Assembly: GCA_031288185.1 (NCBI GenBank)
Contig: JAITRZ010000011.1
Span: 1-46,644, forward strand
Origin: Coriobacteriales bacterium
Lineage (GTDB): Bacteria > Actinomycetota > Coriobacteriia > Coriobacteriales > UBA8131
Direction: 5' to 3'
DNA: 46,644 nt
This document shows, piece after piece, positions 1 through 46,644 of this stretch (within the stretch, counting starts at the first letter, position 1; each line of letters begins with the position of its first letter). Made by a program: the position numbers and the translations under genes. Below the pieces are notes generated by a model. The model worked only from the letters and a program-made list of their open reading frames with translations, made no database searches and was not told where the DNA came from.

Positions 1-304
1 CGTAGATGACGGCGGCGGCGTAAGCATATTAGATGACGGCGCAAGCCTATTCTTTGCGAACATCAGCCCCACAGGACGCATAAAGTCTATCGCCTGCGGA
101 CAGCTAGGGCACTTTGGCCCAGTGACTGATCCTGATGGAGGCAGTCTTGTATACTATTGGATAGAGGACATGACCGATCCAGGGACAGCGGCATGGCTCA
201 CAAATGTAGAGACCAATCTCCCCGGCATCTTATCCACCCTTACAAACGGACTCAACTCATACAAGATAAATGATACCTTGGGTACCTTTGAAAAGCTGTT
301 GTGA
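1..304 (+). CDS. Unidentified protein, 3' part only
   Basis: The frame beginning at base 2 is open from the window edge to a TGA at 302-304, giving about 100 C-terminal residues of a gene that starts outside the window. The fragment is rich in Gly, Asp, Ser and Thr, has no clear membrane segment and matches no family I recognise. The Asp/Gly-rich, Cys-poor, probably beta-rich character would fit an exported or surface protein, and the end (VETNLPGILSTL onward) looks amphipathic helical, but this is only an impression. An internal ATG-type start could be proposed, yet the frame is open upstream of it, so a longer gene is more likely. Confidence 0.5.
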   Translation, partial: VDDGGGVSILDDGASLFFANISPTGRIKSIACGQLGHFGPVTDPDGGSLVYYWIEDMTDPGTAAWLTNVETNLPGILSTLTNGLNSYKINDTLGTFEKLL

Positions 305-446
305 GCGGGTAAGGGAAGCGAGGGAGCCTTACCTTACCTACACGTAAAAGAGCAGGCTCGGCCTTTGCTGATGGGGCGGCTTGGCCTGTCCAGCTAATAT
401 ACCGGCACGTTGGGAGACTCGGCCTCTGCTGGCAAGAGGAGGCCTG

Positions 447-455
447 TGCTATAAT
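447..455 (+). promoter_or_regulatory. Extended -10 promoter for the V4R gene
   Basis: TGCTATAAT at 447-455 is a perfect TATAAT hexamer with the TG of an extended -10. No good -35 sits 16-18 bases upstream; CTGGCA at 429-434 is close but spaced only 15. The start codon at 507 lies about 50 bases downstream, a normal leader length. Confidence 0.6.
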
Positions 456-506
456 GGGCGCATCTGTCAGGGGACTATCGTGGTACTAGGAAAGGATGCA
501 CAGCCT

Positions 507-1046
507 ATGTCTAATGTATTTAGTCGCAATCTGCAAGAAACGCATAATGTGTTCCAATGGGAAAATCTAGGAGACATCAAAGAGGGCCGCGGTGATCTGG
601 GGGAAGAGATGCCGGTGTTGGTGTATCGACTAATGCAATTTACGATGCTTGACATCTTAACCAGGAAGTTTGGTTCTGACAAGGCCAATGATCTGTTTCG
701 CGAAGCTGGCTATCTGGCTGGTAGGGAATTTGCGCTGGCGGTGCTGGATCTCAAGGTCGATCTTGATAAATTTGTGGCCAATTTACAACAGGCGTTGGTG
801 GATTACAAGATAGGCATTTTGCGCATGGAAGCCTATGACCCTGAAACCGGAAACCTTACCCTTACGGTGGGCCAGGATCTGGATTGCAGTGGTCTTCCCA
901 TTACCAATGAGACGGTTTGTAACTACGACGAAGGTTTTATCGCAGGTATCCTCAATGCCTACACCGGCAAAAACTACGATGTTCGTGAGATTGATTGTTG
1001 GGCTAACGGCGACCGCACCTGCCGGTTTAATGGTGTCGTAGTATAG
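507..1046 (+). CDS. V4R (4-vinyl reductase-like) domain protein
   Basis: A 179-residue soluble protein that ends in a typical V4R small-ligand-binding domain. The C-terminal pattern is characteristic: a Cys before SGLP, then a second Cys followed by DEGFIAGIL, then a Cys-x6-8-Cys pair just before the final beta strand (EIDCWANGDRTCRF). V4R domains bind small hydrophobic or metal ligands in sensor and chlorophyll/BchJ proteins; the ligand here is unknown. The start chosen is ATG 507, preceded by AGGAAAGG at 488-495; the open frame extends upstream to 381 but that extension is Arg/Cys-rich and unlike coding sequence. The diguanylate cyclase 236 bp downstream suggests that the V4R protein could be a sensory partner for c-di-GMP signalling, which is inference from neighbourhood only. 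Confidence 0.8.
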   Translation: MSNVFSRNLQETHNVFQWENLGDIKEGRGDLGEEMPVLVYRLMQFTMLDILTRKFGSDKANDLFREAGYLAGREFALAVLDLKVDLDKFVANLQQALVDYKIGILRMEAYDPETGNLTLTVGQDLDCSGLPITNETVCNYDEGFIAGILNAYTGKNYDVREIDCWANGDRTCRFNGVVV

Positions 1047-1282
1047 CCAACTGATGCCCCTATGCCAGGCAGGTTGGCAGGAAGGCGTGGCCTCAGCTGG
1101 ACACCTCCCCGGTACCAGGCGAGTTTTGACGGTACAACTCAGAACTGGCAGTACAGCTCAGACATCGGGAGTTGTCACCCTGATCCCCTTGCGACAGATA
1201 GGCCGGCAACGGCGGCGGTACTGCCCGCTGCAACAGTATCTCTGTTGGCTGCCTTCCAACGCATACTCAAGGAGTTCACTCG

Positions 1283-2980
1283 TTGCAAGATTTCGATAAA
1301 ATCACACAGGAGGGTCTGTCTATCAAGCAGCAACAGGCGGTGGCGGACATGCTGTTTGCTTATCTGCGCGACATCCTTTATGACCCTACAAGCGCCCAGC
1401 TAGATACTGAGACCATTCCTGCGGTCTTTCAGGAACTGGCTGAAGGGTTTCTCTATATTGGCCAGTGTATTATTGAGACCCAGCGGCTTGCCAATGATCT
1501 GGCTCGTGGCAATCTGGATTCGCCACGGGTTTCTCCTGAAAATGAACTGGCCAGTGGCCTCAAGAATCTCCAATCCACCTTAAAACATATCACCTGGCAG
1601 GTGGGCCAGGTCGCCAAGGGTGACTACAGCCAGCGGCTTAGTTTTAGCGGTGCCTTTTCTGAGTCCATCAACGATATGATTGGCCAGCTGCGCGAGCGAG
1701 ATGAGGCGCTTCGCTCTGAGATAGAGGCCAATCGGCAGTTGGCCCGCGAGCTGCAAGAAAGCGTTGAACTGCTAACGGGCGTAGCTAATATGATGGTGGA
1801 GTGGATTATCGTAGTTGACCGGCACAGCGGGGAGTGGCTCTACACCAATCATAATGTCTCAGACGCATTGTGTGATTCCGAGACGTTTCATCAGCTCAAT
1901 GATTTCATCGCCGCCCGCATCCAGAATGAAGGCTGCGATGCCAGCAGAGCTGACAGTGCCGACAACTTCTGCATCCTGGAGATCAAGCCTTCCGGTTTAG
2001 CGGGAACACTCAGTCAAAGCCCGCCGGTTTGTGTAGTTCCTTCCAACCATCCGGCCAGTTCACTGTCGGCCGCTGCCGCCTGCCTCATTCCTCACACCCA
2101 TCCGGCCGCTCAACCCGTCGTTCCCACCACAGACGCGTTGCCCTCGCCTGCCGCCGCTGTTTCTCAAGGTCACAATCCGCAAACTACCGGCGCTCCCCCC
2201 CTTGACCCTGCCCCTCACGAGCAGCCAGGAGACACTGGCCGTCTAGATAACCGCGATGCCGGCAAAACCGCTTCCCACACGCCCGCAAAAGCGCAGGCGA
2301 AGGATGTCCGTTTTGACACGTTGGCCGTCAACGATACTTTGGCGGACACTCAGGCGGACACTCATGAGGTAGCTGACCTGGCCAGTGGTGCAAGCAGTCA
2401 GTTTTTTACGGTTGTCAGCTATCCCATGACCTGGCATGGAGCTAAGGCGCTAGTCTTTGTGCTGGCTGACATTACCGCCGAGCAGCGCGAGCGCGAGCAG
2501 TTAGAAAACATCGCTTACTTTGACGCGCTAACCGGCACCTACTCGCGCCACTACGGCATGAATCTGCTGGATCGCTGGCTGGCGGCGCGCGCAGACTTCA
2601 TACTGGCTTTTGTGGACATGGATCGGTTGAAGTACGTTAACGACACACTGGGACATCGGGCCGGCGACGAGTATATACTGGCGGTGTCACGAGCGCTGAG
2701 CAATCTGGATTCTCAGGCCGTGGTCACTCGGTTGGGCGGCGATGAGTTTATGGTGCTGTGCCGTGACGTGGATGTTGACGACATCCGCAGGCGCCTGAGC
2801 ACGTTGCGTGAGCGACTGACCGCCGAATCGCCGGATGAGTATGTTCGCTCGCTCAGTTTTGGGCTGATTCATGTGGGCAAGGACAACAAAAAGAGTGCCA
2901 GCCTGCTTTTGAGTATTGCGGATGAGAACATGTACACGGACAAGCGCTCTCGCAAGCTGCAGCGCCGTAACGATATTTGA
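1283..2980 (+). CDS. Diguanylate cyclase (GGDEF domain)
   Basis: A 565-residue cytoplasmic protein predicted to make c-di-GMP from two GTP. Residues 1-150 hold a helical HAMP-like module (NDLARGNLD, VAKGDYSQRL), followed by a PAS-like sensor from about 160. The C-terminal GGDEF domain (about 405-560) has an intact GGDEF at 485-489, so activity is expected. The usual RxxD product-inhibition site before it is missing (the four residues there are DSQA). A Pro/Ala/Thr-rich stretch of about 140 residues (roughly 235-375) appears to split the PAS-like domain between its first strands and the strand that ends ADITAEQ. The start is TTG 1283 with AAGGAG at 1269-1274. The TGA stop overlaps the TTG of dnaG by three bases (TTGA), so the two genes are probably translationally coupled. 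Confidence 0.88.
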   Translation: MQDFDKITQEGLSIKQQQAVADMLFAYLRDILYDPTSAQLDTETIPAVFQELAEGFLYIGQCIIETQRLANDLARGNLDSPRVSPENELASGLKNLQSTLKHITWQVGQVAKGDYSQRLSFSGAFSESINDMIGQLRERDEALRSEIEANRQLARELQESVELLTGVANMMVEWIIVVDRHSGEWLYTNHNVSDALCDSETFHQLNDFIAARIQNEGCDASRADSADNFCILEIKPSGLAGTLSQSPPVCVVPSNHPASSLSAAAACLIPHTHPAAQPVVPTTDALPSPAAAVSQGHNPQTTGAPPLDPAPHEQPGDTGRLDNRDAGKTASHTPAKAQAKDVRFDTLAVNDTLADTQADTHEVADLASGASSQFFTVVSYPMTWHGAKALVFVLADITAEQREREQLENIAYFDALTGTYSRHYGMNLLDRWLAARADFILAFVDMDRLKYVNDTLGHRAGDEYILAVSRALSNLDSQAVVTRLGGDEFMVLCRDVDVDDIRRRLSTLRERLTAESPDEYVRSLSFGLIHVGKDNKKSASLLLSIADENMYTDKRSRKLQRRNDI

Positions 2981-5064
2981 TTAGCGAACAGGACATTCGC
3001 AGGGTTCGAGACGCCACCGATCTGGTGGCGTTGGTGTCTGAACAGGTGGCTTTGAAACAGCGCGGCCGCCTGTTGTGGGGCCGTTGTCCGTTTCACGAGG
3101 AAAAGACACCTTCGTTTAAGGTTGATCCCGTTGCCCAGCTCTATCACTGTTTTGGCTGCGGTCAGGGGGGTGATGCTTTTGGCTTTGTGATGCGCACCCA
3201 GAACCTAAATTTTCTAGAGTCAGTGCACCATCTGGCGCAGCGAGCTGGTATTGAGATTGCAGAAACCGGCTTGGCGATGCCCCAGGGCAAACGCGCTCAG
3301 TTGCGCGACATTTTAAACAAAAGCGCCTTTTTTTACCATCGGCAATTAATGCGCGAAAAAACCGCCGAGGCCAACGCCGCGCGCCGCTATCTCTCCTCTC
3401 GTCAGTTTGGCTCTGACATAGCAAAACAGTGGAATCTGGGCTTTGCCTCTGGGGGAGAATCCTTGGTTACGTGGTTGCTTGCCCAGGGCTTTAAGCTGGA
3501 CGACATAGTGGAAGCCAACCTTGCTCTGAAAACCGGCAGTGGCCGCAGTCGAGACCGCTTTTACAGCCGTGTGATGTTTCCGATAAGCGATCTGCAAGGT
3601 CAGACGATTGCCTTTGGTGGCCGCACGATTGGCCAGGGTGAACCCAAGTACATCAACTCCTCCGACACGCCCCTGTTTCATAAGCGTGAGACCTTATATG
3701 CCCTGCATGAGGCTAAGTCTGCTATCACGTCTGGGGGCGTTGCGATTGTGACTGAGGGCTACACTGATGTCATTGCCATGCATACGGCCGGATTTACTAA
3801 CACCGTTGCCACCCTGGGTACGGCACTGACCATCCAGCACATTCGCCTGCTCAACCGTTTTGCTAAACGCCTTATCTATCTTTTTGATGGCGATAAAGCC
3901 GGCCAGCGCGCGGCTGTTCGCGCCTCGGAGTTGATAACCAAAGATATTACCCCGGAGGCGGGCAAGTTCCAGGTTGAGTTGGCGGTTGCTCTTTTGCCTG
4001 ACAACCGGGATCCCGCCGAGTTGTTGTCAGTGCAGGGAGAGGCGGCCATGCGCACGGTGTTGGAGGGCGCTCAGCCCCTGCTGCGTTTTGCCATCCGTCA
4101 CGCCTTGGCGGGAGCGCCCCTGGACAGCCCGGAGCGTCGAGCCGCTGCCTTAAGCCGCGCGCTGGCTGTTTTAGTGCCCATTCGAGGTTCCATTTTGGCA
4201 ACCGGCTATATCCAAGACGAGCTGGTGCGTGAGATAGGGATGGATTTTGCGGATGTCATGGCTTTGTTTATGAGTTTACCTGAGCCGCATACCTATCGTC
4301 CCGCCCCCACCGATTTGTCGCCGGTTACAGGTGGAAAGGCGCTTGCGCATTCCAACGCAGCTACCCTGGCAGGGGCGGCCGGTTTGGGAGCAGGCCGGCC
4401 TATCAGAAACCAGGACAGTCCTTCTGATAAAGAAGGCGCCGCCGCCTTCCAGGGCACCGCCATCCAAGGCACTCGTAGCTTAGGAGGTGTCTCTCAGAAG
4501 GGCGGCAGGTCTGAGAGTCTGAACGATATGGCGGTGACCGAGAGCGCTCAGGTAAGCCCCTGTGCTGGCCTGGATGAAAGCCTGCTGACACGCTACCGTC
4601 TTCAGGCTGATTTGATTACTCTGTATATAGAATATCCGCAGCTGCGTGAGCGCCTGGCCTCCGCTTTTGAGAATATGCGCTGGACAGGATTGAATTACCG
4701 CCGCTTGGTTGGAGCGTTGCTGGTGGCTGATGCCGGCCTGTCCTCAAGTGAGTTGTATCAGACGGCGTTGGCAGGAGCTGAGGGGGCAGGCGAGCTTCTT
4801 AGCGCTGGCCTGAGCGGTGACTTTAAGGGTGAGGCGGAGGATAGCGCTGAGTTGGCTTTGCACATGCTTGCGGAGCTCCAGCTGCAAGACGATATAGCCG
4901 TCGCTAAGATAGCCTACGGGCGGGCCAGCCGTGGCGAGCTCGTTGGTGATGGGGAGAGGGAGGCCAAGACCGCAGAGGAACTTTACAAGGATATTGCGTG
5001 CATGCAGGCGGAGCTTGCTCAACTGCGCGAACGTCTGGCACAGATTCCCAAGAGAGGTATCTAG
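2977..5064 (+). CDS. dnaG: DNA primase DnaG
   Basis: A 695-residue primase that makes RNA primers at the replication fork. The N-terminal CHC2 zinc finger is complete (C37, H40, C58, C61 in CPFH and CFGC). It is followed by the RNA polymerase/Toprim core with the acidic motifs EGYTDV and DGDKAGQ. The C-terminal helical part that would bind DnaB (about 525-690) is separated from the core by a Gly/Ala/Ser-rich linker of about 90 residues (roughly 430-525). The start is TTG 2977, which agrees with the family start (MIS-x2-DI). It overlaps the stop of the cyclase gene and has no strong ribosome binding site of its own. rpoD follows, as in the classical macromolecular synthesis operon, but rpsU is not present here and a cyclase takes the upstream place. 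Confidence 0.96.
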   Translation: MISEQDIRRVRDATDLVALVSEQVALKQRGRLLWGRCPFHEEKTPSFKVDPVAQLYHCFGCGQGGDAFGFVMRTQNLNFLESVHHLAQRAGIEIAETGLAMPQGKRAQLRDILNKSAFFYHRQLMREKTAEANAARRYLSSRQFGSDIAKQWNLGFASGGESLVTWLLAQGFKLDDIVEANLALKTGSGRSRDRFYSRVMFPISDLQGQTIAFGGRTIGQGEPKYINSSDTPLFHKRETLYALHEAKSAITSGGVAIVTEGYTDVIAMHTAGFTNTVATLGTALTIQHIRLLNRFAKRLIYLFDGDKAGQRAAVRASELITKDITPEAGKFQVELAVALLPDNRDPAELLSVQGEAAMRTVLEGAQPLLRFAIRHALAGAPLDSPERRAAALSRALAVLVPIRGSILATGYIQDELVREIGMDFADVMALFMSLPEPHTYRPAPTDLSPVTGGKALAHSNAATLAGAAGLGAGRPIRNQDSPSDKEGAAAFQGTAIQGTRSLGGVSQKGGRSESLNDMAVTESAQVSPCAGLDESLLTRYRLQADLITLYIEYPQLRERLASAFENMRWTGLNYRRLVGALLVADAGLSSSELYQTALAGAEGAGELLSAGLSGDFKGEAEDSAELALHMLAELQLQDDIAVAKIAYGRASRGELVGDGEREAKTAEELYKDIACMQAELAQLRERLAQIPKRGI

Positions 5065-5101
5065 CGTAGGTATAGGTGGGGTGGCTGTCTGTTCCTGTGG
5101 C

Positions 5102-5200
5102 TCACCGGTGTCGGCCACCCGTTTTGGCTCACCCGTTTTGGCTTGCCGGTTTCGGCTTGCCGGTGTCAGCCACCCGTTTTGGCTTGCCGGTGCCGCCCCA
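5102..5200 (+). repeat. GC-rich short direct repeats upstream of rpoD
   Basis: CACCCGTTTTGGCT occurs three times (5116-5129, 5130-5143, 5171-5184); the first two are head to tail. A GGTGTCRGC element precedes copies 1 and 3, and GGCTTGCCGGT occurs several times between them. The block lies between dnaG and the proposed rpoD promoter. It reads open in one frame, but the encoded Cys/Pro/Arg repeat looks non-coding. Confidence 0.7.
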
Positions 5201-5272
5201 ATCATCAAAGCCGTATCAAAACATCAAAGCCTGCTAAAATCTGCCAGCCGCAGTCCTATACTGCCTTTTACC

Positions 5273-5301
5273 TGTCATGTACGCGCAGCCTAGTATATAC
5301 T
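5273..5301 (+). promoter_or_regulatory. Possible rpoD promoter
   Basis: TATACT at 5296-5301 (five of six to the -10 consensus) lies 17 bases after the weak -35 TGTCAT at 5273-5278. It is 28 bases before the chosen rpoD start. A second TATACT at 5257-5262 has no matching -35. This would let rpoD be expressed apart from dnaG. Confidence 0.4.
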
Positions 5302-5328
5302 GCAATCCCTGAACCAAAGGAGACTGAC

Positions 5329-7092
5329 TTGCCAAAAAAAGATGCCGAAACCCTGCATCCGGATATCGATACTCCAGCCCCAAGCGCCCAAAAGCCCAAA
5401 TCGTCGTCCCGTTCCAAGCCCAAGAGAGCCAAAACCTTTCCAGATAAACTGGCATCTGCTGTTGCGTCGCTTGGTTTGTCTGTTGGCTCTAAGGCTGCCG
5501 CTAGGGCCACTGCTTCTAAAGCTGCCGCCGAGGCCAGTGCCCCTCAGGCCAGTGCTCCGGCTACTAACTCTAAGGCCAGTGCCCCAACCACTGCTGCTAA
5601 GGCTGCCGCTAGGGCCACTGCCTCTAAAGCTGCCGCCACGGCTGCCGCTCAAACCAGCGCTCAGGCCACGCCTTCCCAACAAACCCAGCCTTCTGATACA
5701 AGCGAACCTGCGTCTTCCCCAGATGCGCCCGCTGCCGATAGGCCTGAGCTGGAACCTGAGATAGAGATGCACGGCGATGAGTTGCAACGCGTTGTTGATG
5801 ACTTTAGGGAGGTTGGCAGCATCGCCTCCAGTGAACTCAGCGGCCTGCTTGCCAACTTTGACCTCAGTGAAAAACAGCTTAAATCTGCTGGCCGCTATCT
5901 GGCGCGCAACAATATCACCGTGCTTGATGAGACTGATCAGGAAGATGTGGCCGCCGCCGCCGCGGCAGCCTCATTGCCAGAAATTTCAGTTGTGGGCGAG
6001 TCCCTGGAAAGCGACGAGGTCGCCGACCTCACCGATGCCGAGATACTCGACGGCATCCCCGATGATGAGCTCAAGGGTACAGAGACCATCGACGTCATTT
6101 TGCCCAAAGTGAGCGCGCGCAAAAAAGTCGCCAAGAAACGCGCCGTTGGCGAATCCTCCATGGCCATGCTAACCGGCGATCCGGTGCGTATGTACCTAAA
6201 GGAAATTGGTAAGGTAGACCTGCTAACGGCTGCTGAGGAAATTGATCTGGCCATGAAAATTGAGGCAGGTGTGGAGGCCGGTGACAAATTGGAGCAGGCC
6301 TTCCGGGACAAGGTTGAATTGGAGCGGCGCGAGTTTCGCCGTCTGACGCGCATTGAGCAGGTTGGCCTGGACGCCAAGCAACAACTCATTGAGGCCAATT
6401 TGCGCCTGGTGGTTTCTATCGCCAAGCGTTACGTGGGCCGTGGCATGCTGTTTTTGGATCTGATTCAGGAAGGCAATTTGGGCCTGATTCGCGCGGTGGA
6501 AAAATTTGACTATACCAAAGGCTTCAAGTTTTCTACGTATGCCACCTGGTGGATTCGTCAGGCTATCACCCGCGCCATCGCTGATCAGGCTCGGACTATC
6601 CGCATCCCCGTGCATATGGTTGAGACAATTAACAAATTGGTACGCGTCCAACGCCAACTGCTGCAGGAACTGGGCCGTGACCCCAGCCCCGAAGAAATCG
6701 GTGAGTTGATGGGTATGCCCGCTGACCGCATTCGTGAAATCCAAAAGATTTCTCAGGAGCCGGTCTCACTAGAAACGCCGATAGGCGAGGAGGAAGACAG
6801 TCAACTTGGCGACTTTATCGAGGACACCGCAGCCGAAGTTCCACCGGATGCCGCCGCCTTTAGTATGCTGCAAGAACAGCTGGGTAAAGTGTTAGACGGT
6901 CTGGCAGAGCGGGAGCGCAAGGTCATCGCGTTGCGTTTTGGGCTAAAAGACGGCCATCCCCGCACCCTGGAAGAGGTGGGCAGGGAGTTTGGCGTAACTC
7001 GCGAGCGCATCCGCCAAATCGAGTCCAAGACCCTTGCCAAACTACGCCATCCCTCGCGTTCCAGCAAACTCAAAGACTACCTGGAGGAATGA
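5329..7092 (+). CDS. rpoD: Primary RNA polymerase sigma factor RpoD
   Basis: A 587-residue group 1 sigma factor that directs RNA polymerase to housekeeping promoters. The second half carries all conserved regions: region 1.2 ([11 protein letters not shown]), region 2 with the -10 recognition and melting helix ([10 protein letters not shown]), region 3, and region 4.2 with the -35 helix ([10 protein letters not shown]). Before region 1.1 (about residues 145-205) lies a long Ala/Ser/Thr/Pro/Lys-rich tail made of repeats such as [13 protein letters not shown]; such tails also occur in other actinobacterial sigma factors. The start is TTG 5329, chosen because AAAGGAG at 5316-5322 precedes it; the frame is open back to 5143 but only through the repeat block. 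The stop overlaps an ATG of the next gene (ATGA). Confidence 0.95.
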
Positions 7093-7097
7093 TATCC

Positions 7098-8156
7098 ATG
7101 TCACAAAACAACCATACTACCCACCCGCCTGCGCGAGCGGACTCTGCCCCAACTGACTCCGCTTCAGCAGGCTCCGCTTTGGCGGATACCCGCGCACCTG
7201 CTCACACAGACCCCGCCTCAGCAAAAGCGGACACGGCTAACACCCACTCGTCCACCTCAGCAGACTCCGCTTCAGCAGGCTCCGCTTTGGCGGATACTGG
7301 CAGTTCCTGCCCGTCCCAGGCATCGCCCGCAGATGCCCCTGCCGCCTCTGCTGCCGATAATGCGCCCGCAGATGCCCCTGCCGCCGAGTGTTCCCACCTC
7401 GACAAACTTAAAACCCATCCCCAAGCTCAGATAAAGCACGCTATCGCGGTGGTAAGCGGCAAGGGGGGTGTAGGAAAGTCATTGGTAGCCGCGCAGCTGG
7501 CTGTGGCCCTGCGCCGTCTGGGCTTTGCCGTAGGCGTACTGGATGCCGACATTACCGGCCCCACTATGGCCCGTGCCTTTGGCATTTCTGACAAGCTGCA
7601 AGCCTGTCAGGATGGCATTATTCCGCAGGAGAGTTCCGGTGGTATCAAACTTGTGTCCACCAATATGGTGCTGCCGGATGAAAGCACACCGGTACTCTGG
7701 CGCGGCACCATCATCTCCAATCTGGTGCGACAATTCTGGTCAGAAGTTCTCTGGGGACAACTCGACTATCTTATCATTGACCTGCCTCCGGGCACGGGTG
7801 ATGTAGCCCTGACAATCTTTCAATCACTGCCCCTGGACGGTGCTGTTGTTGTGAGCACGCCCCAGGATTTGGTGGCTATGATTGTTGCCAAGGCTATCAA
7901 TATGGCTCAGATGATGGAGGTGCCGGTACTGGCCGTTGTTGAGAACATGTCCTATTATCGCTGTGAGTGCTGCGATAGCGTTCAGCGCATTTTTGGTCCC
8001 AGCACGGTTGAGAACCTGGCTCATAACTACACCATTGAGCACTTTGCCGAAGTGCCGATAACGCCCACCTATACCCACCTGATGGACACCGGCAAGGCTG
8101 AGGAGATAGACATCAGCAGCCTCTCAGAACTGGCAGGCCGTCTGGCCTCAGCTTGA
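7098..8156 (+). CDS. Mrp/NBP35/ApbC family P-loop ATPase
   Basis: A 352-residue deviant P-loop NTPase of the type that carries and inserts Fe-S clusters in the cytoplasm. The core (from about residue 110) has the Walker A SGKGGVGKS, the switch motif DADITGP, DLPPGTGD, and a C-terminal Cys-x2-Cys pair (CECC) before RIFG, as expected for cluster binding at the dimer interface. The first 110 residues are a low-complexity Ala/Ser/Asp/Pro tail with the repeat DSASAGSALADT, encoded by an identical 35-bp repeat at 7155-7189 and 7263-7297. Another 23-bp repeat lies at 7324-7346 and 7363-7385. ATG 7098 is preferred over ATG 7089 because GGAGG at 7083-7087 is properly spaced only from the former. It directly follows rpoD and is probably co-transcribed. 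Confidence 0.87.
   Translation: MSQNNHTTHPPARADSAPTDSASAGSALADTRAPAHTDPASAKADTANTHSSTSADSASAGSALADTGSSCPSQASPADAPAASAADNAPADAPAAECSHLDKLKTHPQAQIKHAIAVVSGKGGVGKSLVAAQLAVALRRLGFAVGVLDADITGPTMARAFGISDKLQACQDGIIPQESSGGIKLVSTNMVLPDESTPVLWRGTIISNLVRQFWSEVLWGQLDYLIIDLPPGTGDVALTIFQSLPLDGAVVVSTPQDLVAMIVAKAINMAQMMEVPVLAVVENMSYYRCECCDSVQRIFGPSTVENLAHNYTIEHFAEVPITPTYTHLMDTGKAEEIDISSLSELAGRLASA
7155..7385 (+). repeat. Two families of in-frame repeats in the Mrp N-terminal tail
   Basis: A 35-bp unit is identical at 7155-7189 and 7263-7297, offset by 108 bp. A 23-bp unit is identical at 7324-7346 and 7363-7385, offset by 39 bp. Both offsets are multiples of three, so expansion or loss of copies keeps the frame. 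Confidence 0.85.
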
Positions 8157-8197
8157 GACAGGGCTGGCAGGCCGTCTGGCCTCAGCTTGAGACAGGG
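8130..8197 (+). repeat. Perfect 34-bp tandem duplication across the mrp stop codon
   Basis: Bases 8130-8163 are repeated exactly at 8164-8197. The first copy contains the last codons and the TGA stop of the Mrp gene (8154-8156), so the second copy is an untranslated duplicate of the gene end. Confidence 0.9.
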
Positions 8198-8241
8198 CTG
8201 GCGAAGCTCTTGCTTTGGCCTAAATGGCTCTGTCTGAACTG

Positions 8242-8270
8242 TTGCGCGGGTGGCGGTTTAGCTTTATTAT
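8242..8270 (+). promoter_or_regulatory. Possible promoter of the rpsP operon
   Basis: TTGCGC at 8242-8247 and TATTAT at 8265-8270 are spaced 17 bases. The -10 matches five of six, the -35 three of six. The rpsP start is about 85 bases downstream. No clear terminator separates this from the Mrp gene. Confidence 0.4.
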
Positions 8271-8355
8271 AGGGAGCCCAAGATACCAATTTAATGGGCC
8301 TGTCGGCTGCATAAGGGTCGACCGGTTTTTTTCTCATAGTGGTTAGGAGAGGATT

Positions 8356-8604
8356 TTGGCAGTAAAGATCAGGCTGGCACGACATGGTGCCAAAAAGAGG
8401 CCCTATTACCGGGTAGTTGTGGCTGATGCCCGCTCACCGCGGGATGGCCGGATCATTGAGGAGGTTGGGCGTTATAATCCCTGCGCGCAGCCGGCTCTGG
8501 TACAGTTGGATTTGCCCAAGGTGGATACATGGCTGGAAGCGGGTGCCCAACCCACGCAAACCGTCGCGCGACTGTTGCGTACGGCCAGAGAGCAGGAAAA
8601 GTGA
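8356..8604 (+). CDS. rpsP: 30S ribosomal protein S16
   Basis: An 82-residue protein with the S16 signature from the first residue ([24 protein letters not shown]) and the GRYNP motif. It binds 16S rRNA in the small-subunit body and is needed for assembly. The length is normal. The start is TTG 8356 after AGGAGAGG at 8345-8352. The stop TGA at 8602-8604 shares its last base with the start of khpA, so the first two genes of this rpsP-khpA-rimM-trmD operon are tightly coupled. The order agrees with the conserved Gram-positive operon; ffh, usual upstream, is absent here. Confidence 0.97.
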
Positions 8605-8858
8605 TGTCCCCAGAAGATCAGGAGGTACTGGATTTAGTGCGTCTGGTGGTCGCAAAGTTGGTGGATAGTCCAGAGGTGGTACAGATAACAGGCCGCGATA
8701 GTAACAACGCCCTGGTTATTGAGGTACAGGTAGCCCCCGATGACGCCGGTAAGGTAATCGGTCGCCAGGGAAGAATTGTCAAATCATTACGCACTTTAGC
8801 CAGGGCTGCCTCTACGCACCGGGGTGGTCGCCATGTCGAGGTCGAGATACTGGACTGA
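8604..8858 (+). CDS. khpA: KH-domain RNA-binding protein KhpA (YlqC)
   Basis: An 84-residue protein formed almost wholly by one type II KH domain, with the RNA-contact loop GKVIGRQGR in the middle (about residues 51-59). KhpA homologues bind many RNAs, often as a heterodimer with the Jag/KhpB protein, and affect cell division and translation in other Gram-positives. The start ATG 8604 overlaps the rpsP stop by one base (TGATG), consistent with translational coupling. The position between rpsP and rimM is the classical one. Confidence 0.93.
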   Translation: MSPEDQEVLDLVRLVVAKLVDSPEVVQITGRDSNNALVIEVQVAPDDAGKVIGRQGRIVKSLRTLARAASTHRGGRHVEVEILD

Positions 8859-8868
8859 GCCATTCTTG

Positions 8869-9567
8869 ATGTCCAGCGCCGCTTGCCCAGACCCTGGATA
8901 TTGTAGCGGCCATAATTTTGCTTGTTCTAAAAGCAAATTTGTGCTCAGGGTTACCCCTCACCTCTCAGGCCCGGCAGCACAGGCTTATGCTGAGGATACC
9001 AGCGTTAGTTGTTCAGAATCTACCTATCACCTGCTGGCCCAGGTTATAAGGGCCAAGGGCTTGCATGGCGCGACGCGCGTGCGCGCCATCGGCGACCCCG
9101 CGCAACTTTACCCCCACCGCCAGGTTTGGATAGTGCCGCCCTTGCTCAAAGGCGTACGCCAGACACAGATAAGCGCCAGCGGAAAGCCTAACGATGTTGG
9201 CGAGCTGGTTTTGAGCCTGGATGGGGTAAATGACCGCGCAGCGGCCTGCGAACTGGCGGGCCGCTACCTGTTGGCAGCTACAGAGCAATGCGTGATACAT
9301 GGCGAAGGGCAGAGAAACGTGATGGTTGAACGCCCGATCCCCCTCTTTGAAAGCGCGCGCGCACAGGCGGCGGGCTGTCACTTTTGGGATGTGGAGCAGG
9401 GTGAGCTGGGGCGCCTTGAGCAAACAGAAAGCGGCAGCCACTATGATTGTTGGATCATCGATGGCCCATGGGGGAAACTGCGGGTGCCAGCCGTTAAAGA
9501 CTACCTTGTAGATAGTGAGCCGGGGTTGGTTACCCTGCGGTTGCCTGACGGCTTTCTGGCGATCTGA
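8869..9567 (+). CDS. rimM: Ribosome maturation factor RimM
   Basis: The protein matches RimM, which binds S19 and helps 30S head assembly. The N-terminal RimM barrel begins near YHLLAQVIRAKGLHGATRVRAIGD and the PRC-barrel domain near the end contains the usual GxLRVPAVKDYLV-like segment. The start is uncertain. ATG 8869 gives 232 residues with an N-terminal extension of about 50; GTG 8941 gives a shorter protein but neither has a good ribosome binding site, and the real family homology starts about residue 50 of the longer form. The extension has several Cys and no recognisable domain. It lies between khpA and trmD, the conserved place for rimM. Confidence 0.87.
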   Translation: MSSAACPDPGYCSGHNFACSKSKFVLRVTPHLSGPAAQAYAEDTSVSCSESTYHLLAQVIRAKGLHGATRVRAIGDPAQLYPHRQVWIVPPLLKGVRQTQISASGKPNDVGELVLSLDGVNDRAAACELAGRYLLAATEQCVIHGEGQRNVMVERPIPLFESARAQAAGCHFWDVEQGELGRLEQTESGSHYDCWIIDGPWGKLRVPAVKDYLVDSEPGLVTLRLPDGFLAI

Positions 9568-9600
9568 CGCAGGCAGACGAAGGCAGACTAAGGCTCAGGC

Positions 9601-10365
9601 ATGCATATCGACATCCTGTCTATCTTTCCAGAAATGTTTAGCGAGGTGATGAACACCTCAATTTTGGGCCGAGCTCAGGCTAGCGGTGCGCTGGAGTTTG
9701 TGTCCCACGACCTACGGCGTTGGACGCATGATCGTCATCGCAGCACCGATGATGCGCCTTATGGCGGTGGCCCAGGCCAGCTGATGAAGGCTGAACCGGT
9801 GTTTGAGGCCTTAGACGAGCTGCTTGCCCAGCCAGCCGATCCCACCCTGGTTCTAGTTTTTACGGCTCATGGTCGGCGTTTTGACCAAACGTTGGCCCAG
9901 GAGTTAGCCACCTGGCCGCGCCTGGTTATGGTTTGCGGGCGTTACGAGGGTTTTGATGAACGCGTCTACGCGCGGGCTGATCTCTGTGTGAGCCTGGGCG
10001 ACTATATCCTGAGTGGTGGCGAGTTAGCGGCGATGGTAGTGACCGACGCACTCTGCCGATTACAACCCGGCGTGTTGGGAGATGAGCGCTCCAGCGTTGA
10101 AGAGTCCTTTAGGGGGGGTCTTTTGGAGTATCCACAATATACGCGTCCCGCCACTTTGCGGGGGCTGGCCGTTCCAGAGGTACTACTCAGCGGCAACCAC
10201 GCGGCCGTGGCGGAGTGGCGCCGGAAAATGTCTATAATCAATACAGCCAGGTTGAGACCGGATCTGCTGGCCGCAGCCCAGCTAACGGAGACTGAACGGC
10301 AACTGGCAAGCAGAGCGCAGACCAATAACAAGGATGGCAACGCCCTGTTGGGCGCGGGGTTGTGA
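9601..10365 (+). CDS. trmD: tRNA (guanine37-N1)-methyltransferase TrmD
   Basis: A 254-residue SPOUT-class methyltransferase that uses S-adenosylmethionine to form m1G37 in tRNAs and so prevents frameshifting. Clear family motifs are the start MHIDILSIFPEMF, DDAPYGGGPG, the knot sequence CGRYEGFDERV and LGDYILSGGELAA with the catalytic Asp region. The length is typical. The ATG at 9601 agrees with the family start. rplS, which usually follows trmD, is not present; glyQS follows after about 60 bp. Confidence 0.97.
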   Translation: MHIDILSIFPEMFSEVMNTSILGRAQASGALEFVSHDLRRWTHDRHRSTDDAPYGGGPGQLMKAEPVFEALDELLAQPADPTLVLVFTAHGRRFDQTLAQELATWPRLVMVCGRYEGFDERVYARADLCVSLGDYILSGGELAAMVVTDALCRLQPGVLGDERSSVEESFRGGLLEYPQYTRPATLRGLAVPEVLLSGNHAAVAEWRRKMSIINTARLRPDLLAAAQLTETERQLASRAQTNNKDGNALLGAGL

Positions 10366-10426
10366 AACGCACGCCCTGTTGTGCCGGTAGACGTGCAGGT
10401 ATGGGATTTAGAGAAATGACGGGGTG

Positions 10427-13400
10427 ATGGCCGCTTTGGAACCGATGAGTTTTCAGGAGATAATCCTCAGTCTTCAGAACTACTGGGCTCAACTGGGCTA
10501 TGTGGTGGTGCAGCCCTATGACAGTGAAGTTGGTGCTGGCACCTTTCATCCGGCCACCACGTTACGCTCATTGGGTCCTGCGCCCTGGCGCACCGCTTAC
10601 GTGCAGCCTTCACGTCGTCCTGCTGACGGCCGCTATGGTGAAAACCCCAATCGCCTTCAACATTATTATCAATTTCAGGTTATAGCCAAGCCCTCACCTG
10701 ACAATATCCTTGAGTTGTACCTGGATTCGCTACGCGCCATTGGCATAGAGCCGCATGACCATGACGTGCGCTTTGTGGAAGACGATTGGGAGTCGCCCAC
10801 CCTGGGGGCCTGGGGCCTGGGCTGGGAGGTTTGGCTCAACGGCATGGAGGTTACCCAGTTTACCTATTTCCAGCAGGTTGGCGGCATTGAATGCAGGCCG
10901 GTTCCGGCTGAAATCACCTATGGGTTAGAGCGGCTGGCCATGTATATTCAGGGTGTGGATTCAGTATATGACATCATCTGGACCCGCGCCGCAGATGGCA
11001 GCCCGTTTAGTTACGGTGACGTTTACCTGCAAAATGAGCGGGAATTTTCTGAATACAATTTTGAGGTCGCCGACACAGCGCTGCTCTTTGCGAACTTTGA
11101 CAGTTATGAGCAAGAATGCCGTCGCGTTCTGGAACGTAAGCTACCCCTGCCGGCCTATGACTATGTGCTCAAATGCTCGCACACCTTTAACCTGTTAGAT
11201 GCCCGTGGCGCTATCTCGGCGACCGAGCGGATGGGCTTTATCCTGCGCGTGCGATCCCTGGCCAAAGCCTGCTGCCAATGTTATCTGGACAAATTGGAGC
11301 AGTGCCAAGAGGATGATGGCGACGCCGGCTTCACTGACAGAACCAGCCCAGCAACGCCAGATGCTGATTTGGAAATCAACGTGAACCTCGCTCCCCATGA
11401 GCCGGCAACCCTGGTTTTGGAGATTGGTGTGGAAGAGATTCCCGCGTTGGCTCTGTACGCCGCCACCCAACAGTTAGCGGAGTTGGCCAAAGCAGCCCTG
11501 GCCAAGGCTCGTATCGAACATGGCGACATCACAACCCGTTCTACACCGCGCCGTCTGGTGCTGGAAGTTAAACGCCTGGCCACAACCTCCACGCCGCTGG
11601 TGCAGCGTTTTAAGGGACCGGCTGTCAAAATTGCCTATGACCAATCAGGTCAGCCAACCGCCGCCGCCCAGGGATTTGCTCGCAGCAAGGGCGTTAGTGT
11701 ACAGGAACTGATACGGGCCAAAGAGGGGCAAACTGACTATGTTTTTGCTCAAACTGAGTGTTTGGCCCGGCGCTCTGACCAACTGCTTCCCAGCATCCTG
11801 GCGCGGTTGATAGCGGACATCAAGTGGCCTAAAGTTCAGCGCTGGGATAGTCGCGAGGAAACCTTCATCCGCCCGGTGCGTTGGATCTGCGCGCTTTGGG
11901 GTCCCACTATCATTCCCGTCAGCTTTGCTGGCGTTAACTCCGGGCGCATTACCTGGGGTCACCGGCTGATAGCAAACCAGCCCCTGGAATTAGCCAGTGC
12001 TGAGGATTTGGCCAGCGCCCACACAAAACTTTGGGTTATTGACTCGGCAGAGATGCGCGCCGCTCACATCAAGGCCCAAATTAAGACCCTCCGGGAAAAG
12101 AGTGAACTGATGGCCCAGGTGCCTGCTGAGACTTTGGCCGAGGTGGTCAATCTGGTGGAGTTTCCCACCACGTTGCTTGGCTCCTTTGACACTCGTTTTT
12201 TGGAGCTGCCACCGGAGGTGCTTACTAATGCCATGCTTAAGCATCAGCGCTACTTTCCAACGCTTGACGCTAAGGGCAACCTTTCCAATCACTTCATGGT
12301 GGTGTCCAATGGTTCGCCTGCCTATAACTCTACGATAATTGCCGGACATGAACGGGTCATACGCCCGCGCCTGGCCGATGCCGCCTTTTTCTACGCCAGT
12401 GACCGCAAGCAACCGTTGGCCAGCTATCTGGAAGATTTGCGCTCAGTAGTCTTTCATGAAAAGCTCGGTAGTCTCTATGACAAGGCTGAACGCCTGAGAC
12501 ATCTGTCTGGTGCGCTGGCCGCGCTGACCCAGGCCAGTTCTGAGCAAGCCCAATGCGCCCAGCGCGCCGCGCTTTTGGCTAAGGCCGATCTGGTGACTAA
12601 CGTAGTGGTTGAATTTACCGATCTACAGGGGGTGATGGGCTCTTACTACGCCCTGGACAGTGGTGAGAAACCAGGGGTGGCGCTGGCCATTCGCGAGCAT
12701 TACCAGCCGCGTTTTGCCGGCGACAGCCTGCCTGATAGCCTGCCTGGCCAGTTGGTGGCCCTGGCGGATAAGCTGGACAGTATCGCCGGCATCTTTGCCG
12801 CTGGCCAGGCTCCTAGCGGCTCTGCTGATCCCTATGCCCTGCGCCGCGCGGCCATCGGCATCATCAATATGTTGCTTAATAAATTAACACTACCTCTTTC
12901 TGAGGCCATCGCGCTGGCCGTGGCGGGGTTGAACAAGATACCCCTTACGTATGATACAGACGCGCTCAAGGAGCAGATAAGAGCCTTCTTTGCGGCCCGT
13001 CTTGAGGTTATCGCCCAGGAGCGGGGGCTCAAGGCAGACACCGTGGCGGCGGTTCTCGCCACCGGCACTGTTGAGCCGGCCGAGTTGCTGGCCAGAGCGG
13101 CGGCACTGGATGAGGCACGCAGCGCGCAGTCCCCCGTATTTGCTGATTTGTACAGTGCTTACACCCGCGCTAACAATCTACGCCAGCCTAACCTGGTGGC
13201 GAGCCTGGACGCCCAACTCTTTGGAGCGGCAGAAAGCCGTCTGGATCAGGCGATTACCCAGGTGGGGGAGGGGGTGGCCGCTGCCCTGGCCGCTGGGAAA
13301 TACGATTTTGCCCTCAGTTTCCTGGCCGGCCTGAAAGCTCCCCTTGATGATTTCTTTGATGCTGTGATGATTATGGACGCAGACGAGCGATTGCGCGCAA

Positions 13401-13477
13401 ACCGCTTGCTTCTGCTCAACCGCTTTGTGGATGTTTTTGCCTATGTTGCCGATTTTAGCCAGTTGGCAGGCGTTTGA
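10427..13477 (+). CDS. glyQS: Fused glycyl-tRNA synthetase, alpha plus beta chains
   Basis: A 1016-residue enzyme that charges tRNA-Gly. Residues 1 to about 295 are the class II catalytic alpha chain ([35 protein letters not shown] is its family start, and a later stretch holds the [21 protein letters not shown] core). From about residue 325 the beta chain begins ([12 protein letters not shown]), with the HD-like and anticodon-binding parts to the end. An acidic linker of about 30 residues joins them in one frame. Alpha and beta are normally separate genes; fused forms are known in Chlamydia and plant organelles. ATG 10427 or the GTG just before it are possible starts, as is ATG 10445. The stop overlaps the TTG in front of the next gene. 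Confidence 0.95.
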
Positions 13478-13512
13478 TCAGGCGAACAGGCAAGGCAGGT
13501 TTCCAGCGCGAC

Positions 13513-14508
13513 ATGCGACCGACGATCAACATCATCAGCGATTCTTTGGGCGACTCGGCTGCCGCTGTCGCTGAGGCTGCCGCCAGCCAATTTGACTGTC
13601 AAGGGGTCACTCTCAGGCGTCTGCCCAATGTAACCACCACTGAACAGGTCGTCGACTTTCTGGCCACCCTGCGCCAAGAACGAAGATTGAGTGAGGTCGC
13701 CCCTGAGAATCATGCCGCCCTTGCAAACGAGGCCGTCGCCGCAGATGAGGTCGCCCCATCCGCACGACTGATCATCCTCTACACCATCGCTGATGCCAAA
13801 CTGCGCTCTGCAGTGAAAAAATTGCTTGACCAACCGGATATTTACGCGACTGATGTTCTGGGGCCGCCGATAGCCGCTATTGCTGCCGCCACCGGTCTGG
13901 CACCTAAGAACCGCCCCGGACTGATTCGTCAAACGGGGGCCGCCTACTACCACCGGGTGGAAGCCATGGAATTTGCCGTTGATCATGACGATGGTCGTAA
14001 TCCAGAACAGCTGACCAACGCGGACATTGTGCTAGTAGGCTCATCGCGCACGTCCAAGACGCCGCTGGCCATCTACATGGCGACTTTGGGTTATAAGGTG
14101 GCCAATGTGCCGCTGGTGCCGGGGGTTAGGCCGCCGGGACAACTGTTTACCGTTGAGTCGCGACGCATCTTTGGGTTGATGTCAGACGCGGCGCTCCTGG
14201 CCAGCATTCGTCGTGGACGCCTGGGCAACGCCAGTGGGGTGGCCGCTACCTACGCTAGTATCGAATACGTGCAGGAGGATCTGGACGAGGCCCGGACGCT
14301 GATGCGCGCGTTGGGCTGTATCGTGGTGCGCACCGATAACCGCGCCATCGAAGAAACGGCCCAGGAGATTCTCAGGTATTATGAGACTTCGCGGCAACCG
14401 CCTTCGCGCGAGCCGCCATTTTCAACTACTCATACACTGCCTGACCCCGCAGCCTACACCACCACAGGCGCGCAAACCGTGCCAACCAGCAAACCGCGCA
14501 ATGAGTAA
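13513..14508 (+). CDS. Pyruvate, phosphate dikinase regulatory protein
   Basis: A bifunctional DUF299 protein that inactivates PPDK by ADP-dependent phosphorylation of a Thr beside the catalytic His and reverses it by phosphorolysis. It has the family start (PTINIISDSLGDSA), the GSSRTSKTP P-loop at about residues 176-184, and the conserved KVANVPLVPGV segment. The last 35 residues are Pro/Thr-rich. Two starts are possible: ATG 13513 (331 residues, chosen because homology begins there) and TTG 13474, which overlaps the glyQS stop. An insertion of about 20 Ala/Glu-rich residues follows the first helix. Its target, PPDK, is the next gene, and the two overlap or nearly touch, which supports the assignment strongly. 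Confidence 0.93.
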   Translation: MRPTINIISDSLGDSAAAVAEAAASQFDCQGVTLRRLPNVTTTEQVVDFLATLRQERRLSEVAPENHAALANEAVAADEVAPSARLIILYTIADAKLRSAVKKLLDQPDIYATDVLGPPIAAIAAATGLAPKNRPGLIRQTGAAYYHRVEAMEFAVDHDDGRNPEQLTNADIVLVGSSRTSKTPLAIYMATLGYKVANVPLVPGVRPPGQLFTVESRRIFGLMSDAALLASIRRGRLGNASGVAATYASIEYVQEDLDEARTLMRALGCIVVRTDNRAIEETAQEILRYYETSRQPPSREPPFSTTHTLPDPAAYTTTGAQTVPTSKPRNE

Positions 14509-14518
14509 GGAGTGCACC

Positions 14519-17257
14519 GTGCCACAGACCACACAGAGGGTTTTTGCCTTTGGCAATAACGCGCAGGGCAAAAACGTAACTGAGGGCGACAAGACTATGA
14601 AGGATATTTTGGGGGGTAAGGGTGCCAATCTGGCCGAGATGGCCTCTATCGGGCTTCCGGTGCCGCCAGGGTTTACCATTTCCTGCCAGACCTGCATGGA
14701 GTTTTATCGGGCCGGTAACCAACTGTCTGATGACATCCTGGCTGAGATTGAGCGCTACCGTCGCGACCTGGAGCAGCGCATGGGCAAGCTCATTGGCGAC
14801 AGCCGGGATCCTCTGTTGGTGAGTGTGCGCTCAGGCGCTCCCTTTAGTATGCCGGGGATGATGGATACGGTGCTCAACCTGGGACTGAATGATCAGTCCA
14901 TTGTGGGACTGATTGCCCAGACCAATAATCCTCGCTTTGCCTGGGACAGTTACCGTCGTTTTATCCAGATGTTTTCCAAGGTGGTCATGGGCATTGACGG
15001 CGACCTGTTTGAAAATGCTATTACCGCTACCAAAATTGCCCGTGGCCTCAAGGGCGATAACGAGCTTTCTGCCGAGGAGCTGGAGGCTCTGGTTGAGACC
15101 TTCAAGGGGATTTTTGCCGCTAATGTATCGGTGGCTGACTATCCTGAATTGGCCAAAAACGGCAGGATCAGCTTTCCCCAGGATCCGGATCGCCAGCTGC
15201 TGCTAGCCATCAAAGCGGTGTTTGGTTCCTGGATGAATGATCGCGCCAAACTCTACCGGCGCCAAAACAAAATCCCCGATGATCTGGGCACGGCCGTTAA
15301 CGTACAGTCTATGGTCTTTGGCAATAAGGGCGACAGTTCGGCCACCGGTGTGGCCTTTACCCGCAATCCCGCAAGTGGTCAAAATGAGTTTTACGGTGAT
15401 TTTCTCATTAACGCCCAGGGCGAGGATGTAGTTGCGGGTATTCGCAACACCCAGCCAATCAGCGATCTGAAAAACGTCTCTGGTCTGGAGACGGCCGGCC
15501 GTGAGCTCGAGCAGGTGTTCAAGGTGCTGGAGCAGCACTATCGGGATATGTGCGACATTGAGTTTACCATCGAGCAGGGCAAACTTTGGATGCTTCAGAC
15601 CCGGGTAGGCAAGCGTACCGCTCAGGCAGCCCTGCGCATTGCCATCTCTATGGTTGAAGAGGGTCTCATCAGCCGGCAGGAAGCCGTGTTGCGTATTGAT
15701 CCGGCCCAGTTAGACCAGTTGCTGCATCCACAGTTTGACCCCAAGGCTCACTATACGGTGGTTGCCCAGGGACTTAATGCCTCGCCGGGAGCCGCCGTGG
15801 GCAAGGCCGTGTTTAGCGCGGACGCGGCCGTAAACTATGCCAACACCGGTGAAAAGACGGTGTTGGTGCGCTGGGAAACCAACCCTGATGATCTGGCGGG
15901 CATGGTGGCAGCCGAGGGCATATTAACCAGCCACGGAGGCAAAACGTCACATGCCGCTGTTATCGCGCGCGGCATGGGTACACCCTGTGTCTGTGGTGCC
16001 GAGATGCTCAAGATCAACGCCGAAGAGCGCCAGGCCACTGTTGCTGGTACCGACATTATCATTCGCGAGGGCGATACGATCTCCCTTGATGGTACGCTGG
16101 GCATTGTGGTACTGGGCGCGGTGGATATGGTTATGCCGGAACTGTCCGGCGATCTGGATACCATCTTAGAATGGGCAGATGACTTTCGCACAATGGGCGT
16201 GCGTGCCAATGCCGATAATCCCGCAGACGCCCAACTGGCGCGGGAATTTGGGGCCAGTGGCATTGGCCTGTGTCGCACTGAGCATATGTTTTTGGGTGAG
16301 CGCAAGGCCATCATCCAAAGCTTTATCCTTACGGATGATCCGGCGGTGCGCGAGAAGGCTTTAAGCGATCTCCTGGCAGTGCAAACTGATGATTTCTATG
16401 GCATGTTTAAGGCTATGGATGGATTGCCGGTAGTGGTGCGGCTGCTAGATCCCCCGCTGCATGAGTTTCTGGACGATCCGCGGGCGTTGGAAGTTGAAAT
16501 AACCAAGCTGGAGCTGCAGGGGGCTGAGCGCGACCTGGTAATTACCAAGCGCAATCTGCTTGGCCGCATTGACTCGATGGTTGAAATGAATCCCATGCTG
16601 GGTTTGCGCGGTGTGCGCCTGGCCATACTAAACCCAGAGCTTGCCGCCATGCAGGTGCGTGCTATCGCTATCGCCACCGCTCGCCTGCTGCAAGAAGGTT
16701 ATCAACCTCATCCAGAAATAATGATTCCCCTTGTCAGCGTGGTGCCGGAGCTGTCGGCACTGCGTCAGGAAAGCCTGGAGGTTATCAAGGCGGTGTCTGA
16801 GGAAACCGGTACCGACCTGCACCTGCCTATTGGCACGATGATCGAACTGCCTCGTGCCGCAGTCTGTGCAGATGAAATCGCTGCTTATGCTGACTTTTTT
16901 TCCTTTGGCACCAACGATCTCACCCAGACGGCCTTTGGCTTTTCGCGTGATGATGTGGAGTCCAAGTTCATCCCGCGTTACCTGGAGCGGCGACTGTTGC
17001 CTTTCAATCCCTTTGAGACGATAGATGCGGGTGTGGCCAAGCTGGTGCGCATGGCCTGTGAGTTGGGGCGCAACACCAACAAGCGGCTCGATCTGGGTGT
17101 TTGCGGTGAGCACGGCGGCGATCCGGACTCCGCCAAAGTATTTTATGCGCTTGGTTTGGACTATGTATCCTGCTCGCCCTACCGGGTGCCACTTGCTCGC
17201 CTGGCGGCCGCGCAGGCCGCACTGGAAAAGGAGTTTGCCATCTCGGACAACCGCTGA
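14519..17257 (+). CDS. ppdK: Pyruvate, phosphate dikinase
   Basis: A cytoplasmic enzyme of 912 residues that interconverts pyruvate, ATP and phosphate with phosphoenolpyruvate, AMP and pyrophosphate. The nucleotide-binding domain (DILGGKGANLAEM onward) is followed by the swivelling His domain with GGKTSHAAVIARG, where the His carries the phosphate and the Thr two residues before it is the target of the regulator encoded upstream. The PEP/pyruvate barrel closes the protein (GTNDLTQTAFGFSRDD and CGEHGGDP). GTG 14519 is chosen because AAGGAG at 14507-14512 is well placed; ATG 14501, which would overlap the regulator gene by 8 bp, is the alternative. An anaerobe may use it for gluconeogenesis or pyrophosphate-linked glycolysis. 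Confidence 0.96.
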   Translation: MPQTTQRVFAFGNNAQGKNVTEGDKTMKDILGGKGANLAEMASIGLPVPPGFTISCQTCMEFYRAGNQLSDDILAEIERYRRDLEQRMGKLIGDSRDPLLVSVRSGAPFSMPGMMDTVLNLGLNDQSIVGLIAQTNNPRFAWDSYRRFIQMFSKVVMGIDGDLFENAITATKIARGLKGDNELSAEELEALVETFKGIFAANVSVADYPELAKNGRISFPQDPDRQLLLAIKAVFGSWMNDRAKLYRRQNKIPDDLGTAVNVQSMVFGNKGDSSATGVAFTRNPASGQNEFYGDFLINAQGEDVVAGIRNTQPISDLKNVSGLETAGRELEQVFKVLEQHYRDMCDIEFTIEQGKLWMLQTRVGKRTAQAALRIAISMVEEGLISRQEAVLRIDPAQLDQLLHPQFDPKAHYTVVAQGLNASPGAAVGKAVFSADAAVNYANTGEKTVLVRWETNPDDLAGMVAAEGILTSHGGKTSHAAVIARGMGTPCVCGAEMLKINAEERQATVAGTDIIIREGDTISLDGTLGIVVLGAVDMVMPELSGDLDTILEWADDFRTMGVRANADNPADAQLAREFGASGIGLCRTEHMFLGERKAIIQSFILTDDPAVREKALSDLLAVQTDDFYGMFKAMDGLPVVVRLLDPPLHEFLDDPRALEVEITKLELQGAERDLVITKRNLLGRIDSMVEMNPMLGLRGVRLAILNPELAAMQVRAIAIATARLLQEGYQPHPEIMIPLVSVVPELSALRQESLEVIKAVSEETGTDLHLPIGTMIELPRAAVCADEIAAYADFFSFGTNDLTQTAFGFSRDDVESKFIPRYLERRLLPFNPFETIDAGVAKLVRMACELGRNTNKRLDLGVCGEHGGDPDSAKVFYALGLDYVSCSPYRVPLARLAAAQAALEKEFAISDNR

Positions 17258-17767
17258 CGGCACCCAGCGCTTTGGGGCCAACTGACCGGCGCAAGGCGGC
17301 ATCCGGTGACTTGGACGGCCAACTGACCGGCGCCCTGGTGCCGAACAAACTGTCCAAAAGCACGCATCACTACTACTTTTGTCAACTTGCTCCAAGCCTC
17401 TTGCCGGTACGGTAATCCAAAGATATCTCCCCCTACTGCTTGGCTTTGACGCGCCTGGATGTCAACAACCGCCTGTCACTCAACACCGTGCCATGGGTGG
17501 TACGGGAAGGCGGTACGGGAAGGCGGCGGAGTAAAACCTCACGTCAACAGCATTGTAACGCCTGAGCAACGGTTCAGGTTCCTGCTAAGTATGAAAAGTA
17601 TGATTGTGCACCGGAGCACCAGCCCGTACAACCAGACACCGCTTGTACGGCGGGATGCAGCTTGTACACCAGGACACCGTTTGTACGGCAAAACGCAGGT
17701 CTGAGGGGCTTGGGGTTTTCTTTTCTGGGCCTTTTCAGAATCTCATACAGAGGAGGCCGCAGGATCA
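17258..17767. other. Gene-free stretch with several short direct repeats
   Basis: No convincing gene lies in these 510 bp. They hold pairs of short repeats: GGCCAACTGACCGGCGC at 17276-17292 and 17317-17333; a 13-bp tandem pair GGTACGGGAAGGC at 17499-17511 and 17512-17524; and an imperfect copy of about 26 bp around CACCGCTTGTACGGC near 17634 and 17674. Reading frames across it are short and low in complexity. The last 60 bases carry the ribosome binding site of the next gene (GGAGG). I see no clear terminator for ppdK. Confidence 0.7.
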
Positions 17768-18181
17768 ATGAACCCACCAACAGTTTCATCAGCATTTTCA
17801 GCCGAGGGATCTCCCGATGTTGACTTCTGGAAGATTCAGGGCACAACAACCGTAGGTGAACGTGGCCAGGTGGTTATACCGGCTGCCGTGCGCGCCGAGC
17901 TGGACATTAGCGGCGGTGACCGGATGGTCGTGTTTTCTGAAAAACAACACGGCGTTGTGATAATTGTTAAGGCCGAGGTTGTCAGTCAGATATCGCAGGC
18001 CATGCTCACCAAAATAGGCCTGCTCAATGCTGAGACCGAACGCATCTTGCAGGGCCCTGACGCTGGCGAAGCGCCTGCACCTTCTGGCATACATCCCTCT
18101 GAGATGACTACAGCCTCCAGCGCACATCCCTCTGAGGCACCTTCTGGCGCGCATCCTCACCCCAACACGACGGCTGAGTAG
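17768..18181 (+). CDS. AbrB/SpoVT-type transcriptional regulator
   Basis: A 137-residue protein with a swapped-hairpin AbrB DNA-binding domain at about residues 25-65 (GERGQVVIPAAVRAELDISGGDRMVVF), the fold used by AbrB, MazE and SpoVT regulators. A short helix follows, then a Pro/Ser/His-rich tail of about 35 residues built on repeats such as PSEAPSGAHP. The start is ATG 17768 with GGAGG upstream. It ends 7 bp before an ABC transporter gene, so it probably controls that transporter. No MazF-like toxin is beside it, so an antitoxin role is less likely. The target of the regulation is inferred from position alone. Confidence 0.83.
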   Translation: MNPPTVSSAFSAEGSPDVDFWKIQGTTTVGERGQVVIPAAVRAELDISGGDRMVVFSEKQHGVVIIVKAEVVSQISQAMLTKIGLLNAETERILQGPDAGEAPAPSGIHPSEMTTASSAHPSEAPSGAHPHPNTTAE

Positions 18182-18188
18182 GTAGCAT

Positions 18189-21100
18189 ATGTTGGAACTT
18201 AAGGATCTTAGCAAATCCTACCATACGGCCGGATTTACGCAAAAAGCGCTTGATGATGTATCAGTTACTTTACGCGATAATGAGTTTGTGGCGGTACTGG
18301 GGCCGTCCGGCTCTGGCAAGACTACGCTGCTTAATATAATAGGGGGGCTTGATCATTATGACGCAGGCGACCTGCTTATTGACGGCATCTCTACAAAAGA
18401 CTACCGTGATCGCGACTGGGACACCTATCGCAACAACCGCATCGGTTTTGTGTTTCAAAGCTACAATCTGATACCGCACCAATCTGTTTTATCTAATGTT
18501 GAGTTAGCTTTGACACTTTCTGGTGTGGGAAAAACTGAGCGGCGACAGCGGGCCAGGGCTGCGCTGGAACAGGTGGGTTTGAGTGATCACATCCAAAAAA
18601 GACCCAACCAACTCTCCGGGGGTCAGATGCAGCGGGTGGCGATCGCCCGCGCCCTCATCAATGATCCGGAGATATTGCTAGCTGATGAGCCCACGGGTGC
18701 CCTGGATTCCAAAACCTCCACACAGATAATGGCGCTGTTGCAAAATATCGCTGCCGACCGATTGGTGGTGATGGTTACTCATAACCCTGACCTAGCCAAA
18801 GCGTATGCCACCCGCACCATCCGCCTGTCTGATGGTCATATCGTTGATGATTCCCGCCCGGTCACCGCCAGCGAGCTGACGGCGAGTCAGGCGCGGCCCC
18901 CAAGGCGAGCCAAGATGTCCTTTTTTACCGCTATCGCTCTTTCATTTAGCAATTTAATGACCAAAAAGGGACGCACGTTCATGATGGCCTTCGCCGGCTC
19001 AATCGGCATCATTGGCATCGCCGGTATACTGGCCCTGGCTAACGGCGTCAATAACTATATAAAAACAGTGGAGGAAGAAACGCTGTCCGTCTACCCCTTG
19101 AGCATTGCCAGTACGGGCATTGACATGACAGCGCTCTTGATGAATTCCAGTGCCGAGGATGACGAGGAAGAAACCGAAGAGGGACAGGATGCAGCAGAGG
19201 CCGACGGCGGAAGCGTTGAGACCGATGATGGAGGCGTTGAGGCCGATGTGGCCGCCGCTGAGGACGACGCGAATGGAACCGACACAGCCACAACCAGCGC
19301 AACTGCGGCAGATGCCAACACGCGGGGCGATACGTTGCGCGAAACCCCCATCATCTCCTCAATACTGGACAGGGTGCAAAACAATGATCTGGCCTCATTA
19401 AAGACCTTTCTGGATAGCCCTGACAGCGGCGTTAGTGAGTACGTAAACACCATTCAATATACCTATGATGTAACTCCGCAGATCTATTTACCTCAGACTG
19501 ACCCTGAAATCCATCAGGTTCACCCGGATCGCTCCTTCTCAGCCTTGGGAATGGGTTCAACCATGAACTCGTTGAGCTCGTCTTCTTTGATGAGCATGGG
19601 CATGAGCACTGACATGTTTGATGAGTTACTCTCAGATTGGCAGGTCTACGACGAGCAGCATGAGCTTTTGGCCGGTGAGTGGCCTGATGAGCCGGGTGAG
19701 CTCTTGCTTGTGACCAATTACAGCCAGCATCTTAGTGACTTTTTGCTCTACAGCATGGGTTTGCGCGATTACCATGAGCTGGACTCAATGATTGAGTCGT
19801 TTGTCAACGAGGAACCCATCAGCACCCCCGATGATCGACGCAGCTTTACCTATGAGCAGATACTGGCCATAGAGTTTAAGTTGGTCTACAACTCAGACTA
19901 CTTCAAGTATGACGAGAGCTATAACGTTTGGGTTGATCACGCTGATGACGCGGATTACGTCAAGCAACTGGTTGAGGCAGGCCCAACCCTGCGCATCTGC
20001 GGCATTGCGGCCCCTAAGGAGCTCACCAGTACTATAGCGCTGACGCCGGGCATCTACTACACCTCTGCTCTGGTGGAAAGCATCGTTGAGCACTCTCTGG
20101 CAGCAGAAGTTACTCAGTACCAACTTTCTAACCCCCAGCTTAATATCTTTACAGACAAGAGTTTTATAGAAGAAGCTGAAACGTCAGCCCTTGAGGACTT
20201 TGACATGGGCAGCATGTTTTCGCTTGATGAGGAGCAGGCGCGCTCAGCCTTCAGCATTGACAACTCGGCATTGTCTACCATGGACTTCTCTACTATCTTA
20301 AATCCGGATGCCGTCATGGCTCAGATGCCCCAGATGGATGTTGGCTCGGCGCTGGGCGGCCAACAGATGCCGCCGGAACTCTTTTTTGGAGTAATTGGCC
20401 CGGTGCTCAATGATTACATCACCTGGTGCACAACCAACACAAAAGACCCCTCAGCGAGTTTTGCCGAGTATGCGGCTACTCCTGCTGCTCAGGCCGCCAT
20501 AGCCGCAGCGGTGGCAGCCAATCCTGCCTTCGCGCAGTACCAGGAACAGATGGCCCAAGCCATAAGCGGCTATTTTACCCAGTACATGGGTACGCTGATG
20601 TCCCTCATGCAAACTAATATCGCCTCAAACATGCAACGGGCCATGTTCGATCTTACCAACCGCATGGCTGGCGCCATGCGCATTGATCAAGAGGCTTTCG
20701 CCAACGCCTTCCAGTTTAACCTGGATGAAAAGGAACTGACGGCGCTGATGATGGGGCTAATGGGCGGCGACGATAGTTCTCTGGACAGCAACCTGCGTAA
20801 ACTGGGTTATGCTGATTTTGCCAAACCATCTAACATAGACATCTATCCCAAGGATTTTGAGGGCAAGCAGCACGTTATAGACATGCTGGATGACTATAAC
20901 AAACGCATGGAAGACAGCGATCAGGCAGATAGGGCCATTACCTATACGGACATTGTTGGCACGTTGATGTCGTCAGTCACGGAGATCATTGACATGATTT
21001 CGATGGTGCTGGTGGCGTTTGTGGCTATCTCACTGGTAGTGTCCTCAATCATGATTGGTGTCATCACCTATATCTCTGTGCTGGAGCGCAAGAAGGAAAT

Positions 21101-21398
21101 TGGTATCCTGCGCTCTATCGGCGCCAGCAAAGGCGATATAGCCAACGTCTTTAACGCCGAGACGCTGATTGTAGGTTTTGTGGCCGGCTGCCTGGGTATC
21201 CTGATAACCCTGTTAGCCTCCATCCCTGCCAATATTATTGTCTACAACCTCCACCATATTTCCAATGTCGCCCTGTTGCCACCGGTGCCGGCGCTGATTC
21301 TGGTAGCCGTAAGTTGTGGTTTGACATTCTTGAGCGGTCTGATTCCTTCGTCTGCGGCCTCACGTAAAGATCCGGTAGAGGCGCTGCGATCTGAATAA
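18189..21398 (+). CDS. ABC transporter, fused ATPase and FtsX-type permease
   Basis: A 1069-residue membrane protein related to MacB/LolCDE exporters. Residues 1-225 form the ATPase (Walker A GPSGSGKTT, signature LSGGQMQR, Walker B LLADEPTGALD, switch His in VTHN). After a first membrane span near 250-280 comes a very large external domain of about 650 residues. Three spans follow at about 945-1060, with the FtsX signature ERKKEIGILRSIGASKGDI between them. The external domain starts with an acidic low-complexity segment (Asp/Glu/Ala/Thr, about 310-390). Such transporters act in peptide or antibiotic resistance or in lipoprotein and cell-wall processes; no partner outer protein or sensor kinase is adjacent. 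The AbrB regulator lies just upstream. ATG 18189 is the only good start. Confidence 0.9.
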   Translation: MLELKDLSKSYHTAGFTQKALDDVSVTLRDNEFVAVLGPSGSGKTTLLNIIGGLDHYDAGDLLIDGISTKDYRDRDWDTYRNNRIGFVFQSYNLIPHQSVLSNVELALTLSGVGKTERRQRARAALEQVGLSDHIQKRPNQLSGGQMQRVAIARALINDPEILLADEPTGALDSKTSTQIMALLQNIAADRLVVMVTHNPDLAKAYATRTIRLSDGHIVDDSRPVTASELTASQARPPRRAKMSFFTAIALSFSNLMTKKGRTFMMAFAGSIGIIGIAGILALANGVNNYIKTVEEETLSVYPLSIASTGIDMTALLMNSSAEDDEEETEEGQDAAEADGGSVETDDGGVEADVAAAEDDANGTDTATTSATAADANTRGDTLRETPIISSILDRVQNNDLASLKTFLDSPDSGVSEYVNTIQYTYDVTPQIYLPQTDPEIHQVHPDRSFSALGMGSTMNSLSSSSLMSMGMSTDMFDELLSDWQVYDEQHELLAGEWPDEPGELLLVTNYSQHLSDFLLYSMGLRDYHELDSMIESFVNEEPISTPDDRRSFTYEQILAIEFKLVYNSDYFKYDESYNVWVDHADDADYVKQLVEAGPTLRICGIAAPKELTSTIALTPGIYYTSALVESIVEHSLAAEVTQYQLSNPQLNIFTDKSFIEEAETSALEDFDMGSMFSLDEEQARSAFSIDNSALSTMDFSTILNPDAVMAQMPQMDVGSALGGQQMPPELFFGVIGPVLNDYITWCTTNTKDPSASFAEYAATPAAQAAIAAAVAANPAFAQYQEQMAQAISGYFTQYMGTLMSLMQTNIASNMQRAMFDLTNRMAGAMRIDQEAFANAFQFNLDEKELTALMMGLMGGDDSSLDSNLRKLGYADFAKPSNIDIYPKDFEGKQHVIDMLDDYNKRMEDSDQADRAITYTDIVGTLMSSVTEIIDMISMVLVAFVAISLVVSSIMIGVITYISVLERKKEIGILRSIGASKGDIANVFNAETLIVGFVAGCLGILITLLASIPANIIVYNLHHISNVALLPPVPALILVAVSCGLTFLSGLIPSSAASRKDPVEALRSE

Positions 21399-21539
21399 CC
21401 CGCCGGCCTCTCAAAGCCAGCTACGGCGCGGCAGAGATGTCAGGGAGTTACGTGTCAACCAATACGTGTTATCCTTAGAGGGCCAAGCGCCAGCCTCTGC
21501 GGCCAGGCGTTAACCGATTGTGTGATGAAGGAGACGGCC

Positions 21540-21863
21540 ATGTCAGACGTACAGGTACTCGACGCCGCAAATTTTGATGCTACTGTTTTGCAAAGTGACA
21601 AACCCTTCCTGGTAGACTTCTGGGCCGCCTGGTGCGGACCGTGCCGGGCGGTCGCTCCGATTGTTGAGCAGATTGCTCAGCTCTATGCCGATAGGCTCAG
21701 CTGCGGTAAGTTGGACATTGACGCTGAACCCGCGCTCGCTCAGCGCTTTCACGTGATGTCCATTCCCACCTTGATACTATTTAAGGGCGGTGAGGCAGTG
21801 GCCCAGTCAGTTGGCGCGGTGCCCAAGCAGGAATTACTCGCGCGGATTGAACCTCATCTGTAG
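21540..21863 (+). CDS. trxA: Thioredoxin
   Basis: A 107-residue thioredoxin with the active site WCGPC at about residues 29-33, the Pro of the cis loop (SIPTLILF) and normal length and fold pattern. It reduces disulfides of cytoplasmic proteins, using electrons from a thioredoxin reductase that is not in this window. The start is ATG 21540, six codons inside the open frame, because AAGGAGA at 21528-21534 fits it. The gene stands between the ABC transporter and the nickel operon and is not obviously tied to either. Confidence 0.94.
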   Translation: MSDVQVLDAANFDATVLQSDKPFLVDFWAAWCGPCRAVAPIVEQIAQLYADRLSCGKLDIDAEPALAQRFHVMSIPTLILFKGGEAVAQSVGAVPKQELLARIEPHL

Positions 21864-22092
21864 TTTTCACTGACGGGCGCGGTTTAGATTTTGCCGGTTG
21901 TTTTCAGTGCTTGAGCGGCGCTTTGATAAATTGTCCAGCTATTTTTTTTTTCATTCTTCCTGTTCTTTGCGCGCAGGGTGGCGTTTCTCTCACCCACTTG
22001 ACACAACAACCACAGGCGCGTCAAAGGTACAGGGCCGCGTTATTCCCTTTTGTCTGATGCGGCAACTGACACGCAAGCTAAGGAGGCAGTAC

Positions 22093-22347
22093 ATGTGCAG
22101 CAATGGTGTTAACACCTTGCAACTTAGGGCCACAATTGAGCAGATAAATGAGGCGGTGGCCCTTACGCGACGTTGGACGCATCGTTCTTATCACAGCGCG
22201 GAAAACGGGCTTTTGCCCAAGACGGCCGGTGCTCTCCAGCAGGTTCAGAGCCTGTTGGACGAGGCGCGAGCCCTGTTGGACGAGGCCGGTGAGTTGGCCG
22301 AGCGCGAAGGAACCGCCGCCGATACCGCCAGCGTGCAGCTGGTTTGA
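22093..22347 (+). CDS. Small helical protein of unknown function (nikR leader gene)
   Basis: An 84-residue protein that I cannot assign to a family. It is supported by a strong AAGGAGG at 22080-22086, six bases before ATG 22093. It also lies only 13 bp ahead of nikR. The sequence is almost wholly helical, and the second half has a near-heptad pattern with the repeat LLDEAR/LLDEAG, which suggests a coiled coil. There is one Cys, near the N terminus, and two His in a short WTHRSYH segment, but no clear metal motif. Its place directly ahead of nikR suggests a nickel-related or regulatory role. The frame is open upstream to 21898 but that part is unlikely to be translated. Confidence 0.7.
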   Translation: MCSNGVNTLQLRATIEQINEAVALTRRWTHRSYHSAENGLLPKTAGALQQVQSLLDEARALLDEAGELAEREGTAADTASVQLV

Positions 22348-22360
22348 GAGACGGAGAGCC

Positions 22361-22780
22361 ATGAGCGAATTGGTGCGTTTTTCAGTGGCCATGCCTGATG
22401 GTCTGCTCATGCAGTTTGATAATCTGGTGGCGCGACGGGGTCTGGCTAAGAACCGTTCAGAGGTTGTGCGCGATCTGGTGCGTGAGGCCCTGGTAGATGA
22501 GGAATGGGATGATCCCGATACCGAGATTGTTGGCACTCTGACCATTGTTTTCAACCATCATGCCACCGATTTGCAGGCCAAGTTAGACTCTGTTCAGCAC
22601 AAACACCATGAAAAGATCATCTCGGCCATGCATGTGCATCTTGATGCCCATAACTGCCTGGAAGTTATAATCCTGCGCGGTCGCAGTGCTGATGTACGCG
22701 CCATCGCTGATGCCATTCTTGGCGTCAAGGGGGTCAAACACGGTCGTTTGACGGCCACTACCACCGGCCAATACCTGTAA
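22361..22780 (+). CDS. nikR: Nickel-responsive regulator NikR
   Basis: A 139-residue repressor with an N-terminal ribbon-helix-helix DNA-binding domain (residues 1-45; RFSVAMPDGLL, NRSEVVRDLVREAL) and a C-terminal ACT-like nickel-binding domain. The high-affinity nickel ligands are complete: H80, H91, H93 and C99, matching E. coli H76, H87, H89 and C95. Nickel binding makes the protein repress nickel-uptake or hydrogenase genes. The start is ATG 22361 after GGAG at 22353-22356. I do not see the classical GTATGA-N16-TCATAC operator in the upstream 300 bp. hypF follows by 60 bp, so nickel control and hydrogenase maturation are linked here. Confidence 0.93.
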   Translation: MSELVRFSVAMPDGLLMQFDNLVARRGLAKNRSEVVRDLVREALVDEEWDDPDTEIVGTLTIVFNHHATDLQAKLDSVQHKHHEKIISAMHVHLDAHNCLEVIILRGRSADVRAIADAILGVKGVKHGRLTATTTGQYL

Positions 22781-22840
22781 GGAAGCCGGCGACCAATCAG
22801 GCAACCTGCCTACCAACTGCCCAGAGGTACAACACGATTC

Positions 22841-25321
22841 ATGGCATGGAACATCCACATCAGCGGCATCGTCCAGGGCGTGGGTTTCAGGCCCTTCATC
22901 TACCGCCTGGCTCAGGAATTTGGTCTGAAAGGCTGGGTCTATAACGCTACTGACGGTGTACATATTCATATAGAGGGCGACCAGAAGACCTTGGATGCCT
23001 TCATTGGCGCCATTTCCCTGAGGCATCCGCCTGCCGCCCTCATTTGCGCGATAGAAACGGTCAAAGTACCCACCCAATCCTGCACCTCTCAAGAACCCAC
23101 CCAATCCTGCTCAACGGACGGCTTTCGTATCCTGCCTTCGCGCGCGTTGGAACAGACACGAACACTAATCTCTGCCGATCTTGCCTGCTGCGCAGAATGT
23201 CAACGGGAACTGTTTGACTCTGATAACCGACGCTTTCGCTATCCCTTTATTAACTGCACAAACTGCGGCCCACGCTTTACGATTATTGAAGCCCTGCCCT
23301 ATGACCGGGCTCATACGTCAATGAGTGACTTTGCGCTTTGTGCCCCCTGTGCCACTGAATATCATGATCCGTCTGATCGACGCTTTCATGCCCAGCCTGA
23401 CGCCTGTTTTGACTGCGGCCCGCAACTGGATTTCTGGCAGCCCGCCCGTGACGAGCACCTGGTGGCTCACAACCGCACTGAAAGCGACCTGATCATCGCA
23501 AAAACCGTTGACCTGCTGGTATCCGGCGCTGTTGTGGCCCTCAAGGGTCTGGGCGGTTATCACCTGGCCTGCGACGCTGCCAATGCCACGGCCGTAACCA
23601 GTCTGCGCCGTCGCAAGTTGCGTGGTCGCAAGCCCCTGGCCCTGATGGTTGCTGACCTCAAGCAGGCTCGTCGCTACTGCAAGGTCACCGATGCTGAAGC
23701 TCGCCTGCTCGCCAGCCCCCAGACCCCAATAGTGCTTTTGCAACCACTGCCGCAGACGGTGGCCTGTGCTTTCTCTATCGCCGCTCAGGCTGGCGCAGGT
23801 GTGTCTGAGTTGGGCCTGATGCTGCCATCCACACCCCTGCAGCACCTGATATGCGCGGCAGGGGGACGCCCCCTGGTGATGACTTCTGCCAACATCAGCT
23901 CTGAGCCGATCATTGCTGACGACAGCCAGGCACAATGGCGACTGGCCGAGGTGGCCGATGCTTTTGTTGGCAATAATCGCCGCATCGTCTCAGCCTATGA
24001 TGACAGCGTCCTGAGAGTCCTTTCTTGCTCTATGACCCCTCAGTTCATACGGCGAGCTCGCGGCTATGCGCCTGCGCCCATCCCACTGCCCACCTCACTG
24101 CCTGATGGACATGCGCTGCTGGCGCTGGGTTCAGAGCAGAAAAGTTGCTTTTGCCTGTCCGCTGGCAACGAGGCTTTTGTTTCCCAGCATCTTGGCGATC
24201 TTGAAAATGCCGATTCATTTCATAATTACAAACGTACTCTTCACCACTATCAAAAGCTGCTGTCGATACAGCCTGGCCAGCTGGTGTGCGATCTGCATCC
24301 GGATTACCTCTCCACCCAACTGGCGCGTCAATGGGCACAAGACGAGGGGTTGCCGCTGCTTGAGGTGCAGCACCATCACGCGCATATCGCTGCGGTTCTT
24401 GGTGAAAATAATGCCGAGTGCGCCATCGGACTAGCCTTTGATGGCACCGGCTTTGGACCGGATAGGACGGTCTGGGGTGGCGAGGTTCTGTTGGCGACAC
24501 AGACTAGCTACCGGCGCCTGGCTCGCCTGGCGCATCTGCCGCTGGTTGGCCAGGCTGCGGCCATTAAACATCCCGCACGTTTAGCCTATGCCCTGCTGTA
24601 TGAATCAGAGCTTACTGAGCATCCCGGTGCCACGGGCCTGAAAGGCGGACTCGCGCGCGCAGACCGTCTGGTGCTCCGGCAGATGTTGGATGGGCAGGTC
24701 AATACGCAAAGGGCTTCATCGATGGGTCGTCTGTTTGATGCGATCAGCGCGCTGTGCGGTCTTTGCGCAACAGCCAGTTATGATGGTGAGCCAGCCATGC
24801 TTTTGGAGGCGGCAGCCAGCCGGACAGTGCCTGCAGCAGGCGAGAGGGGCGCGACCCTGTCCAGTTATAATGCTTATCATTTTGACATTATACCCTCTAT
24901 TGATGAGCACAAAGCGGCTTGTAAACATGTGGCCAGTCCCAAGGCCGATGATCTGGCCGCAACGACTGCGGAGGTTAACCGGCCCGTCCCTGTTCTTGAC
25001 TTTCACGCTCTGCTTAAGGCCGTGCTTGATGATCTGGCTGATGGCATCCCGGTATCACACATCGCGCGCCGTTTTCACGATGCCCTGTTGGCAGCCTGTG
25101 TGGATATATGCCATCTGGCCCGCCTTGAAACTGGGCTGGACGTTGTGGCGCTGTCCGGCGGTGTGTTCATGAATCGCTACCTTGCAGAGCGCCTCCCGCC
25201 GCTGCTCACCTCCCAAAACTTCACCGTGCTCACCCATCACCAACTGCCTCCCAACGACGGCTGCCTGGCCTATGGTCAAACGGTAGTGGCCGCTGCCCGC
25301 TTTCAGGCAGGATGTTCCTGA
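22841..25321 (+). CDS. hypF: Hydrogenase maturation carbamoyltransferase HypF
   Basis: An 826-residue protein that makes thiocarboxamide on HypE from carbamoyl phosphate, the source of the CN ligands of [NiFe]-hydrogenase. Domains in order: acylphosphatase (HISGIVQGVGFRPFIYR, about 1-90), two zinc fingers with four CxxC pairs (about 115-200), a YrdC-like domain (GLGGYHLACDA region, about 215-390), and a Kae1-like domain with the metal/ATP motifs HHHAHIAAV and ALSGGVFMN. All are present and the length is usual for the family. A short repeat PTQSC occurs twice after the acylphosphatase part. The hydrogenase itself and hypABCDE are not in this window. ATG 22841 matches the family start. Confidence 0.96.
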   Translation: MAWNIHISGIVQGVGFRPFIYRLAQEFGLKGWVYNATDGVHIHIEGDQKTLDAFIGAISLRHPPAALICAIETVKVPTQSCTSQEPTQSCSTDGFRILPSRALEQTRTLISADLACCAECQRELFDSDNRRFRYPFINCTNCGPRFTIIEALPYDRAHTSMSDFALCAPCATEYHDPSDRRFHAQPDACFDCGPQLDFWQPARDEHLVAHNRTESDLIIAKTVDLLVSGAVVALKGLGGYHLACDAANATAVTSLRRRKLRGRKPLALMVADLKQARRYCKVTDAEARLLASPQTPIVLLQPLPQTVACAFSIAAQAGAGVSELGLMLPSTPLQHLICAAGGRPLVMTSANISSEPIIADDSQAQWRLAEVADAFVGNNRRIVSAYDDSVLRVLSCSMTPQFIRRARGYAPAPIPLPTSLPDGHALLALGSEQKSCFCLSAGNEAFVSQHLGDLENADSFHNYKRTLHHYQKLLSIQPGQLVCDLHPDYLSTQLARQWAQDEGLPLLEVQHHHAHIAAVLGENNAECAIGLAFDGTGFGPDRTVWGGEVLLATQTSYRRLARLAHLPLVGQAAAIKHPARLAYALLYESELTEHPGATGLKGGLARADRLVLRQMLDGQVNTQRASSMGRLFDAISALCGLCATASYDGEPAMLLEAAASRTVPAAGERGATLSSYNAYHFDIIPSIDEHKAACKHVASPKADDLAATTAEVNRPVPVLDFHALLKAVLDDLADGIPVSHIARRFHDALLAACVDICHLARLETGLDVVALSGGVFMNRYLAERLPPLLTSQNFTVLTHHQLPPNDGCLAYGQTVVAAARFQAGCS

Positions 25322-25770
25322 CGGGCGCGCATCCTGTCTGTACTTCGCGCGAGCAAGGGAAGTCGCATTCTCCAGCAGAGCCCTGTTTGTGCTGCAAAAA
25401 ATTCCATCTCTTGCACAAATGAAGAGAAATGCCGTACGTTCTCTTTCGTTCTTTTTGCCAAAACTTCTCTTTGGCTCATGGTGCTTGACGTAACCTTATG
25501 CAGATACTGCAAAAAATAATCAAGCAGCATGTCGGCATCTTGTTTGCAAAATAGGCGGTGGCTATAGTACTAGTCACATCTGTGTCCTATTCTAGCACCT
25601 ATAGCCGCATCCACCCGCACTTGTACGCAGGTGCGCATAGCCTCCCGCCCTGTGCTACACTATGCGCCGTTAGAAATAGCAGGCAAGACAGGCATCGAGA
25701 TAAAGCACCACTAAGACACGCACTACCAAGCAAGGCATCACAACAGGAAATCTGAAGGGAGCGGGAACAC
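25322..25770. other. Gene-free stretch between hypF and the G12 locus
   Basis: About 450 bp with no supportable gene. It is richer in A/T than its surroundings between 25390 and 25600. It holds CTGCAAAAAAT near 25397 and again near 25507, an imperfect inverted repeat at 25558-25608, and the TACACT hexamer at 25656-25661, which could be a -10 but lacks a -35. The final bases carry the ribosome binding site AAGGGAG at 25755-25761 for ATG 25771. Confidence 0.6.
25558..25608. repeat. Imperfect inverted repeat, about 16-bp arms
   Basis: The left arm at 25558-25573 (GTGGCTATAGTACTAG) pairs with the right arm at 25592-25608 (CTAGCACCTATAGCCGC) with a few mismatches and an 18-bp loop. No T-run follows on the + strand, so an operator or RNA structure is as likely as a terminator. 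It lies 160 bp before the G12-interrupted gene. Confidence 0.5.
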
Positions 25771-26168
25771 ATGAGCGCGAAAACATCCAGAATATGCCCG
25801 GGGGGGGGGGGCTCATAGTCTAGCTCTTCTCTCATCCACCAACACCTATGAGGGCGCGAGTGTATGCGCCAAAGATGCCGCCCAGGCTTATGTGCCCGGC
25901 GGTTTTTTGTATGCGGATTTAGGTTCTGGGAAGAAAAACGTTGCTGGAGCTGTCGCCACAGGAGCGCCTTATAGTTGGGCCCCTCGCACAGGGGACGCCG
26001 GCTCAAACACTCTGCGACCTCGTCGCCTCGGTAGTTCTACCTCTCCTGCATCCCCTCAACCTGGCTCCTCGGTCTGCAGAACTCATCGGATATCCCCTGT
26101 GCAAGGTGCTATACAAGACCCACCGCACCTACACAAACAAACCGGCGCTAAAGGTTTTACCCTCGTAG
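25771..26168 (+). pseudogene. Interrupted small gene with G12 tract (phase-variable or decayed)
   Basis: ATG 25771 has a good ribosome binding site (AAGGGAG at 25755-25761), but after ten codons the frame enters a run of 12 G (25800-25811) and stops at TAG 25816-25818. Removing one G or adding two joins the start to an open frame (AQAYVPGGFLYADLGSGKK) that stays open to the prepilin stop at 26803, giving 343 residues. A further one-base loss in the A-run near 25931-25939 would instead lead to another plausible frame (LLELSPQERLIVGPLAQG) ending at 26168, giving 131 residues. The three alternatives cannot be settled from one sequence. The product is not one I recognise. It may be a phase-variable gene, a decayed gene, or a sequencing error in the homopolymer. 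Confidence 0.4.
25800..25811 (+). repeat. Homopolymer run of 12 G
   Basis: Twelve consecutive G lie ten codons after ATG 25771, inside the interrupted reading frame. Runs of this length are prone to slipped-strand errors in replication and in sequencing. Only one of the three tract-length classes (11, 14 and so on) keeps the reading frame open. Confidence 0.9.
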
Positions 26169-26803
26169 AACTTATCGTTGTGATAGTTATCTTAGGCATC
26201 CTACTTGCTATAGCAGTGCCTGCTCTTACGGGTTATATAGCTAAGGCACAGGATAAGGAGTGGGAAGCCAGAGCCCATGACGCGCAGCAAGCCTTTCGCT
26301 CCCTGCTTTCGGAGGATCTGGGAAACGGCACTCTGGGCAAGGGGGTGCCAACGACGGGCGCTTACAGCACCTACCTTACTGAGGGAGAGTCAAGCTGGGC
26401 TACAACCAAGCTGAAGTATTTCCATGTAACCACGCTATCGGTGTTTGCTTCAGGCTATTCTCTTCCGGGAGCCGTCCCTGACAGTGCCCAGCTGATGTAT
26501 ATAAACCAAGCTGCCGAGCTGATGGGCCTGACCCCTATTACCACTTCCGCAACGCCCGGACTTTTTGGGGTGGCCTTTTTTGCCCCTCGGCCTTCAGACT
26601 ACACCATCTCTGACGCGCCAGCGTTTATCTACCGGTATTATCCTGAAGGTGGCCAGGTGGGCAATCCCATGGTCTGCGTTACTTTTGGCATCAGCGGCCT
26701 TACGGCAGGCTACGATACCTATTCCGATCTTGAAAATGATATAAAAGCCAACGGCACTGTTGACCCTGACGTAGGCTATCGGGTCTATCACGTTATCAGA
26801 TGA
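26099..26803 (+). CDS. Type IV prepilin-like protein
   Basis: The protein contains a class III signal, GAKG followed by FTLVELIVVIVILGILLAIAVPAL, with the Gly at -1, Phe at +1 and Glu at +5 that prepilin peptidase and pilus assembly require. The single N-terminal membrane helix is followed by a soluble region of about 190 residues. GTG 26099 is chosen since it gives a normal leader of 19 residues; no ribosome binding site precedes it, so translation may depend on the upstream frame. The frame is open from 25775 and another GTG lies at 25892, which would place the signal internally. No pilus assembly genes are nearby, so it is an orphan pseudopilin. A strong terminator lies 48 bp downstream. 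Confidence 0.75.
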   Translation: MQGAIQDPPHLHKQTGAKGFTLVELIVVIVILGILLAIAVPALTGYIAKAQDKEWEARAHDAQQAFRSLLSEDLGNGTLGKGVPTTGAYSTYLTEGESSWATTKLKYFHVTTLSVFASGYSLPGAVPDSAQLMYINQAAELMGLTPITTSATPGLFGVAFFAPRPSDYTISDAPAFIYRYYPEGGQVGNPMVCVTFGISGLTAGYDTYSDLENDIKANGTVDPDVGYRVYHVIR

Positions 26804-26851
26804 GTCTTTCTCCGGGAAGTCGACAGGCGGCGGCCAGGGCCGCTCAAAAGT

Positions 26852-26896
26852 AATAAACGCCCTGGCGGCTACTCGGCTCACGCCAGGGCGTTTATT
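26852..26896. terminator. Bidirectional terminator hairpin
   Basis: Bases 26852-26867 and 26881-26896 form a perfect 16-bp stem (core AACGCCCTGGCG) with a 13-base loop. The stem ends in AATAAA and TTTATT, which give short A/T runs on both strands. It stands between the prepilin-like gene and the convergent tRNA-Ile gene and can end both transcripts. Confidence 0.85.
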
Positions 26897-26905
26897 GCGA
26901 AGGAA

Positions 26906-26982
26906 TGGTGGGCCCAACTGGATTCGAACCAGTGACCTCACGGTTATCAGCCGTGCGCTCTAGCCAACTGAGCTATGGGCCC
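26906..26982 (-). tRNA. tRNA-Ile (GAU anticodon)
   Basis: On the minus strand the 77 bases fold as a complete tRNA: acceptor stem GGGCCCA with TGGGCCC, D arm (AGCTCAGTTGGCTAGAGC), anticodon loop CTGATAA with anticodon GAT, T arm GGTTCGAATCC, discriminator A and an encoded CCA end. The anticodon decodes isoleucine AUC/AUU. It is a single gene outside a ribosomal RNA operon. A strong promoter lies just upstream on the same strand. Confidence 0.95.
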
Positions 26983-26998
26983 ACAAGCGCCGGCAGCC

Positions 26999-27007
26999 AT
27001 TATAACA
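26999..27007 (-). promoter_or_regulatory. Promoter of the tRNA-Ile gene
   Basis: On the minus strand TGTTATAAT is a perfect -10 hexamer (26999-27004) with an extended TG (27006-27007). The tRNA begins 17 bases downstream, the expected distance for a short processed leader. No good -35 is visible. Confidence 0.7.
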
Positions 27008-27176
27008 GCAGGCCACTTCAAGCTCAGTAATATAACAAAAAACAAACAGAAAACCAATCATAAGACGATAAACAGCATCAAACCGGCCTCTCAGGGCGGT
27101 AAGCGGAGCAGCGCAATGGTTTTGAATACGTGCTAATGGGCCTTCGAAATCTGCTGGTTTAACCTGCTATTTTGTG

Positions 27177-28535
27177 TTATCTTTGTGCGTGTTTGGGCAA
27201 GGGGGCAATCAGCACAACCAACTCACCCTTAAATACCCCGCCCGTTTCCAAGCGCTGTGTTATCTGTTGCGCAAGGTCAGCGGCGAACCCGCTTAGTATT
27301 TCCTCATGCAGTTTGGTTAACTCGCGCGCCAGGGTTATCTGTTGCTCAGGAAAGACTTCGGCGATGACCGCCAGGCTTTTATGCGCGCGACGCGCGGACT
27401 CATAAAACACCAGCACGGTATGCTCCAGCCCAGCCAATGTGTCTAGGCGCTGGCGCAACGCTCCTGCCTTACGAGGGAAAAAACCGCCAAAGTAGAGGTT
27501 TTGTGCCTTGATGCCGCTGGCAACCAGAGCCGTCGTGAATGCTGAGGGGCCCGGTACTACCTCCAAGGGGATGTCCGCCGCTCGCAACGCCGCAATCAGA
27601 GCCTGGCCAGGATCGCTGATGGTTGGTGTGCCGGCATCGGTCACATAGGCCAGCCGCAGCCCCTGGCGAATCTGGGCGATTATTTGAGAAATAAGTTTGG
27701 GTAGGCGATGCTCATCGGCGGCAACCAGCGGCTTATGAATGTCATAGTGCGCAAGGAGCCGTCTGGTGACGCGAGTATCCTCACAGTAGATGCTGTGTGC
27801 CTGGCGCAGGGTTTCCAACACGCGCAAGGTAATATCCTTTATATTGCCTATAGGTGTAGCACATATTGAGAGCTTGCCCTCTCCAGGCACCGCAGTGTCG
27901 TCAGGCAAGCGGTGCTCCAGCCTATCTCCACCAGGCAAGCGATGTTCCAACCCGTCCTTGTTAGGCAGGCGGTGCCACTGGCCATCGTCTTGCAGCACGG
28001 CTATCACCTTGCCACAGTCAACCATTCTGCGATTAACCACCGTTCCGTTGGCCAAAACCGTGTGGGGGGCTATCTCCAACAAAGGCGTTACCACAAAATC
28101 ACGCCGCAGTGCCTGGGAGTGCGGAAGCGTTAGGAGGGCAGTATTGGTGACCACGCCTTCCATATCTATGATGTCCAGATCCAACGTTCGAGGCAGGAGG
28201 CTTGAGGGTTTGACAGAATTGGTGTTTGCGGTACCTGCCAGTCGCCTACGTCCAAAGTCCTGTTCAATCTTTTGCAGCTGTGCCAGCAGCTGTTGAGGGT
28301 TTAGGCTTGTTTCCACAAGGAGCACGGCGTTAAAAAAGAGGGGTTGGTCAGCGTTAAGGGCGGGAAGGGAATGATAGATGCGGCTTAAGCGCAGGGGTGT
28401 TATGTCGGGCAGCTGGCCGATGCGCTCGGCAGCGCGGCGGATGTTCTCAGCGCTTTCGCCCAGGTTAGATCCCAAAGATACTATCGCCTTATAGGTTTTG
28501 ACCGGTGCCGCCATTTTAGATAAATCATTTGACAT
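27177..28535 (-). CDS. Fused FolK (HPPK) and RsmI (16S rRNA methyltransferase)
   Basis: A 452-residue two-enzyme protein. Residues 12-185 are 6-hydroxymethyl-dihydropterin pyrophosphokinase: LGSNLGES start, YHSLPALNADQPLFFN, and PRTLDLDIID with the two catalytic Asp. Residues 221-452 are the RsmI 2'-O-methyltransferase for 16S rRNA C1402: start LSICATPIGNIKDITLRVLE, CEDTRVTRRLLAHY, YVTDAGTPTISDPG and the VVPGPSAF motif. A 30-residue linker of three 10-residue repeats (HRLPNKDGLE type) joins them; the DNA unit is 30 bp (27903-27974). Both parts look complete. folP lies 30 bp upstream on the same strand, so the folate side fits the operon; RsmI is unrelated in pathway. ATG 28535 has only a weak ribosome binding site. 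Confidence 0.92.
   Translation of the reverse strand: MSNDLSKMAAPVKTYKAIVSLGSNLGESAENIRRAAERIGQLPDITPLRLSRIYHSLPALNADQPLFFNAVLLVETSLNPQQLLAQLQKIEQDFGRRRLAGTANTNSVKPSSLLPRTLDLDIIDMEGVVTNTALLTLPHSQALRRDFVVTPLLEIAPHTVLANGTVVNRRMVDCGKVIAVLQDDGQWHRLPNKDGLEHRLPGGDRLEHRLPDDTAVPGEGKLSICATPIGNIKDITLRVLETLRQAHSIYCEDTRVTRRLLAHYDIHKPLVAADEHRLPKLISQIIAQIRQGLRLAYVTDAGTPTISDPGQALIAALRAADIPLEVVPGPSAFTTALVASGIKAQNLYFGGFFPRKAGALRQRLDTLAGLEHTVLVFYESARRAHKSLAVIAEVFPEQQITLARELTKLHEEILSGFAADLAQQITQRLETGGVFKGELVVLIAPLPKHAQR
27903..27982 (-). repeat. 30-bp in-frame repeats in the FolK-RsmI linker
   Basis: The element AGGCRRGCGRTG recurs at 27903, 27933 and 27963, exactly 30 bp apart. It encodes HRLP plus six residues, three times. 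The repeat changes length by ten residues per copy without breaking the frame. Confidence 0.88.
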
Positions 28536-28565
28536 TTTTATTGATCCAAACGTAGCGACATTTCA

Positions 28566-29471
28566 TCAGCTACACTCTAAAAGTCCTGCGTTGTCGGTTG
28601 TCGCAACTTCGCCAAAACAGCCCAAAGCCTCTAGCACTTTAAGCGCCTCAACCGTGGAACCAACGTCATGGACGCGCAACACACCGGCTCCCTGGCTGGC
28701 AGCATATAGCGCCGCCGCCAGTGAGCCGGCAAGCCGCCTATCGGGCTCTCCAACGCCGGTAAGTTCACCAATGAAGCGCTTGCGCGACCAGGCAGCCAGC
28801 AGCAGATAGGGTGGTTTGCCTAGATGTGCCAGCTTTTTTGTGGCTGAGAGCAGTGTGAGGTTATGCTCCCGATTTTTGCCAAAGCCGGGGCCAGGATCCA
28901 AACAGATACGCTGGCGCTTAACGCCAGCCGCCTCTAAGACATGGGCCCGCTCAAGCAAAAAGTCGCTGACCTCTGCAACCACATCTTTATAGTGTGGACT
29001 GTGCTGCATGGTCTGTGGCCGGCCTTGCATGTGCATGATTACGCAGCCGGCCTGGCTGCCAGCAGCCAGTTCTACCATCTGCCTGTCAGAAAATCCGGTG
29101 ATGTCATTGATAATTGCGGCTTTAGCCTGTAAACAGGCTGCAACGGTTTGAGGATGGCGCGAGTCGATAGAAACGCAGACACCCTCTTGCGCCAGCTCGC
29201 GCACCACGGGCAAAACACGCGCTAACTCCTCACGGGGTTCAATCTCGGCCGCTCCCGGACGGGTGGATTCACCGCCCACATCAATAATGTCCGCGCCGGC
29301 CATCAGCAATGCCCGCGCGCGCGACAGAGCGCGTTCAGTTTCCAGGTAGGCGCCGCCATCGCTAAAAGAATCCGGTGTCACGTTCAAAATGCCCATGACC
29401 AGTGGTCGGGGCCTGTCCCAATGAAAACCGGCGCACTGCCAAAGGTAGCGCCGCCCGCCATTCACGCTCAT
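28566..29471 (-). CDS. folP: Dihydropteroate synthase FolP
   Basis: A 301-residue TIM-barrel enzyme that condenses 6-hydroxymethyl-dihydropterin pyrophosphate with p-aminobenzoate, the sulfonamide target. Clear motifs are GILNVTPDSFSDGG, DIIDVGGESTRPGA, and the loop with SRKRFIGEL near residue 220. The ribosome binding site AGGGAG precedes the ATG at 29471. The partner enzyme FolK follows in the same direction, as part of the fused gene, so the two consecutive folate steps are encoded together. folE and folB are not in this window. Confidence 0.96.
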   Translation of the reverse strand: MSVNGGRRYLWQCAGFHWDRPRPLVMGILNVTPDSFSDGGAYLETERALSRARALLMAGADIIDVGGESTRPGAAEIEPREELARVLPVVRELAQEGVCVSIDSRHPQTVAACLQAKAAIINDITGFSDRQMVELAAGSQAGCVIMHMQGRPQTMQHSPHYKDVVAEVSDFLLERAHVLEAAGVKRQRICLDPGPGFGKNREHNLTLLSATKKLAHLGKPPYLLLAAWSRKRFIGELTGVGEPDRRLAGSLAAALYAASQGAGVLRVHDVGSTVEALKVLEALGCFGEVATTDNAGLLECS

Positions 29472-29713
29472 AGTTCTCCCTGTTTGGCCTGGCCTACGGA
29501 TGCGTTCCCGTTTTTACCAGGGCGCGATTCTACCCGGGCGGTGCTATCCGGCCTTGCCGCAAAGAACTGCCCAGTTTCAAAAGAGCATCCCGTTGTTGGT
29601 ACTATAGCCGATTTCGAGAGAAGAGCAACGGCAAGCACCTACTCCTGCCTTCAGATTTGAGATTGGGTGACAGTGAGCATCGCCCAGCGCCCTTTTGTTG
29701 TAGGGCCTCCAGC

Positions 29714-30940
29714 CTAAAGCCCATGGGCCTTGAGTTCGGCAACAAATTCGATATATAAATTAATAATATCAGAGATGCCGTCGTCAAGGGCGCTGCAGCC
29801 AAGAGAATCATCGTCAAGGGCACCATCGTGACAGGCGCTATCGTGGTTGGTGTCAGGATTATTGCGGGGGGTACGGTTTTTTGCGCCATTGTGGCGGGAG
29901 CCATCCTGGTCGATGCCAGGATGGTTCGTGTTGTCACCAGGGATGCAGCCCTGTCCAGGTCCGTTGGTCGGGCACCAAAAACGGTGTTTTTGTTGTCCAT
30001 GCGCCGTATCCTTGTGGGCACGAGGTTTGCGTCTTCGGTCAACCAGGTCGCTATGGGAAACACCCCTGCCCGCCCTGTCCCTAACTACGCCCCTGAACAG
30101 GCCAAAGGAGGAGGCGGAATCCACGGATACCAGGCCATCATTTGGGGCTTCGAAATGGCGGACAAACAGATAAAACACCGCCATGAGCACATCCTCGCTT
30201 AGTTTGTTCATAACCCCGGCATAGCTTTGACACCAGAGGGTATCAGGCAGTGGATAGCGGCGATTGAAATCCTGCATGGAGGCCGTTGTAAGCTGGCGGC
30301 AAACGTTGTAAAAATTGGGATGAGTATCACCCAACAGACGAAAACACGCATTGACAATAACCCCCATTGCCTTGAACAGGGGTGCCGGTATGCGCATGAG
30401 CGCGTCCATAGCGCGGGAACCTGCATGGGGGCTGGACATAGTAGTGATACTGGCAATATGCGGTGTACAGTCTTTTTGGGCCGCAAGCCTGCGCGTGTCC
30501 AGGCCGCCCTTGGAATGCGCGATGATGTTTACTTTATCCTGTCCCGTTTGTTCCAGCACGGCAAACAGGGTGTTTTGTAAAAACCGGGCGTTATCCTCAA
30601 CGCTGCCCCAGGCATCCTGAAAGCCATAATGTACACTGGCCCCGCGCGCTGTGAGCGCCTCTGGAATGCGTCCCCAGTATCTCAGCCGCCAATTGTCGCG
30701 AAAACCAATGCCGTGTACCAGCAGCAGCGGCCAGCGTGTTGCGCAGCTGTCGTCTGCTGCCGTGTCCGTCTCCTGCCCTTGAAACTGTGCGCCATGCGGC
30801 ATGTGTGCGTCACACGAAGGCTGCGCGTCACACGAAAAGTGCGCGTCACACGAAGGCTGCGTTCCGTGCGGTTTGGACGTAGTACAACCGTCGCCTGATG
30901 CCTCAGGAACCATTCTGTGACTGTCCGCACGTTCTGGCAA
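29714..30940 (-). CDS. Lipase-like alpha/beta hydrolase with repeat insertions
   Basis: A 408-residue protein with a triacylglycerol lipase type core. The oxyanion motif LLLVHGIGF (71-80) and the nucleophile elbow AHSKGG (Ser143) are intact, and Asp268 (APNDGLVS) and His296 (GVSHSDLVD) complete the triad. It lacks a signal peptide, so it is probably intracellular or exported by another route. The N-terminal 60 residues include three hexapeptide repeats of the SCDAQ type from an 18-bp unit. Between His296 and the last helix lies a low-complexity His/Asp/Asn/Gly insert of about 80 residues. The start is TTG 30940, with GGGAG upstream; ATG 30913 is an alternative. Substrate unknown. Confidence 0.82.
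   Translation of the reverse strand: MPERADSHRMVPEASGDGCTTSKPHGTQPSCDAHFSCDAQPSCDAHMPHGAQFQGQETDTAADDSCATRWPLLLVHGIGFRDNWRLRYWGRIPEALTARGASVHYGFQDAWGSVEDNARFLQNTLFAVLEQTGQDKVNIIAHSKGGLDTRRLAAQKDCTPHIASITTMSSPHAGSRAMDALMRIPAPLFKAMGVIVNACFRLLGDTHPNFYNVCRQLTTASMQDFNRRYPLPDTLWCQSYAGVMNKLSEDVLMAVFYLFVRHFEAPNDGLVSVDSASSFGLFRGVVRDRAGRGVSHSDLVDRRRKPRAHKDTAHGQQKHRFWCPTNGPGQGCIPGDNTNHPGIDQDGSRHNGAKNRTPRNNPDTNHDSACHDGALDDDSLGCSALDDGISDIINLYIEFVAELKAHGL
30804..30857 (-). repeat. 18-bp tandem repeat, three copies, in the lipase gene
   Basis: Units at 30804-30821, 30822-30839 and 30840-30857 differ at only a few positions (TGCGCGTCACACGAAGGC type). On the minus strand each encodes six residues around SCDA. 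Confidence 0.9.
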
Positions 30941-31258
30941 TCCCCACTCCCTTTCTTATAGGGACACTGCAGACCAATACCGCTCCATAATACCTGAAAA
31001 GGCAGGGCTGTTTTTGCAACAGATGCACCAAACCCAGACCCGCGCCCTGTCCAAGACGTCATCCCGATGTGATCATGTAGGCTTAGGTCGTCGCTTCGGG
31101 TGCGCTCACACAAGCTAAGACGATCCTATACCCTCACCGCAGGCCAAGTACTTTGTCAAGACGGCCCGGTGCGCTCACACGGGCCAAGGGTGCGCCGTTT
31201 GTATGCGCGCGTGTAAGGTGATACACTGGCAAAACGACGAATGAAAGGAGGTCGTTTT
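30941..31258. other. Divergent intergenic region with direct repeat
   Basis: These 318 bp separate the minus-strand lipase from the plus-strand adhesin. GGTGCGCTCACAC occurs at 31099-31111 and 31168-31180, 69 bp apart, and could be a regulatory site. A promoter for the adhesin is proposed at 31199-31227. I see no gene here. Confidence 0.65.
31199..31227 (+). promoter_or_regulatory. Possible adhesin promoter
   Basis: TTGTAT at 31199-31204 and TACACT at 31222-31227 are spaced 17 bases. The ribosome binding site AAAGGAGG (31244-31251) and ATG 31259 follow at normal distances. Match to consensus is moderate. Confidence 0.45.
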
Positions 31259-33952
31259 ATGACGTACCTGATTCGTGCTTGCAGTACGCGCCGTTATACC
31301 ATGCGCGTTTTGCTTACGGCATTACTCGCGCTTGCCCTTGTAGCCGGTTGTCTCGCGCTCGCGCCGCGCGAGGTTCAAGCGGCCGCAGACTCCAGCGCGG
31401 ACGACCATGTCTATTATGCGCAGGTCAAGTATTATGACCATATCCAGATGCGCTATGTTGTACAGCACGGCATTGATGAGTATTGGACAACTACCGGTGA
31501 CATTCCCATCGGCGGTTTTATTGACGGATCGGGCACTCGGCTGCTTGATCAGGCCTATTGTGTTGACGCAACGGTCGCTTTTCACAGTTCAGCAGAAACT
31601 AAAACGACGTATCCCAGTGGGGTTACCACCGATACCACCAACGCCGGCTATGTGGTTGCGTCGCCGCTGGCGGTTTCTCCTAACGTGCGCACCAACCTGC
31701 CCAGCTTGTATTGGCTGGCGGTAAACGGCTTTCGCGGTGAGCGTGGCGCTACCAACAACCTGGCAAGCATCCGTGCCGCCTATGCTGATCTGGAAACCCG
31801 TTTTGGCACTCCCATTGACGACACCATTGCCATCATGGCAACCAAGGCCGCCGTCTGGAATTTTACCGACCCCACCTTCGCGCTGCTTTCCACCAGTCTT
31901 GTTGCCAACCCGGCCAAGCCCACCGAGACGGAAAAGGCTCGCTATCAGCTGATGGTAGCGCTGATGAGTCGGCTGGTTACCGACGCGCGCGTCAATGGGC
32001 TGTCTCTTGCCACCACCACGCTCAATGTGACCTTCAATAATGGTTCTGCGAGCTTTACACAACCGCTCGGTTCCGGCTCTAACTGGTACTACGGGCCCAT
32101 TACGGTACAGGTGTCCGCATCCAACGGTACGGGCACTCCTGAGAACGTGTTTTTGACGGCAAGCGGTATGTATGCCTCTGAATTTGTTTTCATGAATAAC
32201 AACAATCCCACAGCCGTTCCCCTGCCAAAAGCCGCTATATATGGTTCAGACCAGCAGGCTCCCTTTGTTGGTGCGGGTGATCAGTTCTATATCATGGTGC
32301 CCGACGATGTCGCACGGGCCGGCGCCTGCGTAAACGTAGGCCAACCCAACATGCAGTTTGCCTATCTTGCCGTGCATGGTCTGGGCCGCTCTGCCAATGT
32401 CACTTATAGCGACACGCCCGCCATCATGGCCTGGCAAGGATCTGCGGCTTCATCAGACGGTACGCAAAAGTGGGATCATGTTCAGGCTTTCATTGGTTTT
32501 GTCAATAACATAGAAGCCAGCCTGTACGGCGAGGGCAATCTGTTTTTTAGGGGCAACAACGACGATGGAATCCTCTCGATAAGCAAGGCGGTAACCGCCA
32601 GCACTGATACGCCCAATGCTGGCAGTTTTGTATTTAAGCTAGAAGTCTTTGATAATAATCTACAGGATTGGGTGGCCGTGCCACTTCTTCCTGAGCCACT
32701 TGCCAACTACAACATCACCGGCAATGCGGGGTTAAGCGGTCCCAGCCCCGGCGGCACCTTTTCACTCGCGGACGGCGCGCAGGGGGGAGGTGTGAAAATT
32801 TTACACCTGCCTTTTGGAAGATACCGGATACTTGAGCAGCCGGGCAGCTCCTCAACGTACACAACCACCTATCAATTGGACACCCTGCCCGTTACTGCGG
32901 GAGATACGGTGGAGGCGGTTCTTGGCCCACAAACTCCCGGACACTCGCTTGTTTTTACCAACACGATTGTGCCCAAACGGATGTCTGGGCGTATTGACAT
33001 ACAAAAGACTGTGTTTGACGCAGGCGCGTCTGCTACAGAAGCCGGACCCTTTGCCTTTACGGTGGAAGCGTATGATGAAACTTCGCAGGCATGGGCACCT
33101 GTTCCCCTCATTCCCGCCCCCCTGGATAACTTTAATATATCAGGCAGCAGCGGCCTGGTAAGTGTTAGTTCTAACGGCACTTTTACCTTGGCAGGTTCAG
33201 ACGCTGTGAGCATTATCGGTCTGTCTTTTGGCCAGTATCGGGTTAGTGAGCATGTAGCCAGAGGCACCTATACAACCACCTGGCAGGTGGACGCGGATGC
33301 CTCTACAGCGGGCACTACGGCGGTGACGACGCTTGATGCCGGTGCCGAGACCCGCTTGGTCTCCTTTACCAACACGCTTATTCCCACAACAATAACCGGA
33401 AGCATTGACGCGCGTAAGGCAGTTGTTGCCGCCGCAGAAACGTCTGTCCAGGATGCCGGGCGCTTCACCTTTACTCTTGAAATGTATGACAGCAACCTGG
33501 GACAGTGGGTGGCGGAGCCGCTTGTGCCTGAGCCACTTGCTGGTGCCAATATCTCAGGTAGTTCCGGCCTTGATCACGCCAGTCCCTCCGGCACTTTTTC
33601 GCTGGCCGATGCAGACCAGGTACATATTTTTGGCTTACCCCTTGGCAGCTACCGCCTAAGCGAGCATACTGATAGCGCCGTTTATACAACAACGTATCAG
33701 CTTGATGCGGCAGGCGCGCAAAAAGATGTTGTGGTAGAGACGATGCTTGATGCCAATGACACCGACCACTCGGTTGTCTTTACCAACACGCATGTATCCG
33801 TCCCAGGGTCGCCCCAGAGCCCCAACAAACCAAACGGTACGCTCCCCGCAACGGGTGGTGATGCTGGGCTCTTGATCTGGTTTGCTACCCTGCTTGCCGG
33901 CGCGGGCCTTTTATATGTGACGGCAGGCATCTTTGGGCGGCGGACAAGGTAG
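31259..33952 (+). CDS. LPxTG-anchored pilin/adhesin with thioester-like and isopeptide domains
   Basis: An 897-residue surface protein. The signal peptide (about residues 1-40, cleavage after VQA) follows AAAGGAGG. A thioester-type domain has the Cys in YCVD (C101), but its usual Gln partner motif (TQxA) reads TKAA with K196 in place of Gln. Three tandem Cna-B/SpaA-like domains follow, from about residue 437. Each has an isopeptide Lys (K443, K583, K720), a Glu in YRxxE and a terminal Asn in FTNT, so cross-links can form. The sorting signal LPATGG at 862-867 precedes a membrane span and RRTR tail. It is thus exported and linked to the cell wall by sortase; no sortase gene is in the window. 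Confidence 0.9.
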   Translation: MTYLIRACSTRRYTMRVLLTALLALALVAGCLALAPREVQAAADSSADDHVYYAQVKYYDHIQMRYVVQHGIDEYWTTTGDIPIGGFIDGSGTRLLDQAYCVDATVAFHSSAETKTTYPSGVTTDTTNAGYVVASPLAVSPNVRTNLPSLYWLAVNGFRGERGATNNLASIRAAYADLETRFGTPIDDTIAIMATKAAVWNFTDPTFALLSTSLVANPAKPTETEKARYQLMVALMSRLVTDARVNGLSLATTTLNVTFNNGSASFTQPLGSGSNWYYGPITVQVSASNGTGTPENVFLTASGMYASEFVFMNNNNPTAVPLPKAAIYGSDQQAPFVGAGDQFYIMVPDDVARAGACVNVGQPNMQFAYLAVHGLGRSANVTYSDTPAIMAWQGSAASSDGTQKWDHVQAFIGFVNNIEASLYGEGNLFFRGNNDDGILSISKAVTASTDTPNAGSFVFKLEVFDNNLQDWVAVPLLPEPLANYNITGNAGLSGPSPGGTFSLADGAQGGGVKILHLPFGRYRILEQPGSSSTYTTTYQLDTLPVTAGDTVEAVLGPQTPGHSLVFTNTIVPKRMSGRIDIQKTVFDAGASATEAGPFAFTVEAYDETSQAWAPVPLIPAPLDNFNISGSSGLVSVSSNGTFTLAGSDAVSIIGLSFGQYRVSEHVARGTYTTTWQVDADASTAGTTAVTTLDAGAETRLVSFTNTLIPTTITGSIDARKAVVAAAETSVQDAGRFTFTLEMYDSNLGQWVAEPLVPEPLAGANISGSSGLDHASPSGTFSLADADQVHIFGLPLGSYRLSEHTDSAVYTTTYQLDAAGAQKDVVVETMLDANDTDHSVVFTNTHVSVPGSPQSPNKPNGTLPATGGDAGLLIWFATLLAGAGLLYVTAGIFGRRTR

Positions 33953-34013
33953 GGGTAGCGCAAGACGACAAGCACCAAAAAAGCGAGGGACTGATAAGTA
34001 GAGTAAAACGACG

Positions 34014-34910
34014 CTACTGCTGTGTCGCCGGCACAAAGCGTCGCCCAGTCAGTTGTTCATAGGCCGCGATATATTTTTGTGAAGTTTTTTGGATAATATC
34101 TGCGGGCAGATGCGGCAGGCCAGAATCCTGGCCGTGTTCTTGCCAGTAGGCGCGCAGCCAATCGCGCACAAACTGCTTGTCAAAACTGGGCTGGCTTTGG
34201 CCGGGGCGGTAGCTTTCTGCGGGCCAAAAGCGCGAGGAATCGGGTGTCAGCACCTCATCAGCCAGAGTAATCTGGCCATCTATCAGCCCAAATTCAAATT
34301 TGGTATCTGCGATGATGATACCTTTTGATGCGGCCAGGCTGCGCGCTTTTTCATACAGGGTCAGCGACAGGTCGCGCAGGGCGGCAGCGTGACGTGCGCC
34401 CAGCAACGCCTCGGATTGCTCAAAGTTGATATTTTGGTCATGACTACCCACGGCGGCCTTGGTTGATGGGGTGTAGATGGCCTGTTTCAGACGGCTGGAA
34501 TCTTCCAAGCCGGCAGGCAGGCAAATACCGCAGACGGTACCCTGTTGCCGATATTCCACCAGCCCGCTACCGGTCAGGTAGCCACGAGCGATGCACTCCA
34601 CATCGAACATCTGAGCCTTGCGCACCAGCATAAAACGTCCGGCCAACTCCTGCTCATAGGGCTTAAAGGCGCTGGGTAGCATCGCGCTATCAGCGGACAC
34701 CAGGTGATTGGGCACCAGGTTGGCCATCTGCTCAAACCAAAACAGTGACAACTGGGTTAATACCTGGCCCTTATGAGGGATTGTGTCAGGCAGTATATAA
34801 TCAAAGGCCGAGATGCGATCAGTGGCGACAAAGAGCAGGGTATCCCCCAGGTCATACAGGTCGCGCACCTTGCCGCTGAAACTGGGTTTGATGGTGTTGG
34901 TAAGGCTCAC
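34014..34910 (-). CDS. purC: Phosphoribosylaminoimidazole-succinocarboxamide synthase
   Basis: A 298-residue SAICAR synthetase, the step of purine synthesis that joins aspartate to CAIR with ATP. The sequence has the family start (FSGKVRDLYDLGDTLLFVATDRISAFD), the VRKAQMFDVECIARGYLTGSG segment and DTKFEFG. The start is GTG 34910, five bases after AGGAG. Length and end are of the long form typical of many Actinobacteria and yeast-like enzymes. It is a single purine gene in this window, with no operon partner in the same direction except the kinase gene 112 bp away. Confidence 0.96.
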   Translation of the reverse strand: MSLTNTIKPSFSGKVRDLYDLGDTLLFVATDRISAFDYILPDTIPHKGQVLTQLSLFWFEQMANLVPNHLVSADSAMLPSAFKPYEQELAGRFMLVRKAQMFDVECIARGYLTGSGLVEYRQQGTVCGICLPAGLEDSSRLKQAIYTPSTKAAVGSHDQNINFEQSEALLGARHAAALRDLSLTLYEKARSLAASKGIIIADTKFEFGLIDGQITLADEVLTPDSSRFWPAESYRPGQSQPSFDKQFVRDWLRAYWQEHGQDSGLPHLPADIIQKTSQKYIAAYEQLTGRRFVPATQQ

Positions 34911-35022
34911 ATTTTCTCCTGGTGTACGCTAGGGGTGTTATCCGCGCTGGGTATTACACGCCATCCCTTCGCCACGGGCGGCTGTTGCGCTCGACGGATC
35001 CGGGTAGATGACAAGACCTTCG

Positions 35023-36198
35023 CTACGGGCGGCTCAGTGGCAGGCTAACGGTAAAGCTGGCGCCCCGGCCAGGCTGACTGCGCACCTCAATGCTGCCGCC
35101 GTGCATGTTAACAATTGCGCGCACAACGGCCAGGCCGATACCCAAACCGCCGTGACCGCGGCTGTCGTCAGCGCGCCAGAACTTGTTAAAAATGCTTTGC
35201 TGATCCTGGGGCTTGATGCCTATGCCCGTGTCTTGCACCGTTAGAAGCGCGGTAGTGCCATTGCGTTGCACTTGTATAGAGACCGTGCCGCTTGCGGGTG
35301 TATAGCGTATGGCATTGGCTATCAAATTTGCCATAATCTGGCGTATCAAATCAGCATCAGCGTACACCATAACATCGCTTTGTGTCGATATGCGCAGGGT
35401 CAACCCCTGATCCTCAGCCAGTTGCCGGTAGCCACCCGCCAAACGGGCGCTCAGTTCGCCCAAATCCAGGCGATGAGGTTGAAAGGCAACCTTGCGGGCC
35501 TCCAATCTGGACAGCTGCAGTTGTCCTTCAATGAGCCTTCCCAGGCGCAGAATCTCAGAATTAAGCGCGTCAAGCTGTTCATTATCGGTAGGCAAGACCC
35601 CGTCTATCATCGCCTCCAGGTTGGCGCGTATGGCCATCAGGGGGGTGCGCAGTTCGTGAGCAACATCTGCGGTTATCTGGCGTTCATACTCGGTGTTGCG
35701 TTGGATGGTGCCTGCCATCTCGTCCAGGACGCGGCCCAAACGGCCAATCTCATCATATCCTGACAAACCGGTGCGCGCCGTGTAATTTTCTGCCTTGATC
35801 TCCTGCGCGGTTTTGGTCATGCGATCGAGGGGCCGGGTGATACCACGGGCCGCGTATAGTCCCACCGCTGTAGCCAGCGCAACGGCCAAAAGCACCGTAA
35901 TCACCAGCCCCAGATACACTGACGGCCCCAGGACGATACTCTGTGCAAAGGCCCAGGACATCTGGGTTAGCGCAAAAAACAGCACCGATACGCAGGCCAC
36001 TAACAAAAACGTTATCACAAGACGGGTGGCCGTAGAAAAGCGATGGATGCCGTAGCTTTCTGGCTCTTGGATACTGCTTGGCCTTTCAGGGATACCTTCT
36101 GGCTTGATGCCCTCCGGTATTTCTGGTTTGGCATCTGCCTGCTTTGGGCCGCGGTGGCACAAGGGCGGCTTTTCCTTAAGGGGTGTCTTGGGCGGCAT
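35023..36198 (-). CDS. Sensor histidine kinase, two-component system
   Basis: A 391-residue membrane kinase. The first 58 residues are a Pro/Lys/Glu-rich cytoplasmic tail. Two spans at about 59-79 and 88-110 enclose an outside loop of only about 10 residues, so the signal is probably sensed in the membrane rather than by an external domain. A HAMP linker follows, then HisKA with the phospho-acceptor motif AHELRTPL. The ATP-binding domain has the N box (NLIANAIRYTP) and the G boxes (DTGIGI, GGLGIGLAV). ATG 36198 lies inside the 3' end of the regulator gene, overlapping by 23 bp, with GAGG upstream, so the pair is co-translated. The cognate signal cannot be read from the sequence. Confidence 0.92.
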   Translation of the reverse strand: MPPKTPLKEKPPLCHRGPKQADAKPEIPEGIKPEGIPERPSSIQEPESYGIHRFSTATRLVITFLLVACVSVLFFALTQMSWAFAQSIVLGPSVYLGLVITVLLAVALATAVGLYAARGITRPLDRMTKTAQEIKAENYTARTGLSGYDEIGRLGRVLDEMAGTIQRNTEYERQITADVAHELRTPLMAIRANLEAMIDGVLPTDNEQLDALNSEILRLGRLIEGQLQLSRLEARKVAFQPHRLDLGELSARLAGGYRQLAEDQGLTLRISTQSDVMVYADADLIRQIMANLIANAIRYTPASGTVSIQVQRNGTTALLTVQDTGIGIKPQDQQSIFNKFWRADDSRGHGGLGIGLAVVRAIVNMHGGSIEVRSQPGRGASFTVSLPLSRP

Positions 36199-36907
36199 CG
36201 GCCTGATCCTCACCGGTTTCAAAACGATAGCCAACACCATGTACGGTAAAGAGCCAGCGGGGGTGACGTGGGTCGTCGCCCAGCTTGGCGCGCAGATTCT
36301 TGATGTGGCTGTCGATGGTACGCTCATAGCCGTCAAAGTCATAGCCCAGCACCCTTTTAACCAGATCAATGCGTGAAAATACCTGGCCGGGGTGTCGCGC
36401 CATCGCAACCAACAGCTTGTATTCGCTGGCGGTCATGTCAATGGGTTTGCCGTTTTGAAAGACCTTGCGGCCTCCCGTATCAATGACAAGGTCGCCTCGC
36501 GTTAGTTGCTCGCGTCCTCTGCCGATGCTGTCAGCTGCTACACGCCTTAAAATGGCCCGCGCCCTGGCCATCAGTTCCCGTGGAGAAAACGGCTTGACCA
36601 GATAATCATCGGCGCCTAAATCTAGGCCGGCAATCCGGTCTTTAATATCACCTTTTGCGGTAAGCATGATAATGGGAACCATAGAACTTTTGCGGATGGT
36701 TTTGCATACCTGCTCGCCCGAAACCTTGGGCAGCATCAGATCCAGAATAATCAGATCAAATTCATCGTCAAAAAACGCATCCAATGCGGCCGCGCCGTCC
36801 TCGGCTACGGTAACAATGTAATTTTCATGATGCAAATAAGCAAGTAAAGCCTTACGAATCGATTTTTCGTCCTCTACCAACAAGACCTTGGTTTTGATGC
36901 CCGGCAT
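36176..36907 (-). CDS. OmpR/PhoB-family response regulator
   Basis: A 243-residue regulator. The receiver domain has the acidic pocket EDE, the phospho-acceptor Asp in IILDLMLP and the Lys in LVKPFSP. The C-terminal winged helix (about 145-230) holds the conserved DGYERTIDSHIKNLRAKLG recognition part and RWLFTVHGVGYRF. The start is ATG 36907, after the likely site AGGGA; the frame is open to 36988 without conserved residues. An extended -10 promoter lies about 110 bp upstream. It is overlapped by the kinase gene and forms one two-component pair. Targets are unknown; the adhesin or the lipoprotein nearby are possible, but that is a guess. Confidence 0.93.
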   Translation of the reverse strand: MPGIKTKVLLVEDEKSIRKALLAYLHHENYIVTVAEDGAAALDAFFDDEFDLIILDLMLPKVSGEQVCKTIRKSSMVPIIMLTAKGDIKDRIAGLDLGADDYLVKPFSPRELMARARAILRRVAADSIGRGREQLTRGDLVIDTGGRKVFQNGKPIDMTASEYKLLVAMARHPGQVFSRIDLVKRVLGYDFDGYERTIDSHIKNLRAKLGDDPRHPRWLFTVHGVGYRFETGEDQADAAQDTP

Positions 36908-37017
36908 GATAGTCCCTACTGTTGACCCAACCCTTTTTGGTTTGCGCGTCCAGTTCCGGTGTCCAGCCCTTGCATATAGCCTTGGCACCCGGTCTGCACC
37001 GCTTGCCTATGGCGTAT

Positions 37018-37026
37018 ATTGTAGCA
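37018..37026 (-). promoter_or_regulatory. Extended -10 promoter for the two-component operon
   Basis: On the minus strand TGCTACAAT lies at 37018-37026: hexamer TACAAT (five of six) with an extended TG. It is 110 bases before the regulator start. No -35 was found at the right distance. Confidence 0.45.
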
Positions 37027-37142
37027 ATTTTTGCGCCAGCGCACATGCGTGCCAACCATATACTGGCACAGACACGTACGGCTGCGGGGATTCTCCCTAA
37101 GGTGCCGGATTGCCTTGCCGCCGCACTCCTGAGAGTGGGTGC

Positions 37143-38528
37143 CTAGTGGGGTTCAAAGACTCTGACCTGGCAGCTCCCCCGTTCCTGACCCAGGCGCGAG
37201 GTTACGGTAGTGTAGACAACCAACCTGTCCTGTTGACCACAGCTTGCGAGAATATCGCCATACGATACACTGTTTTCTGGTGTAGGCACTATCAAAGCGG
37301 TGCCGTGGGTCGCGTCCAGGCCAATGATGTTTTTGGTTGACTTTACATACAGCAGCGCGCCTAGAACCAATGGTGCTGAACTGGGCGCCTTGTTGATGTA
37401 CAGGAACTGGTCATGTGCCCTTTGCCAGTAGGTGCCAGCGTAGGCCAGCCCCTGGGCGTAGTCATAGTTGGCCTCGATACAAAAGGCAAAGCCCTCATCT
37501 AACCATACGGCATCAGAAACGCGCAGCGAAGGGGGCAGGATGGCGACGTTGCGCACCACATCATCGTTGATGCCCAAGGCGGTAAGCTGGTAATAGACGC
37601 TGTCAGCATCAGCTCGCGGCACAATGGTCAGGACATCACCAGAAACCTGCGGGTTGGTAATCATGCGTCCATGGGACGTATAGATGGTGCGGGGTTCAGG
37701 TTTGGCACCCGGCTGTTGGGGGTTAAGGAGTGCGCACCTTAGCAACGAATCTTCCTGGGAAGCCAAACCGGTGGGATCAGGCATCACGGTCCAGTACACC
37801 TTGTTGCCGCTCACCGCCAGTAAAGGGGGCTCAAAGTCTGGGCCGCCTTTATCCAACAGGATTGCCTGGGGTAGAGTGCTAGCGCCAGAAGCACCGCTGC
37901 CTCCCGCTGTTTTTTCTCCCGCCGTTCCGTCAGCCCCAGAAGCGCCGCCGCTGGTTGCCTCGGCGATTGGGCTGGGCGCGCCGTTAGTAAGCGTAGCGGC
38001 ATAAACGCGCCAGATGTCATCAATCATGTTGGACTCCACCCAGATAAGGGCGCTGTCAGAGGCGCGTGCGTCATAGATAACGTAGTCTTCATTTGCGCCC
38101 AGGGCCTGGTTTAGCAGAGGCGTGCGGCTGCCATCATACAGGCTGGTCATATCCAGACGAATCAGATAGCGGCTGGAATCCCCTGGGCCTATCACCAGCG
38201 CTCTGGTGGGCGAGCTCTGATACAGCAGACTGCCCAAGGGCAGCTCAAAGCTGCTGGTTTCCTTGAGGTAGTCTTGGTAGCTTACGTTTGTCATATCTGT
38301 ATAGGGCAGCACCTGCGTTGGGTCTACCCGCAGATACTGAATGTGGGCCTGGGGAGCATTTTGAGCCGCTGTGGCGATAAGCTTGTCAACACTGTTGGTA
38401 CTACTGCAACCGGTCAGGGTCAGGTTGCTGGCCGTGAGTGTCCCTCCCGCCAATACACTGCCCGCCAGTACTCCCCCAGCCAGGGAAGAGGTAAGAAAGC
38501 GTCTACGTGATATGCGTTTTGGCGTCAT
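37143..38528 (-). CDS. Tat-exported lipoprotein, probable beta-propeller
   Basis: A 461-residue secreted protein. The N terminus has a twin-arginine motif (SRRRFL), a hydrophobic stretch and a lipobox-like LTGC, so it is probably exported folded and lipid-anchored at the Cys near residue 41. The remainder is beta-rich with repeating segments that resemble a TolB/WD-type propeller (for example LLRCALLNPQQPG, RVYAATLTNG). No catalytic motif is visible. A Gly/Ser/Ala/Thr-rich spacer (about 192-217) lies between blades. The start is ATG 38528; TTG 38537 precedes it. The gene follows the amidohydrolase by 14 bp on the same strand, suggesting one operon. Function not recognised. Confidence 0.72.
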   Translation of the reverse strand: MTPKRISRRRFLTSSLAGGVLAGSVLAGGTLTASNLTLTGCSSTNSVDKLIATAAQNAPQAHIQYLRVDPTQVLPYTDMTNVSYQDYLKETSSFELPLGSLLYQSSPTRALVIGPGDSSRYLIRLDMTSLYDGSRTPLLNQALGANEDYVIYDARASDSALIWVESNMIDDIWRVYAATLTNGAPSPIAEATSGGASGADGTAGEKTAGGSGASGASTLPQAILLDKGGPDFEPPLLAVSGNKVYWTVMPDPTGLASQEDSLLRCALLNPQQPGAKPEPRTIYTSHGRMITNPQVSGDVLTIVPRADADSVYYQLTALGINDDVVRNVAILPPSLRVSDAVWLDEGFAFCIEANYDYAQGLAYAGTYWQRAHDQFLYINKAPSSAPLVLGALLYVKSTKNIIGLDATHGTALIVPTPENSVSYGDILASCGQQDRLVVYTTVTSRLGQERGSCQVRVFEPH

Positions 38529-38542
38529 GGGAAGCAATCCTG

Positions 38543-40114
38543 TCAGGTAATATTGCTTAATTTAATACGCATTTCTTCAGCCCGGACAAAGACCCTCTCG
38601 ATGTCTACGGAGTGTTGGTGGTGACCGTCGTAGAGTATCGTACCCGCCACCATAGTCATCATAATGTTATTTGGCGAAGCAGTGTAGAGCACTGCTTCGC
38701 CGGGGTCATGGGTAGGTGCCTGGTTGGAGTTGGAGAGATCCACGGCAATCAGGTCGGCGGCCTTGCCTGGCTGCAAAGAACCAATTTCATCGCTCAGGCC
38801 AAGGGCCTCAGCAGATCCCAGCGTGGCCATCCTGAGCATCTGGTTAGCCTTGATAAAATCCTGGCGCGTACCCGTGGCGCGTTGCAATAAGAGCCCGGTG
38901 CGCATCTCCATGAAGGGATCAGTAGAATCAGTAGCGGCAGGCGAATCTGTGCCCAAACCTACCTTTAAGCCGGCCCGGAAGAACTTTGAAGTGGGCGCAA
39001 TACCCATGGCCAGTTGAGCGTTGCAGCGCGGGCAGACAGCGATGTTGATGGCGTATTCAGCCAGTTTTTCGATGTCAGCATCATCAACCTGTACACAGTG
39101 GATAGCAAGCACGTTGGGTGCGTCAAAAACGCCCCAGTTAAGGATATAGCGCACCGGGCTCACGCCGGTTGCCAACCAAGGTGGCACATCCACACCGTAG
39201 CCGCGCTCCTGCTGGAGAGAGTGTACTGAAAACGGCGAAGAACCGTAACGGATAAACTCATATTCCTCGCGGCTCCCCGCCAGATGCAGTGCCACCGGGG
39301 TGCCGTCTGCCGCATAGCGCGCCACGCCTTCAAAAATCAACGGATGACAACTGTAAAGCGCTGAAGGCGACAGGCCAATCTGTATGCTTGGAGGCTGACC
39401 GATGACATCTTGCTGCGCATGTGCGAAAGGGTCGCCTTGCCGTGGAGGCATCGCGGTGGCGCCTTGCTTTGCTGTTGTAGAGTTTGCGAAAGAGGAAGCG
39501 TCTTGCTTTGCTGCCGCAGGGTTGGAGGGCGCAGAGGCTGTTGTCGCGCCTTCAGACAAGGCCACCTCTTTCTCCGAGGCTGCAACGGCCGATGCGTTTG
39601 TCTGGCCGGCCAGGGCTCGCCACTCCTGAACGTCGGCAAAGGCCCTGTCCAATGTGGCGTCCACCTCACGTCGCTCCATCGTGCCTACTTCACGGTAGAT
39701 TATGGCCCGCAGGCCCACGGCCCTCACCGCCTTCAAGGAGGCACCGGTGCCGGTAATGTCCGCAACGGTGGTAATGCCGCTTCGCACAACTTCCAGGGCT
39801 CCCAATAGCGCTGAGTCATTCCAATCACCCAAACTGAACATCTGCTCCTTGTTGGCGATGTGCAGCTTCCAGGCGGCATAGGGCGCGTCATTGATGAGTC
39901 CACGCATCGCCGAATACTCCAGATGGGTGTGGGCATCCACAAAGCCTGGGAGTAGTGCCGCCAGTCCAAAGTCACGGATAGGCTCGTTGGGATAGCGGGT
40001 TTTGAGTAGGGCCGCTGAACCCACATCCGCAATGCGACCACCGCGTACCAATACGGCACCGTTTTCTATGTGTGGGTCGCTAACCGGTATCACGTAGCGA
40101 GCAACAAACAGCAT
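38543..40114 (-). CDS. Amidohydrolase-superfamily deaminase-like protein
   Basis: A 523-residue metal-dependent hydrolase. The metal ligands are in DAHTHLEYSA, a later LHLAGSREE and HCVQVDDAD, and the catalytic Asp in GTDSPAATD. This pattern is shared by S-adenosylhomocysteine/methylthioadenosine deaminases and the aminofutalosine deaminase group of menaquinone synthesis. The HTHLE-x-S variant leans towards the latter, though I cannot choose the substrate. An Ala/Ser/Thr/Gln-rich insert of about 70 residues (about 165-235) interrupts the barrel and includes repeated segments such as KQDASSFANSTTAKQGA. ATG 40114 is preceded by AAAGGGGA. The lipoprotein gene follows 14 bp downstream. Confidence 0.83.
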   Translation of the reverse strand: MLFVARYVIPVSDPHIENGAVLVRGGRIADVGSAALLKTRYPNEPIRDFGLAALLPGFVDAHTHLEYSAMRGLINDAPYAAWKLHIANKEQMFSLGDWNDSALLGALEVVRSGITTVADITGTGASLKAVRAVGLRAIIYREVGTMERREVDATLDRAFADVQEWRALAGQTNASAVAASEKEVALSEGATTASAPSNPAAAKQDASSFANSTTAKQGATAMPPRQGDPFAHAQQDVIGQPPSIQIGLSPSALYSCHPLIFEGVARYAADGTPVALHLAGSREEYEFIRYGSSPFSVHSLQQERGYGVDVPPWLATGVSPVRYILNWGVFDAPNVLAIHCVQVDDADIEKLAEYAINIAVCPRCNAQLAMGIAPTSKFFRAGLKVGLGTDSPAATDSTDPFMEMRTGLLLQRATGTRQDFIKANQMLRMATLGSAEALGLSDEIGSLQPGKAADLIAVDLSNSNQAPTHDPGEAVLYTASPNNIMMTMVAGTILYDGHHQHSVDIERVFVRAEEMRIKLSNIT

Positions 40115-40255
40115 CAGACTGTCCCCTTTCCTGCCTTGATCATGTGACCGCCTCCCCGTTGTTGGCGGACAAAAGCCACGCCGATAATATGCTCCCAGCA
40201 GCAACCCTGACAAGAACAGTTGCCAGCCTGTGCCGTTGGGCTATTGCACAAATGG

Positions 40256-40270
40256 TAACATAGCCACATG
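40256..40270 (+). promoter_or_regulatory. Possible leaderless start of the ecfA gene
   Basis: TAACAT at 40256-40261 matches the minimal actinobacterial -10 (TANNNT). It lies six bases before ATG 40268, so transcription should begin at or near the A of the start codon. No ribosome binding site is present in the 20 bases before the ATG. This would give a leaderless mRNA. Confidence 0.4.
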
Positions 40271-42292
40271 GCAACACGATTTGTAAAACCTCCAAGCCCG
40301 CAGGACGACAATACGGATGCTGCCGCAGTTACGTTTGTGGACGCCAGCTATTCCTATGCCCAAAACCAGCAGGTTGCGGCATTGACGCGCATAAATTTTG
40401 CTATTGAAAAAGGCGAGTTTGTCGCCGTCGTCGGTTCAAATGGTTGCGGCAAGTCTACTTTGTCTAAGCTGGTCAACGCCCTGCTGACGCCCTGTTCTGG
40501 CCGCGTGTTCACGATGGGACTGGACACCGCCCAGGAGCAGGGTGATGTGCTTTTGGCCATTCGTTCTCAGGCTGGATTGGTGCTGCAAAATCCCGATTCA
40601 CAGATTGTCGCCAGCGTGGTTGCCGACGACATCGCCTTTGGCCCTGAAAACCTCTGTGTGCCCCACCGGGAAATTGTTACACGGGTGGAGGATGCCCTGG
40701 CCGCCGTTAAGATGTCTGAACGTCGCCACGCCAATCCCGTGCGTCTTAGTGGTGGACAAAAACAACGGGTTTGTATCGCCGGGATGCTGGCCATGCAGCC
40801 CAGCGTGCTGGTTTTGGATGAGCCGGGCGCCATGCTGGACATCCGTGGCCGCCGTGGTGTTTTGCGTACCCTGCATCGGCTTCACAAACAGGGCATGACT
40901 GTTATCCTGATTACGCAGTCTATGGAAGAGGCCGCCAACGCCCAACGGGTACTGGTGCTTAACAAGGGCCAGGTGTTGATGTCCGGAGCTCCGCGCGAGG
41001 TGTTTAAGCGGCATAAACTGCTGGTGGATATTGGCCTGGACGTGCCCTTTTCAGTGCGCCTTGCGGTGGCCTTGCGCCAGTTGGGGCTGTTGGTACCTGA
41101 TGTCGCCAGCCCTGATGAGCTCCTGCAAGCGCTATCAGAGGCGCGCACGGGAACCAGCGCTGATGTATCTGACACGTACGCAGGTGCCAAAAAAAATGAT
41201 ATCGAAGATAGCACAAACTCGGCGTTATCAGACGTGCGCGCAGGTGTTGGTTTTGGACAAATCGTTTTGGTAGACAACGGCCGGCTATCGGGGGCACGCA
41301 CGAGCGTTGGTGCTCATGTGTCGAGCGAGCGCGCGGACGCTGGTGCCAATGTATCAGATGCGCAAACGAGCGTTGGCGTGGGCTCAAAGGGAGCAGGGGC
41401 ATCGAATCCTACGCTCCTGTTGCGTGACGCGCGCTTTGCGTACAGCAGCAATGACGTGGGTAACGAGGCGCTGCGTGGGGTGTCGCTAAACCTGGGTGCG
41501 GGCGAACTGTTGGGTGTGGTGGGGCATACCGGCTCAGGCAAGACCACGCTGTTGCAGTTGATAGCCGGGCTGATACGCGCGCAGAATGGCCTGGTGCAGG
41601 TGGCCGGTTTGGATCTTAGTTTGCGTCAGGCGCGTTGCCGCCTGCATTCCCTGGTAGGAATGGTATTTCAATATCCAGAACGGCAATTTTTTGCGCCGAC
41701 TGTGGCCGAGGAAATCGCTTTTGGGCCCCACAATGCTGGTCTGGACAAAACACGCTGTGATAAGCGGGTACGGGAAGCGATGCGACTGTTGGGCCTGGAT
41801 TATGAGAGGTTTGCCCAGCGGTCCCCCTTTGAGCTAAGCGGTGGTGAAAAGCGGCGTGTAGCGGTGGCCAGTGTGATTGCCGCTGATCCCAAGATCCTGG
41901 TGTTTGATGAGCCAACCGCTGGTTTGGATGTGAGCGGCCAGCGCTATTTACAGGCATTTATCAGCGGGTTAAAACAGCGCAAAAAAACGATAGTGTTAGC
42001 CTCACACTCTTTGGATCTGATTGCTGAGTTGGCTGACCACGTGCTGGTGCTTGACCACGGCACGGTGGCCATGCAGGGGTCGCCGGCAGACGTGTTTGCT
42101 TCGCATAACGCCAACGAGTTGCGACGTATCAACCTGGGGCTACCGCGCGCGGCGCTCTTTGCGCTGGAATTACAGGCTGCTGGGCTCAATTTACCCGCTG
42201 GCATCTTTACCGTTGAGCCACTGGCACAAGCCATTATTCTTGCGCTCAAGGCAGGGCACACAGGCAAGCAAAGGCACATTCATGGCGTTTGA
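40268..42292 (+). CDS. ECF transporter ATPase, EcfA-EcfA' fused in one chain
   Basis: A 674-residue protein with two complete ABC ATPases of the energy-coupling factor type, which power vitamin or metal-ion uptake. The first (about 20-290) has VGSNGCGKST, LSGGQKQR and LVLDEPG with catalytic Glu185, but the switch His is Gln217 (LITQSME) and the Thr after EP is Gly187. The second (about 385-660) is canonical: VGHTGSGKTT, LSGGEKRR, VFDEPTAGLD and H580. They are joined by a Ser/Ala/Asp/Thr-rich repeat linker of about 80 residues (about 295-385). The two sites are therefore unlike. ecfT overlaps by 11 bp; no S component is adjacent. Confidence 0.93.
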   Translation: MATRFVKPPSPQDDNTDAAAVTFVDASYSYAQNQQVAALTRINFAIEKGEFVAVVGSNGCGKSTLSKLVNALLTPCSGRVFTMGLDTAQEQGDVLLAIRSQAGLVLQNPDSQIVASVVADDIAFGPENLCVPHREIVTRVEDALAAVKMSERRHANPVRLSGGQKQRVCIAGMLAMQPSVLVLDEPGAMLDIRGRRGVLRTLHRLHKQGMTVILITQSMEEAANAQRVLVLNKGQVLMSGAPREVFKRHKLLVDIGLDVPFSVRLAVALRQLGLLVPDVASPDELLQALSEARTGTSADVSDTYAGAKKNDIEDSTNSALSDVRAGVGFGQIVLVDNGRLSGARTSVGAHVSSERADAGANVSDAQTSVGVGSKGAGASNPTLLLRDARFAYSSNDVGNEALRGVSLNLGAGELLGVVGHTGSGKTTLLQLIAGLIRAQNGLVQVAGLDLSLRQARCRLHSLVGMVFQYPERQFFAPTVAEEIAFGPHNAGLDKTRCDKRVREAMRLLGLDYERFAQRSPFELSGGEKRRVAVASVIAADPKILVFDEPTAGLDVSGQRYLQAFISGLKQRKKTIVLASHSLDLIAELADHVLVLDHGTVAMQGSPADVFASHNANELRRINLGLPRAALFALELQAAGLNLPAGIFTVEPLAQAIILALKAGHTGKQRHIHGV

Positions 42293-43088
42293 CAGCATCA
42301 TTGGCCAATATTACTATCGCGACTCGCTCATTCACGCCTTGGACCCACGGCTCAAGTTAAGCCTACTGCTGTTTTTTATCGCCCTGGCGTTTGTGGCGGA
42401 CTCATTTTTGGCGCTGTTTATCCTGTTGGCGCTGTTGGGATGGACGGTGGGATTGTCAAGGATACCTCTACCAGCGGTAGTAAAGGCCCTGCTGCCCACA
42501 TTGGCGCTTTTGTTGTTTCCTTTACTCTTTAATCTGTTTTTTGTGCAAAGCGGCACAATTTTAACGCAGCTTGGCGGTATCGCTATCACTGACGAGGGTT
42601 TGTATCGTGGCACCTATATGAGTTTAAGACTGTTGTTTTTGTTTAGTTGTGCCACGCTGGTGACCTTGACAACCACAACCATCGCTATCAGTGACGCTTG
42701 TGCCGCCATGCTGCGCCCCTTCCGCCGTCTGGGCGTGCCGGATATTGAAATTGCCCTGCTGGTTAGCATTGCTTTGCGCTTTATCCCCACCCTGGCTGAT
42801 GCCTATAGTGACATTCTCAAGGCCCAGCAGGCGCGTGGCGCGATCTTTGATAAGGGCGGGCCAATCGCCAGGCTGCGCGGATTGTTACCGCTCCTGGTAC
42901 CCCTGTTTGCCCAAGCATTTAGGCATGGTGAAGACCTGGCTGTGGCCATGGAAAGCCGTTGTTACCATGGCGGTGAACGAAGCCACTATCGCGAACTGCG
43001 TATGCGTAAGGCAGACTACGGAGCCCTTGCGGTTGTGGGGGCGGTGGCGCTGCTGATAGGTGCCTTGCGCCTGTTTCATAGCTTTTGA
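42282..43088 (+). CDS. ecfT: ECF transporter transmembrane protein EcfT
   Basis: A 268-residue membrane protein, with about five hydrophobic spans and the two coupling helices that contact the ATPases (AQQARGAIF and AMESRCYHGG), both with the Ala-Arg-Gly-type motif typical of EcfT. It joins the ATPase pair to a substrate-binding S component, which is not encoded here and may be shared between several. ATG 42282 overlaps the stop of the ATPase gene by 11 bp; AAAGG at 42270-42274 is the likely binding site. The final 60 bp before thrC hold a weak inverted repeat. Confidence 0.93.
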   Translation: MAFDSIIGQYYYRDSLIHALDPRLKLSLLLFFIALAFVADSFLALFILLALLGWTVGLSRIPLPAVVKALLPTLALLLFPLLFNLFFVQSGTILTQLGGIAITDEGLYRGTYMSLRLLFLFSCATLVTLTTTTIAISDACAAMLRPFRRLGVPDIEIALLVSIALRFIPTLADAYSDILKAQQARGAIFDKGGPIARLRGLLPLLVPLFAQAFRHGEDLAVAMESRCYHGGERSHYRELRMRKADYGALAVVGAVALLIGALRLFHSF

Positions 43089-43162
43089 GCGTTACTGGTT
43101 GCCGGGAAAAGCGCAGCCCGCAAGAGAACGCAGCCCGTCGTCCCCTTTCTTGCCCGGCGCGC

Positions 43163-44761
43163 TCAGTTTTTCTTTTGCCTTAACCAATCCACAATGGTCT
43201 TTTCCACGGCCGAAGTACCACCGGCTATCAGTTGTTCGCTGTTGAGGTCTACTTTGGCCAGCGCGCTGATGCTTGCGGGGAGGTCGCCGGCGTGCTTAAA
43301 ATGCTCGGCAATGTAGGCATCCAGCTCCACTGCGTTTAGGTTGGCCAATGGCTTGGGCAGTGGCGCGGCGGGTGCCAGACCGGTCAACCCCCGGTAGACA
43401 TCGGCACCAAACTTGGACCAGTGAGCTGTTGCGGCTAGAAGCAGTGGGTTTGGGCCGCGCAGCCTTTCGGCAACCTTATAGCCCACGGCCGTATGCGGAT
43501 CCATCAAATAATCATACCGCTCATATACCGCAGCAATGGTCTGTAGCGTTTCGTCAATGCTTACCCAATCCGCCAAAAAGCGTTTGCGCAGGGCCGCAAA
43601 GGTCGCCCTGTCTACCTTAAAGCGGCGTTTTTTTGATAGTGCTTCCATCCACTGGTTTATCCGCGCTCCGTCGCGGCCAGTGAGTTCAAACAGCTGTCGC
43701 TCCAGATTACTGGAAACCAGGATGTCCATAGAAGGCGATGGGGTAATGACAAACTCACGGGCACTGACATCATAGGTGCCGGTGTTGATAAAGTCGCTTA
43801 GCACGCGATTGCTGTTACTGGCACAGAGCAGCCGCTCAATGGGAGTGCCAATTTCAGCAGCATAATAGGCTGCCAGGATATTGCCAAAATTACCGGTTGG
43901 TACACACACGTCCAGCGGGCTGCCCGCCTGGAGGCATCCTTCCTGCACCATATGGGAATAAGCGCTTACATAATAGACAATTTGTGGCAGCAGCCTGCCC
44001 CAGTTTATCGAGTTGGCGCTTGAAAGTTGCAAGCCAAAGTGGTGGGCTAGTTGGCGGCGAAAGTCCTGGTTGGCAAAAGCGCCCTTAACGGCGGCCTGGC
44101 AGCTGTCAAAATTGCCTTCTAGCGCAAAAACCCCCAGGTTCACACCGCTTTGGCTCAACATCTGACGTTGCTGCAACTCGCTTATTCCACCTTGGGGATA
44201 AAACACGATGATGTTGGTGAATTCTCGGCCGGCAAACCCTTCCAGCGCCGCCTTTCCCGTGTCCCCGGATGTCGCAACCAGCACCAGATAGTCCAAGCCG
44301 GCCATGTCATGGGCCCGGCCCGCCTGCTCGCGTCGCTGCTTGGCCACTGCTGCTGAGAAAAACAGGGGCATACATTGCAGCGCCATGTCCTTAAAGGCTA
44401 GGGTAGGACCATGCCAGAGTTCCAGAACGTGTGTGTCGGCGCTTAAGCTGTGCAGGGGAGCGATAGCCGGATCATCAAAATTGTTTCCGTAAGCCTGATG
44501 GCACAGCGCGCGTATCTGGCTAGGGGGCAGATCTACGCCAAAGCGCTCAAAGATCAGAGCGGCCTGTTCAAAATAGGGCATGGTGGCCAGGTCAATAACC
44601 TCTTGCAGACTCAGGCGCGGTAGCACCTTGGGCACAAACAGGCCACCACTGGGCGCAATCCCCTCTAAGATGACATCACTAAAAACCGGAGGCTCACCAC
44701 GGTGAGCGTCGGTTGCCACAACAGAACGGGTATCAATATAGGTATTTGTGTACATGTGCAC
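43163..44761 (-). CDS. thrC: Threonine synthase
   Basis: A PLP enzyme of about 530 residues that converts O-phosphohomoserine to threonine. The catalytic Lys is in HGPTLAFKDMALQ, the phosphate-binding SGDTGKAA loop follows, and the C-terminal segment with TAHWSKFGADVYRGLTG has the family pattern. It is of the longer threonine synthase class. Start: GTG 44761 or ATG 44755; neither has a recognisable ribosome binding site. The gene is convergent with ecfT. The upstream ModE-like gene lies 70 bp away in the same direction, but a shared control is not proven. Confidence 0.96.
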   Translation of the reverse strand: MHMYTNTYIDTRSVVATDAHRGEPPVFSDVILEGIAPSGGLFVPKVLPRLSLQEVIDLATMPYFEQAALIFERFGVDLPPSQIRALCHQAYGNNFDDPAIAPLHSLSADTHVLELWHGPTLAFKDMALQCMPLFFSAAVAKQRREQAGRAHDMAGLDYLVLVATSGDTGKAALEGFAGREFTNIIVFYPQGGISELQQRQMLSQSGVNLGVFALEGNFDSCQAAVKGAFANQDFRRQLAHHFGLQLSSANSINWGRLLPQIVYYVSAYSHMVQEGCLQAGSPLDVCVPTGNFGNILAAYYAAEIGTPIERLLCASNSNRVLSDFINTGTYDVSAREFVITPSPSMDILVSSNLERQLFELTGRDGARINQWMEALSKKRRFKVDRATFAALRKRFLADWVSIDETLQTIAAVYERYDYLMDPHTAVGYKVAERLRGPNPLLLAATAHWSKFGADVYRGLTGLAPAAPLPKPLANLNAVELDAYIAEHFKHAGDLPASISALAKVDLNSEQLIAGGTSAVEKTIVDWLRQKKN

Positions 44762-44829
44762 AGAGGTCAGGTGTCAGCACCCAAGAGCCAGTATCCAGGG
44801 TGCTACGTCCTGGGCTGGTAGGCTGGTAG

Positions 44830-45174
44830 TTAGGAAATCAGTTCTTTGAACCGGACGCTAACGTATTGGGCGGCCTCTTGTTCCAGTGCTTCATATACGT
44901 CTAGCAGCCGCTGTCCCTCCTTGCTTAGGGTAGAGCCGCGGGCGCCATCGCGGTGAATCAGCAAAAAGCCAAAACCACTCTCCGTCTCCTTAACGATGCG
45001 CCAGGCTTTGGAATACGCCATCTTGATGCCCTTGGCAGCGGCATTTAATGAGCCGGTTTCTGCAATGCCCCTTAGCAGGGTAGCGACTCCCTTGCCAAAG
45101 GTTGCCTCATTGGTGGTTTTGCCGGTATAGATGGTGAGGCGAGTTTGCACCCCCAGATGCTTCATGCTTCTCAT
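44830..45174 (-). CDS. ModE-like winged-helix regulator, DNA-binding domain only
   Basis: A 114-residue protein equal to the N-terminal half of ModE, the molybdate-responsive regulator. The pattern LLRGIAETGSLNAAAKGIKMAYSKAWRIVKETE and the later GGRGSTLS-like wing (RDGARGSTLSKEGQRLL) are the classical ModE/LysR-like winged helix. The molybdate-binding MOP domains are absent, so it cannot sense molybdate in the usual way. The start is ATG 45174, because AAAGGAG lies five bases ahead of it; the frame is open upstream to 45324 but without homology. Such short versions are common in anaerobes with many molybdopterin enzymes. Targets unknown. Confidence 0.87.
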   Translation of the reverse strand: MRSMKHLGVQTRLTIYTGKTTNEATFGKGVATLLRGIAETGSLNAAAKGIKMAYSKAWRIVKETESGFGFLLIHRDGARGSTLSKEGQRLLDVYEALEQEAAQYVSVRFKELIS

Positions 45175-45241
45175 CAATACTCCTTTCGCAGTTGTTGCAT
45201 AAAATAACACTTTAAGGGCGCTGGCAAAACGCTCACCCCGC

Positions 45242-45351
45242 GCCTGTTGGCACCCTTGATGCGGTTGGTCACAAGCACCGGGATTTTGAGCAGAGCGGGA
45301 GCCCAAAAATGGGCCTGTTGGCATCCTTGGTGCGGTTGGTCACAAGCACCG
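45242..45351 (-). repeat. 39-bp direct repeat between the ModE-like and PNPOx-like genes
   Basis: Bases 45242-45280 recur at 45313-45351 with two mismatches, 71 bp apart. Both copies lie in the untranslated gap of 190 bp. The unit ends in GGTTGGTCACAAGCACCG. Confidence 0.9.
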
Positions 45352-45364
45352 CTCGCGCGCTCAG

Positions 45365-45760
45365 TTAAAACTCAATGACCTTGGGCTGCTCGGCGCCAAA
45401 CTCATACAAACGAGCAAAGGCATCTTTCAGATAAAATACCTGGTTGTTGCCGTCTCCTGGTTGATAGCGTTCACTCAACTGCGGATAGGCGGCAAGCATA
45501 TGCTTTTCAGCTTCGATGGTGATATCCTCCACCAACGTTGCGGCTACACGAAGCCAGCGTGTACCATCAAAGGCACAAATTTCAACTTTGGGATTAACCG
45601 CAATCTGCCGGGAAACGTCTTTAACCCTGCCTGTTTGGATGTAGAGCCGGTTCTCAAACAAGTCAATGGTGCCAAACGGCCGCACACGTGGCTGGTCGTC
45701 CTCAACGGTGGCTAGGTAGTACGTTTGAGTTTTCCTGAGAAACTCGTATACTTCATCCAT
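45365..45760 (-). CDS. Pyridoxamine 5'-phosphate oxidase-family (split-barrel FMN) protein
   Basis: A 131-residue split-barrel protein. The start YYLATVEDDQPRVRPFG and the following strand DLFENRLYIQTGRVKDVSRQI have the FMN-binding pattern of small PNPOx-like proteins common in anaerobes. No catalytic residues specific to pyridoxamine oxidase are visible, so a general flavin, deazaflavin or heme-related reductase role is open. The ATG at 45760 is preceded by AGGAG. It stands alone, upstream of the repeat-bearing gap before the ModE-like gene. Confidence 0.88.
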   Translation of the reverse strand: MDEVYEFLRKTQTYYLATVEDDQPRVRPFGTIDLFENRLYIQTGRVKDVSRQIAVNPKVEICAFDGTRWLRVAATLVEDITIEAEKHMLAAYPQLSERYQPGDGNNQVFYLKDAFARLYEFGAEQPKVIEF

Positions 45761-46533
45761 CTGCTGCTCCTATCCTTGGGTTTGTGGCACCGTAAGCTAA
45801 CGTTGCAAAGGCACACTTTCACAAAAGCAAACGTAGGCTGAATTATAGCCAATTATGAGCCAAACAGCGGCCGCACAGGCAAAATAACGCCTCTTTATAC
45901 TTTTTGTGGTTATTGCACCTTCATTTCCTCAAAATAAAGATGAACCTAAGAATCATTCCATCCAAAGAAGAAGAGATGAGACAACATGGCGCTTACTCTA
46001 TCAGAGAGACGCTCAGTCACCAATGCGATGAGAGACAGATGGATACGGTTGCACACTGCGGAGATATGAAGAACCCAGTGTTTCACTTACTGCGGTGTAG
46101 TTAAGGTATATCCTTACAATACCAAGCTCTGTGAGAGATATAAGCTCACCTAAAGAGGCAAGACCCTTCTTCCAGCTTTTTGATGCCTGGAGCCAAGATC
46201 GCAAATTGAAGGTAAAGTCAAGGGTCGTTCAACTATTTTCTCAAGAATTTTTAGGATTTTTCTTAAGCCAGTATTTACCAAGATGCTCATTGTCGCCTCC
46301 GCGTTCCCGTGCGCGCGTTAGGTCTACCACGAAGAATACATGTTTCCACAGTACTTTGAGTTTATTAATTGAGCCTCTATGCTTTTATGGTGTGTGTAAG
46401 CAGGGTACACCCATTCCCACCGTATTGCCTTGTCACTCAGTGATGCAGTTGCACAATCAGCTTATTTTTTTAGCCAAATCAGTGCGCGCGCTGCTTGACA
46501 GCACTGTTGGGTAGTCTCATAGCCCACCACCCC
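45761..46533. other. Mostly gene-free, A/T-richer stretch
   Basis: About 770 bp in which I find no recognisable gene. Base composition is richer in A/T than the flanks. A few short frames exist in both directions, but none matches a family. The best of them is a minus-strand frame of 46 codons (46150-46290) with a ribosome binding site. It may be a remnant of a lost gene or an element boundary. Confidence 0.55.
46150..46290 (-). CDS. Candidate small basic protein, 46 residues
   Basis: On the minus strand ATG 46290 is preceded by GGAGG with a five-base gap. The frame (MSILVNTGLRKILKILEKIVE and 25 more residues) ends at TAG 46150-46152. The first half could form a basic amphipathic helix. There is no homology I recognise, and the surrounding region has weak coding signs, so it may equally be chance or a fragment of a decayed gene. 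Confidence 0.25.
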   Translation of the reverse strand: MSILVNTGLRKILKILEKIVERPLTLPSICDLGSRHQKAGRRVLPL

Positions 46534-46644
46534 TTAGTGTGCCTTTTGGGCAGGGGAGTGGCCAACGGCCAGTACAATAACCCCAGCAGCAAAAAGAACG
46601 GCAAAGATGGGGGTGTGGCTGTTGATAAGCACAAGAGGAGCAAA
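46534..46644 (-). CDS. C-terminal end of a membrane protein, partial
   Basis: The minus strand has an open frame from the window edge (46644) to TAA at 46534-46536, giving 36 residues. It contains a hydrophobic helix (IFAVLFAAGVIVLAVG) just before a short charged end (HSPAQKAH). This is the usual look of a membrane protein terminus, but the family cannot be told from so little. The start lies outside the window. Confidence 0.5.
   Translation of the reverse strand, partial: FAPLVLINSHTPIFAVLFAAGVIVLAVGHSPAQKAH

Follow-up and report, generated by a model that had tools for sequence, protein, structure and literature searches.

Fusion of the two ATPases of ECF transporters into a single chain has been described (PMC6828968, citing Rodionov 2009 and Eitinger 2011), and the fused EcfA1-EcfA2 proteins of Coriobacteriales and others, such as those of Collinsella, Enorma, and Bifidobacterium, have the same domain order as the protein considered here. 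The EcfA and EcfA′ proteins of Lactobacillus delbrueckii ECF-FolT2 offer another close comparison: like the fused protein they make up a two-site ATPase on EcfT, and such EcfA1 chains are the closest solved relatives of its first nucleotide-binding domain (NBD1). They are, however, two separate subunits, both with all of the important motifs (PMC4820897). Asymmetric nucleotide occupancy has been reported for this system, with ATP retained in EcfA and ADP in EcfA′ when ECF-FolT2 is under ATP, and a single Walker B Glu to Gln replacement in either subunit abolishes both ATPase activity and transport (PMC10368641). From the names of the PDB entries, we take this EcfA to be EcfA1.

Unequal ATP sites are also a feature of the ABC exporters MRP1, Pdr5, and TAP, in which departures at the H-loop occur (PMC7756269). 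Degenerate sites of this type usually lack the catalytic Walker B Glu, the loss of which has been called their hallmark (PMC7544095), whereas the fused protein retains it. In nucleotide-binding site 2 of MRP1, replacement of the H-loop His by Gln or Asn leaves transport wild-type-like while other changes nearly abolish it (PMC7756269). The two sites of one ECF structure have been noted to be unlike at other positions (PMC6486640). In a search of freely accessible literature, no earlier report of unequal ECF ATP sites or of a His-less EcfA was recognized, and the novelty of such asymmetry is uncertain.

A fused EcfA1-EcfA2 ATPase with a single altered motif

The window, by which we mean the whole stretch of 46,644 nucleotides analyzed (contig JAITRZ010000011.1 of a Coriobacteriales bacterium), encodes on its forward strand an uninterrupted open reading frame of 674 residues (positions 40268–42292) that matches both ECF ATPase models, confirming the preliminary description of two ATPases joined in one chain. 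The best model for NBD1 is TIGR04520 (ECF_ATPase_1, residues 23–289) with 548 bits against a curated cut-off of 315, and that for NBD2 is TIGR04521 (ECF_ATPase_2, residues 386–656) with 537 against 330, the bits being whole-protein scores. Comparison with solved structures gives the same assignment. NBD1 (residues 20–290; 40325–41137) is of the EcfA1 type, its best PDB match being the EcfA1 chain 8bmr_A (E = 6.9e-64) with the EcfA1 of 5jsz also among the closest, and NBD2 (residues 383–665; 41414–42262) is of the EcfA2 type, its closest solved relative being EcfA2 4mki_B. Named relatives of the fused protein include Coriobacteriales such as Collinsella, Enorma, and Atopobiaceae, from which the host order is judged, as well as Bifidobacterium, Firmicutes, and others.

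Both halves have an intact Walker A motif, Q-loop Gln, Walker B Glu, D-loop, and signature. In NBD1 these include the Walker A sequence GSNGCGKS (residues 56–63; 40433–40456), the Q-loop residue Gln107 (40586–40588), the signature LSGGQ (residues 160–164; 40745–40759), which by the general rule for such ATPases would face the EcfA2 ATP site, and the catalytic Walker B residue Glu185 (40820–40822). NBD2, described beforehand as canonical, is indeed so, with Glu548, the signature LSGGE, and the switch residue His580 encoded by CAC (42005–42007). Q-helix motifs, NPDSQI and YPERQF, follow the respective Q-loops and conform to the ECF pattern x-P-D/E-x-Q-hydrophobic (PMC6828968).

The exception lies in the switch region of NBD1, where the motif LITQS places Gln217 (codon CAG, 40916–40918) in the position of the switch His, as had been noted. 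Of the departures that mark a degenerate site, the altered H-loop His is thus present, but the catalytic Glu is kept in both domains and both signatures are typical of the family, so that a degenerate site, as the term is generally used, is not supported for the fused protein. A second presumed defect, Gly187 (40826–40828), does follow Asp184-Glu185-Pro186, yet it is no sign of degeneration: EPGAMLD is common in the family, and the string DEPGA occurs in 33 of the 110 EcfA1 loci of the order compared below and in 15 of the 18 from the host's own family.

Gln217 is private to one genome

The distribution of the switch residue within Coriobacteriales was obtained from 110 EcfA1 loci, 30 from a first search and 80 fetched subsequently, in a pool in which 355 of the 395 genomes of the order had a match. 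His is present in 109 of these loci and Gln in one, that of the protein studied here. Sixty-one loci are fused, and in all 60 of the others NBD1 has the His; the corresponding NBD2 His can also be read in 58 of them, the remaining two running off the sequence. A congener carries a fused open frame of 731 residues with 62–71% identity and encodes the switch residue by CAC, one base from CAG. Because of these 58 fused relatives with both His residues and the CAC codon of the congener, Gln217 is private to this genome. Fusion itself is ordinary, as fusion and separation have interchanged at least 15 times on a tree of 95 rows.

Of the 56 columns with a conservation of 97% or more in the order, NBD1 deviates at three, with Cys for Ser in Walker A, Leu for Phe ahead of the Q-loop, and Gln for the switch His. 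This is the third highest count in a set of 109 rows. For NBD2, compared over 96 rows, two of 36 such columns deviate. Wholesale decay of NBD1 can be dismissed, since the two domains are equally diverged from the congener (identity 66% for NBD1 and 68% for NBD2, with dN of 0.27 and 0.26, respectively).

Switch-residue losses in other lineages

In 203 nonredundant EcfA1 rows, the switch residue is His in 194, Gln in seven (the fused protein included), and Asn in two; in 192 EcfA2 rows it is His in 191 and Ala in one. Both sets are enriched, as one Syntrophomonas match was followed up. The Walker B Glu is present in every row of both. On the 95-row tree, Gln or Asn at the EcfA1 switch has at least five independent origins: the fused protein, the L078 clade, L273/L278, L270 (Asn), and L090 (Asn). 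As a random missense change in a CAY codon gives Gln or Asn in three of eight cases, the chance of five out of five is, by our arithmetic, about 0.007.

In the L078 clade, which belongs to a Syntrophomonas lineage and has Gln at the switch, the ECF module adjoins genes that we take from their sequences to be like rpoA, truA, and rplM. This spot in the ribosomal cluster is the usual site of the housekeeping ECF module, and conservation at 70–78% identity argues for function. In another Gln case, a BioY–BioM-like–EcfT operon (L300), the sole ATPase of the locus is a BioM-like protein (1301–2164) with ITQ for ITH and its other motifs intact. Group I BioM is thought to act as a homodimer; if this one does so, Gln would occupy both sites. 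The Ala at the EcfA2 switch belongs to an uncultured member of the Rubrobacteraceae (L080), in which the EcfA2-like ATPase also has the Walker A sequence GPTQSGKS and its EcfA1 partner an LSPGQ signature and an altered D-loop, LLPV. Fusions in Methanosarcina that seemed to lack the His were rejected, the apparent Glu being an alignment offset and the His being retained in LLVEHR.

A broader pattern is found among 50 loci from the family of Syntrophomonas sp. UBA9860. The EcfA1 Q-loop Gln is absent in 30 of these, where Pro, Ser, or Ala takes its place, and the switch His is absent in eight (seven Gln and one Asn). The first Gly of the EcfA2 signature is replaced by Ser, Thr, or Ala in 25 of the 30 loci without the Q-loop Gln and in none of the seven with it (Fisher p = 7.7e-5, not corrected for kinship), 13 loci having no readable EcfA2. 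The 30 loci are L255, L256, L267–L292, L294, and L297, often with LSSGE or LSTGE in EcfA2; Gln is at the switch in six of them and Asn in one, and in L273/L278 the D-loop is altered as well (MLSR). As judged from these motifs, the erosion in this family maps to one composite ATP site, that of the EcfA1 Q-loop and the EcfA2 signature, and evidence for ECF modules with a naturally altered EcfA1 site was an unexpected gain of the comparison. The fused protein resembles these systems in the His to Gln change at the same position (six loci). Unlike it, however, they have EcfA1 and EcfA2 as separate genes, have lost the Q-loop Gln, and carry LSSGE/LSTGE or ISSGE as the EcfA2 signature.

A probably tolerated substitution in a probable working module

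The fused gene is followed on the same strand, with an overlap of 11 nt, by a gene for EcfT of the CbiQ family (42282–43088; PF02361, 140 bits against a cut-off of 25). Matches to BioY and to PF12822 S-components lie on other contigs of the genome, which is consistent with a shared module. The genome's three other ECF-type ATPase pairs keep both His residues. One of these loci (L264, contig C29; 4695–7781, forward) encodes a 1028-residue frame with two ATPase domains and a C-terminal S-component match to PF12822, and another (L265, contig C66; 1437–5495, reverse) a 1352-residue frame that combines two ECF-type ATPase domains with an apparent ABC exporter consisting of a membrane domain and an NBD.

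The explanation that we consider probable is a shared ECF module of the group II type for vitamin import, with the fused protein as its working ATPase and with a private His217 to Gln change that is tolerated, perhaps at the price of a slower EcfA1 site beside a canonical EcfA2 site. EcfA1 and EcfA2 in one chain should be able to form a head-to-tail ATP sandwich on EcfT. The substitution would then fall in the site made up of the Walker A, Walker B, Q-loop, and switch motifs of EcfA1 and the LSGGE of EcfA2, where the Gln amide most likely still contacts the γ-phosphate, so that this site would still bind ATP and probably still hydrolyze it, perhaps more slowly. The other site, formed from the EcfA2 Walker motifs, His580, and the EcfA1 LSGGQ, would be fully canonical. 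Taken together, the tolerance of MRP1 for Gln or Asn, the inactivity of the L. delbrueckii Walker B mutants, and the ATP/ADP occupancy of ECF-FolT2 point to a working module that is at most mildly asymmetric. The full-length frame with its adjoining EcfT, the other intact motifs of NBD1, the equal constraint on the two domains, and the repeated origins of Gln or Asn at the EcfA1 switch in other lineages argue in the same direction. Counting against it, Gln217 recurs in none of the 109 relatives from the order and so is not conserved where conservation could show function; NBD1 departs at two further conserved columns; the inactivity of single Walker B mutants suggests a motor that tolerates little loss at either site; and the Ala in L080 indicates that not every loss yields an amide. 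The preliminary description was right in its observation and wrong in part of its interpretation (Gly187), what is left being a single private substitution that is most likely tolerated.

Two other explanations appear considerably weaker. In one, which we judge unlikely, the EcfA1 site is truly degenerate, holding bound ATP as a clamp while turnover takes place at the EcfA2 site only, as in heterodimeric ABC exporters. Retention of ATP in EcfA of ECF-FolT2 would fit such a clamp, as would the recurrent erosion of the EcfA1 site in the Syntrophomonas family, but neither this protein nor any of the 203 EcfA1 rows lacks the catalytic Walker B Glu, the Q-loop and both signatures of the fused protein are intact, and in L. 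delbrueckii the single mutants of either subunit are inactive. The other explanation, improbable to a similar degree, is that the species normally has His, Gln217 being due either to an error of sequencing or assembly or to a deleterious polymorphism that is transient. The codon is one base from that of the congener, the Gln is absent from all 109 relatives, and the genome is a draft (89% complete, 73 contigs). The preliminary description had held that many fused homologues with both His residues would make Gln217 an assembly error; they are indeed many, but by themselves they do not prove one. Moreover, the gene reads through without frameshifts or ambiguous bases and bears no further mark of poor sequence, the same change in several independent genomes indicates that it can be reached by evolution, and a random consensus error would be unlikely a priori to hit codon 217.

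The suggestion of asymmetric ATP sites, although it applies to the fused protein at most mildly, has merit beyond it, as asymmetric ECF sites exist in the Syntrophomonas family. A wider reading, which we hold tentatively and regard as possible rather than probable, is that ECF ATP sites are unequal by design, with erosion striking mainly the site of the EcfA1 Walker, Q-loop, and H-loop motifs and the EcfA2 signature. On this reading some lineages would run on an EcfA1 site of altered chemistry beside a canonical EcfA2 site, strongly so in the Syntrophomonas family and at a first step in the fused protein. If this were true, such modules would reveal which of the two sites has to fire for the transporter to be reset. 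Natural modules altered at one composite site are ready-made test cases; the fused protein alone, with its single, private, and conservative change, is a modest one and the Syntrophomonas-family modules are stronger ones.

The linker and other repeats

The domains are joined by a linker (41138–41413) of low complexity, with weak direct repeats and predicted disorder. About 96 residues separate the TIGR04520 and TIGR04521 matches, and within them AlphaFold2 gives a stretch of 82 residues (297–378) with pLDDT below 50, which is therefore predicted to be disordered; the model (pLDDT 79), built on an alignment of eight sequences, was used for domain and linker limits alone. A repeat-rich linker of about 80 residues, as first described, is borne out by this stretch and by five imperfect copies of a 25-nt unit, four of them 64–76% identical to the reference copy, at spacings of 93, 60, 33, and 33 nt. 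The repeats are weak, however, as Tandem Repeats Finder reports no array in the linker. Linker lengths in eight fused members of the family range from 28 to 101 residues, and identity to the congener in this region is 20%.

The linker was rejected as a special ECF feature, since comparable low-complexity stretches occur in five other measured proteins of the same genome. Stretches rich in Ala, Gly, Ser, Thr, and Pro lie inside otherwise ordinary proteins at 38543–40213 and 37143–38537 of the window and, in the L263 locus, at 5842–8493 and 181–2079, the last two being presumably LigA-like and PurH-like, respectively, from a reading of their sequences. Such stretches, housekeeping enzymes included, seem to be a habit of this genome. 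Elsewhere in the window, a 34-nt unit is perfectly repeated in tandem in 2.1 copies (8130–8202).
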